Below are positions 1-64,000 of a DNA stretch of 64,000 bases, piece after piece. Within the stretch, counting starts at the first letter, position 1. Each line of letters begins with the position of its first letter. This DNA comes from Chryseobacterium sp. StRB126 (lineage in GTDB: Bacteria > Bacteroidota > Bacteroidia > Flavobacteriales > Weeksellaceae). Both the position numbers and the translations under genes were made by a program. A model generated the notes under the pieces. The model saw only the letters and a list, made by a program, of their open reading frames with translations, searched no databases and was not told where the DNA came from. The stretch lies in the NCBI RefSeq assembly GCF_000829375.1, contig NZ_AP014624.1, forward strand, positions 1 through 64,000. The letters are read 5' to 3'.

Positions 1-72
1 TTATAGGTAAGTGTTTTTTAATTTTCCCACAGATGGCACAGATTGGCACAGAGGACTGGAAATAATTGGATA

Positions 73-122
73 ACCACCCCGTCAAAAATTCTTTGAATTT
101 TTGACACCCCTCCAAAGGATGG
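73..122. repeat. REP-like inverted repeat element
   Basis: Two perfect 11-base arms (81-91 and 95-105) surround a 3-base TTT loop. The arms are flanked by C-rich stretches (CCACCCC on the left, CACCCCTCC on the right). The right flank begins a second, imperfect stem, CCCTCC-AAA-GGATGG. The combination of two adjacent hairpins in gene-free DNA resembles dispersed intergenic palindromic elements of Flavobacteriia. This is an inference, because only one copy is in the window. Confidence 0.5.
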
Positions 123-180
123 GAATGATGGATGCCTTTCCTTATAGATAATAGGTTAAAGTATTAATTAATGCCACCCT

Positions 181-255
181 ATTACCTATTACCTATTACC
201 TATTACCTATTACCTATTACCTATTACCTATTACCTATTACCTATTACCTATTAC
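181..255. repeat. 7-bp tandem repeat array
   Basis: The heptamer ATTACCT is repeated ten times without error from 181 to 250, plus a partial copy to 255. It lies in gene-free DNA upstream of the cysS terminator and could vary in copy number by slippage. No promoter or gene is seen close enough to suggest phase variation. Confidence 0.9.
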
Positions 256-400
256 TCATCATTTATAATATATGTCCCCTACCCTAGCCCCGATAGAAAC
301 GGTTACCCCGCAGCAAGAGTTGGAAAGTTGAAGGGGTGAGCATTGGGATGCTTTGGAGCGAGGAGTATGAGTAGATAGCGGGATAAAGCTCCTGATGAAG

Positions 401-463
401 TTTGAGAGTTCGAGGGTTTGAGGGTTTGAGAGTTTGAGAGTTTGAGAGTTTGAGAGTTTGGGG
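401..463. repeat. 8-bp tandem repeat array
   Basis: The octamer TTTGAGAG occurs about seven times, with variant units TTCGAGGG and TTTGAGGG near the left end. A short related motif (GAGGGTTTGAGAG) appears again at about 51199-51211, next to a frameshifted gene, so this may be a family of intergenic simple repeats. Confidence 0.85.
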
Positions 464-589
464 CTAAAAAAGATTGAAAGAAGGTAAAGAAACGGCAAGG
501 AGACATATAAAAGAGAAAAGATGAAGAATAAAGAATATATAGAGGAAACTAAAGAATACCTATTTGAATAAGGTTCCTCGAAAGCGGAT

Positions 590-634
590 AAAAAAATTCC
601 GTAAGAAATCCTAAGTGATAGGACTCTTACGGAA
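590..634 (-). terminator. Rho-independent terminator of cysS
   Basis: A perfect 10-bp stem (597-606 with 625-634) continues into a partly paired inner stem. Read on the minus strand it is followed by a run of T residues (plus-strand A tract at 590-596). It sits 27 bp past the cysS stop codon. Confidence 0.85.
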
Positions 635-660
635 TGATTGTAAAACCGAAGTTTATATTT

Positions 661-2127
661 TTAGTTCAGAACGTAGGATGTTCCGTCTCTTCCGTCTTTT
701 AATTCGATGCCTTCAGCAAGCAGTTTGTCTCTGATTTGATCTGAAAGTTCAAAGTTTTTGGATTTTCTGGCCTGATTTCTAAGTTCGATTAAAACTTTTA
801 GGGTCTGATCGAGTTTCTCGTTATTGTTCTCCTCTACAGTCTGCAATCCAAGAACATCAAAGATAAAAGCATTCAATGTTGACTTTAAATCTTCAAGATC
901 TGCTGTTGAAATCGTTTCTTTGCCGTCATTTAAAGCGAAAATATATTTTACGGCTTCAAATAAATGAGCGATCAGAATCGGAGAGTTGAAATCATCTGTT
1001 AATGCATCATAACATTTGTTCTTCCATTCTGTAAGGCTGAATTCTGACTGTTTGCTGTCATCAGGAGTAATGGAATTCAATACTTTCACAGCTTCCATCA
1101 ATCTGATAAATCCTTTTTCACTAGCAATCATAGCATCATTAGAAATGTCTAAAACACTTCTGTAATGTGCCTGCAGGAAGCAGAAACGTACAATTGACGG
1201 GTGGAAAGATTTTTCAAAGAAGTCATTATCTCCTGTTACCAACTGCATTGGAAGGATATAGTTCCCTGTAGACTTACTCATACGCTGGGAATTCATCGTC
1301 AACATATTGGCATGCATCCAGTAATTTACCGGTGCGGCTCCATTGCAAGCTTTTCCTTGAGCAATTTCGCATTCGTGGTGAGGGAATTTCAAGTCCATTC
1401 CTCCTCCGTGAATATCGAAAGTTTCACCTAAATATTTAGTACTCATTGCAGTACATTCAAGGTGCCATCCCGGAAAACCTTCTCCCCAAGGAGAGTTCCA
1501 TCTCATGATGTGAGCGGGAGATGCTTTTTTCCAAAGGGCAAAATCCTGTGGATTCTTCTTCTCGCCTTGCCCATCAAGATCACGGGTATTTGCAAAAAGC
1601 TCTTCTATATTACGTTTTGAAAGTTCACCGTAGTTCAGCCCTCTTTTATTGTATTCCAATACATCAAAGTATACGGAACCATTACTTTCGTACGCAAAAC
1701 CTGTATCTATTAGTTTTTGAGTAAGCTCAATCTGTTCTACAATATGTCCTGTAGCTGTGGGTTCGATATTTGGTGGAAGCAGATTAAACATCTCAAGAAC
1801 TTTATGGAAATCAACGGTGTACTTTTGTACAATTTCCATAGGTTCCAGCTTTTCTAATCTGGTTTGTTTAACGAACCTGTCGTTATTTACATCACCATCA
1901 TCAGTAAGGTGACCGGCATCCGTAATGTTTCTTACATATCTTACTTTATAACCTAAATGCATTAGGGTACGGTAGATAAAATCGAAAGAAAGGAAAGTTC
2001 TTACATTTCCCAAGTGCACATTGCTGTACACTGTAGGTCCGCAGACATACATTCCTACATTTCCTTCTAAGATGGGTTTGAATATTTCTTTTTCCGCTGT
2101 AAGCGAGTTGTATATTTTTAGTTGCAT
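661..2127 (-). CDS. cysS: Cysteinyl-tRNA synthetase
   Basis: This class I aminoacyl-tRNA synthetase charges tRNA-Cys with cysteine using ATP in the cytoplasm. The 488-residue protein has the usual CysRS length. It shows the N-terminal zinc-ligand Cys29 in CGPTVYS, the HIGH-type motif as HLGN at 38-41, the [12 protein letters not shown] segment that contributes zinc and ATP contacts, and the KMSKS motif as RMSKS in the middle of the protein. It is a single-gene unit with its own terminator downstream. The start at 2127 gives the standard [10 protein letters not shown] beginning. No anomalies were seen. Confidence 0.97.
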
Positions 2128-2182
2128 TTATTTTTTATTAAAAGATTCAATAGTTTTAAGATTCAAAAATTAGTTAAAATAA

Positions 2183-2220
2183 AAATCTGTCACAACAAAT
2201 AATTGTTGTGATAAAGATTT
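2183..2220 (-). terminator. Terminator after the folE-DinB pair
   Basis: A strong inverted repeat (TCACAACAA at 2190-2198 with TTGTTGTGA at 2203-2211) is extended by AAATCT/AGATTT outer arms. On the minus strand it is followed by a T-rich run. It lies between the DinB-like gene and cysS and should separate the two transcripts. Confidence 0.7.
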
Positions 2221-2250
2221 TATGGGAAACTTTTTTAAACTTTATCATTA

Positions 2251-2682
2251 TTAAATCGCTTTTAAATGATGCTGCAAATGATCTACATAATCCTTAATGA
2301 TAAACTCTAAAGTAAACCTCTGAGGTTCTGTTTTAGTAGTATCACAAGTTCTTTGCAGTGCTTCATCGGGAATATTTTCTACCACATGAACAATCTGCTC
2401 ATTCAATGCTTTCCAAAGATTAATTAATTCGGAAGTTGGAACATTCTGATAGTTCTGGGCTTTCACCCAAATGTTCTGATCGTATACGATATTCTCGTTC
2501 TCTTTATATTGAGTGACTACAAATCTACGGATATTTGTAAAAGCACTGTCACAAAGGTGGCCAATAATTTCTTTTTTGGACCATTTTTCCGGACTGGCTT
2601 TATATTCCCAGTCTTCCGCAGAGAATGTCTGAAACCTCTGAACTTCGGCATCTACAATATTTTTAAGGATCTGATAGTTCAT
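2251..2682 (-). CDS. DinB-like (DinB_2) family protein
   Basis: The 143-residue protein has the features of the DinB/YfiT-like four-helix bundle family, whose members use a three-histidine metal site and act as thiol-dependent or other metal-dependent transferases and hydrolases. Visible landmarks are the motif W-S-x-K-E-I-I-G-H-L near residue 40, which carries the first metal histidine, and a C-terminal DHLQHHL, which carries the others. It is the second gene of a pair: its start lies 3 bp after the folE stop codon, so co-transcription is likely. The substrate cannot be told from sequence, and a link to folate or thiol chemistry is only suggested by the neighbour. Confidence 0.8.
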   Translation of the reverse strand: MNYQILKNIVDAEVQRFQTFSAEDWEYKASPEKWSKKEIIGHLCDSAFTNIRRFVVTQYKENENIVYDQNIWVKAQNYQNVPTSELINLWKALNEQIVHVVENIPDEALQRTCDTTKTEPQRFTLEFIIKDYVDHLQHHLKAI

Positions 2683-2685
2683 TGA

Positions 2686-3351
2686 TTAATCTAGTTTTGC
2701 ATGGCTTCCCACATAATGTAAGAATTCCTGTCTTGTAATAGGGTTTGTTCTGAAGATTCCGCTTAATTCTGCCGTAATGGTAGAACTTGCTGTATCTTTA
2801 ATTCCTCTACAGTTTACACAAAGGTGTTTTGCATCAATGATACATGCTACATTTTTTGTTCCTAAAGCTTCCTTCAGAGCTTCTACAATCTGCATTGTCA
2901 GTCTTTCCTGAACCTGTGGTCTTTTTGCATAGTAATCCACAATTCTGTTAATTTTTGAAAGACCAATTACTTCTCCGTTTGAGATATAAGCAACGTGTGC
3001 TCTTCCTATAATCGGTAAAAAGTGGTGTTCACAAAAAGAGTATACAGTGATATCTTTTTCCACCAACATCTGACGGTATTTATATTTATTGGAAAATGTA
3101 GAGATACCCGGTTTATTTTCCGGAAGAAGTCCCCCGAAAATCTCATTCACATACATTTTGGCAACACGCTTTGGTGAGTCTTTCAGGGAATCATCAGTCA
3201 TATCCAGTCCTAATGTTTCCATAATCTCTCCAAAAAGCTCAGTAATTTTTTCAATTTTTTCCTGTGGCGATTTATCAAAAGCATCTTCCCTTATAGGCGT
3301 ATGTTCTTTTCCAGTGAAAATATCATCGTCGTTATCAGTAAAATCAACCAT
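2686..3351 (-). CDS. folE: GTP cyclohydrolase I
   Basis: This enzyme converts GTP to 7,8-dihydroneopterin triphosphate, the first step of folate and other pterin synthesis. The 221-residue type IA protein has the zinc ligands Cys107 and Cys178 (in FCEHHF and HLCVNCRG) and the catalytic histidines His109/His110 and His176. The GLSKINRIVDYYAKRPQVQE segment is the family signature. The N-terminal ~30 residues are acidic and look like a non-catalytic extension. It is the first gene of a two-gene unit with the DinB-like protein. Confidence 0.96.
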   Translation of the reverse strand: MVDFTDNDDDIFTGKEHTPIREDAFDKSPQEKIEKITELFGEIMETLGLDMTDDSLKDSPKRVAKMYVNEIFGGLLPENKPGISTFSNKYKYRQMLVEKDITVYSFCEHHFLPIIGRAHVAYISNGEVIGLSKINRIVDYYAKRPQVQERLTMQIVEALKEALGTKNVACIIDAKHLCVNCRGIKDTASSTITAELSGIFRTNPITRQEFLHYVGSHAKLD

Positions 3352-3483
3352 TTTTATTTAATTTGCAGCAAAAATACGGATAATATTGTTTCCTCTATTT
3401 TTTCCGAAAAGTTTTTATTTATTTTTTGGATTGACGGGAACCTCTATGATTTCTATGGTCATTGAATACTTTTAAATCATGGA

Positions 3484-3503
3484 GATTTCATCTTGGTGAA
3501 ATC
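3484..3503. promoter_or_regulatory. Small inverted repeat in a divergent promoter region
   Basis: The arms GATTTCA and TGAAATC are 7 bp and perfect, with a 6-base loop. They lie between the divergent folE and GNAT-like genes, about 36 bp before the start of the latter. An operator or a 5'-leader hairpin are both possible. I see no matching known motif. Confidence 0.35.
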
Positions 3504-3538
3504 ATTATCTTTTATAACCTACTCTGATTAAAAACTAT

Positions 3539-4690
3539 ATGATTATTGTCGAAGAAATACAAAACAAAGATCACAAAAGGGAATTTCTGGAATTTCCGGC
3601 ACAACTTTATCAACACGACAAAAATTATATTCGCCCTTTAGATAAGCATATTGAGGAGATTTTTGATCCTGAAAAAAATAAGTTCTTCAAGAGTGGAGAA
3701 TGTAAAAGGTTTCTATTTAAAAAAGAGGATAAGACGGTTGGAAAAGTAGCTGTTTTTATCAACAATTGTTATGAACAGAAGCAGCCTACCGGTGGTTTTG
3801 GATTTTTCGACTGTATCAATCATCAGGAAACGGCTAATTTCATTTTTGACCATTGTAAAAATTGGCTTCAGGAAAGAGGGATGGAAGCCATGGATGGGCC
3901 TATCAATTTCGGAGAACGGGATAAGTTCTGGGGACTTTTGATTGAGGGTTTCATTGAACCACTGTATGGAATGAACTATAATTTCCCTTACTATAAAGAT
4001 CTTTTTGAAAATTATGGGCTGAAGGTCTATTTTGAACAGCTTTGTTTTACCAGACCGGTATTTGCTGAAGTTTCGCGTATTTTCACCATTGCTCACGAGA
4101 AAAACAGAAGGAATCCGGCAATTTCTGCTCAACCTATGAAAAAGAATAACCTTCCTAAGTTTGCTAAAGACTTTACAGAGGTTTATAATAAGGCATGGGC
4201 TGGTCATGGAGAGGGAAAGCAACTGGAAGAAGCCAAGGTACTGAAAATGTTCAATACCATGAAACCTATTATGAATGAACATATCTCATGGTTTGTATAT
4301 GAGAATGATCAACCTATTGCCATGTGGATCAATCTTCCGGACCTCAACCAGTGGTTTAAATACCTCAACGGAAAATTTGGGGTTTTTGAAAAGCTTAAGT
4401 TCTTGTTTTTAAAACGATTTAAGAAAAATGAAAAAATGGTTGGTCTTGTTTTCGGTGTTGTTCCGGAATGGCAGAGGAAAGGGATTGACGGCTATATGAT
4501 CTGGGAAGGTACTCAACATTTGAGAAAACATACAGATTTTACGATTACGGAACTTCAGTGGATTGGTGATTTTAATCCAAAGATGATTAAGATTGCGGAA
4601 ACTCTTGATACTACTGTAACCAGGAAACTTGCAACTTACCGATATCTGTTTGATCAGAATAAGGAGTTTGAGAGACATCCAATTCTTTAG
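3539..4690 (+). CDS. GNAT-like conserved protein (YghO-type)
   Basis: The 383-residue soluble protein belongs to a widespread uncharacterised family, resembling E. coli YghO, that folds like GNAT acetyltransferases. The N-terminal half contains a conserved block with DGPINFGERDKFWGLL and a PYYKDLFENYG stretch. The C-terminal half has a second GNAT-like region with VFGVVPEWQRKGIDGYM, which resembles the acetyl-CoA-binding P-loop (V-x-P-x-x-Q-x-x-G). The acceptor is unknown. The gene stands alone, divergent from folE, with no clear promoter box. Family assignment is moderately sure, but no function is proposed. Confidence 0.7.
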   Translation: MIIVEEIQNKDHKREFLEFPAQLYQHDKNYIRPLDKHIEEIFDPEKNKFFKSGECKRFLFKKEDKTVGKVAVFINNCYEQKQPTGGFGFFDCINHQETANFIFDHCKNWLQERGMEAMDGPINFGERDKFWGLLIEGFIEPLYGMNYNFPYYKDLFENYGLKVYFEQLCFTRPVFAEVSRIFTIAHEKNRRNPAISAQPMKKNNLPKFAKDFTEVYNKAWAGHGEGKQLEEAKVLKMFNTMKPIMNEHISWFVYENDQPIAMWINLPDLNQWFKYLNGKFGVFEKLKFLFLKRFKKNEKMVGLVFGVVPEWQRKGIDGYMIWEGTQHLRKHTDFTITELQWIGDFNPKMIKIAETLDTTVTRKLATYRYLFDQNKEFERHPIL

Positions 4691-4913
4691 TTAGGAAGAT
4701 GAAAGGTGTTGATATTTTTGATTACCTAAAGATTCAGTTTGCTTTTTTCTGGAAGCTGTGTATTATTTGACGCAAAGTTTTTATTAGCTTGCTGTTGTAG
4801 TTTTGAGGGGGCAAAGATGGAATCAATGGCATTGATTCTTTCTAAGCGGGTGGGTAGCCTACGGCTTTTTTATCCTAGTTTTATCTTTAATAAAAAATTC
4901 TGTACAGATTATT

Positions 4914-4945
4914 AAAATAAAAACCCTGCCGATTAAGACAGGGTT
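4914..4945 (-). terminator. Terminator of the metH-metF unit
   Basis: The stem AACCCTG (4922-4928) pairs with CAGGGTT (4939-4945). On the minus strand it is followed by a T-rich run (plus-strand A-rich 4914-4921). It lies 21 bp after the metF stop codon and closes the methionine block. Confidence 0.85.
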
Positions 4946-4966
4946 CCTTCATTTTTGGTACTTTTA

Positions 4967-5926
4967 TTAGAATAGCTCACCGGCTACTTTTTTGATATTA
5001 TCACTTTTTCCCATTGAGTAAAAGTGTAGAACAGGAACTCCGAAATCCAGCAATTCTTTGCATTGGGCAATGGCCCACTCTATTCCGATCTGCTTAACAG
5101 CTTCATTATTTTTTGCATTCTCTACTTCATTGATCAACTCTTCCGGAAGGTCTATTTTAAATACCTGCGGCAGAATTTTCAAATGCTTTTTGGTGGCGAT
5201 TGGCTTAATTCCCGGAATGATTGGAACGGTAATTCCCATCTCTCTTGCTTTCTGAACGAATTCAATATACTTTTTATTGTCAAAAAACATTTGGGTTACG
5301 ATATAATCTGCTCCGGCATCTACTTTTTGCTTCAGCCATTTCAAGTCATAATTCATCGAAGGGGCCTCCATATGCTTTTCAGGATATCCAGCTACTCCGA
5401 TGCAGAATTTATTGAGTTCATCACAAATCTGTTCTTCATTGTGAAGGTATTTCCCTCTTCCCAGGTTGTTAATCTGGTTCACAAGATCCATAGCACTCGC
5501 ATGGCCACCCTGAGTGGGTTCAAAATATTGATGCCCTTTCATTGCATCTCCTCTTAATGCCATCACATTATCAATACCTAGGTACATACAGTCTACCAAA
5601 AGATATTCTGTTTCTTCTTTGGTAAAACCTCCACATAATAGGTGTGGAACGGTATCCACATTATATTTATGCTGAATGGCTGCACAAATTCCCAATGTTC
5701 CGGGACGCATTCTTGTGATACGACGCTCCATCAATCCATTTCCTTTATCCAGATAGATATATTCTTCTCTTGACGTGGTAACATCAATGAATGGTGGCTT
5801 GAATTCCATTAACGGATCTATGTTCGTGTACAGATCTTCAATACCAATCCCCTTTTGTGGCGGAACCACTTCTAAGGAGAATAAAGTTTTTCCATTTGCG
5901 TTTTTAATGTGTTCTGTTATCTTCAT
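4967..5926 (-). CDS. metF: Methylenetetrahydrofolate reductase
   Basis: This FAD-dependent enzyme reduces 5,10-methylene-tetrahydrofolate to 5-methyl-tetrahydrofolate, the methyl donor for methionine synthase. The 319-residue protein is a TIM barrel of normal bacterial length. It has the early FSLEVVPP strand with the catalytic Glu, the LRGD segment (MALRGDAMKG) that binds FAD, and the barrel segment ADYIVTQMFFDN followed by PIIPGIKPI. It starts 7 bp after the metH C-terminal gene, so the enzyme making the methyl donor is encoded directly after the enzyme that uses it. Confidence 0.95.
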   Translation of the reverse strand: MKITEHIKNANGKTLFSLEVVPPQKGIGIEDLYTNIDPLMEFKPPFIDVTTSREEYIYLDKGNGLMERRITRMRPGTLGICAAIQHKYNVDTVPHLLCGGFTKEETEYLLVDCMYLGIDNVMALRGDAMKGHQYFEPTQGGHASAMDLVNQINNLGRGKYLHNEEQICDELNKFCIGVAGYPEKHMEAPSMNYDLKWLKQKVDAGADYIVTQMFFDNKKYIEFVQKAREMGITVPIIPGIKPIATKKHLKILPQVFKIDLPEELINEVENAKNNEAVKQIGIEWAIAQCKELLDFGVPVLHFYSMGKSDNIKKVAGELF

Positions 5927-5933
5927 ATCAATT

Positions 5934-8594
5934 TTAATCTGCTAAATTCGGTGACAACCATTTTCTAGCTTCCTGGATGCTACAACTTCTTCTGTCTGCA
6001 TAATCCTTAAGCTGGTCTTCTGTAATTTTTCCTAATCCGAAATACTTGGCATGCGGGCTTCCGAAATAATATCCTGAAACGGCTGCAGTCGGGAACATGG
6101 CTAAGCTTTCTGTAAGGTATACTCCTATATTTTCTTTTACTTTTAAAAGATCCCAAATGGTACTCTTCTCCAAATGGTCCGGGCAAGCCGGATATCCTGG
6201 TGCAGGACGGATTCCTTTATATTTTTCTGCAATTAATTCTTCATTGCTTAATTCTTCCTGAACGGCATAGCCCCAATATTCTGTTCTTACTTTTTTATGT
6301 AAAAATTCGGCATAAGCTTCTGCAAAACGATCTGCCAGGGCTTTTACCATGATGGCATTGTAATCATCATTGGCTTTTTCATATTCTTCTGCCAATTCAT
6401 CAGTTCCGAAACCTGTAGTCACACAGAAAACGCCCATATAATCAGTTTTCCCTGTACTTTGTGGAGCGATAAAATCACTTAATGCCAGATAATCTTTTCC
6501 TTTTGATCTTTGAGCCTGCTGTCTAAGGGTTAAAAACTTAGCCTGTTCGTTATTGTTTTCATCAAAAATCAGAATATCATCAGTTTCATTGGAGTTAGCT
6601 TTGAAGATTCCGAAGATGGCTTTTGCTGTTAACAGCTTTTCATCCAGAATTCTATTTAAAATAACCTGAGCATCTTTGAACAATTCCTTCGCCTGTACTC
6701 CCACCACCTCATCTTCTAAGATATTTGGGTATTTCCCGTGAAGATCCCAGCTTCTGAAGAATGGAGACCAGTCGATGAAAGGTAATAATTCTCTCAAATC
6801 CTGATTTTCAACTACGGTTATCCCTAAATTGTTCGGTGAGAAAATATCTTCGTTTTCCCAATCTATTTTGAACTTATTTTCTCTTGCTTCTTCAATGGAA
6901 ACATAATCTTTATCCACCTGTCTGTTCAGAAACTTTTCTCTAAAATCTGAGTAGTCGTTTTTCAAATCGGAAACATATTCTTTATTTCTGTCTCCTAATA
7001 ATGAGCTCACCACGTTTACGGCTCTTGAAGCATCATTAACGTGAACCACTGCATTTTTATATTTTAAATCGATTTTTACTGCGGTATGTGCTTTCGAAGT
7101 GGTTGCACCACCAATTAATAAAGGAAAATCAAGATTTTGTCTTTCTAATTCTGAAGCGATATACACCATCTCGTCCAGACTTGGTGTAATCAATCCGCTT
7201 AATCCGATCACATCTACTTTTTCTGCGATGGCAGTCTGAATGATCTTTTCAGCCGGAACCATTACTCCAAGATCTACAATCTCATAGTTATTACAACCCA
7301 ACACTACACTTACAATGTTCTTTCCAATATCGTGAACATCTCCTTTTACGGTTGCCATAAGGATTTTTCCATTAGCTGGCCTTGATCCGTCTTTTTCAGC
7401 TTCAATATATGGTTGTAAGTAAGCAACAGCTTTTTTCATTACCCTTGCTGATTTTACCACCTGTGGCAGGAACATTTTTCCGCTTCCGAATAAATCTCCT
7501 ACTACTCCCATTCCCGTCATGAGATTAATTTCTATGACATGAAGTGGTCTTTCTGCCAATAGTCTTGCTTCTTCTACATCTTCTTCAATAAAACGGTCAA
7601 TTCCTTTTACCAGAGCATAGGTAATTCTTTCCTGTAATGGATTGTTTCTCCATTCCAGATCTTCAGTCTTTTCTTTTTTGACTGATTTATGTTTTTCGGA
7701 ATAATCAAGAAGTCTTTCTGTAGCATCTTCTCTCTTATCAAGGATCACGTCTTCTACAAGCTCCAGCAATTCTTTATTGATCTCATCATAAACTTCCAGC
7801 ATGGCAGGGTTTACAATACCGATGTTCATTCCCGCCTGAATGGCATGATAGAGGAATACAGAGTGCATAGCTTCTCTTACCGTGTCATTTCCACGGAACG
7901 AGAAGGAGACGTTACTTACTCCTCCACTTACGGATGCATAAGGCAGATTCTGTCTTACCCAGCGTGTAGCTTCAATAAAATCGATGGCATTTTTTCTGTG
8001 TTCATCCATTCCTGTAGCTACGGGGAAGATATTTAAGTCGAAAATGATGTCTTCTGCCGGAAATCCAATTTGGTTTACCAGAATGTCGTAAGATCGTTTT
8101 GAAATTTCAATTCTTCGTTCAAGATTGTCTGCCTGCCCTACCTCATCAAAAGCCATTACAATAACTGCAGCTCCATACCTTTTGATGGCTTTGGCGTGTT
8201 TGATAAATTCTTCTTCGCCTTCTTTTAAACTGATGGAATTTACTACACATTTTCCTTGTGCTACCTGAAGACCTGCTTCCAGAATTTCCCATTTGGAAGA
8301 GTCTACCATGATCGGAATTCTTGCAATATCCGGTTCTGATGCAATAAGGTTCAGAAATTTAATCATTGATGCTTTTCCATCAATCAAACCATCATCAAAG
8401 TTTACATCCAGAATCTGGGCACCTCCTTCTACCTGATGGCGGGCAATATCTAACGCTTCAGAAAATTTCTCTTCTTTGATGAGTCTTAAAAACTTTTTGG
8501 AACCGGCAACATTCGTCCTTTCACCAACGTTGATGAAATTACTTTCCGGTGTTATGATAAGAGGCTCAAGGCCTGATAATCTTAAATATTTCAT
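5934..8594 (-). CDS. metH: Methionine synthase, pterin/B12/activation part (split MetH)
   Basis: This is the C-terminal three-quarters of cobalamin-dependent methionine synthase as a separate 886-residue polypeptide. Residues 1-~300 form the pterin-binding barrel (NVGERTNV at 22-29, DVNFDDG). Residues ~320-560 form the B12 cap and Rossmann domains, with the cobalt-ligand motif DVHDIG around His421 and a later GLSGLITPS. The remainder is the SAM-dependent reactivation domain ([12 protein letters not shown]). The homocysteine-binding module is missing and is encoded at 9772-10782. Its start codon lies 1 bp after the stop codon of the fatty acid desaturase, implying translational coupling. Metabolic regulation probably comes from the methionine block as a whole. 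Confidence 0.95.
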
Positions 8595-8595
8595 T

Positions 8596-9690
8596 TTATT
8601 CTTCTAAAATATAGTAGGCATTATTTGCATTCTGCCTTAATAAATCCCTATGCTTGCCTAAAGCAGTGAACAATGGAAATCTTTTGTAGGCCAAACCATG
8701 TTCTTTAGCAAATTCTTCTATCTCTTCCGTGATCTCATTGTAATACATATAACTGTAATTGGGAAAAAGGTGATGAGCCACATGGAAATTAAAATTCCCT
8801 AGTACATTTCTTACCAACCAGTTATTTTCTTCTAAATCATTGGTCACTTCCAATTGATGACGAAGCCAGCTGAACGGAAGCCCGTTATCTTTATTCAATC
8901 TTGGAAAAGCATTATCAGGAAGCGGATGCAGAGGCAATAAAACAAACAGTGCGAAAATGCTTGCTGCGATCATCTGTAAGAACCAAGCTCCTAAAGCTAA
9001 ACCGATTGATACTTTAAAGAACAACATAGGAATCACAATCTGATAAAAAAAGTAAAACAGTTTATAACTCACCATTTTTACTTTCTCCACAACAGGTATT
9101 CTTCCCTGAGTTTTCAAAATCACTCTTTCCTTATCAAAGAAGTCTCTGAAATCTCTTATGAACATCCAGTTGAACAAATACAACGGATATACTAAAAAGA
9201 AAAACCTATGCTGATACTTCTGTACTCCTTTTGCCTTAATCCAAGGCACTATTAACAGCAAACCACTCTGTTCAATATCGGTATCCCAACCATCCACATT
9301 TGGATAAGCATGATGACTTGCGATATGTCTTTTCTTCCAGATATAGGAATTGGCTCCTATGAAATCAAAAATGTGCAACACCACTCCATTAAGTTTTTTA
9401 CTTTTAAAGATGTTGTTATGGGCTGCTTCATGGATCAGGTTTAAATAAATTAAAACCAAAGAAATTCCCATCAAAACAAAACTCAGAATATAAACCCAAT
9501 GTTTTTCAGCATTAAAGACCGCGAAAAAATATAAACCTACATAGATCAAGGGGAGAATTACCGCTTTAATCTTAATATAAACATCCCTGTTTTCAGAAAT
9601 AGCTTCTACCCGTTGGTTTACTTTCTTTCTCAGCTCATTAAACAGCTTGACATCATCTGAATCTTTTAAGTAAATCGGCTTTTCCATCAT
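8596..9690 (-). CDS. Membrane fatty acid desaturase
   Basis: This is an integral membrane di-iron desaturase or hydroxylase acting on acyl lipids. The 364-residue protein has four to six hydrophobic segments and all three histidine boxes: HEAAH at 87-91, HIASHH at 122-127 and HVAHH near residue 305. The spacing is typical of the acyl-lipid/delta-type FA_desaturase family. It sits, in the same direction, between the two halves of methionine synthase, with only 1 bp to the downstream metH gene and 81 bp to the upstream one. That position is odd, and a functional link to methionine synthesis is not evident. Regiospecificity cannot be read from sequence. The start could be either of two adjacent Met codons. 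Confidence 0.9.
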
Positions 9691-9771
9691 AATTAAATTT
9701 TGAAACCTACTTAAAGATAATGTTTATAACCGAGTCTTTATTCTTGATTTTAATTAAAAAAATCTATCAAA

Positions 9772-10782
9772 TCACACAAATTCTCTCAATTTTCTTGGCT
9801 GATATTTTTCTACCAGCTCAGCAATGGCCTTGATATGTTCCGGAGTAGTACCGCAACATCCTCCGATAATATTAATCAATCCTTTTTCCACATATTCTTT
9901 GATCTGTCTGGCCATATCTTCCGGTGTCTCATCGTATTTTCCAAAGGCATTTGGTAACCCTGCATTCGGATATGCTGAAATATAAAATTCTGAATTATGG
10001 GCCAGTGTTTCCAGATAGGGTGTCAACTGATCAGCTCCTAATGCGCAGTTAAAACCAACGCTTAATAAATTCAGATGAGAAACAGAGATCAAAAAGGCTT
10101 CTGCTGTCTGTCCACTCAATGTTCTTCCTGATGCATCGGTAATGGTTCCTGAAACCATGATCGGAATTTTTATTCCTCTTTCATCCTGAAGCTCATCAAT
10201 AGCAAAAAGAGCTGCTTTAGCATTCAGGGTATCAAAGATGGTTTCTACCAGTAGAATATCTGAACCTCCGTCTAATAAAGCTTCACATTGCTGTTTGTAA
10301 GCGACTCTCAGTTCTTCAAAAGTAATGGCCCTGTACCCAGGATCATTCACATCAGGGCTTAAACTTGCTGTTCTGTTGGTTGGTCCAATAGATCCGGCTA
10401 CGAATCTCGGTTTATCCGGATTTTTTGCAGTGTATTCATCACAGGCTTTTCTGGCAATTTTTGCAGACTCATAGTTCAACTCATACACCAATTCTTCCAT
10501 ATGGTAATCTGCCATTGCAATGGTAGTTCCGGAGAATGTATTGGTTTCAATAATATCAGCACCTGCTTCCAGATATTTCTTATGTACTTCTTCAATAGCC
10601 TGAGGCTGCGTAAGGGAAAGCAGGTCATTATTCCCTTTTACCGGATGTTCCCAGTCTTTGAAACGCTCGCCACGGTAGTCTTCTTCTTCGAACTTGTAGC
10701 GTTGAAGCATGGTTCCCATAGCACCGTCCAGCACTAGGATACGTTCTTTGAGGGCTTTGTTTAGTAATTCTATATTTGTCAT
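9772..10782 (-). CDS. metH: Methionine synthase, homocysteine-binding part (split MetH)
   Basis: This stand-alone 336-residue homocysteine S-methyltransferase domain corresponds to the N-terminal module of MetH. It begins with the family signature [13 protein letters not shown]. The three zinc-binding cysteines expected for homocysteine activation are Cys246 (GFNCALG) and Cys309/Cys310 ([10 protein letters not shown]). The module must work with the separate pterin/B12 protein at 5934-8594 to make methionine. The upstream gap to the sulfhydrylase gene carries a two-hairpin repeat (10820-10863). Alternatives such as a free-standing MmuM-type methyltransferase are less likely because the rest of MetH lies just downstream. 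Confidence 0.93.
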
Positions 10783-10819
10783 CTCTTTTTATAGTTGTTG
10801 AGTGAGACTGATAGGAGTT

Positions 10820-10863
10820 GATAGGACTTCGTTCTATCTTGGGTTAAATCGCCCCGTTGGGGC
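10820..10863. repeat. Two-stem intergenic element, copy 1
   Basis: The first stem pairs GATAGGAC with GTTCTATC (10820-10838). After TTGGGTTAAATC, a second stem pairs GCCCC with GGGGC across GTT (10851-10863). The same architecture occurs at 12147-12190 and 20761-20810. It lies between the sulfhydrylase and the metH N-terminal gene. Confidence 0.75.
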
Positions 10864-10874
10864 TCACTTTGTGA

Positions 10875-12035
10875 TTAATCTAAGGCTTGTTTTAAATCTG
10901 CGATGATGTCGTCTACGTTTTCTAAACCTACTGAACAGCGAACTAATCCTGCCGTAATTCCTACTTCGTTTCTTTCTTCGTCTGACAGTTTAGAATGGGT
11001 GGTAGATGCCGGATGGGTAACAATCGTTCTTGTATCACCTAAGTTTGCAGAAAGTGAACACATTTGGATCTTATCTAAGAAGCTTCTTCCGCCTTCTATT
11101 CCACCTTTTATTTCAAAAGCAACAATGTTTCCACCAAGTTTCATCTGTTTTTTGGCCACTTCATAGCTTGGATGGGATTTCAGGAATGGATATTTTACCA
11201 GTTCTACATTAGGATGACTTTCTAAAAACTCTGCTACCTTCAATGCATTTTCACAGTGCTTTTCAACACGGATTGCCAATGTTTCAAGGCTTTTTGACAA
11301 TACCCATGCATTAAATGGAGACAAAGCAGGTCCTGTATTTCTTGCAAAAAGATAGATTTCTCTGATTAGGTCTGCTTTTCCTACTGCGATTCCGCCTAAT
11401 ACTCTTCCCTGTCCGTCAATCAATTTCGTTGCTGAATGTACAACAACATCTGCACCATATTTAATTGGCTGTTGAAGATAAGGTGTTGCAAAACAGTTAT
11501 CTACAATAAATATTAAGTTATGTTTCTTTGCAATCTGACCGAAAAACTCAAGATCCAGAATTTCAATTGCCGGATTGGTAGGCGTTTCCAGGTATAAGAT
11601 CTTTGTATTGGGTTGAATATACTTTTCAACATTCTCTGCATCTTCTGCCTTGAAGTAAGTCGTTTCAATATTCCATTTCGGGAAATATTTTGTGAATAAA
11701 GTGTGTGTAGATCCGAAAACCGACTGACAGCTTACAATATGATCTCCTGCACTTAATAAAGCAGCAAATGTAGAGTAGATGGCTGCCATTCCTGTTGCAA
11801 AGGCATATCCTGCTTCTGCACCTTCCATTTTAGCGATCTTTTCAGTAAATTCAGTTACATTCGGGTTGGAGAAACGGCTGTACAGGTTTTTAGGTTTTTC
11901 TTCAGCAAAGCTTGCCCTCATATCTTCAGCATCCTGAAAAATAAAACTGGAGGTAAGATATAATGGTGTGGAATGCTCATCAAACTGAGATCTTTCAGTC
12001 TGGGTTCTTATTGCTGATGTTTCGAAATTTTCCAT
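10875..12035 (-). CDS. metZ: O-acyl-homoserine sulfhydrylase (MetZ/MetB-like)
   Basis: This is a PLP-dependent enzyme of the Cys/Met metabolism family that joins an O-acylhomoserine with sulfide (direct route) or cysteine. The 386-residue protein carries the PLP lysine Lys204 in SATKLIDGQG, the substrate-loop motif YSRFSNPNV, and a C-terminal RCSVGLENVDDI. The SRF-x-NP and GDTRT-containing C-terminal segments fit the MetZ/MetB/MetY superfamily. Since the neighbouring acyltransferase is MetX-like, the acceptor is most likely O-acetylhomoserine. Separating sulfhydrylase from gamma-synthase activity is not possible from sequence alone. It sits between two copies of the two-stem repeat, inside the SAM-riboswitch-led methionine block. 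Confidence 0.88.
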   Translation of the reverse strand: MENFETSAIRTQTERSQFDEHSTPLYLTSSFIFQDAEDMRASFAEEKPKNLYSRFSNPNVTEFTEKIAKMEGAEAGYAFATGMAAIYSTFAALLSAGDHIVSCQSVFGSTHTLFTKYFPKWNIETTYFKAEDAENVEKYIQPNTKILYLETPTNPAIEILDLEFFGQIAKKHNLIFIVDNCFATPYLQQPIKYGADVVVHSATKLIDGQGRVLGGIAVGKADLIREIYLFARNTGPALSPFNAWVLSKSLETLAIRVEKHCENALKVAEFLESHPNVELVKYPFLKSHPSYEVAKKQMKLGGNIVAFEIKGGIEGGRSFLDKIQMCSLSANLGDTRTIVTHPASTTHSKLSDEERNEVGITAGLVRCSVGLENVDDIIADLKQALD

Positions 12036-12146
12036 ATAGTTTTAATTGATGTACAATGTATCTTTATGATGCTTGTTCCAATGTTTAATCACGGTGTATT
12101 TGTTTTAAAATGGGTACATTTTTATAAATGCGATGTGATTATGTTT

Positions 12147-12190
12147 GATAGAATTTTATTCTATCCTTGGCTAAATCATCCCTTCGGGAT
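12147..12190. repeat. Two-stem intergenic element, copy 2
   Basis: The first stem pairs GATAGAA with TTCTATC (12147-12165). A TTGGCTAAATC linker follows, then ATCCC-TTC-GGGAT (12178-12190). The linker is near identical to that of the copies at 10820 and 20761. The second-stem bases differ from copy 1 but still pair, a covariation that argues for a conserved structure. It lies between the homoserine dehydrogenase and sulfhydrylase genes. Confidence 0.75.
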
Positions 12191-12228
12191 TGATATCATT
12201 TGATACATTGTTGATTTATTTTGTACGA

Positions 12229-13767
12229 TTATTTTGTTTCACTTAGTCTTAAAATATCACCGAATACTCCTCTTGCAGTTACCTGCGCTCCGGCTCCGGC
12301 TCCCATAATCACGATTGGATTTTCACCATAACTTTCTGTGTAGATCTCAAAGATGGAATCTGAACCTTTCAGTTGTCCTAGCGCAGAACTTCCCGGCACT
12401 GAAACCAATTTTACATCAAGCTGACCTTTTTCTTCCTGTAAGTTTCCGTGAAGATCTCCTACATAACGCAATACATGACCAGGCTCCTGATTCCCCTTAA
12501 TCTTCTGATATTCTTCATCCAGTTCTTCTAATCTTGAAAGGAATTCTGATTTTGAAACTGATAATAAGTTTTCCGGAACCAGATTTTGAATGTTGATATC
12601 TTCAAATTCATTGATTAGATCTAATTCTCTTGCTAAAATCAATAGTTTTCTTGCTACATCATTTCCTGAAAGATCTTCTCTTGGGTCTGGTTCTGTGTAT
12701 CCTTTTTCCAAAGCTTCATTCACAATTGTTGAAAATTTATCATCTCTCAAAGAGAAATTGTTGAAAACATAGCTTAATGTTCCTGAGAATACTCCTTTAA
12801 TTCTTGTGATATTTTCTCCTGAAAGGTGTAATAGTTTGATGGTATCAATTAGCGGAAGACCAGCTCCTACATTGGTTTCATACAGATAACGTCTGTTGTT
12901 TTTACTCAACGTATATCTTAGTTTACGGTATTCTTCAATTGGAAGAGTGTTGAAAATTTTATTAGAAGAAACCAGATCGAATCCATTTTCTGCTAAGGCA
13001 TGGTAGTTTTTCACAAAATCCTTGCTTGCTGTGTTATCTACGACAATCAGATTCTCCAATTGGTTTTCATTGGAAAAGTTAATTAGCTCCTCTACATTGG
13101 ATGGCTGCTCTGCTGTTAGAACCTCATCAGACCAGTTGGTATCAAAACCTTTTTTATTGAATGCTATTTTCTTTGAATTGGCTACAGCAACAACTTTAAG
13201 ATCTATTTTTTTACGTCTTTTAATTTCTTCCGAAGATTCTAAAACCTGCTCGATTAATGTTTTCCCCACATTTCCATGACCAATGATAGCCAGATGAACA
13301 GTCTTCGGCTTTTTGAAGATCTCAGATTCTATGATATTTTTTGTTTTTTCGTCCTGTGAAGAAGTAACTACGATGTTTACTCTGTTCTCACCGGCAACTT
13401 TGTTTAAAAGCAATGGAAAAACATTGTTTCTCGCCAACTCTGCAAAAACTTTATTGGAATCTTCTGCTACAAAACCAATAACAGAAACATTATTAATACT
13501 ATATATTTGGGATACTTTTCCTGATTTTCTTTCTCCTTCAAATTCATCAATAAGGCAAGCTACTGCTTTTTCAGCATCATTTTCGTGAACCAAAATAGAA
13601 ATTCCGTTTTCTATGGCTTGCTGAGAGATTACTCCAACACTGATACGCGCTAAAGTAAGCGCTTTAAAAATTCGTCCGTCAATTCCGATTTCTCCTAAGA
13701 AATCTTCTCCTTCAAATTTGACAATTGATCTGTTCTTTAAAAATTTTATTTCGTTAGCATTTTTCAT
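12229..13767 (-). CDS. Homoserine dehydrogenase with aspartokinase-type ACT region
   Basis: The enzyme reduces aspartate semialdehyde to homoserine, the branch-point precursor of methionine and threonine. The 512-residue protein lacks a kinase domain. Residues ~1-150 look like the tandem ACT region of aspartokinases (RISVGVISQQAIENG, NVSVIGFVAED). Residues ~155-510 are homoserine dehydrogenase, with the nucleotide motif IIGHGNVGK and the catalytic-domain segments GLPLIDTIK and GVFSGTLSYVFN. It looks like a bifunctional ThrA that has lost its kinase but kept the allosteric region. It starts 4 bp after the metX stop codon and is therefore under the same SAM-responsive leader. Confidence 0.9.
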   Translation of the reverse strand: MKNANEIKFLKNRSIVKFEGEDFLGEIGIDGRIFKALTLARISVGVISQQAIENGISILVHENDAEKAVACLIDEFEGERKSGKVSQIYSINNVSVIGFVAEDSNKVFAELARNNVFPLLLNKVAGENRVNIVVTSSQDEKTKNIIESEIFKKPKTVHLAIIGHGNVGKTLIEQVLESSEEIKRRKKIDLKVVAVANSKKIAFNKKGFDTNWSDEVLTAEQPSNVEELINFSNENQLENLIVVDNTASKDFVKNYHALAENGFDLVSSNKIFNTLPIEEYRKLRYTLSKNNRRYLYETNVGAGLPLIDTIKLLHLSGENITRIKGVFSGTLSYVFNNFSLRDDKFSTIVNEALEKGYTEPDPREDLSGNDVARKLLILARELDLINEFEDINIQNLVPENLLSVSKSEFLSRLEELDEEYQKIKGNQEPGHVLRYVGDLHGNLQEEKGQLDVKLVSVPGSSALGQLKGSDSIFEIYTESYGENPIVIMGAGAGAQVTARGVFGDILRLSETK

Positions 13768-13771
13768 GACT

Positions 13772-14710
13772 CTATAAAATGTTTTTTATGATATTATTTA
13801 ATTGTTGATATTCCATTAGGAAGGCATCATGCCCGTGTATAGATTGGATCTCGTGATAAGAAACATTCTCCTTTTTCTTTTTCAGCTTTTCAAAACACAT
13901 TCGGATTTCAGAAGCCGGGAAGAATAAATCTGTATCTACGGAGATCATGTGCATTCGTGCTTCTATGCGCTCCAGAGCTTTTTCTTCAGTATTTATATTC
14001 ATCAGCAAATGATTCATCAGCTTGTAGGCTTGTAAACTAAACCTTTCGTTTAATGCATTACCGTGATAAACCAGCCAATCTTCCGATTCTAAGCGTTGTT
14101 TTTCCTGATTGTATTTATTTTGAAATCTGTTGTTAAGTGATTCCGGAGTTCTATAGCATAACATAGCATGAATTCTTGCTTTTTGTAATGGCTCATCTTT
14201 ATCATTCAATAAAAATTTCTGAACCAGACATTGTGCATGAAGCCAATCGTGAGTTCTATAATCACAGGCAATGGGAATGAAAATTTCTGCAAGCTTGGGT
14301 TGTTTTGCTAACATTTCCCATGCAATTCCTCCTCCAAGGGAGCCTCCAATAATGGCGTATAGGTTTGTAATATGTAAAGCTTCTAATCCTTTCAGAAATA
14401 TACTCGCAATCTCTGAAGGGGTGAAGTCTTCATAGTTTTCAATTAAAAAATGATCGTATCCGTTTCCGGGAATATTGAAACACAAAACCGTGTACTTATT
14501 GGTATCAACCACCTGATCTTCTCCCACTAATTGTTTCCACCAGCCTTTTTCACCAGATACGTTTGAATTTCCAGTAAGGGCATGATTGATTAAAATGATA
14601 GGGGCTGTAAACAGATCTTTCCCGAAAAGCTCATAGCTCAACGAGATACTGTATTCCTTTTGGGAATTGGTTTGATACGAAAGATTAATATAGTTTAGTT
14701 CTGTTTTCAA
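13772..14710 (-). CDS. metX: Homoserine O-acetyltransferase
   Basis: This alpha/beta-hydrolase-fold acyltransferase activates homoserine for sulfur incorporation, normally using acetyl-CoA. The 312-residue protein shows the oxyanion-region NHALTGNS, the nucleophile elbow GGSLGGG with Ser124, an acid in ISVDTDLFFP and the C-terminal catalytic HGHDAF. It is shorter than the ~370-residue proteobacterial and actinobacterial MetX. Acyl-donor choice (acetyl or succinyl) is not fixed by family and was not deduced. It is the first gene behind a canonical SAM-I riboswitch and a strong Bacteroidota-type promoter, so it should be switched off when SAM is abundant. Confidence 0.9.
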   Translation of the reverse strand: MKTELNYINLSYQTNSQKEYSISLSYELFGKDLFTAPIILINHALTGNSNVSGEKGWWKQLVGEDQVVDTNKYTVLCFNIPGNGYDHFLIENYEDFTPSEIASIFLKGLEALHITNLYAIIGGSLGGGIAWEMLAKQPKLAEIFIPIACDYRTHDWLHAQCLVQKFLLNDKDEPLQKARIHAMLCYRTPESLNNRFQNKYNQEKQRLESEDWLVYHGNALNERFSLQAYKLMNHLLMNINTEEKALERIEARMHMISVDTDLFFPASEIRMCFEKLKKKKENVSYHEIQSIHGHDAFLMEYQQLNNIIKNIL

Positions 14711-14772
14711 TTCTATTAAATTTTAATACAATTGAAAATGCCACAGGAAATGGCTGAAAAGAACTTCAGTAA

Positions 14773-14876
14773 GTTATCTGTCCAAAATTACTTTGGTAGA
14801 ACGTAGCACCTTCTTTGCTTGCGCAAAGGGTTGCTAAGGTTTCATAGGGTCTAATCCCTCAACCTTTCTTGATAAC
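14773..14876 (-). ncRNA. SAM-I (S-box) riboswitch
   Basis: Read on the minus strand, the leader begins GTTATCAAGAAAGGTTGAGG and continues with the near-invariant GATGAAACC-like turn (CTATGAAACCTTAGCAACC), a variable P3 stem, AAGGTGCTA, and a closing GATAAC. P1 is formed by GTTATC (14876-14871) with GATAAC (14778-14773). These are the conserved S-box core elements in the right order. The aptamer sits 62 bp before metX. Downstream, a weak hairpin (GCCA...TGGC, about 14743-14757) followed by Ts may serve in the expression platform, but this part is uncertain. Confidence 0.92.
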
Positions 14877-14905
14877 ATTTTCAATATTTGAATGAACGAA
14901 TGGTG

Positions 14906-14934
14906 CAAAGGTAGTTCTTTTCTTTTAAAATCAA
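14906..14934 (-). promoter_or_regulatory. Bacteroidota-type promoter for the met block
   Basis: On the minus strand there is a perfect -7 box TACCTTTG (14913-14906), followed by CACC. A TTG -33 element (14934-14932) lies 18 bases upstream. Both match the TTG-N17-23-TAnnTTTG consensus. The start site would fall near 14900, giving a ~190-nt leader that contains the whole SAM riboswitch. Confidence 0.8.
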
Positions 14935-15066
14935 AAAAAAATTAATTTAATATTAAAAAAAGCCCTTAAACACAAGTATTACAAGCCTATATTAATTATT
15001 CTTCAGATAAAAGGAATTGGAATTATTTTACAAAAAAACTAACTTCGTATTGAAAAATGATGAAAT

Positions 15067-17682
15067 ATGATCGCCGAAAAAGAAAGATTACAAGATACCA
15101 AATGGAAAAACTGGGGACCTTATGTAAGCAACCGGCAATGGGGAAATGTACGGGAAGATTATAGCCCGGACGGAAATGCGTGGAACTACACCAATCATAA
15201 TAATGCAGAAAGCTATACTTATCGCTGGGGTGAAGAAGGTATTGCAGGAATTTCTGATGTAAAGCAACTGTTCTGCTTTGCCCTTTCGTTCTGGAATAAA
15301 AAAGATAAAATTGTTAAGGAACGTTTCTTTGGGTTGAGTAATCCACAGGGAAACCATGGTGAAGATATCAAGGAGATTTTCTACTATCTGGATAATACGC
15401 CTACTCATAGTTATATGAAAATGGTTTACAAATATCCAATCAATGAATTCCCTTATGATGAGCTTGTTGCCGTAAATGGAAGCCGCAGCAAACAGGAACC
15501 GGAGTATGAGATCTTTGATACGGGAATTTTTGATAACGATGCCTATTTTGATATTTTTATTGAATACTGTAAAGCCGATCACAATGATATTCTCGTAAGA
15601 GTAACCGTTTGTAACCGGAGTCAGTCTGATGCACCTATTGTTGTGGCTCCTACTACATGGTTCAGAAATAACTGGAAATGGGGTTACAATACCTATAAAG
15701 GAGAAATGAATGCTTCGCATGACGGAAGTATCAATATTGGGCACGACAGTATTTCCATCAAAAAGTTTTACTCTAGAAACAGAAATGCTAAGAGTGTATT
15801 CTGTGAAAATGAAACCAATACCCCCAAGTTGTATGGGGCTCCTCAGGCAGAAAATACTTATTTCAAAGATGGAATCAATAACTATATCATTTACCGCGAT
15901 AACACCATAAATCCTGAGAAAAGAGGAACTAAAGCTTCTTTCTTAATTGATGAACTCATTGAAGCTGGGCAATCCCAGATTTTTGAATTCAGGTTGTGTC
16001 CTCATGAAAGTGATGAGCCTTTTGACAATTTTGATGAGATTTTTGATACCAGACAGGCTGAAGCAGAGGAATTTTATAGTGATGTTCAAAACGACACTTC
16101 CAATGAAGATGAAAGAAATGTTCAAAGACAGGCTTTTGCAGGACTTCTTTGGAATAAACAATTCTATCATTATAATATTGGAAAATGGCTGAAAGGAGAT
16201 CCGAACTTCGAAGCACCAAGAAACTTTCATAATTATGTAAGAAATACAGAATGGAACCACCTCCATAATAAAGACATTATTTCCATGCCTGATAAATGGG
16301 AATACCCGTGGTATGCAACATGGGATCTTGCTTTTCATTGTGTTCCTTTATCCATCATTGATGCTGAGTTTGCTAAAGGACAACTTTTACTCCTCACCAA
16401 GGAATGGTATATGCATCCTAACGGACAGCTGCCAGCCTATGAGTGGAATATGAGTGATGTGAATCCGCCTGTACATGCCTGGTCTTGCTTCAGAGTTTTT
16501 AAAATTGACGAAAAAAACAATGGAAAACCTGATTTATTATTCCTTGAAAAAGTCTTCCAAAAACTTCTTTTGAATTTCACCTGGTGGGTCAACCGAAAGG
16601 ATAAAAACGGAAAAAATATTTTCGGTGGCGGTTTTCTTGGATTGGATAATATCGGAGCCTTTGACCGAAATATGGTTTTAGAGGATGGGCAGCATCTGGA
16701 ACAGGCAGACGGAACAAGCTGGATGGCCATGTATGCGCTGAACATGATGCGAATTGCCATGGAACTTGCCCAGTATTACCAGGTATATGAAGATATGGCC
16801 ATCAAATTCTTTGAACATTATCTTTATATCGCCGAAGCCATGGAGAATCTGGGTGAAGGAACAAAAGGTTTATGGAATGAAGAAGACGGATTTTTCTATG
16901 ATGTTCTCCAACTCGGAAACGGAAATAGTGTTTCTTTACGATTGAGAAGTATTGTTGGATTAATTCCTTTGTTTGCGGTGGAAATCGTAGATCACAGACT
17001 TCTGGAAAAAATGCCGAATTTCAAAACCCGAATGGAATGGATCTTAAAGAATAAACCGGAACTCACCAAACTGGTTTCTCACTGGGATGAGGAAGGACAA
17101 GGCAGAAAACACTTAATGAGCATTCTCCGTAAAAACCGATTGACCAAGGTATTAACCAGAATGCTTGATGAGAAAGAATTTTTAAGTTCTTATGGAATCC
17201 GGGCTATGTCTAAGGTATATGAAGAAAATCCTTTTGTATTCTCTGTTCATGGTCATGAAAATGTTGTGTATTATACTCCTGCAGAAAGTGACAGCAGAAT
17301 GTTTGGTGGAAACAGTAACTGGCGCGGGCCTATCTGGTTTCCTATTAATTTTCTGATTGTAGAAAGTTTACAACGTTTTCATTATTATTACGGAAACAGC
17401 CTGAAGGTAGAATTCCCTACCGGAAGTGGTGAAAAGAAAAACCTGGATGAAGTAGCTCAGAATATCAGCAAAAGACTTTGTTCTATCTTTTTAAAGGATG
17501 AGCATGGACAGCGTGCCTTCAATGGTGGAAATCCAAAGTTTAACTATGATGAGCATTTTAGAGATTATATCACATTCTTTGAATACTTCCATGGAGATAA
17601 TGGACGAGGTGTAGGGGCTTCTCATCAAACAGGATGGACGGCTACTGTGGCGAAATTGATAAAACCAAGACTTACCTTTTAA
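15067..17682 (+). CDS. GH63/MGH1-like glucosidase
   Basis: The 871-residue protein belongs to the (alpha/alpha)6-barrel glucosidase group related to GH63 mannosyl-oligosaccharide glucosidases. Members act on alpha-glucosides, and the exact substrate is not known here. There is no signal peptide, so a cytoplasmic place is likely. Visible landmarks are the aromatic N-terminal beta-domain (KWKNWGPYVSNRQWGNVREDYS), the central barrel motif EYPWYATWDLAFHC with an acidic residue typical of the catalytic site, QLPAYEWNMSDVNPPVHAW, and the C-terminal GGNSNWRGPIWFPIN. It is transcribed alone with a strong terminator and diverges from the metX leader. Confidence 0.85.
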   Translation: MIAEKERLQDTKWKNWGPYVSNRQWGNVREDYSPDGNAWNYTNHNNAESYTYRWGEEGIAGISDVKQLFCFALSFWNKKDKIVKERFFGLSNPQGNHGEDIKEIFYYLDNTPTHSYMKMVYKYPINEFPYDELVAVNGSRSKQEPEYEIFDTGIFDNDAYFDIFIEYCKADHNDILVRVTVCNRSQSDAPIVVAPTTWFRNNWKWGYNTYKGEMNASHDGSINIGHDSISIKKFYSRNRNAKSVFCENETNTPKLYGAPQAENTYFKDGINNYIIYRDNTINPEKRGTKASFLIDELIEAGQSQIFEFRLCPHESDEPFDNFDEIFDTRQAEAEEFYSDVQNDTSNEDERNVQRQAFAGLLWNKQFYHYNIGKWLKGDPNFEAPRNFHNYVRNTEWNHLHNKDIISMPDKWEYPWYATWDLAFHCVPLSIIDAEFAKGQLLLLTKEWYMHPNGQLPAYEWNMSDVNPPVHAWSCFRVFKIDEKNNGKPDLLFLEKVFQKLLLNFTWWVNRKDKNGKNIFGGGFLGLDNIGAFDRNMVLEDGQHLEQADGTSWMAMYALNMMRIAMELAQYYQVYEDMAIKFFEHYLYIAEAMENLGEGTKGLWNEEDGFFYDVLQLGNGNSVSLRLRSIVGLIPLFAVEIVDHRLLEKMPNFKTRMEWILKNKPELTKLVSHWDEEGQGRKHLMSILRKNRLTKVLTRMLDEKEFLSSYGIRAMSKVYEENPFVFSVHGHENVVYYTPAESDSRMFGGNSNWRGPIWFPINFLIVESLQRFHYYYGNSLKVEFPTGSGEKKNLDEVAQNISKRLCSIFLKDEHGQRAFNGGNPKFNYDEHFRDYITFFEYFHGDNGRGVGASHQTGWTATVAKLIKPRLTF

Positions 17683-17706
17683 TGAGCAATCAGTAATGAA
17701 ATAGAA

Positions 17707-17736
17707 AACCGTTCCATTTTTGGAACGGTTTTTTTT
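17707..17736 (+). terminator. Terminator of the glucosidase gene
   Basis: The stem AACCGTTCC (17707-17715) pairs with GGAACGGTT (17722-17730) and is followed by eight or more Ts. It begins 24 bp after the stop codon. Confidence 0.93.
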
Positions 17737-17834
17737 GCCACGAATGTTAGAATAAAATAATAAATGCCTAAAAATTATTTATCTAAACTCTTTACTACAT
17801 AAGCTTTATAAAATTATTCGTGCATTAGTTGCTA

Positions 17835-17862
17835 AATAAAAATGAGGCTTTCAAGCCCCATC
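17835..17862 (-). terminator. Terminator of the OsmC/MoxR operon
   Basis: On the minus strand ATGGGGCTTGAAAGCCTCAT forms a short stem and is followed by TTTTTATTT. It lies 7 bp after the OsmC stop codon. Confidence 0.7.
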
Positions 17863-17869
17863 TATAGTT

Positions 17870-18289
17870 TTAAATTTTCTCTCCGTTCACAAATACTTCG
17901 TATCCTATTTCTACATTGGGTTCCAACGTCTTTGATACGGAACAGTATTTTTCGAATGATAATTCTGCTGCCTTTAAAGCTTTTTTAGGATCAATTTCTC
18001 CTTCCAAAATGAATTTCACTTTAATGGATTTGAAAGGTTTCGCATCATCTACCTGAACTCTCTCCCCTTCTACTTCTGCCTGAAAGCTTTTAATTTCCTG
18101 GCGCTGCTTCTTTAAAATAGAAACTACGTCTATTCCACTGCATCCTGCCACTGCCATCAGGACACTTTCCATTGGAGAAACTCCTTTAGCTCCCGGCTGT
18201 GAGGTATTGTCTAAAAGGATAGAATTTCCCTGTCCGTTTGTACATTCAAATAAAAAGTCGTCGTTAATTCTATTAAGTGTTATTTTCAT
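17870..18289 (-). CDS. OsmC family protein
   Basis: This 139-residue OsmC/Ohr-superfamily protein belongs to a family of thiol peroxidases that often reduce organic hydroperoxides. The conserved cysteine in the helix motif MAVAGCSGIDVVSIL is present. The second cysteine, near residue 110 (FEKYCSVSKTL), is also present, matching the OsmC/YhfA pattern. It follows the DUF58 gene by 23 bp and could be the last gene of that operon, but it has no known role with MoxR systems. The physiological substrate is unknown. Confidence 0.9.
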   Translation of the reverse strand: MKITLNRINDDFLFECTNGQGNSILLDNTSQPGAKGVSPMESVLMAVAGCSGIDVVSILKKQRQEIKSFQAEVEGERVQVDDAKPFKSIKVKFILEGEIDPKKALKAAELSFEKYCSVSKTLEPNVEIGYEVFVNGEKI

Positions 18290-18312
18290 TGTTGCTTATT
18301 GTTCTTACAAAA

Positions 18313-19635
18313 TTATAAAATTCCTCTGGCTTTTATCTCCAAATATTTATTGATAACGTCGATATTCAAATTCTCGGGAAGTGTATATACTGTATAAATT
18401 CCGTATTTGCGGAGTTCCTGAATAATCAGTTTCTTTTCAAATTCAAATTTTTCAGCAACAATTTCATCATAGATTTCCTGCATACTTTCAGGGTTTTTGT
18501 TAATGAGCGTCTGGAGTTCCGAGTTTTTGAAGAAAACAACTACCAACAGATGGTTCTTGGCAATTCCGCGAAGATATTTTAACTGACGGTTTAATCCGTC
18601 TAATGTTTCAAAGTTAGTAAACAGCAAAATCAAACTTCTTTGATTGATTGAATATTTAACATCCTGGTACAATCGGTTGAAATCACTTTCAAAGAAATCA
18701 GTTTTAATATTATAAAGCGATTCTGATATTTTCTTAAGCTGCCCGGATTTATTCTCTGCAGCAATTTTGTTTTCAGCTTTTTTGGAGAAAGTCATCATCC
18801 CTGCCCTATCTCCTTTTCTTAGAATAATATGAGACAACGCCATGGTTGCATTGATGGAATAATCTAAAAGGCTCAATCCTTTGAAAGGCATCTTCATGGT
18901 TCGTCCTTTATCAATCAGCATAAAAATACGCTGTGATTTCTCATCCTGAAATTGATTCACCATTAAACGGTTGGCCTTCGAAGTTGCTTTCCAGTTGATG
19001 GTTCTGATATCGTCTCCCGGAACATACTCTTTAATTTGTTCAAATTCCATGGTATGCCCCAGCTTTCTGACCTTTTTGATTCCGCCTAACAGAAACTCAC
19101 TCTGCAACGCCATCAACTCATATTTTCTGAGATGAATAAAAGACGGATAAGATGGCAACATGGCATCTTTCTGAAAACTGAATCTTTTGGCAACAAACCC
19201 TAAAGGTGATGAAACATAAACATTGAGACTTCCGAAATGATATTCTCCTCTTTCTTTAGGCTCTAAACTGTATTGAAAGAAAGTGTTTGTTCCTGCATTA
19301 ATAGACTTTTCAATTAAAAAATCTCTTTTCTGAAACTGAAACGGTATTTCATCAATGATCTTAGTGGAGATCTTAAAGTTGTAATTATTTTTAATATCAA
19401 TCTTTACAAAATTTTCATCCCCATTCGAAAGCTTTTCCGGTAATATTCTTTGCGCCTGTACAGCATTTTTCTGATTAAAGATTAACAAATAATCTACCAT
19501 AACGGCAAGAAAACATATCAGCAATACAATGTGGGCTGCCCACATCAGCACCGGAAAGAAAAATGCCAGAACATACAGTATCCCCACTCCAATGAGCGTA
19601 AAGAAGAAACGGGTATTGATGTATAGGTTTTTCAT
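18313..19635 (-). CDS. DUF58 domain protein (MoxR partner)
   Basis: The 440-residue protein has two N-terminal membrane segments (about residues 9-30 and 32-52), a beta-rich middle, and a C-terminal DUF58/vWA-like region. The diagnostic DUF58 segment GDDIRTINWKATSK lies near residues 206-219, and a MIDS-like stretch (MLIDKGRTMKM) follows. DUF58 proteins are usually encoded next to MoxR ATPases and are thought to be their membrane or vWA clients. The order MoxR then DUF58 fits that. The 74-bp gap to moxR has no strong terminator. Confidence 0.9.
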   Translation of the reverse strand: MKNLYINTRFFFTLIGVGILYVLAFFFPVLMWAAHIVLLICFLAVMVDYLLIFNQKNAVQAQRILPEKLSNGDENFVKIDIKNNYNFKISTKIIDEIPFQFQKRDFLIEKSINAGTNTFFQYSLEPKERGEYHFGSLNVYVSSPLGFVAKRFSFQKDAMLPSYPSFIHLRKYELMALQSEFLLGGIKKVRKLGHTMEFEQIKEYVPGDDIRTINWKATSKANRLMVNQFQDEKSQRIFMLIDKGRTMKMPFKGLSLLDYSINATMALSHIILRKGDRAGMMTFSKKAENKIAAENKSGQLKKISESLYNIKTDFFESDFNRLYQDVKYSINQRSLILLFTNFETLDGLNRQLKYLRGIAKNHLLVVVFFKNSELQTLINKNPESMQEIYDEIVAEKFEFEKKLIIQELRKYGIYTVYTLPENLNIDVINKYLEIKARGIL

Positions 19636-19709
19636 TGTTTAGGTTGCAGGTTATAGGGATTAGGAATGAAGGAATTAGGAATTATCGCCCGACCTCTTAT
19701 TTCTACCAT

Positions 19710-20741
19710 CTATCTCGGAATCTCTATTCCTTCTAAGATTTGACGGATAATTTCATCTGCAGTAAGCCCTTCCATTTCTCTTTCCGGAGAAACGATTACT
19801 CTGTGTCTTAATACTGCATAACTTGCCTCCTTGATATCTTCAGGAGTCACAAAATCTCTTCCTCTTAATGCTGCAAAAGCTTTGGAAGCAGTAAGAAGTG
19901 CCAATGAAGCTCGTGGTGAAGCCCCCAAATACAGAAACTGATTTTCTCTGGTGTTGATAATAATTTTTGCAATATATTCCATCAACTGGGACTCTACAAT
20001 GATTTCTTTTACCAAATGCTGGTAAGATTTCAATTGTTCTGCTGTAATAACATGGTTTATCCCTTCTGTTTTATCTTCTTTTTTACTTTCGTGCTGATTT
20101 TTAATGATCGTGATTTCCTGCTCAAGATTCGGATAACCCACGTTAATTTTGAACAAGAAACGGTCTAGCTGCGCTTCCGGAAGTCTGTATGTTCCTTCAT
20201 GTTCTATTGGGTTTTGAGTAGCTACCACCAGAAATGGTTCCTCCATAATGTAGCGGGTACCATCCATTGTGATCTGTCTTTCTTCCATTACTTCAAATAA
20301 TGCAGCCTGAGTTTTTGCTGGTGACCTGTTGATCTCATCAATGAGTATAAAGTTGGAGAAAATAGGTCCTTTTTTAAATTCAAATTCAGAGTTTTTCATA
20401 CTGAATACCGAAGTTCCCAGAATATCTGAAGGCATCAAATCCGGTGTAAATTGAATTCTGCTGAAACCTACATCAATGGTTTTCGCTAATAATTTTGCCG
20501 TAATAGTTTTAGCAACTCCCGGAACTCCTTCAATGAGAACGTGTCCGTTTGAAAGCAATGCCGCCAAAAGGTGCTCTATCATGTTTTCCTGTCCTACAAT
20601 TACTTTTCCTATTTCAGCTTTTACCTTATCCAGGCTTGCACGAAGTTCTATCATATCAATTCTCGACTGAAACTGATCTTCGTTTTTATTTAGATTGATA
20701 GAAGATTGATTTTCTATGTTTGGATTATCAAGATTTTCCAT
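19710..20741 (-). CDS. moxR: MoxR-family AAA+ ATPase
   Basis: This AAA+ chaperone-like ATPase is of the MoxR subfamily, thought to assist maturation of protein or metal complexes together with vWA/DUF58 proteins. The 343-residue protein has Walker A EGVPGVAKT at about 71-79, Walker B FILIDEINRSP, sensor-1 VVATQNPIEHEGTYRLPEAQLDRF and a C-terminal lid. The first ~25 residues are a polar extension. It lies in the middle of the membrane-protein operon, with the two-stem repeat (20761-20810) just upstream. Confidence 0.94.
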   Translation of the reverse strand: MENLDNPNIENQSSINLNKNEDQFQSRIDMIELRASLDKVKAEIGKVIVGQENMIEHLLAALLSNGHVLIEGVPGVAKTITAKLLAKTIDVGFSRIQFTPDLMPSDILGTSVFSMKNSEFEFKKGPIFSNFILIDEINRSPAKTQAALFEVMEERQITMDGTRYIMEEPFLVVATQNPIEHEGTYRLPEAQLDRFLFKINVGYPNLEQEITIIKNQHESKKEDKTEGINHVITAEQLKSYQHLVKEIIVESQLMEYIAKIIINTRENQFLYLGASPRASLALLTASKAFAALRGRDFVTPEDIKEASYAVLRHRVIVSPEREMEGLTADEIIRQILEGIEIPR

Positions 20742-20760
20742 AATTTTTATTTTTTGGTTT

Positions 20761-20810
20761 GATAGGACTTCGACTTCGTTCTATCTTTGGCTAAATCGTC
20801 CCGTTGGTAC
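20761..20810. repeat. Two-stem intergenic element, copy 3
   Basis: GATAG...CTATC arms (20761-20785) have a duplicated ACTTCG in the loop. The shared TTTGGCTAAATCGTCCCG linker and a degraded second stem (GTCCC-GTT-GGTAC) follow. It is related to the copies at 10820 and 12147 and lies between the DUF4350 and moxR genes, again between two co-directional genes of one operon. Confidence 0.65.
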
Positions 20811-20817
20811 TCTTCTT

Positions 20818-21975
20818 TTATTTTAATAGCTCATCAAGCAATTTATTGATTCTTGCCAGGTCTTCCTTCGTCACACTCGCATATGGATCCTGTGCTCTTT
20901 TGATAAGACTGATGGCCTCATTAATCTTCTCCATTGGTTGTCCGGTTTTCATCTGTAACTTCTTGGCAAACTCTTCATCGATGTTCTGAGTATCAATCAG
21001 AAGGTCTAATCTTACTTTGTTCAGGAAATATTGGGCTTTTTTAGCCATCATATCATGAAAATCGCCTTCCTGAAGATAGAGATTTCCAATGCTTTTCACA
21101 AAATCCAGTGATGTATTTCTCAAGGGTTCTATCACGGGTACAATTCTCTGTTTTCTTTTTGCATTAAAGAAAATTAAAAGAACAAGACCACCCAGAAATA
21201 CCCACCATGCATATTTCAAGGCTGGATTTCCCAATATAAATCTCATGAAGAAACGTGAAGCCTTCGTATTACTCTCCACAAACCAAACCGTTTCCCGATC
21301 CTGAAGATAAGAGAATACATCTTGAACATATTTTACATTTCCTGGTTTCAACAGATAATAATTGGTAAGAAAAAGTGGCTCGCTATGAACATAGAAGTTT
21401 CCTTTTCCGAATTTTACTTTGATAAAGTTAGCCTGATCTGTATTTTTCTTCTCTACCGTTTTTCCCAGTACTTCCACTCCGGGTTTAATAAATGAAAATC
21501 CTCTTCCTGATGGAAATTTATCCAACTGAATGAAATCATTCTTGTATTTTTTATCCGTAAGCTTAAGAACATTCTCTTCTTCAAAAGAAATCTCTGAATC
21601 ATAAAATCCTATACTGTCTGAAACTTCTTTAGGCATCTGGCTTATCACCAGCATGGCATCTGAACCTTTTGAAACCTGATCCATCACTTTCTTCCAAGAT
21701 TCTGTATCAATATCTTTTTCAATAATGACAATATTATGGGCTTCTTTTTTATGCTGATTATAATATTCGTAGGGTGCCTGATTGATCTTCTTCAGATTAT
21801 TTTTAAAAAGATCTCTAGCTTCGTTATCAAAAACAAAAAGGCCAAACGGGGATTTCTCGCTGACATCAAAATTTTTACGCCAGTCTGTGGTCTCTTTTTT
21901 ATTCACTTCAAGCACCGCCAAAATAACCATCACAACGATGAAGATCACAGCATATATTCTGAAAGTCTTATTCAT
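20818..21975 (-). CDS. DUF4350-containing membrane protein
   Basis: The 385-residue protein has a signal-anchor segment (about residues 5-24), a ~220-residue extracytoplasmic region, a second membrane segment (about residues 252-272, WWVFLGGLVLLIFF) and a cytoplasmic tail of ~110 residues. The layout and operon place fit DUF4350 proteins encoded with MoxR/DUF58/DUF4129. It lies 11 bp after the DUF4129 gene. The function is unknown, and a role in envelope complex assembly is inferred from neighbours only. Confidence 0.8.
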   Translation of the reverse strand: MNKTFRIYAVIFIVVMVILAVLEVNKKETTDWRKNFDVSEKSPFGLFVFDNEARDLFKNNLKKINQAPYEYYNQHKKEAHNIVIIEKDIDTESWKKVMDQVSKGSDAMLVISQMPKEVSDSIGFYDSEISFEEENVLKLTDKKYKNDFIQLDKFPSGRGFSFIKPGVEVLGKTVEKKNTDQANFIKVKFGKGNFYVHSEPLFLTNYYLLKPGNVKYVQDVFSYLQDRETVWFVESNTKASRFFMRFILGNPALKYAWWVFLGGLVLLIFFNAKRKQRIVPVIEPLRNTSLDFVKSIGNLYLQEGDFHDMMAKKAQYFLNKVRLDLLIDTQNIDEEFAKKLQMKTGQPMEKINEAISLIKRAQDPYASVTKEDLARINKLLDELLK

Positions 21976-21986
21976 GGTTAATGGAG

Positions 21987-22763
21987 TTATGGTTTGAATG
22001 TCTGATATTGATTTTTAAATTTCTGATAACTTTGCTCATCTATATTGAATTCGCCATACCATACATAATCGAAAATATAAGACAGATTGAAGAATTCATT
22101 CTTAAGATGAGGCGCTTTTAATTCTGCCACATAATCTTTATTGGTCTTTTCAGGATTCCAGTTAATCAGTTTTTTATCATTTAGTTTTTTAAGAATGAAT
22201 AAGAACTGATAACGTACTGCAGAACGATAATCTCCTGAATGTTCAAATTTTGCAATACTTTCAGGGAAATTAATTTCATGGATATTTTCATGAAGTTCCT
22301 CTACATTCAGATTTAGCTTTTTATTCTTTTTACCGAAAATAAGGTTCCCGTCTTTTCCAAGGATATATTTAATGATAAAATATAAAAGAAATCCTACCAG
22401 AATAATCGCAAAAAGCCTCACAAGTGCTACCGTTACTTTGGAAGATTTTTCAAAAACCGTTTCTCCGAAAATACTCCTGAAAATATGGTCAACTTTTCTC
22501 AGCAATTTCTGCCAGAAAGATTCTCTGGGTTTTGATACGGTATAATCAAATTCATTTCCTTTATATCTTGATGGAACATTCTCCTTAAATTCTTTAGGAT
22601 ACAGCTGATTTTCTGAAACCGGATTCTTCATCAGTACAGAATCTGCCCGCAGCATATTATGATAATGCCCGGTTGTATACAGTGAATCTGCCGTATAATC
22701 ATCCTGAGCTTTAACTAAGCTTAGAGAGAAGACTAATACTATGAAAAAAAGAATCTTATTCAT
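21987..22763 (-). CDS. DUF4129 domain membrane protein
   Basis: The protein has a signal peptide ending near VKAQ, a short periplasmic part, one transmembrane helix (about residues 108-132) and a C-terminal region with the DUF4129-like segment YRSAVRYQFLFILKKLNDK and FDYVWYGEFNID. I choose the Met at 22763 because it places the signal peptide at the very N-terminus. An upstream Met at 22772 is possible and would overlap the previous gene by 17 bp instead of 8. It belongs to the MoxR operon. Confidence 0.8.
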   Translation of the reverse strand: MNKILFFIVLVFSLSLVKAQDDYTADSLYTTGHYHNMLRADSVLMKNPVSENQLYPKEFKENVPSRYKGNEFDYTVSKPRESFWQKLLRKVDHIFRSIFGETVFEKSSKVTVALVRLFAIILVGFLLYFIIKYILGKDGNLIFGKKNKKLNLNVEELHENIHEINFPESIAKFEHSGDYRSAVRYQFLFILKKLNDKKLINWNPEKTNKDYVAELKAPHLKNEFFNLSYIFDYVWYGEFNIDEQSYQKFKNQYQTFKP

Positions 22764-23718
22764 TGATTCCAATAGTGTCTATTTCTTCCAATTCTACTTT
22801 CTGATGAAGATCTGTTCTGCTGTCATAATACATCAATCCGGCATTCACATACAACAGATTTGAAAGGAAGAATGAAAGCAGCATTGAGATTCCATAAAAT
22901 ACAAAAAATGCGACTCCAAAAGCCCCTGTGAAAGGGTTTTGCTCAAAATTTCCATCGGGTGTATTGGTGAGTACCGAACTATAGAAAAAGATCATCGGAA
23001 TATAGGTAAATACAGAACTGACCAGTGACATTATAATAAACATCACAAATGATGCTCCCCAATATTTCCAAAAAGGTGATTTTTCACTTCCGTTAGGATA
23101 AGAAAACTGTGAACGGATAGAACGGCTCAGGCTTTCCATAAAACCTCTGCCTGAATTAAAATAATCATACATCAGAAATGTAATCACATTAAATAATGTA
23201 GGATACACAATCATAATAAGAAAAATTCCGATAAGCACTAAGATAAGAAGATAAGAGAATCCTATCACAAATAATGATAAAGGAATTACAATAAATGTCA
23301 TCCCAAGGCATAGCTTAGCAATTTTCCCTATATTTTCTTTAAAGTCACCTAAAATCTCATCTGCCTTTATATTTTTTGCGCCATTAGCAACCCTTTTCAG
23401 ATAAAATACCGGATAAAGATAATTGATGATCGCCAGGATCATAAAAAGCAGGAATGTAAGAACCCCTACCCCAATCAGCATTCCGGCATTCTCTGAAAAA
23501 TATCTTTCAAAATAATAAGTATCTCCACCCAGATTGGAGCCGAAAATTTGAGAAAAAAGTTCTTTATATCCGAAAATAAAAACCGTTACCATTAAAATCA
23601 ACAGCAGGCCATTGATAAGAATGTAGTTTTTAAAATAATTCTTTCCGTATAATTTAAAAAAGTTGAAACTGTCACTAATGAAAGTTCCAAAATCTCTTTT
23701 TTTATAAAATTGTATCAT
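22756..23718 (-). CDS. Polytopic membrane protein of the MoxR operon
   Basis: The 320-residue protein has about six hydrophobic segments (roughly 32-50, 77-98, 136-158, 160-180, 215-235 and 260-290) and short soluble loops. It resembles the uncharacterised, DUF4013-like membrane proteins that accompany SpoIIM/RDD genes, but I cannot assign a family with certainty. It overlaps the SpoIIM gene by 17 bp at its start and the DUF4129 gene at its end, so expression is tightly coupled. No catalytic motif was seen. Confidence 0.8.
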   Translation of the reverse strand: MIQFYKKRDFGTFISDSFNFFKLYGKNYFKNYILINGLLLILMVTVFIFGYKELFSQIFGSNLGGDTYYFERYFSENAGMLIGVGVLTFLLFMILAIINYLYPVFYLKRVANGAKNIKADEILGDFKENIGKIAKLCLGMTFIVIPLSLFVIGFSYLLILVLIGIFLIMIVYPTLFNVITFLMYDYFNSGRGFMESLSRSIRSQFSYPNGSEKSPFWKYWGASFVMFIIMSLVSSVFTYIPMIFFYSSVLTNTPDGNFEQNPFTGAFGVAFFVFYGISMLLSFFLSNLLYVNAGLMYYDSRTDLHQKVELEEIDTIGINE

Positions 23719-24685
23719 TGATGTACTTATTAGTTTTTTTATTGACTATTGCCGGATATACAAAATAGTAAAATCCTATCACTGCCAGAGATCCCAGAAT
23801 AATAATCAGATTTAAAATGACAGGCATTTTTAAAGCATGCCTTGTCACATACCCCTCGATAATTCCGGCACAAATGGTGAAAGGAACCGTACTTAAAAAT
23901 ATTTTAAAAGAATCCTTAAATCCTTTTTTAAAAGAATTAAATCTTGAAAAAGTTCTTGGAAAAAGAATAGAGGCTCCTAAAATCAATCCACACATAGCTT
24001 CCACAACCATAGCGAATATTTCAAAAACACCGTGAAGCCAGATGCCTCTTGCACTGTCTTTTAAAGCTCCATAATCATAGAAAAAGTACTGGAAAGATCC
24101 TAACATTACACTATTGGAGAGCAAAGCAAATAGAGTTCCCACCCCACCGGCAATTCCATAAATATATAATTTAGTGCCTACCTGAATATTGTTGAAAATA
24201 ATCCCAATGGTTGTTCCCCAGGTTGTTCCACTCTGATAGACTCCAACTGCATTATTCTTTTTAATATTTTCGATGGTTTCGTTTACATAGCTTTCTCCAA
24301 GAATAATATTTACAAAATCTTTATCATACATGGCAGAAAGCACTCCTATGGAAGTGAAAAGAACAAAAAACAGAAAAGCATACAGTAAATATCTCCGATA
24401 CTGATACACCAGCAACGGCACCTCTGTTTTAAAGAAATATACTAACCTGTTTTCCTCTACTCTTTTGGTTTTATAAATCTTTTGAAAGATTTGGGAAGAT
24501 AGGTGATTCAGATAAACAGTAGTATTACTTTTAGGATAGTAGGTCTGAGCAAAAGAAAGATCATTGATCAGGTTTATATACAATGATGACAGGTCATCGG
24601 GATTTTTTTTAATTTTCCCATCAATAACCTGTTCTATTCCCAACCATTTTTCTTTATTTTGTTTAATGAAATAAACTTCTCTCAT
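23702..24685 (-). CDS. SpoIIM-family membrane protein
   Basis: The 327-residue protein is related to stage II sporulation protein M, a family widespread in non-spore-formers. It has a soluble N-terminal ~95 residues, then five or six membrane helices. A typical SpoIIM stretch is IFNNIQVGTKLYIYGIAGG, followed by HGVFEIFAMVVEAMCGL. It is the first gene of the minus-strand MoxR operon. Its start codon is only 27 bp from that of the divergent RDD gene, so the two promoters must overlap the coding regions. Confidence 0.88.
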   Translation of the reverse strand: MREVYFIKQNKEKWLGIEQVIDGKIKKNPDDLSSLYINLINDLSFAQTYYPKSNTTVYLNHLSSQIFQKIYKTKRVEENRLVYFFKTEVPLLVYQYRRYLLYAFLFFVLFTSIGVLSAMYDKDFVNIILGESYVNETIENIKKNNAVGVYQSGTTWGTTIGIIFNNIQVGTKLYIYGIAGGVGTLFALLSNSVMLGSFQYFFYDYGALKDSARGIWLHGVFEIFAMVVEAMCGLILGASILFPRTFSRFNSFKKGFKDSFKIFLSTVPFTICAGIIEGYVTRHALKMPVILNLIIILGSLAVIGFYYFVYPAIVNKKTNKYINDTIL

Positions 24686-24712
24686 AATTGTAAGGCTAAA
24701 ATAATAAAAAAT

Positions 24713-25462
24713 ATGTCTCAGATCGCGATAAATACCTCACAAAATGTAAATATTAACTTCAATACAGCCAGTGTTGGAGAAAGAATGCTTGCATTTATCA
24801 TTGATCTTCTGATAAGGGTTGCCTACATTGTCATCGTTCTGTATTTGTTTTTCAACATCCTGGACCTGGGATACTTGCTTAATGGTCTGGATAGCTGGTC
24901 TATAATGGCCGTTTATATTATCCTTACTTTTCCTACTTACATTTATCCTGTTGTTTTGGAGAGTTTAATGGAAGGACAGACCCCTGGAAAGAAACTTATG
25001 AAAATCAGAGTGGTAAAGATTGATGGATATCAGGCCAGTTTTCCAGATTATATGATCCGCTGGGTATTCAGGTTGATTGATGTATCTTTTGCCGGAGTGG
25101 TAGGTTTAATTTCAATGATTGTCTCCAAAAATAATCAGCGTTTGGGAGATATTGCTTCCGGTACAGCTGTTATTTCTTTAAAAAACAACATTAATATTTC
25201 TCATACTATTCTTGAGAACATCAACGAAGATTATGTTCCTTCATTTCCTCAGGTGATTGCTTTGAGTGATAATGATATGAGAATCATCAAAGATAATTAT
25301 ACCAAAGCTGTAAAAGCCGATGACCGTCAGATTATCGGTAAGCTTTCCGATAAGATTAAAAGCATTCTGAAACTGGAAATAGATCCTACTAAAATGACGG
25401 AAAAGCAGTTTATCAATGTTATTATTAAAGACTATAACTATTATACTGGAAAGGATAATTAA
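24713..25462 (+). CDS. RDD family membrane protein
   Basis: The ~249-residue protein has the RDD-type membrane domain: helix 1 with an Arg/Asp pattern (ERMLAFIIDLLIRV), helix 2, then EGQTPGKKLMKIRVV and FRLIDVSFAGVVGL. A soluble C-terminal ~90-residue tail follows. I choose the Met at 24713 (MSQIAINTSQNV) instead of an in-frame Met at 24659, because the latter would run through the divergent SpoIIM start. RDD and SpoIIM genes are commonly paired with MoxR/DUF58 operons, including in mycobacteria, so this gene belongs to the system despite its orientation. Confidence 0.87.
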   Translation: MSQIAINTSQNVNINFNTASVGERMLAFIIDLLIRVAYIVIVLYLFFNILDLGYLLNGLDSWSIMAVYIILTFPTYIYPVVLESLMEGQTPGKKLMKIRVVKIDGYQASFPDYMIRWVFRLIDVSFAGVVGLISMIVSKNNQRLGDIASGTAVISLKNNINISHTILENINEDYVPSFPQVIALSDNDMRIIKDNYTKAVKADDRQIIGKLSDKIKSILKLEIDPTKMTEKQFINVIIKDYNYYTGKDN

Positions 25463-25583
25463 TGCCCTTGTCAATAATCAATTTTGCTTCGCAAATGAAT
25501 GGTGAATAAGAAACTCTTGAAGCGAATACATTTTATCAATCCTCATAATTTTCGTACCTTTAATAACAATAAAGCCCTTTATC

Positions 25584-25874
25584 ATGAAATTTGAAAACAA
25601 CAGATCCGGAAACGGCGGAGTTCTTACCCTGAATAACGAAATAAAAGAAGTAGGAAGATTAACCTATACCATTTTCCCGGAAGATCAAAAACTGATTATT
25701 TCTTTTGTATTGGTTCATCCTGAGTTTGAAGGAAGAGGAATGGGAAAATACTTAGTGGAAGAAGCTATCAAATTTGCAAGGGAAAATAACTGGAACGTTT
25801 ATCCTCACTGTTCTTATGCGAGATCTGTTATGATGAGAATGAACGATGTGGAGGATATTTTCTTAAAGAGCTAA
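25584..25874 (+). CDS. Small GNAT family N-acetyltransferase
   Basis: The 96-residue protein is a minimal GNAT of the YjdJ/NATD1-like group, which has only the acetyl-CoA-binding core. The P-loop equivalent is VHPEFEGRGMGKYLVEEA (about residues 49-66), followed by CSYARSVM, the conserved C-terminal patch of this small family. The acceptor is unknown. Its stop codon overlaps the 3' end of the convergent glycosyltransferase gene by 12 bp. Confidence 0.88.
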   Translation: MKFENNRSGNGGVLTLNNEIKEVGRLTYTIFPEDQKLIISFVLVHPEFEGRGMGKYLVEEAIKFARENNWNVYPHCSYARSVMMRMNDVEDIFLKS

Positions 25875-26834
25875 GACATCCTTCACCAGAATCTCTTCAA
25901 TATTATCCGGATAATCTACTGTCAGATGGTAATCTGATGCAACCCACTCCATAATCTCCTGCAGATTTAAAGATTTAGAATTAGGAATGCCCATCTTATC
26001 AAGAGCACAGGCATTACATTCCTGTTCATACTGGTTATGAATAGGGATAACAAATAATTTTTTATCCATAAAAAGTGCTTCAGCAGGCGTTTCGAAACCT
26101 GCATTGCACAAAATTCCTTCACAACCCTCAAAATATTTCAGATATTGGGTTTCATCAATAGGAAATACTTCAACATTTTTTACTTTAACCTGTACTTTAC
26201 TGTATTTTGAAAACACTTTCCATTCTACCGGGATTTTCCGCAGAACTTTAATTATATTTTCATCTGCAAAACTTGGAAGATAGACAAGATAATAACCTTG
26301 CTTGTAGGGGGTAAGATTTCTGATTTTTCTTCGAATGACTGGTTTTTTAATCTGTGGATGATAATTTTCAAAATGAAAACCAATCTTTCTTTCGCTGGGA
26401 ACATAATATTTTAAAATCATTTCCCCCAGAAAATCTTTTTTTTCAGGTTTAGGGGTTTCCGGAAAACTCATGGATGCCTGATGACTAAGCTCAATCATGG
26501 GTAGCTTCTTCAATTTTGAGGCCCAGCCCGTTAAAGGTTCATAATCATTGATGATGAGATCGTATTGGGAAAGCTCTAAATTTATTATCGTCTTTGCTGC
26601 ATCAATGAATTTATTATCAGTAAATGTTTTTCGATAGGATAAACCACCCGTTTTGTTATAAAGAAGGGAAATACCCCTATATTGAAAATCAATGGGAAAA
26701 TCAGCCTTTAATTGCGATTGATGTCCACTGATGAGTGTATCCACCGAAGCATACTTCTTGAGTATCGGAATAATCTCCTGTGCTCTGGCCACATGACCGT
26801 TTCCGGTACCCTGAAATGCATACAAAATTTTCAT
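25863..26834 (-). CDS. MJ1255-type glycosyltransferase
   Basis: The 323-residue GT-B-fold protein is of the MJ1255/VC2487 family, related to MurG and UDP-glucuronosyltransferases. The N-terminus has the donor/acceptor loop FQGTGNGHVARAQE. The C-terminal half has the nucleotide-sugar-binding pattern CNAGFETPAEALF, followed by IPIHNQYEQECNA. The glycosylated product is unknown. It overlaps the upstream phosphoesterase gene by 1 bp, so the two are translated together, and a shared glycolipid pathway is a reasonable inference. Confidence 0.85.
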   Translation of the reverse strand: MKILYAFQGTGNGHVARAQEIIPILKKYASVDTLISGHQSQLKADFPIDFQYRGISLLYNKTGGLSYRKTFTDNKFIDAAKTIINLELSQYDLIINDYEPLTGWASKLKKLPMIELSHQASMSFPETPKPEKKDFLGEMILKYYVPSERKIGFHFENYHPQIKKPVIRRKIRNLTPYKQGYYLVYLPSFADENIIKVLRKIPVEWKVFSKYSKVQVKVKNVEVFPIDETQYLKYFEGCEGILCNAGFETPAEALFMDKKLFVIPIHNQYEQECNACALDKMGIPNSKSLNLQEIMEWVASDYHLTVDYPDNIEEILVKDVLAL

Positions 26835-27658
26835 TAAGTAAAATTGGTTACGATTTTTAAAAGCTCAGAATTATCCATCTCCTGTATTTCTTCTGCTTCA
26901 TCATCTTTTAGTAAATGTTTATGATCGTCATAGTAAAAGATATTCCATTCTTTATCATGATATTCCAATGCAGACAGGTTTTCAATCCAATCCCCGGAAT
27001 TAAGATAAGTACAGGACCCTTTTTTATTAACAACCTCCCGAATCTGAGGTTGATGAATATGCCCACACACTACATAGTCGTATTGGTTATCAATGGCCAG
27101 TTCAGAAGCTGTAAGTTCAAAGTCTCCAATGTACTTTACCGCTTTCTTTACATTATTTTTAATTTTTTTTGAAAATGAATATTTTTCTTTACCCATCTTC
27201 TCTAAAAACCAATTTACAACATTATTGATGATAATTAAAAGATCATATCCTTTTCCACCGAGTTTGGCGATCCATTTGGAATGCTGAACTGAGGCATCGA
27301 AAACATCACCGTGAAAGATCCAGGTTTTCTTCTGGTCAATAGTCAGGCATATTTTATTACAGACTTTCAGTTTTCCCAATTCAAAGTCGGTAAACTTACG
27401 GAACATTTCATCATGATTGCCTGTGATATAATAAACATCCGTATTCTTGGTCGCAAATGAAAGGATCTTCCGGATCACTTTCAAATGAGGTTTAGGGAAG
27501 TAAGACTTTTTGAATTGCCAGATATCAATAATATCACCATTCAAAACCAAAGTTTTAGGCTGGATAGAATTGAGGTATCTCAGCAATTCCTTAGCCTTAC
27601 ATCCATAAGTTCCCAAATGAACATCCGATATGACAACTAACTCAACGTTTCTTTTCAT
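26834..27658 (-). CDS. UDP-2,3-diacylglucosamine-hydrolase-like phosphoesterase
   Basis: The 274-residue calcineurin-like metallophosphoesterase is related to LpxH-type enzymes. Metal-site motifs are all visible: SDVHLG, NGDIIDIW, TGNHDE, FHGDVFD and VCGHIHQP. The acidic C-terminal tail (DDEAEEIQEMD) is not part of the fold. Whether this is the true lipid A UDP-2,3-diacylglucosamine diphosphatase or a paralogue coupled to the neighbouring glycosyltransferase is not decided by sequence. The ATG overlaps the stop of the next gene by 1 bp. Confidence 0.85.
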   Translation of the reverse strand: MKRNVELVVISDVHLGTYGCKAKELLRYLNSIQPKTLVLNGDIIDIWQFKKSYFPKPHLKVIRKILSFATKNTDVYYITGNHDEMFRKFTDFELGKLKVCNKICLTIDQKKTWIFHGDVFDASVQHSKWIAKLGGKGYDLLIIINNVVNWFLEKMGKEKYSFSKKIKNNVKKAVKYIGDFELTASELAIDNQYDYVVCGHIHQPQIREVVNKKGSCTYLNSGDWIENLSALEYHDKEWNIFYYDDHKHLLKDDEAEEIQEMDNSELLKIVTNFT

Positions 27659-27794
27659 CCGTATATTTTTCAGCTTTAAAATTTGCTGGACGGAACGCCT
27701 GTTATTTCCGAATCGAAAACATGGTAAGGCGTTTCATAGTTTTTTACAAAGAAACTAATTGAAAGTTAACTGTATATGAATGCTATATTATTTT

Positions 27795-28535
27795 TTATAA
27801 AGAGTTCATTAACTCTTCAGTGATTTCCATATTATGGTAAACGTTTTGTACATCATCATCATCCTCAAAACGCTCAAGCATTTTCATATTTGCTTTAAAC
27901 TGCTCTTCGTTTACTTCTTTTGTATTGTTTGGAATTCTTTGTAATTCTGCACTCTTTGCTTCAATTCCAAGCTCATCCAATTTATGAGATAAAGACCCGA
28001 AATCTTCAAAAGCAGTTGTAATCATTACTTCTTCTTCATCTTTTTCTACATCTTCAGCTCCACCATCAATCATTTCCATTTCGAAGTCATCCCATTCCAT
28101 CTTCACTTGAGCTAAATCGATTGTAAAAATTCCTTTTCTGTCGAAGATAAAGGCAAGCTCACCATTTTTACCAAGATTTCCGTCAAATTTGTTGAAAATA
28201 GCTCTTACGTTGGCTACAGTTCTGGTTGTATTGTTTGTAGTACATTCTACAAAGAAAGCAACTCCTCCCTGTCCGTATCCTTCATAAGTAACTTCTTCAT
28301 AGTTTTCAGCATCTGCACCACTAGCTTTTTTAATTGCTCTTTCTACGTTATCCTTAGGCATGTTTGCCCCTTTAGCGTTTTGGATACATCTTCTCAATGC
28401 CGGGTTAGCTTCCGGATCTGTTCCACCAGCTTTTACTGCCAATGCAATATCCTTACCTATTTTAGAGAAAGTTTTGGCCATTTTATCCCATCTGGCCATT
28501 TTAGAAGCTTTTCTATATTCAAATGCTCTTCCCAT
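27795..28535 (-). CDS. YebC/PmpR family protein
   Basis: The 246-residue YebC-family protein was historically annotated as a DNA-binding regulator, and relatives are now also linked to ribosome function at poly-proline stretches. The N-terminal helical segment contains the family's NPALRRCIQNAKGANMPKDNVERAIKKA region and is followed by the YEGYGQGGVAFFVE strand. The length matches the family. The gene stands alone behind the ompA terminator. Confidence 0.93.
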   Translation of the reverse strand: MGRAFEYRKASKMARWDKMAKTFSKIGKDIALAVKAGGTDPEANPALRRCIQNAKGANMPKDNVERAIKKASGADAENYEEVTYEGYGQGGVAFFVECTTNNTTRTVANVRAIFNKFDGNLGKNGELAFIFDRKGIFTIDLAQVKMEWDDFEMEMIDGGAEDVEKDEEEVMITTAFEDFGSLSHKLDELGIEAKSAELQRIPNNTKEVNEEQFKANMKMLERFEDDDDVQNVYHNMEITEELMNSL

Positions 28536-28577
28536 TTTTAAATTTTAAATTTTCAACAAAATTACTTAAAAGTCTAC

Positions 28578-28610
28578 AAAAAAAAATACCTCCAAAAAAA
28601 TTGGAGGTAT
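28578..28610 (-). terminator. Terminator of the ompA-like gene
   Basis: ATACCTCC (28586-28593) pairs with GGAGGTAT (28603-28610). On the minus strand it is followed by a long T tract (plus-strand A run 28578-28586). It lies 21 bp after the stop codon. Confidence 0.9.
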
Positions 28611-28630
28611 TCATTATTTAGAAAAATTAA

Positions 28631-30151
28631 TTATTTTTTCTTTTTAGCAACAGCTTTTTTCTTAGCTGGAGCTTTTTTAGTTGCTTTTTTAGCAGTAGCT
28701 TTCTTCACTGGAGCATCAGCGTAATCTTTCTTAGCGATAGCATTCCACTCAGCATCGTTTTCGATAGCTTTAACAACTACTTTTCTGTCAACTTGTCTTT
28801 CAGCATCTGTAGCTTTAGCAGATACAGTCGCTTTAGTAGCACCTACACCGATAGATTTAAGAGCATTAGCATCTACACCTCTTGAATCTAAAGCAGCAAC
28901 TACAGAAGCAGCTCTTTCTCTAGATAATTTTAAGTTGTAAGCAGCAGCACCTTTAGCATCAGTTCTACCTTCTAATAGATAGTTACCTCCGTCTTTCTTG
29001 ATGATAGTAGCAGCAGCATCTAAAGCATCTTTAGATTCAGCTTTGATAGTAGCTTTGTTGAAATCGAAGTAAACACTCTTCAATTTAGTTTCAACATCGA
29101 TAGCTGTTTGACCTTTTGGTTTAGGACATCCGTTGTATTCTGGAAGACCTGGAACAGTAGGACAAGCATCATCTTTATCTAAGATACCGTCACCGTCTGT
29201 ATCTGGCCAAGGACAACCTTTGTTTTCAGCAGGACCTGCAACTGTAGGACAAGCATCATCTTTGTCGATAACACCATCACCGTCTGTATCTGGCCAAGGA
29301 CAACCGTTGTTTTCAACTGGACCAGCTACATCTGGACATTGATCGTCTTTATCTGGAACTCCGTCACCGTCTGTATCAGGACATCCCTGGAATTCTGGTA
29401 AACCTGGAGTATCTGGACAAAGATCGTCTTTATCTAGGATACCATCCTTATCTCTATCTCTGTTTCCGAATCTGAATAAGATAGAAGCAGAAGCTTGCCA
29501 GAAGTTAGCAACAGTAGACTTATCACCTGGAGTTGATACGTAATCTCCTTGGATACCAAGACCGAAGTTTTTAGTTACCCAAAAGTTAGCACCAGCACCT
29601 GTAGATACAGCAAAGTGATTAGCTTTACCATTCTCGTTACCATCTTTTCCGTTTAGTACGTTAGCATCTAATACATTACCGTTAGCATCAAGACCATTTT
29701 TAGGGAAAGATTGCCCTGTATAGTCATGTCTTAGGTAGTTAGCACCAACTCTTAAATATGGATCGAACCAAGATTCTTCGTTCCATAAAAGACCCGCAGC
29801 TTTAGCCTGGAAACCAATACCTGTCATCAAGAAAAATTCTTTCCCCATGTTGAATCTTTTGTTTTCAACATTTCCAACAGAAGTTTGCCAGTCAATAACT
29901 AAACCTTTACCAACGTTTCTAGCAACTGTTAACTTAGATAATGGAGGTGTAATAGAATAGCTGTTCATATTGAACAGATTCTTTGTTAAATTTTTCGCAG
30001 AGAACGTATTACTGAAACCTGCACGTGCAGCTACATGGTTTTCTGCGTGAGCACCAACTCCGATTAACCACGGATTGTTGGTAGTCTGTGCGAAAACAGT
30101 AGAGGCAACGGTAAGCGCCAATGCTGAAATTCCTAATTTTAGATTTTTCAT
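28631..30151 (-). CDS. OmpA-family protein with TSP type-3 repeats
   Basis: The 506-residue outer-membrane protein has a signal peptide (cleavage after ...STVFAQ, about residue 22), an eight-strand-barrel-like N-terminal region to ~230, four calcium-binding thrombospondin type-3 repeats (about 232-343, each with DxDxDG...DxDDxCP), and an OmpA C-terminal peptidoglycan-binding domain (about 350-465, YFDFNKATIK, LEGRTDAKG). The last ~28 residues are an unusual Lys/Ala-rich basic tail. Such proteins anchor the outer membrane to peptidoglycan and are very abundant. The TSP3 repeats are also visible as repeated DNA at about 29125-29460. Confidence 0.93.
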   Translation of the reverse strand: MKNLKLGISALALTVASTVFAQTTNNPWLIGVGAHAENHVAARAGFSNTFSAKNLTKNLFNMNSYSITPPLSKLTVARNVGKGLVIDWQTSVGNVENKRFNMGKEFFLMTGIGFQAKAAGLLWNEESWFDPYLRVGANYLRHDYTGQSFPKNGLDANGNVLDANVLNGKDGNENGKANHFAVSTGAGANFWVTKNFGLGIQGDYVSTPGDKSTVANFWQASASILFRFGNRDRDKDGILDKDDLCPDTPGLPEFQGCPDTDGDGVPDKDDQCPDVAGPVENNGCPWPDTDGDGVIDKDDACPTVAGPAENKGCPWPDTDGDGILDKDDACPTVPGLPEYNGCPKPKGQTAIDVETKLKSVYFDFNKATIKAESKDALDAAATIIKKDGGNYLLEGRTDAKGAAAYNLKLSRERAASVVAALDSRGVDANALKSIGVGATKATVSAKATDAERQVDRKVVVKAIENDAEWNAIAKKDYADAPVKKATAKKATKKAPAKKKAVAKKKK

Positions 30152-30228
30152 AGAATTAAATGATTAAATAATTGATAATGCAAAATAAATATAATTTTTC
30201 TTTATATACAAAGTTTTTCAAATGATTT

Positions 30229-30690
30229 TTAACTTTTCTTTAATATTCTGTCCAGGTTCCGCTTATTTTCTCTATCTTTAATGGCCTCTCTTTTATCAAA
30301 AAGCTTTTTCCCTCTACCCAGCGCTATCAGCACCTTTGCTTTCCCTCGATCAGTGATATATAATTTCAAAGGTATAATCGTATTTCCTGCATCCTTTAAC
30401 TTTTTTTCAAGTTTCTGCAATTCTTTTTTGTGCAAGAGCAATTTCCGTTCCCTTTTTGTTTTATGATTGTAAAAAGTTCCCAATTTATACTCATCAATCA
30501 TCATGTTGATGATGTATAACTCCCCATCAATAAACTGACAGAACGATTCTGTGATAGATGCCTTAGAAGAACGTAAAGATTTTATTTCTGTACCTGTCAA
30601 AACCATTCCGGCTTCATATTCTTCAAGAATTTCATATTCAAAGCGGGCTCTTCTATTTAATATACTAACTGTTTTTTCAATCTTCATCAT
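30229..30690 (-). CDS. smpB: SsrA-binding protein
   Basis: SmpB binds tmRNA and brings it to stalled ribosomes for trans-translation. The 153-residue protein has the family N-terminus (LNRRARFEYEILEEYEAGMVLTG, with the core TEIKSLR) and the central KRERKLLLHKKEL. The C-terminal basic tail (KRNLDRILKKS) is the part that reads into the mRNA channel. Either of two adjacent Met codons could be the start. It lies upstream of ompA in the same direction, separated by 77 bp. Confidence 0.96.
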   Translation of the reverse strand: MMKIEKTVSILNRRARFEYEILEEYEAGMVLTGTEIKSLRSSKASITESFCQFIDGELYIINMMIDEYKLGTFYNHKTKRERKLLLHKKELQKLEKKLKDAGNTIIPLKLYITDRGKAKVLIALGRGKKLFDKREAIKDRENKRNLDRILKKS

Positions 30691-30736
30691 TTTAAAATTT
30701 CGTTAATGAAATATATAAAAAATATCATACATTTAA

Positions 30737-32431
<1,695 letters not shown>

Positions 32432-32453
32432 TCTGATACATTCAACAAATATA

Positions 32454-32487
32454 AAAATACCTCAAAGCATTGCTTTGAGGTATTTTT
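32454..32487. terminator. Bidirectional terminator
   Basis: A near-perfect 15-bp hairpin (AAATACCTCAAAGCA with TGCTTTGAGGTATTT) has A-rich sequence on its left and TTTTT on its right. It can stop both the ABC-F gene and the convergent M48 gene. Confidence 0.9.
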
Positions 32488-32509
32488 GTTTAAACAATAA
32501 ATAAAATAA

Positions 32510-33319
32510 TTATTTTGTAAGTTTTGTTGTGGGAATAGCTACCGTTCCCGGATCTTTCCATAATCCGTCTTTTTCGGCTCTCTTTTTGATTGCCTGAGCT
32601 CTTTTTTCACTGTCAGGATGAGAGTTGAACATTTTTTCAAAACCAGATTGTGTATTTCCTTCCGATAATAAAGCTAATTTCTTGAAAGCGGTGTAAGAAC
32701 CTACTACGTCATATTTGTTAGCTTTCATAAAATCATAAGAATAAGTATCTGCTTCAGATTCCTGTTTTTTGCTATGAGAAGCATCTAAAAATGCATTGGC
32801 CATTTTCCCTATCTGACTGTCATTAAGAGTGGCTACCGTACCAGATGCTGATGAAGCTGCATCTAATGCTGCTGCTTTTAAATAAGCAGATTTCATGGCA
32901 TCTTTTGTATCTTGATTTTTAACGTGACCAATTTCATGACCAATTACAGCCAATAATTCGTTGTCTGTCATAATATCCATCAGAGACGAAAATACACGAA
33001 CACTTCCATCTGCACAAGCAAAAGCATTGATGTCTTTTACTTTATATACTTTATAATTCAGGTTCAGGCCGTCTTGTGATTTGTGTTTTCCAAACAGTTT
33101 ATTCAATCTTACTGTATAAGGATCTTTTGGCCCTGCTACAGGATTGTTTTTATCCATCCAGTCTACAGATTCTTTGGATAATTTAATGGCATCTTCGTTC
33201 GTAAACGTTAAAGCTTTTGCACCCTTTGTAACAACCCCGGCAGCTTTTCCGAGATTAAATTGTGCATTCATCGAGTTCATTGCGCCTAAAAAAGTAAGGC
33301 ATATGATAATTTTTTTCAT
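32510..33319 (-). CDS. Secreted M48 family metalloprotease
   Basis: The ~269-residue periplasmic zinc protease is of the M48/HtpX-BepA type. It has a signal peptide (MKKIIICLTF...NAQ), the zinc motif HEIGH (about residues 128-132) inside VIGHEIGHVKN, and a third ligand in the downstream motif QESEADTYSYDFM. Relatives act in outer-membrane protein quality control. I start at the second Met (33319), which begins the signal peptide. An upstream Met at 33325 only adds two residues. There are no TPR repeats, unlike BepA. Confidence 0.9.
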   Translation of the reverse strand: MKKIIICLTFLGAMNSMNAQFNLGKAAGVVTKGAKALTFTNEDAIKLSKESVDWMDKNNPVAGPKDPYTVRLNKLFGKHKSQDGLNLNYKVYKVKDINAFACADGSVRVFSSLMDIMTDNELLAVIGHEIGHVKNQDTKDAMKSAYLKAAALDAASSASGTVATLNDSQIGKMANAFLDASHSKKQESEADTYSYDFMKANKYDVVGSYTAFKKLALLSEGNTQSGFEKMFNSHPDSEKRAQAIKKRAEKDGLWKDPGTVAIPTTKLTK

Positions 33320-33415
33320 AGTCATTTAAATTTGGAGGACGAAGGTAATCAATTTTTAACAATTATTAAGTCAAAACTTCGTTCCCTATCCAATCAAAAT
33401 GCTATTTTTTTTCCT

Positions 33416-33423
33416 TATTTTTG
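33416..33423 (+). promoter_or_regulatory. -7 box overlapping the recJ 5' end
   Basis: TATTTTTG fits TAnnTTTG only 5 bp before the chosen recJ ATG (33429). If it is used, transcription would begin at or next to the start codon, giving a leaderless mRNA. No matching -33 TTG was seen. Confidence 0.4.
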
Positions 33424-33428
33424 TGAAC

Positions 33429-35141
33429 ATGAGTCAAAAATGGATTTACAAGCCCGAACCCGATGAGGAAGTTGTGGACGGACTAAGTTCGTCACTTGGT
33501 TTTGGTACTTTTGAATCTAAACTTCTCGTTCTAAGAGGAATTGACAATTATCAGAAGGCGAGAGAATTTTTCAAACCAAACCTTAATGATATACACAGTC
33601 CATTTTTAATGGCAGATATGCAAAAAGCTGTAGAGCGTATTGCCACTGCAATTGAAAATGGCGAAAAAATATTGGTATATGGTGATTATGATGTGGATGG
33701 AACTACAGCAGTTGCTTTGATGTACCTTTACCTCAGCAAAATTGTTGAGAAAAAATATCTGGATTATTATATTCCGGACAGAAATTCTGAAGGATACGGA
33801 ATTTCTACAGAGGGAATTGATTTTGCCAAAGAGAATGGTTTTTCATTAATCATTGCTCTGGACTGCGGAATTAAGGCTCTTGATATGATTAATTATGCCT
33901 CCAGTCTGGAAATAGATTTTATTATCTGCGATCACCACCTTCCCGGTGAAGAGATTCCTAATGCTGCAGCAGTACTTGATCCTAAAAGAAGTGACTGCCG
34001 ATATCCATTCAAGGAACTTTCCGGATGTGGCGTAGGCTTTAAGCTTTGTCAGGGTCTGAATACCATCTATAAACTTCCGGATGCTGAGTTATTTGAACTC
34101 ACAGATCTTTTGGCGATCTCCATCGCCGCCGATATTGTTTCAATGACCGGAGAAAACAGGGTTCTTGCAAAAATGGGATTGAAAACCCTTAGAAAAACAA
34201 GAAATCTTGGACTAAGATTATTAATTCCTGAGGATAAACTGTCGCATTTTGAAATTTCAAATATTGTTTTTGAAATTGCTCCTAAAATAAATGCTGCCGG
34301 AAGAATTTCCCATGGAAAAGCCGCTGTAGAGCTTATGGTTTCTGAAAATCTGAAACATGCCAACCAGATCGTGAGTGACATTATGAACCTCAACGATGAA
34401 AGACGCGAACTGGATATGAACTCTACTCTTTCTGCTTTGAACCAGATCATAGAATCTCAGCAGGAAACGAAACATACCACGATTGTTTATCATCCTGAGT
34501 GGAACAAAGGGGTAATCGGAATTGTAGCTTCAAGACTTATTGAAACGTATTATAAACCTACCCTGGTATTTACAGACGGAAATAACGGTGAAATGGTAGC
34601 TTCCGCAAGATCTGTTTCAGATTTTGATGTTCATGAAGCCCTGGATTTGTGTTCTGAATATTTCCTTAAATTCGGAGGGCATCATGCAGCAGCAGGACTT
34701 TCTATGGAGAAGGAAAAATTTGAAGCGTTCAAAATAAAGTTTGAAAAAATTGTTTCTGAAAAAATTCAGGACCATCAAAAGGAACCTTCCATTACGATTG
34801 ATTCAGAAATCGAGGTTGATGATATCAACAGAGAGTTCATCAATTTTCACAGAAAACTGGCCCCTTTCGGGCCTCATAATATGAAGCCTATCTTCACCCT
34901 AACCGACCAGAAACTTTCGGGTTATGTAAAAACAATGGGTAAAGATAATAATCACCTGAAGTTTTACATTAAACAGGAAGCTACAGGAAGAAATATTGAA
35001 TGTGTTGGTTTCAAACTAGGGCAGTTTGTAGAGGATTTTAAAAATAAAAGTTTTGATCTTGCTTTTACTCTGGAAGAAAATCACTGGAAAGGCAATGTGA
35101 CTCATTATCTCAATATAAAAGATGTAAAGTTTAGGGATTAG
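33429..35141 (+). CDS. recJ: Single-stranded-DNA-specific exonuclease RecJ
   Basis: RecJ is a 5'-3' ssDNA exonuclease of the DHH phosphoesterase family, used in recombination and repair. The 570-residue form starting at MSQKWIYKP has DYDVDGT (about 86-92) and the DHH motif (about 168-170, ICDHHLPG), then SGCGVGFKL. The DHHA1 part with GGHHAAAG follows, and a C-terminal OB-like domain. I reject the in-frame Met 30 bp upstream because it adds a hydrophobic stretch and runs over the -7 box. It is followed by nadD after 43 bp. Confidence 0.94.
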   Translation: MSQKWIYKPEPDEEVVDGLSSSLGFGTFESKLLVLRGIDNYQKAREFFKPNLNDIHSPFLMADMQKAVERIATAIENGEKILVYGDYDVDGTTAVALMYLYLSKIVEKKYLDYYIPDRNSEGYGISTEGIDFAKENGFSLIIALDCGIKALDMINYASSLEIDFIICDHHLPGEEIPNAAAVLDPKRSDCRYPFKELSGCGVGFKLCQGLNTIYKLPDAELFELTDLLAISIAADIVSMTGENRVLAKMGLKTLRKTRNLGLRLLIPEDKLSHFEISNIVFEIAPKINAAGRISHGKAAVELMVSENLKHANQIVSDIMNLNDERRELDMNSTLSALNQIIESQQETKHTTIVYHPEWNKGVIGIVASRLIETYYKPTLVFTDGNNGEMVASARSVSDFDVHEALDLCSEYFLKFGGHHAAAGLSMEKEKFEAFKIKFEKIVSEKIQDHQKEPSITIDSEIEVDDINREFINFHRKLAPFGPHNMKPIFTLTDQKLSGYVKTMGKDNNHLKFYIKQEATGRNIECVGFKLGQFVEDFKNKSFDLAFTLEENHWKGNVTHYLNIKDVKFRD

Positions 35142-35184
35142 ATAATAGCTATTACTTATTATCTGCTGCCTGCTATCAACAAAT

Positions 35185-35769
35185 ATGAAAAAAATTGGTC
35201 TATTCTTCGGATCTTTTAACCCGATCCATATCGGACATCTTATTTTAGCTAATTATATTCTGGAAAATACGGATATGGATGAACTATGGTTTGTAGTGAG
35301 TCCTCAAAATCCGTTTAAGGATAAAAAGTCGTTGCTAAAAGACCACAACAGGTTGGATATGGTACAACTAGCAGTGAAAAACTATCCGAATATGCGTGCT
35401 TCCAATGTAGAGTTTTCTCTTCCGAAGCCAAGTTATACTATTGATACCCTTACTTATCTTCATGAGAAGTATCCGGACTACTCTTTCAGCCTGATTATGG
35501 GAGAAGACAATCTGGATAGCCTTAACAAATGGAAAAATGCTGATGCCCTGATTAAAAATCATCATATCATTGTTTACCCAAGGGTATTTGAAGGAGAAAA
35601 GAAAGATTCTGAGTATCTTCAGCATGAGAATATCTCTATGATAAAAGCTCCAGTGATAGAACTTTCTGCTACTGAAATTCGTAATATGATAAAAGACGGT
35701 AAGAATGTAAGACCTATGTTGCCACCTGAAGTTTTTGAATATTTGGATGGTAGTAATTTTTATAAGTAA
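35185..35769 (+). CDS. nadD: Nicotinate-nucleotide adenylyltransferase
   Basis: NadD adenylates nicotinate mononucleotide to deamido-NAD in NAD synthesis. The 194-residue protein has the nucleotidyltransferase motif GSFNPIHIGH (9-18), the MGEDNL segment and the C-terminal ISSTxIR-type motif (here ELSATEIRNMI). Length and motifs are standard. It is probably co-transcribed with recJ. Confidence 0.95.
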   Translation: MKKIGLFFGSFNPIHIGHLILANYILENTDMDELWFVVSPQNPFKDKKSLLKDHNRLDMVQLAVKNYPNMRASNVEFSLPKPSYTIDTLTYLHEKYPDYSFSLIMGEDNLDSLNKWKNADALIKNHHIIVYPRVFEGEKKDSEYLQHENISMIKAPVIELSATEIRNMIKDGKNVRPMLPPEVFEYLDGSNFYK

Positions 35770-35850
35770 TTTTGCAAAACTAAAAATCAGAGGTTAGAAA
35801 TTAGAACCTAAAATATCTTAGCTTTTAACGCTCTACTTATCATACAAGAA

Positions 35851-36189
35851 ATGGACTTCATCGAAAAATTTTTCTCAAAATATTCCCAGGAAAGGCTTAT
35901 CAAATGGTTTAAACAGATTTGCCTTGCAGAGGCCATTTCATGTATTTTATTGTATTGTATTGCTATGATCTGGATTCGGTATGATGAAAATTTGTATTCT
36001 ATTATTTTCATCAGCGTTGTGGGCAGTTTACATGGATTATTTTTTACGGTTTATCTTTTACTTTGCATTCCTGCAAGAAAAATTTACAATTGGGACGATG
36101 AAGATTTTGTGTTCGCCCTATTAGCTGCATTTTTCCCCTTTGCTACGGTATGGGTGGATAAAAAACTAGCTAAATTCGACAGAGAATAA
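35851..36189 (+). CDS. DUF3817 membrane protein
   Basis: The 112-residue protein has three membrane helices (about 27-46, 56-78 and 88-104). Characteristic DUF3817 traits are an AEAIS start to helix 1, GSLHGLFFTVYLLLC in helix 2 and FFPFATVWVDKKL at the end. The function is unknown. It lies 81 bp after nadD with no terminator seen between, so read-through is possible. Confidence 0.8.
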   Translation: MDFIEKFFSKYSQERLIKWFKQICLAEAISCILLYCIAMIWIRYDENLYSIIFISVVGSLHGLFFTVYLLLCIPARKIYNWDDEDFVFALLAAFFPFATVWVDKKLAKFDRE

Positions 36190-36348
36190 AATTATTTTTC
36201 ATAAAATTTCATGTTTTGCTGTAACAAATTTATTGTTACAGTTGTCTTATTATACAGAAAGATCAAGCAATCATTTTTTAAATAAAAAATTTAATAGCTG
36301 AAAATCAGCAAGTTAAAATTGTTTACAATTATTTTTCAGTACTTTGTA

Positions 36349-36380
36349 TTGCATGATACTATATTTATTATATATCTTTG
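36349..36380 (+). promoter_or_regulatory. Promoter for the tandem barrel genes
   Basis: TATCTTTG (36373-36380) matches TAnnTTTG. A TTG at 36349-36351 lies 21 bases upstream, within the usual spacing. The leader to the start codon at 36430 would be about 45 nt. Confidence 0.65.
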
Positions 36381-36429
36381 TAATGTTAAATAACAAACCA
36401 TACAAGCTATTAATTAAAAAATAATAATC

Positions 36430-38706
36430 ATGAAAACTCAAATTCTCATTGCAGCTCTATTCTTCAGCGGGCTTGTTGCCGCCCAGCAGAAAAAAGATAG
36501 TTTGAAAGTAAATGCTATTGAGTCCGTTAATATCAAGAAACAGGTTTTCAAAAAACAGGGAGACCGTCTTGTTTACGATGTAGCCGCATCTCCTATTGCT
36601 AAAGGCACCAATACTTTTAACCTTTTGAAGCAAACTCCTATGATTTCCAGCATTGATGGTAAAACATTGAAGATTCTTGGAAAATCTGATGCAATTATTT
36701 ACATCAACAATAAAAAAAGCAACATGGATGCTGAGGCATTAATTGAAATGCTAAAGTCTACTCCATCAGAAGATATCCAAAAAATTGAGGTGATTACGGT
36801 TCCCGGAAGTGAGTTTCAGGTGGAATCTAAGGAAGGGGTTATCAATATTGTAATGAAGAAGAACAAAAATAATGGCTACAATGGAACTTTGAAAATGCAG
36901 AACGAGCAGGCTTATTACAACAATCCTAATGCAGGAGGATCTTTTAACTTCAGACAGGGAAAATGGTCAGGAAATTCTAATTTCAGAATGGGAAGCTGGA
37001 CGGAAAGACAAAGATATACGCTTTCTAACGGAGACCCAACCTTCAGAAATGAGTCTTATGGGACTAATGATGATCCTAATAAAAACTTCGGTGGTGGATT
37101 TAATGTTGATTACGAGATCAACAAAAAACAAAGTCTGGGACTTTCTTATAACATGAGATATAATAAAAGTTTCAATTCTATTCTGGATATGACGAACTGG
37201 CAAAACGGACAATTATCCGACAGAACAGTGAATCATGAAAATGCCCAGACAAGAAATCACTCTTTCAATTTAAATTATGAAATAAAAACAGATTCTATAG
37301 GCAGTAAACTTACTTCTAATGTTTCCTATTTATGGTTTAACAGGGATAAAGTAAGCTTTAATGAAAGCATCCCATTGGGTATTGATCCTTCAACTGAAGA
37401 GTATAAAAAGAGATACTCTGCTTTACAACAGTCTGTACCGCAAATCATCAACAATTATGCTGCTAATATAGACTTCCTGAAAAAAACAGCTAAAGGAGCA
37501 ACATGGTTAATGGGAATAAGTTATAATTACACTAATACAGATAATGATACTCAACAGGATAAATTAATAGGTGGTGAATTTGTAATGGATCCAAAACAAA
37601 CCAATCATTTCATTTACAAAGAAAATATTTTAGGTATTTATCTGAACTATGAAAGAAAGCTGACTGAAAAGTTATCCGGAAAAATTGGAGCCCGTTATGA
37701 AATGACAAGAAGTACAGGAGATATCCTTGGAAAAACAGGATTTGAAAGAAATTATAATAATCTGCTTCCTTATCTGAATTTAAATTATGCTATCAATTCT
37801 GATCACAATTTAAGTTACACTTTCTCCAGCAGAATCAGAAGGCCGAGATTCTGGGAACTGAATCCATCCAGAACATATTTCACTCCAACCAATTATACTC
37901 AGAATAATCCATTTGTGCTTGCTGCTAAGTTTTATAATCAAGAGTTGAACTATATGTACAAAAATGCATTCTATGCCAATCTTAGTTATACAATGGTAGA
38001 CGATGCCGCAGCTTCTGACCTGCTTCCTTTACAGGGAATTTTAACCACTCCACAAAAGGATGAAAATGGTAATTACGTATACGATGCAGCAGGTAATATG
38101 CTTATGGACAAAATAAGATTCCTGAGATACATCAGAACCAATTATGGGAAGAACAGAGAAATAGGTTTAACACTTGGGATGAACAAATCCTGGTTTAAAG
38201 AGATCTGGACAACCAACTATTCTGTAAATCTCGCATATAATACTTATACGGGCGGAGTATGGCAAGATCCCACTTCTCAACTGGGTCCATATGAGTCGGA
38301 AGAACTGGAACCTTATATCGTAGATGTTAAAAACTATAATATGTCTGTAACCCTTAACAATATCATTCGTCTTTCTTCTAAAAAAGACTGGTTTTTAGGA
38401 GTTAATTATTATTTCGGAAGCAAAGTAGCCATGGAAGGCGGAACAATAGGGGTAAGACAAAGCTTTGATATCAGTGTGAAGAAAATTATTGGTGACTGGA
38501 CGATCCTTGCAGAAGGTAATGACATATTTAATCAGAGTTTCTACAGAGTTAATGGGGTACAGCCTAATGGAAAATACAATAATATAACCAACTTCAGTTA
38601 TCCTCGATTAATAAGTATTGGAGTAACCTACAATTTCGGAAATCAGAAACTGAAAAAAGCAAGGGAAATGAAATCAGCGAATGATGCTGTAAAATCAAGA
38701 ACCTAA
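36430..38706 (+). CDS. TonB-dependent-receptor-like outer-membrane barrel (paralogue 1)
   Basis: The 758-residue outer-membrane protein is of the OMP_b-brl_3 type. A signal peptide (cleaved after VAAQ) is followed by a plug-like domain (about 30-145) with LLKQTPMISSIDGKTLKI and VITVPGSEFQVESKEGVINIVMKK. The remainder is alternating aromatic strands of a large barrel, ending in YNFGNQKL and a short basic tail. There is no carboxypeptidase-like N-terminal domain and no clear TonB box. No SusD-like partner is nearby, so a polysaccharide-utilisation role is not supported. Its start is preceded by a good Bacteroidota promoter, and its neighbour is a tandem paralogue. Confidence 0.9.
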   Translation: MKTQILIAALFFSGLVAAQQKKDSLKVNAIESVNIKKQVFKKQGDRLVYDVAASPIAKGTNTFNLLKQTPMISSIDGKTLKILGKSDAIIYINNKKSNMDAEALIEMLKSTPSEDIQKIEVITVPGSEFQVESKEGVINIVMKKNKNNGYNGTLKMQNEQAYYNNPNAGGSFNFRQGKWSGNSNFRMGSWTERQRYTLSNGDPTFRNESYGTNDDPNKNFGGGFNVDYEINKKQSLGLSYNMRYNKSFNSILDMTNWQNGQLSDRTVNHENAQTRNHSFNLNYEIKTDSIGSKLTSNVSYLWFNRDKVSFNESIPLGIDPSTEEYKKRYSALQQSVPQIINNYAANIDFLKKTAKGATWLMGISYNYTNTDNDTQQDKLIGGEFVMDPKQTNHFIYKENILGIYLNYERKLTEKLSGKIGARYEMTRSTGDILGKTGFERNYNNLLPYLNLNYAINSDHNLSYTFSSRIRRPRFWELNPSRTYFTPTNYTQNNPFVLAAKFYNQELNYMYKNAFYANLSYTMVDDAAASDLLPLQGILTTPQKDENGNYVYDAAGNMLMDKIRFLRYIRTNYGKNREIGLTLGMNKSWFKEIWTTNYSVNLAYNTYTGGVWQDPTSQLGPYESEELEPYIVDVKNYNMSVTLNNIIRLSSKKDWFLGVNYYFGSKVAMEGGTIGVRQSFDISVKKIIGDWTILAEGNDIFNQSFYRVNGVQPNGKYNNITNFSYPRLISIGVTYNFGNQKLKKAREMKSANDAVKSRT

Positions 38707-38751
38707 TCTATAAAAACTTATCTCTCTTAACTACCCTTAAAAAAAACAAAC

Positions 38752-41013
38752 ATGAAACGTATACTTTTGTCAATAGCCGTCATATTCGGAACCTGTGCTT
38801 TTGCTCAGGAAAAGAAATCTGACTCGACAAAAACTAAAAATATAGAAGGTGTTACCATCACTAAACAGGTTTTCAAAAAACAAAGTGACCGTCTGGTATA
38901 TGATGTTGCATCTTCTCCTATAGCGAAAGGGAATACAACTTTCGATATCCTGAAACAGACTCCCTTATTGTCTTCCACGGATGATAAAACATTAAAGATT
39001 GCAGGAAAAAATAATGTATTAATCTACATCAACGGACGAAAATCCAATATGGATGCAGAATCATTGGCTCAGTTTCTGAAAAACACCCCGGCAGAAAACA
39101 TTCAGAAAATTGAGGTGATTACGGTTCCCGGAAGTGAATATCAGGTGGAATCTTCGGACGGGATCATCAACATTGTTTTAAAGAAGAAAATGAGCGATGG
39201 TCTTAACGGAAACATGAGATTCTCTAATACCCAAGGTAAATATAATGGCAGCCAAGCAAGCTTTTCGGCTAATTACAGAAAAGATAAACTGGGAATAAGC
39301 GCCAGCCTTAGTGGCGGTGAAAATATTGAAGCCCAAACCTACACTCTGAAAAACAGTAGTGATAGTTCATCCAATGAATCTACTGGTGATATTGATGATC
39401 CAAATAAAAACATTGGGGGCTATCTGAATATAGACTATCAATTAAATGATAAGAGCAACTTAGCATTATCCTGGAATACATGGGCCAATAAAAGTTATAA
39501 TTCTACGGTCAATCTTTTCAATACGATTATTACTCCCCAAAAAGACCCCAAATATACCTGGTCTAAAAACAAAGAGGATGCGAGGAATTACAATAACTCA
39601 CTGAACTTAAATTACGAATTAAAAACAGATTCTTTAGGGAGTAAATTGAATGTAAATGCATCTTATCTGAACTATAAAAAATTTCAGTATATCAATAATA
39701 TGACGTACAACTCTAATATCAATAGAGAAGTATTAGGATGGAGTACACAATTGATTCAGGATCTGCCACAGGTCATCAATAATTTCTCCGGAATGGTAGA
39801 TTATATTCAGAAATTCAAGAATGATCTGACTATTTCTGTGGGAGGAAATTATAATAAGACCAAAACAGATAACGATACTAAAAGCGACACTTATTTTATT
39901 GATCCTGCAGAGCCAACAAAATCGGCTCCCAACCATTTTGTCTATGATGAAAACATCTATGGTTTTTATCTGACCGTGGAAAAGAAATTTTCAGAAAAAT
40001 TCTCTGGAAAAGTTGGAGCAAGATATGAGATCACCAATAGTTTAGGAACTTCGGATAATCCGCCAGAAGGAGCAGAAGCTCTTAAAAGGATTGAAAGAAA
40101 CTACAATAATTTTCTGCCTTATTTAAGCATTAACTATACGATTAATGATAAAAACAATATCTCATATTCATTCTCAAGCAGAATGAGAAGACCTAGTTTT
40201 TGGGAAATAAATCCTGTAAAGAATAAACTTACTGATGACAATTATACCCAAAATAATCCTTTTGTTAAAGCTTCCTCTACGTATAACCAGGAGCTGATGT
40301 ATATGTATAAGAATTCCTATTTTGTAGTTTTAAACCAGTCTTACATTAAAGATGCGATCACTCAGGTTCCTTTACAGGGCTACCCAACCCACCCTGATGG
40401 GACAACAGAAAAAAATCTTGCCTTACGATATATCAGAACGAATTTTGGAGATAAACAGGAAATGTCTGCCATGGTGGGAATTCAAAAATCATTTTTTAAA
40501 CAATATTGGACTACAAACTTCAGCATCGGAGTTCAGCATAACAGAAACAACGGAAGTCTTGATATAGATCCTACCACAGGAGACAGATTTAAAGCTGAGG
40601 ACGGCACTGATTTTGTCTATGTCAATAACATAAACACTACTAGTCTTTTAATTCAAACCAATAATACCATTCGTCTTGATAAGGCTAAAACATGGTTCCT
40701 TGGGGTAAACTTTTTCTACATAGACAAACAACAGATAGAGCTGGGTAGGCTGCGAAGTTTATCAAGTTTAGATCTTAGTATCAAGAAAAACTGGAACGAC
40801 TGGACCTTTGCTCTGAATGTAAATGATGTTTTGAGAACCAATATTGTGGAAATTGATGATTATCAATCCAATGGAAATTATAACTATATCCACCAGAATC
40901 AGTACCCAAGAAGTTTAACAGTAAGCCTTACTTACAATTTCGGGAATAAAAAACTGAAAAAGGTAAGGGATATTGAAGGAGCTTCAGATTCTATCAAAAG
41001 CAGAACAAGATAA
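38752..41013 (+). CDS. TonB-dependent-receptor-like outer-membrane barrel (paralogue 2)
   Basis: The 753-residue protein is closely similar to the preceding gene over its full length. They share the signal peptide, the KQVFKKQSDRLVYDVASSP block, VITVPGSEYQVESSDGIINIVLKK, NYTQNNPFV and the YNFGNKKLKK ending with a basic tail. The two arose by tandem duplication and diverged, mainly in the barrel loops, which suggests related but distinct ligands. It lies 45 bp downstream of paralogue 1 and is closed by a terminator at 41055. Confidence 0.9.
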   Translation: MKRILLSIAVIFGTCAFAQEKKSDSTKTKNIEGVTITKQVFKKQSDRLVYDVASSPIAKGNTTFDILKQTPLLSSTDDKTLKIAGKNNVLIYINGRKSNMDAESLAQFLKNTPAENIQKIEVITVPGSEYQVESSDGIINIVLKKKMSDGLNGNMRFSNTQGKYNGSQASFSANYRKDKLGISASLSGGENIEAQTYTLKNSSDSSSNESTGDIDDPNKNIGGYLNIDYQLNDKSNLALSWNTWANKSYNSTVNLFNTIITPQKDPKYTWSKNKEDARNYNNSLNLNYELKTDSLGSKLNVNASYLNYKKFQYINNMTYNSNINREVLGWSTQLIQDLPQVINNFSGMVDYIQKFKNDLTISVGGNYNKTKTDNDTKSDTYFIDPAEPTKSAPNHFVYDENIYGFYLTVEKKFSEKFSGKVGARYEITNSLGTSDNPPEGAEALKRIERNYNNFLPYLSINYTINDKNNISYSFSSRMRRPSFWEINPVKNKLTDDNYTQNNPFVKASSTYNQELMYMYKNSYFVVLNQSYIKDAITQVPLQGYPTHPDGTTEKNLALRYIRTNFGDKQEMSAMVGIQKSFFKQYWTTNFSIGVQHNRNNGSLDIDPTTGDRFKAEDGTDFVYVNNINTTSLLIQTNNTIRLDKAKTWFLGVNFFYIDKQQIELGRLRSLSSLDLSIKKNWNDWTFALNVNDVLRTNIVEIDDYQSNGNYNYIHQNQYPRSLTVSLTYNFGNKKLKKVRDIEGASDSIKSRTR

Positions 41014-41054
41014 AACTATCTTTCTTCATATTCAATCAAATTATTTTGTACACG

Positions 41055-41083
41055 AACCTGTTGATTTTTCAGCAGGTTTTTTA
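41055..41083 (+). terminator. Terminator of the tandem barrel genes
   Basis: AACCTGTTG (41055-41063) pairs with CAGCAGGTT (41070-41078) through one G-U pair and is followed by a T run. The next gene starts 12 bp later. Confidence 0.8.
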
Positions 41084-41094
41084 TCTTTAATTAT

Positions 41095-41949
41095 ATGAAA
41101 AAAGGGTTAGTATTTATCATCTGCTTTATCTTTCTGTTATTGACAGCCTGTAAAGAAAGCAGGATCCATCTTGGAAATAATATCAGCTTTAATAAAGAGG
41201 AAAATCTTCATTATGGAAATAGTCCGGAACAGGTTATGGATCTTTATATTCCCAATAAAAAATTATCCGGAGAAGAAGAAGTCTTTGTTATTATTCATGG
41301 TGGTGGCTGGCGCGGCGGGAATAAATCCCAGCTTACCTTCTTTACCCTTTCTATGATGCAAAGATTTCCGGATCACATTTTTATCAATATGAATTATAGA
41401 TTGGCTTCCACTATACAATATGCTATTCCCAATCAGACGGATGATATTAAAAATGTTATTGTTTATCTGAAAAAGAGACTCAACTATAAACCTAGGTTAA
41501 TTCTTATGGGGAATAGTGCCGGCGGGCATTTATCTATGCTTTATGCTTATCATTTTGATGCTGATAAAAACGTGAAGGCAGTGATCAATATTGTAGGTCC
41601 TGCTGACCTTTCAGATGAAGGTTTCAAGAGCTATGAAGAATATTCTTTTATAGAAAAGCACCTGATTGATCCTAAAATACTGCCAACAACAACCGCAGCA
41701 GGCAACTTTGCAAGTCCTGTACATTGGATTAATACGACCTCATCCCCCACTCTTGCTTACTATGGAAAAACAGACCGCGTGGTTCCTTTAAGTCAAAATA
41801 AGATTCTGGATTCTGTTTTGAGTAAAAACAATGTTTTTCATGAATCTTATGAGTTCAGTGGAGGTCATTTGGATTGGGATAAATTACCAAACAATACTTT
41901 TCTTGTTGATAAGATTGAAGCTTTTCTTGAAAAGATAGACAAAAAATAA
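41095..41949 (+). CDS. Lipoprotein alpha/beta-hydrolase (esterase-like)
   Basis: The 284-residue envelope lipoprotein has a signal peptide ending in the lipobox LLTAC (Cys19). It is a carboxylesterase-type alpha/beta hydrolase with the oxyanion motif HGGGWRGG, the nucleophile elbow GNSAGG, an acid in GKTDRVV and the C-terminal His in SGGHLDW. Family relatives cleave acyl or aryl esters. The substrate is unknown. It starts 12 bp past the barrel terminator, so it may have its own transcript or depend on read-through. Confidence 0.88.
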   Translation: MKKGLVFIICFIFLLLTACKESRIHLGNNISFNKEENLHYGNSPEQVMDLYIPNKKLSGEEEVFVIIHGGGWRGGNKSQLTFFTLSMMQRFPDHIFINMNYRLASTIQYAIPNQTDDIKNVIVYLKKRLNYKPRLILMGNSAGGHLSMLYAYHFDADKNVKAVINIVGPADLSDEGFKSYEEYSFIEKHLIDPKILPTTTAAGNFASPVHWINTTSSPTLAYYGKTDRVVPLSQNKILDSVLSKNNVFHESYEFSGGHLDWDKLPNNTFLVDKIEAFLEKIDKK

Positions 41950-41985
41950 CACGTTCTGATAGATCAAAACGTGTTATTCTTTTAA
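41948..41985. terminator. Terminator between convergent genes
   Basis: AACACGTT (41948-41955) pairs with AACGTGTT (41968-41975), followed by ATTCTTTTAATTTTA. The hairpin overlaps the esterase stop codon. It could also serve the convergent GH43-like gene. Confidence 0.7.
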
Positions 41986-42017
41986 TTTTAGGTGAGCATA
42001 TTTTATTTTAATTGGAT

Positions 42018-43772
42018 TTACTCAGATCTTACAACATCTGTTCTGGCGGAAACACCATTGGAATTGAATGCTTCAATCTGGAAGTAATAAGCATCTGTTC
42101 GGTCTGCGCCTGTAAAGAAGTATTCATTCTTTCCGTACACCATTATGCTTCCATACATTTTATCAGGAGATTTTCCCCAATAGATTACATAGCCGTCTGC
42201 CTCAGGATTTTGCTGCCATTTCATCCAGATACTTCTTCTTTCTCCATATTTTTTAGGATCAGCTCTTAAAGGGACAAAGCCTTCTACCTTAGCAGGCTGT
42301 TTTCCAGCTCCTTTCCCAAACACTCTGAAACCACTTAATGCAAATTTTCCTGTAGGCATTTTAAGGTTTTCCATTTTCAGGAAACGGGCTTTTGCGGGCT
42401 GCTCAAGCTCAACATAATCGTGAGGAACATCTTTTGTGTTCTTACTTTTATCAACAATTACATTCCATTTTTTACCATCATTGGAGCCATAGATTTTATA
42501 CTGGTGCATTTTTCCTAAGGTTTTGCCCATGAACTCGGCATCCTGATCCGCATAATTGATCTGAATGGCATTGATTGTAGAAACTTCACCAAGATCAGTC
42601 TGGAACCACTCTCCGGAATTTCCTGTTTTAGCACTCCAATAGGTCTTGATGTCTTCATCTACAGCATAATTGGGCTGATAACTTCCAAAGGTAGATGAAA
42701 CCTGAACCGGTTTATTATAATTCAGCAACATCCATCCGGCAAAAAGACCTTTTGTAAAATCTTTCGCCTGTGCATACTGCGGAAGGTAAGTAGGATAATC
42801 TCCATAAGCTGTATTGCAATACATCACATCATCTTTATCAAAACCTGCCGGCCAGATACCCAGCCTTCTTTCAAAATTATTTTTGGTAGAAATAAAGATG
42901 GTGGAAACGTGCCACCAGTTTTTATAATTGTCTTCAAAAGTTGCTCCGTGACCTGCTCCTCTTGCAAAACCTCCCGGTTTATAAGAGAATGGATTATGCT
43001 GCTGATATTCGAAACCCTCCAAAGGGTTCTTGCTTACATAGACTCCATCGGAATATCCACTGAACTCTGTTGCCGGAGCACCATACTGCATATAATATTT
43101 CCCGTTATGTTTCGTCATCCATGCTCCTTCTACAAAAGGCTGAAGAAAAACATTATCATTGTATTCCCCAAACCTTTCCCAGCCGTGATCTTCGGGTTTT
43201 AGTTTGATAATGGGTTTTACGAAACCTTCAGACTGAAGATTTTTCACTTTCACTTCTGTTCCCAGTAATGGCCATTCATTACTTGAACCCCAATATAGAT
43301 ATAACTTATTTTTATCTTCATCATAATGGAATGCCGGATCCCATGCTCCTACTTTTAAAGTATCTACAGCAATCTTCCAGTCGTCTTTGGTTGGATTTGT
43401 ACTTTTCCAAATTGGAAAATCCTGTTCCCATGTAGAACCATAAACATAGAGTGTATCTTTCATAGCCCAGACAGCCGGAGCATTAAGATCATGAATATAT
43501 TTATTATCTCTGAGAAATTTTCTTTTAACAAACTTCCAGTCCAGCATATCATCACTGTACCAGTATCCTTCCTGATTGGTAGAAAAAAGAAACAGTTTAT
43601 TCTTAAAGTTAACGATGACAGGATCCGCCGTGGCGCGGTGTTTTCCCTGTTTCGAAAAAACTTCAAAAGGAGTATATCCATAATCAATGTTAATAGGATT
43701 ACAAAAAGTTTTTTGCTGAGCACCTACCATTATTCCAAGAAAAATGGCTAATAAGAGAATATATTGTCTCAT
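42018..43772 (-). CDS. GH43-like glycoside hydrolase with discoidin domain
   Basis: The 584-residue secreted protein has a signal peptide (cleaved after VGAQ). Residues ~25-345 form a five-bladed-propeller region of GH43/GH32 type, with ATADPVIVNFKNKLFLF at the start, an acidic residue in GAWDPAFHYDEDKNKLYLYWG and GHGATFEDN later. Residues ~350-490 form an F5/8-type-C (CBM32-like) domain (TYWSAKTGNSGEWFQTDLG). The C-terminal ~90 residues resemble a fibronectin type III fold. Likely substrates are arabinose- or xylose-containing glycans, unproven. It is the last gene downstream of the SpeD/SpeE operon (27-bp gap), but its function looks unrelated. Confidence 0.85.
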   Translation of the reverse strand: MRQYILLLAIFLGIMVGAQQKTFCNPINIDYGYTPFEVFSKQGKHRATADPVIVNFKNKLFLFSTNQEGYWYSDDMLDWKFVKRKFLRDNKYIHDLNAPAVWAMKDTLYVYGSTWEQDFPIWKSTNPTKDDWKIAVDTLKVGAWDPAFHYDEDKNKLYLYWGSSNEWPLLGTEVKVKNLQSEGFVKPIIKLKPEDHGWERFGEYNDNVFLQPFVEGAWMTKHNGKYYMQYGAPATEFSGYSDGVYVSKNPLEGFEYQQHNPFSYKPGGFARGAGHGATFEDNYKNWWHVSTIFISTKNNFERRLGIWPAGFDKDDVMYCNTAYGDYPTYLPQYAQAKDFTKGLFAGWMLLNYNKPVQVSSTFGSYQPNYAVDEDIKTYWSAKTGNSGEWFQTDLGEVSTINAIQINYADQDAEFMGKTLGKMHQYKIYGSNDGKKWNVIVDKSKNTKDVPHDYVELEQPAKARFLKMENLKMPTGKFALSGFRVFGKGAGKQPAKVEGFVPLRADPKKYGERRSIWMKWQQNPEADGYVIYWGKSPDKMYGSIMVYGKNEYFFTGADRTDAYYFQIEAFNSNGVSARTDVVRSE

Positions 43773-43799
43773 TTTTAGATTTTAAAGATAATGGCAAAG

Positions 43800-44825
43800 T
43801 TAGCTAACTTTTTTGGGTTTTCTCCAAATAAAGCCATCAAGAAGATAGTGAGTAAGCTGTGGCACAACTAATAAGGGAACTAAAAACTGAAGCAGTTTTT
43901 CAGAAACAGCCAGGTTTAGAGAAAAATGTTCATTCCACACCAGAGTTTCCCACAGGAGTTCTTCCAATAAAGCCAAACCTAAAATGATTCCTATAAATAA
44001 AAAGATCCCTGAAAATGATTTAAATATCTGCATCCGGTTTAACTGCTGGTGATCTTTCTGTTTGATCTCACCGATATAGATCAGGGCGATATAAGGAATA
44101 CCATGAGAGACAACATTCAGGAAGGTAAAAAGTAAATCATTATTAAAATACACGATCCCAAAATACCATGATAGATAGGTTCCGGAAATAAGAGCTGTTT
44201 TCGGAATATTTATCGTCTTGGTTTTAACCGCTTCAACAATTGTTTTTATAAGCCAAACCACTAGAACCAGAAGATATAAAACCGTAATAAGACCCATATA
44301 ATCGGGTAAGTTTTTAAGCCAGTCAAATTCATTATTCACAAACCAGGTAAAGGCACGCGGAGTCTGAAACCAATACAACATTGGAAAAATGGTAGCCGCA
44401 TACACCGCAACCTCATCTATTTTCTTACTCCAGTTATCCGGTTCAAAACGAGCGTAGATTCTCATAAAGCCGTACTGTTGGCGGATAAAGTGAAAAACAG
44501 CTATCAGCGCCAGCACCGACCAGAATGTCAAACTTCCCAGCTGAAACAAAGCAATCCCCAAACACCAGCTTATGAGTGGTACTCCAAAATACAACAGCTT
44601 TCTTCTCTGTACTTCGGCTTTTACGAAATACGTTTTGAATAATGTGGAATAGACATGTGCTACGTCTACAAAAACAATCAGAAAGAGCCATGTATAAAAA
44701 GAATAATGATTTTCAAGCCCCTGAATCTCTTTCTGAAAAAGAAAAATAATCAGCAATACCAAAAAAGGTGGAGATAAAATAAACCACCAGTCTGTTTTTG
44801 CATTATGTATCCAAGGTTGTTTCAT
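43800..44825 (-). CDS. Histidine-rich polytopic membrane protein, unrecognised
   Basis: The ~341-residue protein has about nine or ten membrane helices. I cannot name the family. Helices contain repeated charged and histidine motifs that look functional: DVAHVYS (about residue 50), HFIRQQYGFMR (about 116-126), SHGIPY (about 255-260) and THYLLDGFIWR near the C-terminus. In-membrane histidines with Asp/Arg partners are reminiscent of membrane di-metal oxygenases, but the boxes do not match known desaturases. The Met at 44825 is preferred because it begins MKQPWIHNAK. A Met at 44867 would add 14 residues. It follows the FAD-protein gene and is likely part of the SpeD/SpeE operon. Confidence 0.8.
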   Translation of the reverse strand: MKQPWIHNAKTDWWFILSPPFLVLLIIFLFQKEIQGLENHYSFYTWLFLIVFVDVAHVYSTLFKTYFVKAEVQRRKLLYFGVPLISWCLGIALFQLGSLTFWSVLALIAVFHFIRQQYGFMRIYARFEPDNWSKKIDEVAVYAATIFPMLYWFQTPRAFTWFVNNEFDWLKNLPDYMGLITVLYLLVLVVWLIKTIVEAVKTKTINIPKTALISGTYLSWYFGIVYFNNDLLFTFLNVVSHGIPYIALIYIGEIKQKDHQQLNRMQIFKSFSGIFLFIGIILGLALLEELLWETLVWNEHFSLNLAVSEKLLQFLVPLLVVPQLTHYLLDGFIWRKPKKVS

Positions 44826-44904
44826 CTGTATATAGCTATTTATTTTAAAATCAATCAGCCTTGTCAAGGTTTTTTCTTGAGATCATATCCCCATCATGAG
44901 GGCT

Positions 44905-46494
44905 TCAAAACATTTGTGCTGCTGCCCTTATTCCCTGATAAAAAGCTTCTTCAAAAATAGAAATTCCTGAAAGATCCGAATGGGCAAAAAATACTTTTCC
45001 ATGAATAGGTTCTTTTGCCACTTTTGCATTTTCACCAAAAATCTGATCCGGAACGGGAGCAATCATTGCATGTCCTATTTTATGAAACTGCATTTCAAGG
45101 ATAAAGTCTTCAATCAACGGATGGGCTTTCTTCAGATCTTCTAAAACTAAACTTTTAAGTTCTGTTTCTTTCATGGCATACAGCTTCTTCCTTGCTTTTT
45201 TACAGTCATTTGTGGAAAAGCTTTTATAATATGTAATCACTTTTTCACCCATGATCTGGTTGATATTCTGATGCTGATCAAAAATATATCCTAATCCTGA
45301 GGATCCGTAAATGACATTATCCCATGCTAGTTCTTCATCTCCTCCAAATTCATTTTTTAGAGTAATGGTTGTTAATAACCAGGGAACATAATGGAATGAT
45401 GATGCTTTTCTGTTGCTAAAAATTCTTTCATTGACGAACTGGGGTGTAGCCAGTAAAACTTTATCAGCAATAATCTTTCTGGTCTTCTTGTGAGCATTAT
45501 CAAAACTTAAAACTTCAACTTTATCAGCAACCTCAATATTAAACACTAAATTATCCGTTAAGTTTTTTTCCTCCGTATACTTTGAAAGATAATGAGTTAA
45601 TTTCGCATTTCCTTCCGGCCATGTGAATACCTGATCCTTATATTTTTTACTCCAGTTGTTTTTTCTTCCTGAAAAATAATGAATTCCAGCCCAGGCAGAA
45701 ACATAATCAATACCTAAACCGTAATCATCTCTACAGGAATAATCCAATAGCCAAAGAAGTTCTTCAGACTTGAAGTCATGTTGTTGCAGCCAATCTTTAA
45801 AAATAGTTTTCTCAAGGTTTAGAGCCTCATCCTCCCTACTGGAATCATGAACCGGAATCGCAAACCAATAATTACCAAGAGCATCTTTCTTTTGACGGAA
45901 ACCATCCATCATTTTAAAAAAACGATCAAGCTCACTCTGTATTTCTGAAGAAATTCCTTTTTGGGGAACAATATCGTTCTGCCAAGAGTTTTTATAGAAC
46001 AGTCTTTCCTGCTGTGGAAAAGTCATCTGATATTCATCCAGAATAGGCTCTCCATTCTCTTCCGTTCCCTGGCAGATACCACATTCTGTAAGAAATTCGA
46101 TGATCTCTTTATTTTCTTTATTGGGCAAAGGCAAATAATGTGCTCCCAGAGGAAATTTTGAAAATTTGTTCTGCCCATTAGAGGAGTTTCCACCTAAATG
46201 ATCTTCCATTTCCAACAAAAGATAGTCCTCCTCATGATGCTGACTGAAAAACCTGCAGGCAGAAAGCCCGGAAATTCCACCTCCTACCACAAGATACTTG
46301 GTATGGATAACTTCAGAAAATTGTGGAAAGTCCTTTGCCCATAATTTGTGCCCCAAAACATGGTTGGTTCCTGTGATCTTTAACAACAAAGATTTTACCT
46401 TCTTTCCGCAATACTGCAGAAAAGGGAGCATCAATCCACCCAACACTATTGTTTTCAGGAAATCTTTTCTACTGAACTTTTCCCCACTCTTCAT
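44905..46494 (-). CDS. FAD-dependent amine-oxidase-like protein, exported or lipidated
   Basis: The 529-residue flavoprotein has a Rossmann FAD motif VGGGISGLSAC (about 70-80) and an amine-oxidase/NAD(P)-binding_8 layout, ending in SDLSGISIFEEAFYQGI, which is the family's C-terminal FAD contact. The N-terminus carries a Tat-like signal SRKDFLK (RK instead of RR) followed by a hydrophobic stretch and a Cys29 in LQYC that may be lipidated. This suggests folded export and membrane anchoring. It overlaps the SpeE-like gene by 26 bp. Amine oxidation of a polyamine-derived group is an inference from the neighbours. Confidence 0.85.
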   Translation of the reverse strand: MKSGEKFSRKDFLKTIVLGGLMLPFLQYCGKKVKSLLLKITGTNHVLGHKLWAKDFPQFSEVIHTKYLVVGGGISGLSACRFFSQHHEEDYLLLEMEDHLGGNSSNGQNKFSKFPLGAHYLPLPNKENKEIIEFLTECGICQGTEENGEPILDEYQMTFPQQERLFYKNSWQNDIVPQKGISSEIQSELDRFFKMMDGFRQKKDALGNYWFAIPVHDSSREDEALNLEKTIFKDWLQQHDFKSEELLWLLDYSCRDDYGLGIDYVSAWAGIHYFSGRKNNWSKKYKDQVFTWPEGNAKLTHYLSKYTEEKNLTDNLVFNIEVADKVEVLSFDNAHKKTRKIIADKVLLATPQFVNERIFSNRKASSFHYVPWLLTTITLKNEFGGDEELAWDNVIYGSSGLGYIFDQHQNINQIMGEKVITYYKSFSTNDCKKARKKLYAMKETELKSLVLEDLKKAHPLIEDFILEMQFHKIGHAMIAPVPDQIFGENAKVAKEPIHGKVFFAHSDLSGISIFEEAFYQGIRAAAQMF

Positions 46495-47983
46495 CGAAAT
46501 AACGGACTAATATCTGGTTATCCAGACGGTTAACTTCTACCTCATTCACTTTCATATCTTTGCTGAAGTAGGATATTTTTGAGAAATCATAATCGTAGTA
46601 TTTTAGGTTCGGAAGCCTTCTGTAGATCTTATTATTCACAGGTTCAAAGGAAGCCATTGAAAATCCCCATTCCCCAAATGACGGAACATAGGTATGATAT
46701 GCCGAAGTAAAAGGAAAAATCTGATTAAGGGTTTTCTCTATGCACCAGAAAGATTTCGGAGCAAAATAAGGAGAGGTGGTTTGTACAACAATTTTAGTAT
46801 CCGGGGCAGTGAGTCTTTCAAGCTCTTTATAAAACTGCAGAGAATACAGTTTTCCTAAGCTGTAATTGGACGGATCCGGAAAGTCTATAATGATGACATC
46901 AAATTTCTTTTTGTTTTCCTTTACCCAGATGTAAGCGTCTTTGTTGATAACTTTCACCTTTGGATTGGACAAAGCACTTTGATTCAGTCTTCGCATGGTT
47001 TCATTGGTTTTGAAGAAATCAGTCATTTCTCCATCCAGATCAACAAGCTGAATCTTTTTCACTTCTTTATATTTCAGGACTTCACGTACAGCAAAACCAT
47101 CACCTCCTCCAAGAATCAGTACATTATCAATATTTTTGGCCATGGACATTGCCGGATGAACCAATGCCTCGTGATAACGATACTCATCGGTTGAGGAAAA
47201 CTGCAGGTTATTATTCAGATACAATCTGAATTCACGATTATTTCTTGTTAAAACAATCCTTTGGTAAGGAGAACTCTTTGTATAAACAACATTTTCCCCA
47301 TAAAGTTTCTCTTCTGAATAAGACAAAATTTTATCTGAAAAGACGAAAAGACCAACCAGCAGAATAAATGCAGCAATTGATTTTATTTTTAATGAGAAAG
47401 GTTTTGATAATTCTTTCTTAAGATAAAAGCACAGGAATATAGCAATGGAAATATTAATAAGCCCGAAGAACAAAGGGGTCTTCACAATTCCCAGCTGCGG
47501 AATTAAAACCAATGGGAAAAGAATAGATGCCAGCAAAGCCCCGATATAGTCAAAGGCGAATACATTTGAAACTAAATCTTTAAACTGAACCCTATCCTTC
47601 AGAATGTTCATAAGTAGCGGAATTTCCACACCTACCAAACATCCCGTAAAAAAAACAAAAAGGTAAAGTACACTTTCAAAATGTGCGAGCGTATTGAATA
47701 AAACAAACAGCACCACAGAGCTTACTCCTCCAACAATTCCGACCAGAATTTCAATCTCAACGAATTTATCAATAAGGTTTCCCTTAATGAATTTGGCCAG
47801 ATAGGAGCCTACCCCCATAGAAAACAGGTAAACCCCAATGATAAAAGAAAACTGCTTTACAGAGTCTCCTAAAAGATAACTTGCCAATGCTCCCGCCACC
47901 AGTTCATAGATCAATCCACATGTCGCAATGACAAATACAGAAAATAATAAAAGCAGCTCAAGAGGGATCCTCTTCTTATCCAT
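46469..47983 (-). CDS. Membrane-fused spermidine-synthase-like enzyme
   Basis: The 504-residue protein combines an N-terminal block of about six or seven membrane helices (to ~215) with a SAM-dependent aminopropyltransferase-like domain (about 230-504). The second part has the SpeE-type QFSSTDEYRYHEALVHP (about 261-277), the SAM-binding VLILGGGDG (288-296) and IIDFPDPS (365-372), equivalent to the DxTDP catalytic loop but with FPDP. Transfer of an aminopropyl group from decarboxylated SAM is expected, with an unknown acceptor at the membrane. SpeD in the same operon would supply the donor. It overlaps DUF350 by 8 bp and the FAD gene by 26 bp. Confidence 0.88.
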   Translation of the reverse strand: MDKKRIPLELLLLFSVFVIATCGLIYELVAGALASYLLGDSVKQFSFIIGVYLFSMGVGSYLAKFIKGNLIDKFVEIEILVGIVGGVSSVVLFVLFNTLAHFESVLYLFVFFTGCLVGVEIPLLMNILKDRVQFKDLVSNVFAFDYIGALLASILFPLVLIPQLGIVKTPLFFGLINISIAIFLCFYLKKELSKPFSLKIKSIAAFILLVGLFVFSDKILSYSEEKLYGENVVYTKSSPYQRIVLTRNNREFRLYLNNNLQFSSTDEYRYHEALVHPAMSMAKNIDNVLILGGGDGFAVREVLKYKEVKKIQLVDLDGEMTDFFKTNETMRRLNQSALSNPKVKVINKDAYIWVKENKKKFDVIIIDFPDPSNYSLGKLYSLQFYKELERLTAPDTKIVVQTTSPYFAPKSFWCIEKTLNQIFPFTSAYHTYVPSFGEWGFSMASFEPVNNKIYRRLPNLKYYDYDFSKISYFSKDMKVNEVEVNRLDNQILVRYFDEEWGKVQ

Positions 47984-48191
47984 GAATTGCCGCGCTTATA
48001 ATCATTGAAATTCCAATAATAAATGCTCCGAATACAATAGCCAACGCTATATTTTTATTTTGAGCAATCTCATGCCATGTCTTTTCCGGAGTAAGCTTTT
48101 CAATAATGAAATAGCATACGAGCAGAATAGCGATTCCTAAAAATGAGTAAAGAACCGAGTTTAATATTGGTAAGAAATTGATATTGTCCAT
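47976..48191 (-). CDS. DUF350 membrane protein
   Basis: The 71-residue protein has two hydrophobic helices (about 10-28 and 45-67) separated by the conserved polar segment PEKTWHEIAQNKNIALAIVFG. This is a single DUF350 repeat. DUF350 proteins (E. coli YjfL-like) are found with polyamine-related and phage-shock-type envelope genes, as I recall from comparative genomics. It overlaps the downstream aminopropyltransferase by 8 bp. Confidence 0.85.
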   Translation of the reverse strand: MDNINFLPILNSVLYSFLGIAILLVCYFIIEKLTPEKTWHEIAQNKNIALAIVFGAFIIGISMIISAAIHG

Positions 48192-48203
48192 AGTTTTTAA
48201 TTT

Positions 48204-48395
48204 TTATTTGTGATAGTATCTGTAAAACCCTGCTCTGGAATGGCTTTTTGTAGTTCCATCGCGATATTTTTCTGTTTTTACACAATCGCAGAATTGATTT
48301 CCCGAAAATGTAAGATAAACAAACAAACCCATAAAAAATCCTCCGATAGCCACTAACAGCCAATTGCTTTTGATATAATTGATTATTGTTTCCAT
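48204..48395 (-). CDS. Small single-helix membrane protein
   Basis: The 63-residue protein has one membrane helix (about 12-30), followed by a short segment with two close cysteines (FCDCVKTEKY) and a basic tail (HSRAGFYRYYHK). I do not recognise a family. The position, 3 bp after the DUF4178 stop and 12 bp before DUF350, makes it a real and co-translated member of the operon. Confidence 0.7.
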   Translation of the reverse strand: METIINYIKSNWLLVAIGGFFMGLFVYLTFSGNQFCDCVKTEKYRDGTTKSHSRAGFYRYYHK

Positions 48396-48398
48396 GGT

Positions 48399-49862
48399 TT
48401 AATTGCTTGAATAAGGTGAATTAGAACTATTACTCCATTTTCCTGATTCGAAAGTACGTTTCATCCAATAGCTCAATACCGTAAATAGGATGAGACAAAC
48501 AAGGACAATCCCAAAATTCCAGAAGGAAACCGGCAGCCAGGTGGCTGTAATATTTACGGCTGGGTTTTTCTCAAAATTGACAGGATCACCATACTCCTGA
48601 GTCATATTGAGAAGTATAGAATCTAATTTCCCAGTCTCTTTTATAGTATTCTGAAGGCCGGTCCTCAGTATGATTTCACTTGTCAAAACTTCCAGGTCAT
48701 TATAGGTCCTGATTGTTTCATCTTTATCATTTTTGAGAGAGAAACCTCCTTCATTATTTTTAAGAATTGAAAAATCTGCATTCTGAGGTCTATAGCCGGA
48801 TTTAAACGGATCTTTAGTTCCGCCTTCTTTTTCTGCTGATATCAGAAAATGATAAGTTCCTGCAGGAATTCCACATAAGTTGAAATCTTCTGACTGACTT
48901 CCTTCGCTCCAGCTTTCTCCATCTTCATACCCTGAATACTTTTCAATATCCTTAGAAGCATAAATCACTTCGTTGGTTTTCTCATTCACAAGACTGAGTC
49001 CTATACTTGCCCAGGAGTTATCCACATCAGAAAATGCATGTATTTTTAATGGTGCGGATCCGCCTGAAAGAGTAAAACTTTTACTTACCACTTCTTTATC
49101 CGTAACATCGGCAAAATTGATGTTCTGTTCAAAGACCGTCTGATTACTTCTTGAGGTTACCACATACAACTGCAAAGCACATATCAGTAAGGCCGTAATT
49201 GCCATAATATTGGTACATTGCTTAACATTATAATAAAATGGCTGAACAATTCCGGTTCCGGAGCAGTAAGGCATATCTGTAATGCCAAATGCTTTTTTAA
49301 TTTCAGACCTTGAAATATGATTTCCTTTGAAAAACTGCACTGATTTCCCATATTCTTCACGGGAGATCATTTCAGTGCCATTTACATATTCTTTGTAAGT
49401 AGCCAGTCCAAACTGTAGTTTATCTTCAAAAAAACCGGTAGCAGCATACACTGTACAGGGGGTGGTTTCATACCATCTGTAATTCTTGCCATTTGCTTCA
49501 GCATAATATTTGAATTCTTTAAAAGCAAAATCTACAGGGTAAAGAAAAACCCAATGCCCATCACTTTCACTGAGGTATACATTGTTTCCGGCACTGTCTT
49601 TTAATGAATATTCTCTCCAAAAGGTATCTGAGCCGTATTTCTTAATAACAATATTAATCACCCAGTATTCTGTACCATAGAGCATTCCTTTACGTCCAAC
49701 TTCCAACACAACATTTTCCACAGGCTTTTTAACAATCTTTCTTTGGACAGACTGTCCTACGGTAATAAGATTATCACAATGGCTACAAATAAATTCTTCA
49801 ATGGCAAAATTTATGGCCATTTCATTGTTGTTAGTCCGGCAATGGGGACAAATGTGATCCAT
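48399..49862 (-). CDS. DUF4178 protein with N-terminal zinc ribbon
   Basis: The 487-residue protein starts with a four-cysteine zinc ribbon (Cys5, Cys8, Cys26, Cys29). It then has DUF4178-like beta-rich regions (about 50-190: WREYSLKDSAGNNVYLSESDGHWVF), one membrane helix (about 232-250), a beta-rich extracytoplasmic domain and a final helix (about 458-477). DUF4178 genes are repeatedly found with SpeD, SpeE-like and DUF350 genes, as I recall. It starts 2 bp after the speD stop codon. The function is unknown. Confidence 0.85.
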   Translation of the reverse strand: MDHICPHCRTNNNEMAINFAIEEFICSHCDNLITVGQSVQRKIVKKPVENVVLEVGRKGMLYGTEYWVINIVIKKYGSDTFWREYSLKDSAGNNVYLSESDGHWVFLYPVDFAFKEFKYYAEANGKNYRWYETTPCTVYAATGFFEDKLQFGLATYKEYVNGTEMISREEYGKSVQFFKGNHISRSEIKKAFGITDMPYCSGTGIVQPFYYNVKQCTNIMAITALLICALQLYVVTSRSNQTVFEQNINFADVTDKEVVSKSFTLSGGSAPLKIHAFSDVDNSWASIGLSLVNEKTNEVIYASKDIEKYSGYEDGESWSEGSQSEDFNLCGIPAGTYHFLISAEKEGGTKDPFKSGYRPQNADFSILKNNEGGFSLKNDKDETIRTYNDLEVLTSEIILRTGLQNTIKETGKLDSILLNMTQEYGDPVNFEKNPAVNITATWLPVSFWNFGIVLVCLILFTVLSYWMKRTFESGKWSNSSNSPYSSN

Positions 49863-49864
49863 TT

Positions 49865-50224
49865 TTATCTGTAAATTTTGTGTTTTTGAATGGTATTAGC
49901 TTTAAAATATTGAACAACCTCATCTGCAATCTGCTCTACTTTTGCAGTATTATCTTGAGTATAGTTACAAAGAAAAACGTCGAAAGTTAGCTGCTTAAAC
50001 TCCGGCCATGTATGAATACAGAGATGGGATTCTTTAAGGCACACTGCCGATGTGAAACTCTGATTTTCAAAAACATGATTGGTAATTCCTACAACTTCTA
50101 CTTCTTTGGTTTTCAGAATACTTTCTGTAAAAGCAAGAAAACCTTTGCTGTCCAATAACAAATCTTCTGACTCTGTTTCCAAAGTCAGAAGAATATGTAA
50201 ACCTTTATTTGATAATGGGTTCAA
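49865..50224 (-). CDS. speD: S-adenosylmethionine decarboxylase proenzyme
   Basis: The pyruvoyl enzyme decarboxylates SAM to give decarboxylated SAM, the aminopropyl donor. The 119-residue protein has the family's self-cleavage site at Glu65-Ser66 in KESHLCIHTWPE, and the conserved Cys86 in DVFLCN that acts as the proton donor. The short form is typical of prokaryotic class 1b enzymes. It is the first gene of the tight operon running to 43800, and it begins 21 bp after the CtlX-like gene. No separate cytoplasmic SpeE is encoded in this window, so its product most likely feeds the membrane-fused aminopropyltransferase. Confidence 0.92.
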   Translation of the reverse strand: MNPLSNKGLHILLTLETESEDLLLDSKGFLAFTESILKTKEVEVVGITNHVFENQSFTSAVCLKESHLCIHTWPEFKQLTFDVFLCNYTQDNTAKVEQIADEVVQYFKANTIQKHKIYR

Positions 50225-50244
50225 TTAATTTTTTCGTAAATATA

Positions 50245-51168
50245 TTATTTTTTTGGAAGAAAAACTTCTGCGAGCATACATCTTGCACTTCCGCCTCCGT
50301 TTACCTCGATCGTATTTAAATCAGAATAAATAATTCCACAATACTTTTCAATAGCAGCTACCTGTTCCTTATTTAAAGATTGGTAGGCAGTCTGGCTCAT
50401 CACAAGGAATTTTTCTCCGTCCTTATTCTGAACCTGAAGCATATTTCCAGCAAATTGCTGCATTTGCTCTTCAGAAATTTCAACGATTTCTTTTCCTGAA
50501 TTCTTGATGGTTTCAATTACTTTTTCTCTTTCCAGCTCATCATCAATACAATCAAGGCAGATCACTACAAATTTATCTGCTACACACATCATTACATTGG
50601 TGTGATAAATGGGAAGTCTTTCTGTACCTACGGTCTGATAAGAATGGAAAACCACTGGTGTGAAACCATATTTTACACAGAATTCTCTGAATAAATTTTC
50701 ATCTAATCTTAAAGATACCGATCCGTAAGCAATCTTATTATCGTGATCGAAAATCATACTTCCTGTTCCTTCCAGGAAATGTCCCTGGGTTTCAGGAAAT
50801 GACCAATCATCAATTTCAGTAATCTCAAATCCTTGATCCTTGATGCTTTCAAGAATATCATCTCTTCTTTCCACCCTTCTGTTGGAAGCGAACATAGGAT
50901 ATAAAACCACTTTTCCGTCTTTGTGGAAACTTACCCAGTTATTAGGGAAAATAGAATCCGGTGTATGAGGGTCTAATGTATCTTTTATAGTAATAACATT
51001 GATTCCTTTTTCTCTCAGTTTCCCGACGAAGGTATTGAATTCTGCCAAAGCTTTTGACTGAATATCGGAACCTGTCTGTTCTACCTGAAAATAATTGTTT
51101 TTTGCAGTTTCTGCATTGTAACCGAAAGCAATCGGTTCTATCATTAATACTGTATCTGTTGTTTGCAT
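50245..51168 (-). CDS. ctlX: CtlX-like guanidino-group hydrolase
   Basis: The 307-residue protein is from the arginine deiminase/amidinotransferase superfamily, close to citrulline-utilisation hydrolase CtlX. The active-site pattern is visible: EGTGSMIFDH, the His in YHTNVMM, and the C-terminal nucleophile Cys297 in GGSARCM. It probably acts on citrulline or a related ureido or guanidino compound. It precedes speD by 21 bp, so it may be transcribed with the polyamine-like operon. Confidence 0.85.
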   Translation of the reverse strand: MQTTDTVLMIEPIAFGYNAETAKNNYFQVEQTGSDIQSKALAEFNTFVGKLREKGINVITIKDTLDPHTPDSIFPNNWVSFHKDGKVVLYPMFASNRRVERRDDILESIKDQGFEITEIDDWSFPETQGHFLEGTGSMIFDHDNKIAYGSVSLRLDENLFREFCVKYGFTPVVFHSYQTVGTERLPIYHTNVMMCVADKFVVICLDCIDDELEREKVIETIKNSGKEIVEISEEQMQQFAGNMLQVQNKDGEKFLVMSQTAYQSLNKEQVAAIEKYCGIIYSDLNTIEVNGGGSARCMLAEVFLPKK

Positions 51169-51235
51169 TTCTTTTAAGTTTGAGGGTGTTAGTGTGTGAG
51201 GGTTTGAGAGTTGTCAATACATCTTATCAATTCTT

Positions 51236-51630
51236 CTATTCAGTATTGAATGAAGAAAATGAACACCATTTTTCTGACTGATTAATCATATTCACTAACA
51301 TCCCTATTATTTGATTATACTGATTATGCAAATTGTTAAATTGCTCTTCATTGAATAGTTGCAGGCATAGGCAAACTGATTCCATGTTTGGGTTTCCCTG
51401 GCCTCGCCTTCAGAGTCTGTAAGTCTAGCAATAAAGGATTTTTCATGCCTTCTTTTTCCCCAAGCTTCACTTACATTAGCTGTTACCGATCTTGATGATC
51501 TTCGTATCTGATCTGCAAGAGAATAGAGTTCTTCTTTAGGAAAAGCTTTTGAGAGTTCATAAATCTGCTGTGCAACTTCAAAAGATTTTTGATACACTTT
51601 TAGATCCTGATGAAATTTAATCGTTGACAT
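51236..51630 (-). pseudogene. Four-helix bundle (IVS-like) gene with a frameshift
   Basis: The N-terminal ~95 residues match the four-helix bundle/23S rRNA intervening-sequence protein family (LKVYQKSFEVAQQIYE, IRRSSRSVTANVSEAWGK, FIARLTDSEGEARETQ). The open frame then runs into 14 unrelated residues and a stop at 51307. In another frame the expected C-terminus continues (LHNQYNQIIGMLVNMINQ) to a stop at 51236. A single-base deletion near 51346-51350 explains it. Either a genuine pseudogene or a sequencing error could be responsible. The family is common in Bacteroidota genomes as small stand-alone genes. Confidence 0.7.
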
Positions 51631-51715
51631 AATTACTTATTTAAGATTAAAAAATTGTACTAAGACTCTCCCACTCTAAGACTCTACTCTCCTACCCTAT
51701 AGCGCTACAACTCAA

Positions 51716-52630
51716 CTACTCTCTTATAAGCGGCATTGTAGAACATCTCAGTAGACCACCCATTTTAGAGATTTCTCTGTAAGGAATTTCTTCTACAGTC
51801 ATCCCCCATTCGTTTCTTAAATGGTTGTTCATTCTTGTAAATGTTTTGTCGGAAACCACAACATCAGGAGAGATAGAGAAAATGTTCGGGAACATTTCAA
51901 ACATTTCTTCATCATTGATATGGAAACAGTTTTCTTCTCCGAAAATATCGATGATTAGACGGTAGTCGCTTTCGTCTACAAATCCGTTTTTATAGATAAT
52001 ACATTTATCTTCTCCCACCGGGTTGAAAGTACAATCCAGGTGTAAGATTCCCTCAAAAGGAACTTTATCATTTTTCTTCAGTTCAAGATCAATGATTCTT
52101 TTCTTTGGGAAGTATTCTTTTAAAATTTCAATGGCATACTCGTTGGTTCTTGCCGTTTTATAGTTTCTGTAATCTTCGCTGAAGCAGGTTCCGATGAAAA
52201 TAAAATCATTCCATACGATAACATCTCCGCCTTCGATATGGGCCGTTTCCGGAAGATTAATGATCTTTCTCCAGGCAACTTTCTCGAAAACACTTTTATA
52301 TGCTTCCTGTTCGTCAGCTCTGTCTGCAATTACGTTGGAAATAATCATTTTATCATCAATCACAAAAGCAACGTCTCTTGAAAAGACCTGATTGTAATCT
52401 TGAATGATGCTTGGACGAAGTACTTCAACGTCATACTTTTTTAATACCGCTTCAAAAGCGTTCATTTCATTAATGATATCCTCTTCTTTAGGATAAATGT
52501 TGTGTTCGATTGAGTAATATGACTTGGCGTCATAACTTTCCTCTAGTGTGGGAACCGGTCCCAATGAATTAGGCTGGCCTAGAACTACTGATCTCAGCCT
52601 ACCCGTTTCGTTTTTAATGTTTAGTCTCAT
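51716..52630 (-). CDS. Arginine deiminase/amidinotransferase superfamily protein
   Basis: The 304-residue protein has the pentein-fold features: HIEGGDVIVW with the acid, HLDCTFNPV with the His, and a C-terminal nucleophile Cys296 in GGLLRCSTMPLIRE, which is close to the arginine deiminase ending. Candidate substrates are arginine, dimethylarginine or a related guanidino compound. It is not a full-length classical ADI (about 400 residues). It lies upstream of the frameshifted IVS gene and the CtlX-like gene on the same strand. Confidence 0.85.
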   Translation of the reverse strand: MRLNIKNETGRLRSVVLGQPNSLGPVPTLEESYDAKSYYSIEHNIYPKEEDIINEMNAFEAVLKKYDVEVLRPSIIQDYNQVFSRDVAFVIDDKMIISNVIADRADEQEAYKSVFEKVAWRKIINLPETAHIEGGDVIVWNDFIFIGTCFSEDYRNYKTARTNEYAIEILKEYFPKKRIIDLELKKNDKVPFEGILHLDCTFNPVGEDKCIIYKNGFVDESDYRLIIDIFGEENCFHINDEEMFEMFPNIFSISPDVVVSDKTFTRMNNHLRNEWGMTVEEIPYREISKMGGLLRCSTMPLIRE

Positions 52631-52849
52631 AAAGATTTATGCAATACTACAAATATAAGTAAAGGTCTCTATCTAGAAAACTTTTGAATTATTTTATGCC
52701 TGAAATTTGGTCTTCGCAAACATCCCCTTTTAGCAAAATACTCCCCTTATTCAACAAACTATAGTATAAAGCATACAAAAACATCTACAACCTACTATAT
52801 TTCATCTACATAAGGATGAAAAAACAGATTTTTTTATAATGTAATTTCC

Positions 52850-52882
52850 TACATTTGTGATATAATTTTCGCGAAATTATAT
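52850..52882 (+). promoter_or_regulatory. Promoter and inverted repeat of peptide gene 1
   Basis: A perfect -7 box TACATTTG (52850-52857) is followed at once by the inverted repeat ATATAATTT-TCGCG-AAATTATAT (52860-52882). The repeat covers the likely start site and its centre lies about 51 nt before the ATG. No TTG was found at -33. It may be an operator or a 5'-end stabilising hairpin. Confidence 0.6.
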
Positions 52883-52921
52883 AGATTAAAACTTAACTAT
52901 TAACATCAAAAAAACAAAGTC

Positions 52922-53083
52922 ATGAACAAGAAAAATCCAGTGCTGAAAAATGCACAAAAATTAGGAAGAGAGCAACAAAAATCAGTTATGGGAGGAGCAA
53001 TCGCCGGCAGAAGATGCTGCGAATGGGATGACGTAACAGGAAAATGTTTCATCTGGACATGCGACAGATGTATGTGTCCATAA
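52922..53083 (+). CDS. Double-glycine-leader six-cysteine peptide 1
   Basis: This is a 53-residue open reading frame. The leader MNKKNPVLKNAQKLGREQQK... ends in a Gly-Gly at 24-25 and has Leu at -12 and Val at -4 relative to the cut, as in class II bacteriocin/GG leaders. The predicted 28-residue core starts AIAGRR and has six cysteines (32, 33, 42, 47, 50, 52) in the pattern CCEW-x8-C-F-I-W-T-C-x2-C-x-C-P. The gene has its own promoter, inverted repeat and terminator, and a paralogue 453 bp away. No C39 protease, ABC exporter or modifying enzyme is in the window. Bacteriocin-like precursor is my best guess; an OMP-targeted or metal-binding peptide is possible. Confidence 0.8.
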   Translation: MNKKNPVLKNAQKLGREQQKSVMGGAIAGRRCCEWDDVTGKCFIWTCDRCMCP

Positions 53084-53092
53084 AACCTTAAA

Positions 53093-53126
53093 GGCCGTTT
53101 CTACGATTTGTGAAACGGCTTTTTTA
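53093..53126 (+). terminator. Terminator of peptide gene 1
   Basis: GCCGTTTC (53094-53101) pairs with GAAACGGC (53112-53119) and is followed by TTTTTTATT. It begins 11 bp after the stop codon. Confidence 0.88.
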
Positions 53127-53301
53127 TTATATTGTCACCTATTCCCTTCAATATAAAAATTTTATTTCTCATATTCCATGAGCTATAATAAATTTCATTT
53201 TTTATTTAATAAAATTATGAAGGGACTATCTATTTCAATACAACTTATTATATTTCATACCTATAATGATAAAATTTTATTTTTAAAACAAAATAAATTC
53301 A

Positions 53302-53335
53302 TATATTAGTGATATAATTTTTCATAAAATTATAT
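53302..53335 (+). promoter_or_regulatory. Promoter and inverted repeat of peptide gene 2
   Basis: TATATTAG (53302-53309) is a one-mismatch version of the -7 box. The inverted repeat ATATAATTTT-TCAT-AAAATTATAT (53312-53335) follows at the same spacing as in copy 1 and ends 40 bp before the start codon. Arms are kept while the loop differs, which suggests that the structure is selected. Confidence 0.55.
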
Positions 53336-53374
53336 TGTTTAAAACTTAACTATTAACATCAAAAAATCAAAATC

Positions 53375-53539
53375 ATGAACAAGAACAATCCAGTGCTTAA
53401 AAACGCACAAAAATTAGGAAGAGAGCAACAAAAATCAGTAACCGGAGGAATTGGTATCAACAGACCAAGATACTGCTGTGAGTGGAATGATGATGGAAGC
53501 TGCAGAATTTGGACATGTGGTAACTGCGTTTGCCCATAA
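53375..53539 (+). CDS. Double-glycine-leader six-cysteine peptide 2
   Basis: This 54-residue peptide is a paralogue of the preceding one. The leader MNKNNPVLKNAQKLGREQQK is nearly identical and ends at Gly24-Gly25. The core IGINRPRY... has cysteines at 34, 35, 43, 48, 51 and 53 in the same pattern, CCEW-x7-C-x-I-W-T-C-x2-C-x-C-P. Leader conservation is stronger than core conservation, as in precursor families where the leader is read by shared machinery. It ends 36 bp before the convergent barrel gene and shares a terminator with it. Confidence 0.8.
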   Translation: MNKNNPVLKNAQKLGREQQKSVTGGIGINRPRYCCEWNDDGSCRIWTCGNCVCP

Positions 53540-53546
53540 AAATAAT

Positions 53547-53577
53547 AAACCTGCTTCTCCAAGCAGGTTTTCTTTTA
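53547..53577. terminator. Terminator of peptide gene 2, probably bidirectional
   Basis: AACCTGCTT (53548-53556) pairs with AAGCAGGTT (53561-53569) and is followed by TTCTTTTA on the plus strand. On the minus strand, T-rich sequence follows as well, so it may also end the barrel transcript, whose stop codon lies inside the region. Confidence 0.85.
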
Positions 53578-55749
53578 TCTTGCTCTGTTTTCTTCTTCTG
53601 TTCTCAGAATTTCTTGTGCCTGATATTTTGATCCCCCAAAAACATAGCTCAACGAGAAGAAAAAACGGCTGCTATCCCACCAATGCCTCAAACGGTTGTC
53701 CATAATCTGTTTATGTCTGAACTCCAGACTCTGGTCATTGGAATCAAAAATATTATTATACCCCAACTTTGTATTCAGTTTATTATCCAACCATGATTTC
53801 TGAAATGATAGGTCGATACTATAGCGTGGTTTAATAATGTAGAGACTATTTCCAGTTTTGGATTCATAATTTGCAAATAGATTAACTGTATATCCTTTGG
53901 GTAAAGTAAAGACCTGGTTCAGCCTTATTTCATAATTATAGATATCCAGTGCAAAAACTTCATCAAGATAAGGCCTGAATTCATCATTATAATATCCTGT
54001 GAACTGTCCCGTTATATTCCACCATTTTGTAATTTTTACAGGAAAACTCGTTTCAAGAACAGCAAAATTCCTATATGGAAGATTGGTTCCAAGGTATTCC
54101 AATACATTGGTTTCTGGATGATATATGGGATAGCGGGTCATTACATCTTTTTCTTTTCCAATGCTGAAACTTGTAATCCAGTTTTTATACCGGTAAGTTG
54201 CTTTAATTTGGCTGGTAAAAGAAGGTAACAGATAAGGATTTCCTATCCAATAATTCAAAGGGCTAAAGTAAAAACGAAATGGATTGAGTTGTGAAAAAAC
54301 AGGTCTTGTAATTCTCCTGCTATAGGAAAAGGAAAGTTCATTAGATTTATTAAAAGAATAACTTGCACTGAAAGAAGGCAGCCATTCAAGGTAATTTCTT
54401 GAAACAATAGAATCAGCAGTAACAGCATCTGAAATACTCTGTGTATTTTCAGCTCTTATTCCTGCATTGATCTGAAGTTTTCCAAATTTTTGTCTGTAAG
54501 CAATATAACCCGCCATTATTTTTTCCCTGTAAGAGAAAATATTGCTTCTTGAAGGATCAAATACAAACTGATTATTCGTTGATAAAGTATCATATCTGAT
54601 ATTATTGTTAGTGAGTGAATAACTGTACTTAAATCCTGCTTCTATATCTGCATTTCCCATTTTTTGAGAGGCATCAACCTGTCCAGTATAAATTTCAATC
54701 TCATTAAAAAGGTCAGATTTCCAATAGGATAATAATTCAGAAGATGGCTGCTCTCTATTGATAAATTCATCTTTTTGCTTGTTTTTTACAGCAAGATAAT
54801 TGCCTAAGAAGGTTAATTTAAATCCTTTATTTTGAAACGAATAGTCTGTAGTCATCCCCAGATTATTCTGTGAATAGTCTATTGGATTTAAGCTTTCGGT
54901 ATTAAAAATAACATCTGTTTCACTTTTATTAGTGGTAAATAATGATCCTGTCCGAATACGGTCATTTTTTCTAAAATTACTTCTCAGATTTAGGCTCAAC
55001 CTATTTTTAGCATTTAATCTAAAATCAGCTCCTGCCTGAATACTATATACACTTCCTATATCTTTTTGATTGGTATTGGTACGCATGACATTCGTGTTAG
55101 CCAATCGCTGTAAAGCGCTGTACCGATAGCTGGAAATTCCATCATTTAATCCCATCTGTATAGTATAGGTAACTTTTTCAGTATTGTATGACAGATTTAA
55201 AGCATTTTCTCTGTAATTAAACTTATTGATGTATAGATTTCCATTATAATTCCCTTTCCAACCGAGATTGGTGTTCTTTTTTAATCTGATATCAATAATT
55301 CCTTTAAATTCTGCATCATATTTTGAAGATGGATTTGTATTCACCTCTATAGATTCTACCATTTCAGGAGACAGGGACAGCAGGTAAGCCTGCAGCTCCT
55401 GATTACTCATTACTGTAACCTTTCCATTTATAAAAATAGCCGGAGATATTCTTCCCCCAATAAAAATTCCTCCTTCCTGATCGATGGTGACTCCTGCTGT
55501 TTTTCTTAAAACATCAAGCAGGTGGGTGGATGTTTTAAAGTCTTTATTTCCGGAAACTGCCATTACCAAATTTCCATCATTAAGCTTTATCTTTCGTGAA
55601 GTGGACTGAATAACCACTTCAGAAATAGATGTTGCAGACGTTTTAGTCTCAGTTAGAGAATCTGCACCTTTTCTTTTTGCAATATCCTGTGCTTTTCCCA
55701 AAAAAGATAAGAATAACAGCAGTAACAGGAGCCATAATTTGACAATCAT
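53575..55749 (-). CDS. TonB-dependent-receptor-like outer-membrane barrel
   Basis: The 724-residue protein is of the same OMP_b-brl_3 family as the pair at 36430-41013 but clearly different in sequence. It has a signal peptide (cleavage after LGKAQ) and then a plug-like domain with LLDVLRKTAGVTIDQEGGIFIGGR, INGKVTV and VNTNPSSKYDAEFKGIIDIRLKK. The rest is a barrel ending in a short polar tail. It lacks a carboxypeptidase-like domain. The gene is convergent with the two peptide genes and lies downstream of a membrane AraC regulator. A ligand cannot be deduced. Confidence 0.9.
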   Translation of the reverse strand: MIVKLWLLLLLLFLSFLGKAQDIAKRKGADSLTETKTSATSISEVVIQSTSRKIKLNDGNLVMAVSGNKDFKTSTHLLDVLRKTAGVTIDQEGGIFIGGRISPAIFINGKVTVMSNQELQAYLLSLSPEMVESIEVNTNPSSKYDAEFKGIIDIRLKKNTNLGWKGNYNGNLYINKFNYRENALNLSYNTEKVTYTIQMGLNDGISSYRYSALQRLANTNVMRTNTNQKDIGSVYSIQAGADFRLNAKNRLSLNLRSNFRKNDRIRTGSLFTTNKSETDVIFNTESLNPIDYSQNNLGMTTDYSFQNKGFKLTFLGNYLAVKNKQKDEFINREQPSSELLSYWKSDLFNEIEIYTGQVDASQKMGNADIEAGFKYSYSLTNNNIRYDTLSTNNQFVFDPSRSNIFSYREKIMAGYIAYRQKFGKLQINAGIRAENTQSISDAVTADSIVSRNYLEWLPSFSASYSFNKSNELSFSYSRRITRPVFSQLNPFRFYFSPLNYWIGNPYLLPSFTSQIKATYRYKNWITSFSIGKEKDVMTRYPIYHPETNVLEYLGTNLPYRNFAVLETSFPVKITKWWNITGQFTGYYNDEFRPYLDEVFALDIYNYEIRLNQVFTLPKGYTVNLFANYESKTGNSLYIIKPRYSIDLSFQKSWLDNKLNTKLGYNNIFDSNDQSLEFRHKQIMDNRLRHWWDSSRFFFSLSYVFGGSKYQAQEILRTEEENRAR

Positions 55750-55828
55750 AATTTTTAATTTTATGAAGTCAAAAGTATTGGCTTAACCTAAAAATAAGGT
55801 TTTGAAATATAAATTCCGCAGTACGAAA

Positions 55829-56899
55829 TTATAAATTTGAACTCTGAAACCCCGGCTCAGCAAAGGTTTGTGACTGTTTGTATAAAAGTGGTGTTGTATT
55901 CTTGATTTTTTTGAATGTTGAAAAGAAAGTGGATTTAGAATTAAATCCTACTTCATAACCAATCTCTTCAATCTTCAAATAGGAGCCATTTTCTATTTTT
56001 TCACAGGCTTCATTGATTCTGTACTCATTGATGTAAATGGAAAAGCTTTTTTCTAAATTATCATTCAGCAGTTGGGAAAGCTGATGAGCAGGCATATTCA
56101 TTCGGGAAGCAAGATCACTTAATTTAAGATTGGCATTTTTATAGAGTTCTTCAGTCACCATGAGTCTTTCTAATCTGGAAACAAAATTATCTGCCTGCTC
56201 TTCTGAAATCTTTTTATTAGAATACCTATTATTGGTTTCTTTTACAGCAACCTGATGATATTTTTTATTGAATAGAATTAAAAAGTTAGCATACAGAACA
56301 AATGAAAAAACCAGACTTCCCCCGGCACAATAAATCTGTACCCAACCCGTAGAAATCAGCTGATAGGTCAAAAAGATAATCACATTACTCGCCAGAACAG
56401 GAAAGACAAATTTGTTTTGGCTTTTATGATTCTGTTTAATAAAAATATAATACTGATAAACCGTAAGGAACACAAATGCAGACCAAACGGTATAGATAAA
56501 AGTACCAAAGTAGTGATCCCATGTAATGGGGAAGATCAGATATAATAAACCTACCATTCCTAGAATAAGGGTTAATATTCCAAACCATTTCTGACAGTTC
56601 TTCCAATCAAACTGATCTTGCTGAAAGGAAGATTTAATGTAATAATATAGAGCTGGCCCAGTAAAAAATAAGGCAGATAATCCTAAATGTGGAATAATTC
56701 TGGGCAGATCAGGATAAAAATAAATGCATACGGAAATCCCTACTCTTGTACTTAACATCAATAGAAGAAGTCCTAAGAAAAAATCCGGGAGATATTTCAA
56801 CTTTTTGATAAACAACAGATAAATTCCAAGCAAAAGCCCATTGAATGCTCCTACTGCACTGAAGAAAAATAGCATCTGTTCCCCAAAAGTCATTGTCAA
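55829..56899 (-). CDS. AraC-type regulator with membrane N-terminus
   Basis: The 356-residue protein has about seven predicted membrane helices (to ~205), followed by a linker and two helix-turn-helix motifs of the AraC type (LKLSDLASRMNMPAHQLSQLLN and IEEIGYEVGFNSKSTFFSTFKK). Membrane-bound AraC regulators of this kind are typical in Flavobacteriia and Bacteroidia, and they are thought to sense envelope or lipid signals. It is 79 bp upstream of the barrel gene on the same strand and may control it. Confidence 0.9.
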   Translation of the reverse strand: MTMTFGEQMLFFFSAVGAFNGLLLGIYLLFIKKLKYLPDFFLGLLLLMLSTRVGISVCIYFYPDLPRIIPHLGLSALFFTGPALYYYIKSSFQQDQFDWKNCQKWFGILTLILGMVGLLYLIFPITWDHYFGTFIYTVWSAFVFLTVYQYYIFIKQNHKSQNKFVFPVLASNVIIFLTYQLISTGWVQIYCAGGSLVFSFVLYANFLILFNKKYHQVAVKETNNRYSNKKISEEQADNFVSRLERLMVTEELYKNANLKLSDLASRMNMPAHQLSQLLNDNLEKSFSIYINEYRINEACEKIENGSYLKIEEIGYEVGFNSKSTFFSTFKKIKNTTPLLYKQSQTFAEPGFQSSNL

Positions 56900-57079
56900 C
56901 TAGTTTTTTATTTTTTTACGCAAATTACACTAATGATTGTTTCCATTGTACTAATATCAGATTAACTGTAACAGATTTCAGTCTGTTTAATCAACAAACT
57001 GGCTTTACCGAAACTTATTAATCTAACTAGAGTAAATGTAATAAATTATTGAATTCAATTTCAGTTCCAGTTGTATTTT

Positions 57080-57457
57080 CTATAAAAAAGTAGTAATTAA
57101 TATCTCTTTTCCTTCAGCGTATGTTTTCCCCCACTCACATAAGTTCCTTAGAATCGGAACCACATCTTTGCCTTTGTTTGTAAGTATATACTCAATTCCT
57201 GCTGGGATACTGCCAGGGATTTCCTTCTTTATAATAAGTTGATGAGTTTCCAGTTCTTTTAACTGTCTTCCCAGTACCTGTTCTGAAATATTCGTTAATT
57301 CTTTTTTCAATAAATGAAACCGGTTGTTCCCTTCTGATATAGAATAGATAATCTGAGATTTCCAACGTCCGCTGATGATGCTCACCGCAGAATTTAATTC
57401 GCATATCCCAAACAAAAACTCTTCATTTATGGCATTGGTTGAATTTTCCTTTCTCAT
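57080..57457 (-). CDS. HxlR-type winged-helix regulator
   Basis: The 125-residue protein has the HxlR/DUF24 winged-helix core: a Cys in the FGICELN segment (Cys19), ISGRWKSQIIYSI, FHLLKKEL, SEQVLGRQLKELETHQLI and YILTNKGKDVVPIL. Family members often sense aldehydes or oxidants through that Cys, as known for HypR/YodB-type proteins. It diverges from the secreted esterase gene with only 85 bp between start codons, so it may regulate that gene. Confidence 0.9.
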   Translation of the reverse strand: MRKENSTNAINEEFLFGICELNSAVSIISGRWKSQIIYSISEGNNRFHLLKKELTNISEQVLGRQLKELETHQLIIKKEIPGSIPAGIEYILTNKGKDVVPILRNLCEWGKTYAEGKEILITTFL

Positions 57458-57542
57458 AATTCAAAGATTTTACGACTCACAATTTTGTTAGTTATTGTAC
57501 CTCACAAAGGACTTACAGAAATTTACACTAAAATACAAAAAA

Positions 57543-58364
57543 ATGAGTATAAAGAATACAATACTGATAATCAGTATAATTACAAGCATTTCATTAGTAA
57601 AGGCCCAGGAAAAATGGGTTTTTAAATCTGAATTCCTTTCAAAATCCGATACGGTATTAATTTTTAAACCTAAAACCTATATGCCAAAGGAAAAATATCC
57701 TTTGGTGTATTTACTCCATGGATATAGTGAAAATTATCGACAATGGTCACAAACGACAGACCTTCAAAAGTTATCCGATCGATATAAAATGATTATTGTA
57801 TGTCCTGATGGTTTTGTGACATGGTATATTAACAGTCCTTATGATAAAGGTTCACAAGCTGAAGATTTCTTTTTTAAAGAGCTTGTTCCCAAGCTGCATA
57901 CCAAATTTAATATTGATGACAGAAATATCTTTATAAGCGGACTGAGTATGGGGGGCTATGGAGCCATACGCTATTTTCTGCTTCATCAGGAGTATTTTAA
58001 TACTGCTGGCAGTACAAGTGGTGCATTTTCTTTAGATATAAATATTCTTACAAAGGCAAGTTTATCATTCTTTCAAACTACAAGAATAATTAACGATCTA
58101 TCACGCTCATTAGGATCATCTTCAAAAGAATGGAATCAATATAGCATTTCAAGTCTTTTAAAAGCTTATAACAAAGGAAATCCTTTTCTAATAGATTGTG
58201 GGACTGATGATATACTTTATTCTTCTACACTCGAAGTTAAAAAACTGGCTAACAGTTTAAAAATCCCAATAACATTTATTTCTCAACCAGGAAATCATAA
58301 TACAGAATATTGGAAGAAATCTATTGAACATCATTTTATTTTTTTCAAAGAACATTTAAAATAA
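57543..58364 (+). CDS. Secreted esterase (esterase D/Fes-like fold)
   Basis: The 273-residue secreted alpha/beta hydrolase is of the PF00756 group, which includes esterase D, feruloyl esterases and enterochelin esterase-like proteins. It has a signal peptide (MSIKNTILII...VKAQ), an oxyanion strand LVYLLHGYSE, the nucleophile elbow GLSMGGYG and the C-terminal His in GNHNTEYW. I start at the Met in front of the signal peptide. An upstream in-frame Met at 57495 adds 16 basic residues. Its substrate and any link with the barrel and regulators nearby are unknown. Confidence 0.85.
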   Translation: MSIKNTILIISIITSISLVKAQEKWVFKSEFLSKSDTVLIFKPKTYMPKEKYPLVYLLHGYSENYRQWSQTTDLQKLSDRYKMIIVCPDGFVTWYINSPYDKGSQAEDFFFKELVPKLHTKFNIDDRNIFISGLSMGGYGAIRYFLLHQEYFNTAGSTSGAFSLDINILTKASLSFFQTTRIINDLSRSLGSSSKEWNQYSISSLLKAYNKGNPFLIDCGTDDILYSSTLEVKKLANSLKIPITFISQPGNHNTEYWKKSIEHHFIFFKEHLK

Positions 58365-58397
58365 AATTTTCAGCAGTCCTCCTATTTCATAATGAAA

Positions 58398-58425
58398 AAT
58401 CCCAAAGCAAGCTTTGGGATTCTTT
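58398..58425. terminator. Terminator between convergent esterase and gltA
   Basis: AATCCCAAAGC (58398-58408) pairs with GCTTTGGGATT (58411-58421) with a tiny loop. T-rich sequence follows on the plus strand, and a TTTTTC run follows on the minus strand. It can end either gene. Confidence 0.85.
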
Positions 58426-58442
58426 TATGGTATAAACAGATA

Positions 58443-59729
58443 TTATCTGCTTGCGATGTCGATGTAGTTTCTTTCCTGAGCACCTTGGTAAACCTGTCTT
58501 GGTCTTCCGATTGGGTCTCCTTTCAATCTCATTTCTTTCCACTGAGAGATCCACCCCGGTAGTCTTCCTAATGCAAACATTACGGTGAACATTTCTGTAG
58601 GAATTCCTAGTGCTCTGTAGATAATACCTGAATAGAAGTCTACGTTTGGATATAGTTTTCTTTCTACGAAGTACTCGTCTTCAAGAGCTACTCTTTCTAA
58701 CTGCATTGCAATATCTAGAGCTTTATCCTGGATACCTAATGCCTTAAGGATATCATCAGCAGCTTTCTTGATAATTTTCGCTCTTGGGTCGAAGTTTTTG
58801 TAAACTCTGTGTCCGAATCCCATTAGACGGAAGTTGTCCGTTTTATCTTTAGCTTTAGCAACATATTTAGATACATCACCACCATCTTTCTCGATAAGCT
58901 CAAGCATTTCGATTACAGCCTGGTTAGCTCCACCGTGAAGTGGTCCCCAAAGTGCAGATACCCCAGCAGAGATAGAAGCAAAAAGACCTGTGTGAGCAGA
59001 ACCTACCATTCTTACTGTAGAAGTAGAACAGTTTTGCTCGTGGTCAGCGTGAAGAATTAATAATTTATCTAAAGCATTTACAACTACCGGATCGATTTCG
59101 AAATCTGCGTTTGGTAATCTGAATGCCATTTTGTAGAAGTTCTCTACGTAGTTTAGGTTGTTATCACCGTGGTTTAATGGTAAACCTTGAGTTTTTCTGT
59201 AAGTCCAAGCACAAAGGTGAGAGAACTTAGCGATCATAAGCTCTGCAGCGTGATCCATTTCTTCTTTAGAGTTTACGTTAACCGCTTTTGGATTGAAAGC
59301 TGTTAAAGCAGACGTCATAGAAGATAGAACTCCCATAGGGTGAGCAGAACGAGGAAAAACATCAATGATTTTTTTCATTTCGTCTGCGATGAAGTTATAT
59401 TTTTTAATGTTGTTGTCGAAAGAAGTAAATTGATCCTGAGTAGGTAATTCTCCATGTAATAAAAGATACATTACTTCTGTGAAGTTAGATTTCTCAGCAA
59501 TTTGCTCAATTGGATAACCTCTGTAGAATAATTCTCCTTTATCTCCGTCTAAGTAAGTGATGTCGCTAATAGTAGCTCCTGTATTTTTGTAACCTAAATC
59601 CAGAGTGATTAAACCTGTCTGGTCTCTTAATTTTGAAATATCAATCCCTCTGTCTCCGATAGTACTATCCACGATTGGATATTCATATGAATTACCGTCG
59701 TAATTCAATATTACTTTGTTGTCTGACAT
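58443..59729 (-). CDS. gltA: Citrate synthase
   Basis: Citrate synthase condenses oxaloacetate and acetyl-CoA at the entry of the TCA cycle. The 428-residue type II-like protein has the active-site segments LILHADHEQNCSTS, GPLHGGANQAV and LMGFGHRVYKNFDPRA. The C-terminal PRQVYQGAQERNYIDI is as in hexameric-type enzymes. It lies next to eno, with a small inverted repeat between them. Confidence 0.96.
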   Translation of the reverse strand: MSDNKVILNYDGNSYEYPIVDSTIGDRGIDISKLRDQTGLITLDLGYKNTGATISDITYLDGDKGELFYRGYPIEQIAEKSNFTEVMYLLLHGELPTQDQFTSFDNNIKKYNFIADEMKKIIDVFPRSAHPMGVLSSMTSALTAFNPKAVNVNSKEEMDHAAELMIAKFSHLCAWTYRKTQGLPLNHGDNNLNYVENFYKMAFRLPNADFEIDPVVVNALDKLLILHADHEQNCSTSTVRMVGSAHTGLFASISAGVSALWGPLHGGANQAVIEMLELIEKDGGDVSKYVAKAKDKTDNFRLMGFGHRVYKNFDPRAKIIKKAADDILKALGIQDKALDIAMQLERVALEDEYFVERKLYPNVDFYSGIIYRALGIPTEMFTVMFALGRLPGWISQWKEMRLKGDPIGRPRQVYQGAQERNYIDIASR

Positions 59730-59770
59730 TATTTATTTATTTTTTTTAAATATACCACTTTCCATAAAAT

Positions 59771-59798
59771 ACGGCAAACAAAAATTATCGCTTGCCGT
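59771..59798 (-). terminator. Hairpin between eno and gltA
   Basis: ACGGCAA (59771-59777) pairs with TTGCCGT (59792-59798). On the minus strand it is followed by ATTTTATGG. The tail is weakly T-rich, so it may be a partial terminator or attenuator between the two genes. Confidence 0.5.
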
Positions 59799-59813
59799 TA
59801 TTTATAAATTCAA

Positions 59814-61109
<1,296 letters not shown>

Positions 61110-61127
61110 TTATTTTTTTAGTTTAGA

Positions 61128-61135
61128 CAAATTTA
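61128..61135 (-). promoter_or_regulatory. -7 box for eno
   Basis: On the minus strand TAAATTTG (61135-61128) fits TAnnTTTG 21 bp before the eno start, giving a short leader. No TTG at -33 was found. Confidence 0.4.
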
Positions 61136-61271
61136 ATCAAAATTTAACTTTTAGGGGTATTTCGGGGGATTTTTTTGAGATAAATCCAAGTTAAATTTTA
61201 GTTAATTTATATTATGATAAACTGGGGAATTTCTTTCTCTTAAATCAAAAAATTAATGAGTATGATTTACA

Positions 61272-61306
61272 CTAAAAAACTCCCCAGATCTTAGAATACT
61301 GGAGAG
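61272..61306 (-). terminator. Terminator of the pYEATS operon
   Basis: CTCCCCAG (61280-61287) pairs imperfectly with CTGGAGAG (61299-61306). On the minus strand GGGGAG is followed by TTTTTTAG. It lies about 30 bp after the last gene's stop codon. Confidence 0.6.
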
Positions 61307-61335
61307 CCATTTGTGTTTTACCTTTTTCACATCAT

Positions 61336-62373
61336 CTATCTGTTTCTAAAATCGTTCGGGAAATGTTTTAATTCTGCGATATCACATTCTAAATAGGTAG
61401 CTCCATTATCAACAATTGCTCCTACTGTAAAGGCGCCATACGAAACTACATCATAAGAAACTTCCGTTTTACCTTCTGCTTCAATTTTTATTAAAGATTT
61501 AGGAAATGAGTCATGTAGAAACAAATACAGGTATCCTTTCAGTTTATTTTCCTCGTGATCTGCTGTAACCCGAATAATCAAATCAAGAAAGCCTGGGATA
61601 TTTGAGTCTCGGTAACTAACAGAAAGCGTACGTCCATTCATGTGATCTCTTCCTCCAAACCTTCCTTTTTGAGGATCATCGGGATTTGTTATAGGGGGAA
61701 GCTTGGGTAAAATCATATCCGGAATTATTTTTCCATCAATGTTGGCCTCATCTGGCAGCGTTTCAAATTCTAATCTTTCATTTGCTATAATGTGTTGAAT
61801 TTTCTTTTCATCTTTTTTTGCGATTTCACCTTCCAGATTCTCTTTCTCATGCACAGCAACATTTTTAGCTTCTTCCACTTTATTAATATATTCCTGCGTC
61901 AGAAATTTATTAATTAACAGATCTATAAATCTCATTCCTGCCGCTGCAGCAAGCATACAATAAGCGATCCATAAAAGATAATCTCTTGCTGCAGATTCTG
62001 CATACAGTTTCTCACTTTGTTTTATAGGTTCCTTTTGATTAATAGTCGGATTGTTATTTTTTATGGTATCAATTTTTATTGTCTTTCCAGTACTGTCTAT
62101 TCTATTATACACATTGTACGAGTGAATGTCTGCCTTAGTTTTTTTAATCAAATTTTCAGCTGGAATCTGGATATTTTCAATGAGTTTACTATCTGCAATT
62201 TTTAAAAATAAAGGAACGATAAGAGTTGCTGCAATACCCAATAGTAAACATTCCAGAACAGGCCTTTTTTTCACTTGGGTTTCGGTTACTATATTGGCAT
62301 CCGAGCAGTAATTAACGATTCCTCCCAGAAGCCCGGTAACAAGCATGATCTTTAAAATATCGATTAAATACAT
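61336..62373 (-). CDS. Three-TM protein with C-terminal prokaryotic YEATS-like domain
   Basis: The 345-residue protein has three membrane helices (about 5-22, 42-60 and 132-152), a charged coiled-coil-like linker (about 160-205), and a C-terminal domain (about 238-345). The C-terminal domain reads GGRDHMNGRTLS, then strands to LFLHDSFPKSL, a YGAFTVGAIVDNG and the ending LECDIAELKHFPNDFRNR. That series matches what I know of pYEATS domains, which appear in bacterial conflict systems with peptidase or TPR-type partners. The topology places the YEATS part in the cytoplasm or periplasm depending on the N-terminus. It is the last gene of a three-gene unit. Confidence 0.7.
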   Translation of the reverse strand: MYLIDILKIMLVTGLLGGIVNYCSDANIVTETQVKKRPVLECLLLGIAATLIVPLFLKIADSKLIENIQIPAENLIKKTKADIHSYNVYNRIDSTGKTIKIDTIKNNNPTINQKEPIKQSEKLYAESAARDYLLWIAYCMLAAAAGMRFIDLLINKFLTQEYINKVEEAKNVAVHEKENLEGEIAKKDEKKIQHIIANERLEFETLPDEANIDGKIIPDMILPKLPPITNPDDPQKGRFGGRDHMNGRTLSVSYRDSNIPGFLDLIIRVTADHEENKLKGYLYLFLHDSFPKSLIKIEAEGKTEVSYDVVSYGAFTVGAIVDNGATYLECDIAELKHFPNDFRNR

Positions 62374-62394
62374 GGTTATTAGTTTTAGTTATAA

Positions 62395-63471
62395 TTATTC
62401 TGGTAAGGTATACCTAAACCTTAATTGTGATATAAAGTCGGATGAATTATTATTATAATTTTTTACTAGCCCCGCATTTAAATCAATCCAAAACCCATTT
62501 TTCAAGTTAACTTCTGCGCCACAGTTTAGAAGAAGGCTAATTTTTTCTCCTAAATATTTATTAGACTCAATTTGTTCTTCGACGAAAACCTTAATTCTAT
62601 TACTTCCAAAATAGTTCCTATTAGAAAAACTAAAAGAATTATAGTTCTTATCATGAAAATTATTTAATTGATAATTTACCCCTAATAATATCTGTGCAAA
62701 TTTTTTAATGGGTATAGCATAGGTCCCCCATAAAGAAAAGTTCCTAAATGAAACATTGGATAGCAAAGAGTCAGGAGATTTTCCAACATAAGCAACCGCA
62801 AAATCAAGTTTTTCTGCATTCCAGTTGTTATTTTTATACTGTTTTTTAAATTCATCTAGTCTTTTTTCAAAATCTTCCTCAGATTCAACTATATTTTTGT
62901 TAACATACTCATCCATTTCTTTAATCTGTTCATCATTCATATCAATTAAAATTAAATTTTTACTTTTAAGATATCTTTTTATTAAAAAGGATCGTCTTTC
63001 CGCATGAACCTTCGCCATATCAAGAAAGTTTTCTAAAGCACCAATATCAGTTCTTAAATCACCTTTATTAATAACTGTTATTCTATATCCAACTGAAATA
63101 TTCATGGTTTTCAGAGAATCCTTAAATGTTCCCAAAGAGAAGCGAGATGTTTTTAATGCATTATGCTTTCTAAACTCTCCTAATGTCATATCATTTGTTT
63201 TCATCAGTAGAATGGGACTGATCTCAAGACCAAAAGATGTTGGTATAATTAAATTTTTCCCATTGAAAAATTCTGAAGAAACAAAAGAAAAATCTTGTGC
63301 TATAGATGGTCTTAATATATTGCTCGGTTCTGTTCCTAATGCTTTAAAAGCAGGGATATCAGGTAATGCAAAATTTAATTTATAATTTTTGACTAATTCA
63401 CTATCTTCTGCAAACTGACTTAATGCAATCATTGGAAACAGCATAAAAATAAGTACAATTAAAGTTTTCAT
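62395..63471 (-). CDS. Secreted beta-rich protein, probable outer-membrane barrel
   Basis: The 358-residue protein has a signal peptide (cleaved after ALSQ), an N-terminal ~120 residues, a charged helical hairpin region (about 150-215, HAERRSFLIKRYLKSKN...EDFEKRLDEFKKQYK) and a C-terminal region of alternating aromatic strands (FRNFSLWGTYAIPIKKF, SQLRFRYTLPE), as seen in small outer-membrane barrels. I do not recognise a family. It overlaps the upstream gene by 4 bp and lies 21 bp before the pYEATS gene, so the three form one transcript. Confidence 0.75.
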   Translation of the reverse strand: MKTLIVLIFMLFPMIALSQFAEDSELVKNYKLNFALPDIPAFKALGTEPSNILRPSIAQDFSFVSSEFFNGKNLIIPTSFGLEISPILLMKTNDMTLGEFRKHNALKTSRFSLGTFKDSLKTMNISVGYRITVINKGDLRTDIGALENFLDMAKVHAERRSFLIKRYLKSKNLILIDMNDEQIKEMDEYVNKNIVESEEDFEKRLDEFKKQYKNNNWNAEKLDFAVAYVGKSPDSLLSNVSFRNFSLWGTYAIPIKKFAQILLGVNYQLNNFHDKNYNSFSFSNRNYFGSNRIKVFVEEQIESNKYLGEKISLLLNCGAEVNLKNGFWIDLNAGLVKNYNNNSSDFISQLRFRYTLPE

Positions 63472-63848
63472 GATGATACTAGTTTTACGATTGTTAAAAA
63501 GTTCTTATGTTCTTTCTTTAGTTTATCTGATATAATTGCCTCATCTACAAGTTTGTTATTTTGAAATATCTGTAAACTAATTTTAAAGTTCTTTTCTTCA
63601 TCTGTATCATCATCTATAGATACAACTGTAGTGTTAAGCATAAGCACTCTACCCAAATTCATTTTTGCAGAATTTGGAAGAACTCTGTTATCATCATGAG
63701 AATACACATTCGTACCCGAGTAACTAAAAATAACATTGTTACTTTTCTTTTCAAAAAGGTCTAAGTAATACCCTGCACCTACTACACCGGTAATTTTTAC
63801 ATTGACAGTTACATTTCCATCAGCTACAATTTTAATTTCTTTTTTCAT
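63468..63848 (-). CDS. Small beta-rich protein of unknown function
   Basis: The 126-residue protein has no signal peptide and no membrane helix. The sequence alternates hydrophobic strands and turns (VTVNVKITGVVGAGYYLDLFEKKS, VLMLNTTVVSIDDDTDE, FKISLQIFQNNKLVDE), suggesting an immunoglobulin-like or C2-like beta sandwich. I do not recognise a family. It is the first gene of the pYEATS-containing operon; the 4-bp ATGA-type overlap with the next gene indicates coupled translation. Confidence 0.7.
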   Translation of the reverse strand: MKKEIKIVADGNVTVNVKITGVVGAGYYLDLFEKKSNNVIFSYSGTNVYSHDDNRVLPNSAKMNLGRVLMLNTTVVSIDDDTDEEKNFKISLQIFQNNKLVDEAIISDKLKKEHKNFLTIVKLVSS

Positions 63849-63933
63849 GGCTGTAATTTTTAAAGTTTATACCTCAAAGTTCCTTCTAAAAAACACATCT
63901 GTCAATTACACAAAAGGGTGATTATACAAGCAA

Positions 63934-63960
63934 AACAGCACCATTAGAAATGGTGCTGTT
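63934..63960. terminator. Strong hairpin at the right edge
   Basis: AACAGCACCATT (63934-63945) pairs perfectly with AATGGTGCTGTT (63949-63960) with a 3-base loop. T-rich sequence follows on the minus strand and an A/T-rich tail follows on the plus strand. It probably ends a gene entering from beyond 64000. Confidence 0.6.
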
Positions 63961-64000
63961 TATAAAATTTATGATAATAACTAGAGTATTATTTCAAAAG

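Follow-up and report, generated by a model that had tools for sequence, protein, structure and literature searches.

Two tandem six-cysteine, Gly-Gly-leader precursor genes of Chryseobacterium sp. StRB126 and candidate machinery for their maturation in trans

Our analysis confirms that two short open reading frames on the + strand of Chryseobacterium sp. StRB126 are real genes, each encoding the precursor of a small six-cysteine peptide behind a Gly-Gly leader. They lie in a stretch of 64,000 nucleotides (positions 1 to 64,000 of contig NZ_AP014624.1), which is called the window below. The reading that we consider best, and that is probably correct, is that the products are exported, disulfide-bonded mini-peptides which are matured in trans and work like the bacteroidetocins. 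The features of the locus, in window positions, are as follows.

52846..52892, + strand: conserved upstream element of gene 1 (model match; alignment of 39 upstream segments)
52850-52857, + strand: promoter-like TACATTTG of the gene 1 element, running into the inverted repeat
52860-52882, + strand: inverted repeat ATATAATTT-TCGCG-AAATTATAT of the gene 1 element
52922..53083, + strand: precursor gene 1 (ORF1), 53 aa (ORF translation, relatives, omega); leader 52922-52996, six-Cys core of 28 residues 52997-53080, then stop
53090..53123, + strand: terminator-like hairpin, then T run, after gene 1 (fold of 53084-53130, -16.3 kcal/mol)
53298..53345, + strand: copy of the same upstream element before gene 2 (inverted repeat 53312-53335)
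53375..53539, + strand: precursor gene 2 (ORF2), 54 aa (ORF translation, relatives, omega); leader 53375-53449, six-Cys core of 29 residues 53450-53536, then stop
53547..53570, + strand: terminator-like hairpin, then T-rich stretch, after gene 2 (fold of 53540-53585, -12.4 kcal/mol)

Direct reading of both + strand ORFs bears out what the preliminary description had claimed of them: they are 53 and 54 residues long, their Gly-Gly leaders are nearly identical (25 residues each, unlike at 2 positions) with Leu at -12 and Val at -4, and six cysteines fall within about 28 residues, the cores comprising 28 (AIAG...CP, ORF1) and 29 residues (IGIN...CP, ORF2). The Gly-Gly end and the hydrophobic residues at -4 and -12 that mark C39-exported GG-leader peptides are found in both. 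The cores share the layout CCEW-x(5-6)-C-x-I-W-T-C-x2-C-x-C-P. The strict pattern proposed earlier holds as a shared motif, but its spacing has to be corrected: six residues separate CCEW from the next cysteine in ORF1 (CCEW-DDVTGK-C) and five in ORF2 (CCEW-NDDGS-C), and the 7-8 given before are right only when counted from CC. A 43-codon ORF (window 53178-53309, +) sits between the two precursor genes.

Since each gene has an upstream element of its own and is followed by its own hairpin and T-rich stretch, each looks like a separate transcription unit. The model of the upstream element, 47 positions long, was derived from 39 upstream segments, those of both pair genes among them, and finds only these two genes in the StRB126 genome at E <= 1 (best 150 of 10340 candidates scored). 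Its promoter-like box is likened by us to the -7 box consensus of Bacteroidetes. Across the 39 segments 87% of the cells of the inverted repeat are paired, compared with 38-57% when slid. Covariation of the repeat was no better than in shuffles (the score was reached by 148 of 500), and with a score inside the shuffle range the reading as a covarying RNA hairpin was rejected. Judged from its sequence, the element is conserved and promoter-proximal, and it may be either a DNA operator or an RNA hairpin.

The neighbours of the pair encode an arginine-deiminase-family protein and an outer-membrane beta-barrel protein (OMP_b-brl_3; window 53575-55749, -). Beside the pair no immunity, export or modifying gene and no metal-linked gene was recognised, in agreement with the earlier remark that exporter, protease and modifying enzyme are absent nearby. 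A scan of named genome contigs yielded 57 Chryseobacterium loci, and the arginine-deiminase-family gene is kept at the same side in all of them. The OMP_b-brl_3 gene was matched in 41; the remaining 16 have other neighbours, and many of these carry in its position what we read from the sequence as an apparent citrate synthase. As it was matched at no more than 41 of the 57 loci, the OMP_b-brl_3 gene was ruled out as a partner of the pair.

The peptides themselves are conserved more strictly. All 57 loci contain the six-Cys motif, the fetched stretches hold one leader-defined ORF in 45 loci and two to four in 12, and an identical copy of the part of ORF2 that starts at YCCEW and runs to its end recurs in 15. 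Searched with a leader pattern in which cysteine is not required, these loci returned 75 ORFs, 74 with exactly six cysteines and one with four. With ORF2 as the query, relatives at E <= 1e-6 were found in 125 of the 173 genomes of the genus. An 18-sequence profile matched 153 of 320 genomes of the family at E <= 1e-5, five of which are outside the genus and all weak (3e-7 to 6e-6), and 39 genomes in a draw of 395 from the order, where the one good match outside the genus (G363, another family, 3e-11) is a four-Cys relative.

Pooled over 600 sequence pairs, omega comes to about 0.14 in the leader and 0.09 in the core, the latter being a rough figure because the synonymous sites of the core are near saturation (pS 0.63). 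These values indicate that selection on both leader and core is purifying. The 90 coding sequences behind them were chosen by pattern (GG or GA, CC, two more Cys), and the invariance of the GG, CC and Cys columns among them is partly by construction; the Cys-free count of 75 ORFs is without such bias. The preliminary description had staked its claim on the existence of homologues and on a Ka/Ks that is not high, and on both counts the numbers came out in its favour. Its statement that the cores are less conserved is true between the two paralogues but does not hold across species. Strict conservation of the core across species is unusual for kin-directed bacteriocins, and a core that hardly varies speaks against a rapidly evolving weapon aimed at kin as well as against a strain-specific signal; it would fit a conserved target.

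A genome search for more peptides with the same leader, proposed together with the first description, placed the two genes in a group of about sixty. The 18-position leader model NF047798 gave 64 rows at E <= 10 in the StRB126 genome, 29 of them over its cut-off. Leaving out the four weakest and one with an internal stop, and adding ORF1, results in a set of 60 precursor-like ORFs of this leader type, one peptide of which was trimmed to an inner Met. Their total cysteine number is one (1 peptide), two (2), four (24), five (2), six (29) or eight (2), that is, even in 57 and odd in 3. Random draws from the pooled composition (2000 trials) gave 30 even peptides on average and 44 at most, compared with the 57 observed. 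Disulfide-bonded peptides would show such an excess of even numbers.

The sister sequences indicate which cysteines may belong together. A second tandem pair of the StRB126 genome (4922910 and 4923291; 4922910-4923425, locus L052) has four cysteines: CC, C and the terminal CP of the core are kept, and W-I-G-P-G replaces W-T-C-x-x-C. A search by the leader alone gave 44 distinct relatives, of which 29 have four cysteines, 15 have six and none has five; they come from 41 fetched stretches picked from profile hits (40 stretches were picked by hand from these hits, and four yielded no peptide under the leader pattern). The single four-Cys ORF at the pair's own locus (L139, one of the 75) lacks exactly the two W-T-C-x-x-C cysteines. 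The fact that these two are missing together in at least two lineages suggests that they form one bond. The disulfide reading put forward earlier gains support from both the cysteine parity and this paired absence. The profile search met the four-Cys sister family in numerous genomes of the genus, with E-values that mostly lie around 1e-20 to 1e-17.

The StRB126 genome has two C39 genes. One of them is part of a locus about 0.9 Mb from the pair, which contains the following genes (genome positions).

948235-950424, - strand: C39-peptidase ABC exporter gene (C39 and ABC domains)
950769-952274, - strand: VKOR-thioredoxin fusion gene, 502 aa (VKOR and thioredoxin domains)

The two genes belong to a minus-strand run which also includes a HlyD adaptor, two NF047798 precursors that flank the exporter gene, and grasp-with-spasm enzymes with their own precursor. 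Cys15, His84/His89 and Asp106 are present in the C39 domain of the exporter and two CxxC motifs in the fusion, among them the expected catalytic residues. The SPASM protein (TIGR04193) and the ATP-grasp protein (TIGR04192) score above their cut-offs and adjoin the fusion gene. The preliminary description had concluded that the machinery must act in trans, and candidates for it, C39-ABC, HlyD and VKOR-thioredoxin, are thus available in one locus. The second C39-ABC gene, at 4157022, could be the pair's exporter instead. It is the own C39-ABC gene of a class I lanthipeptide-like locus (L050, 4150350-4159227), which also has an OMP_b-brl_3 protein, an NF038153 precursor matching the NCBI class I lanthipeptide leader model, and 1031-aa and 408-aa proteins that we read as LanB- and LanC-like.

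The distribution of the remote genes was compared with that of the peptides. The fusion is present in 162 of the 173 genomes of the genus and absent in 11; leader hits at E <= 0.01, counted among the best 49 candidates scored per genome, are likewise present in 162 and absent in 11, and the two groups of 11 share nine genomes (Fisher 1e-11, kinship ignored). Of the 162 genomes that have the fusion, 125 contain the pair's family; of the 11 that lack it, none does. An orthologue of the exporter is absent in 10 of the 11 fusion-less genomes (best match 50% identity or less) and was found at 87-100% in 13 of 13 other genomes tested. The proposed search for C39 and HlyD exporters therefore led to one whose presence tracks the leader peptides. 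There are four exceptions: G069 has four leader hits without fusion or exporter orthologue, in G004 the exporter occurs without the fusion, G030 combines the exporter with a weak match to the fusion and lacks a leader hit, and G137 has exporter and fusion with no leader hit at E <= 0.01 (weak profile match). The co-loss of fusion and leader peptides may represent few events in related genomes.

Following the best reading, each gene would be transcribed alone and give a precursor composed of the 25-residue leader and the 28-29-residue core. The remote C39-peptidase ABC transporter (948235-950424) would recognise the leader, cut after Gly-Gly and, together with the HlyD adaptor, export the core. 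The membrane VKOR-thioredoxin fusion (950769-952274) would then oxidise the cysteines to three disulfides; the two cysteines of W-T-C-x-x-C are predicted to be bonded to each other or at least to form a redox unit. The same remote machinery would serve about sixty precursors of the genome. What is observed are the ORFs, their leaders, conservation, synteny, co-occurrence and cysteine parity; cleavage, export, oxidation and this service in trans are inferred, with the candidate exporter as the putative enzyme of cleavage and export. The peptides of the pair would most probably act against bacteria or on the envelope, broadly and in a conserved manner, as the bacteroidetocins do; the antibacterial role is our leading guess, and the target is guessed. 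In favour of the best reading is the leader pattern common to the 60 precursor-like ORFs, two of which flank the exporter gene. Against it, ORF1 has no match to the NCBI leader model and ORF2 is below its cut-off. Structure support is also absent: the AlphaFold model (18-row alignment) is of low confidence (pLDDT 57.8, pTM 0.26, weak hairpin 33-37/43-47), and a PDB sequence search returned no match at E <= 1.

One could argue that the exported cores are a conserved density or identity signal which is sensed by the producer, as GG-leader/C39 export serves pheromones too, the dedicated conserved upstream element stands only at these two genes in the StRB126 genome (best 150 of 10340 candidates), and an immunity gene was not recognised adjoining the pair. 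However, no sensor kinase or receptor is in conserved linkage, the OMP_b-brl_3 gene having a match at just 41 of the 57 loci, and the cores of strain-specific pheromones vary, unlike the CCEW core, which is nearly invariant over many species. We regard such a signal as rather unlikely. It is quite improbable that the cores are thioether-containing or otherwise enzymatically modified by the SPASM maturase and the ATP-grasp protein beside the exporter, even though both proteins exceed their cut-offs and adjoin the fusion gene: the grasp-with-spasm system has its own precursor (PF14406 match, L049:11676-11876), whereas the pair has no PF14406 match, and disulfides explain the even cysteine numbers and the paired absence more simply. 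The closely spaced C-x2-C-x-C at the C-terminus, as read directly, could point to six cysteines that bind a metal such as Zn or Cu, be it for uptake, storage or protection, but such a function is very unlikely given that a VKOR-thioredoxin-type oxidase co-occurs with the peptides, that the sister peptides lack C-x2-C with the rest kept, and that no metal-linked gene was recognised adjoining the pair; nothing came up in favour of the metallophore-like option of the preliminary description. The notion that the ORFs are not genes, or are decaying copies, can be discarded in spite of their shortness, the absence of a Pfam family and a TAA inside the match of one relative (G048), as it is refuted by selection and synteny (omega about 0.1; synteny and six-Cys motif at 57 of 57 loci).

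The bacteroidetocins, on which the best reading is modelled, are proposed class IIf bacteriocins, which kill Bacteroidales. In the parts of the source on which we draw (PMC6671954), they are described with a leader of 15-16 aa and a core of 42 residues with four cysteines in A and B; the GG peptide is encoded in an adjacent four-gene region together with a C39-type ABC transporter, a thiol oxidoreductase and a membrane protein, and an immunity protein is lacking there. The pair is similar to them in its Bacteroidota host, GG leader, several cysteines, C39-type ABC exporter, thiol oxidoreductase and lack of an immunity protein. It differs in its 25 aa leader, its 28-29-residue core and its six cysteines, and its candidate exporter and oxidase are in trans and not adjacent genes. 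Membership in class IIf, as far as these parts define it, was rejected because clustered genes and the corresponding leader and core sizes were not found.

The kind of peptide is already known, as NCBI models the leader class under NF047798 (leader_Chryseo, a Chryseobacterium leader model named 'bacteriocin-like protein'). The pair shares with this model the genus and the K-x-R-x-x-x-K-x-x-x-G-G leader layout, and differs by a longer N-terminal leader extension; ORF2 scores 16.5 bits (cut-off 23.5) and ORF1 is not reported. The CCPGW family putative bacteriocin (NF047792) resembles the pair in its GG leader, its Cys-rich core with CC and its similar length, but the core motif of the pair is CCEW, not CCPGW, and ORF2 reaches 20.6 bits compared with a cut-off of 80. 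No Pfam or NCBIfam model accepts the pair, the Pfam search giving no family match up to E 10, and the class IIa bacteriocin motif YGNGVxC is absent from both ORFs on direct reading. Within what we take from PMC8939145, the grasp-with-spasm peptides of Bacteroidetes are comparable in having maturation enzymes beside the same exporter; they form a different precursor family, and up to E 10 PF14406 did not match the pair. Chryseobasin, a DUF692 RiPP, is likewise a Cys-containing RiPP of Chryseobacterium, and its conserved C-terminal CPACGMG motif, as given in the corresponding part of PMC10214503, is absent in the pair.

Full-text searches, mostly outside the subscription journals, brought up no paper that deals with these six-Cys peptides or with a single exporter for dozens of such precursors, and both the core family and the layout of one exporter with many precursors appear undescribed in the literature searched. 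This leads us to a wider proposal, which we advance tentatively although it is well within the possible: in each Chryseobacterium genome, a single C39 exporter and a single VKOR-thioredoxin oxidase would act as a general line that secretes and folds some sixty disulfide-bonded mini-peptides with unlinked genes. This set would be the bacterial equivalent of a defensin-like repertoire, and the CCEW pair would be one of its conserved members, passed on by vertical inheritance. If this is true, a genus that occurs in soil, in water and in hospitals uses one line of export and oxidation for dozens of small peptides rich in cystine, which standard annotation in part overlooks. Such a set would amount to a natural library of stable disulfide scaffolds and would offer a clean genetic test, as one exporter or one oxidase would govern the whole set.

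An RNA element was also encountered at related genes. The best 12 matches to the Rfam DUF805b RNA (RF02914) in the StRB126 genome (loci L155-L166) have E <= 7.6e-4, 7 of them over the gathering score, and 10 of the 12 are followed after 18-24 nt by a gene for a Gly-Gly-leader precursor. These 10 include 950690-950724(-) and 948182-948214(-), both in the exporter locus, and one upstream of the lanthipeptide precursor; the pair in the window is without DUF805b upstream. A full-text literature search found no paper on 'DUF805b'. The positions of the matches suggest that this orphan element may control secreted peptide genes, and if so, it would be linked to peptide secretion. Finally, further Gly-Gly-leader Cys-rich precursors form tandem arrays elsewhere in the genome: seven copies in two groups about 2.6 kb apart at 3416687-3420472 (L051) and four copies at 4789942-4790724 (L067).
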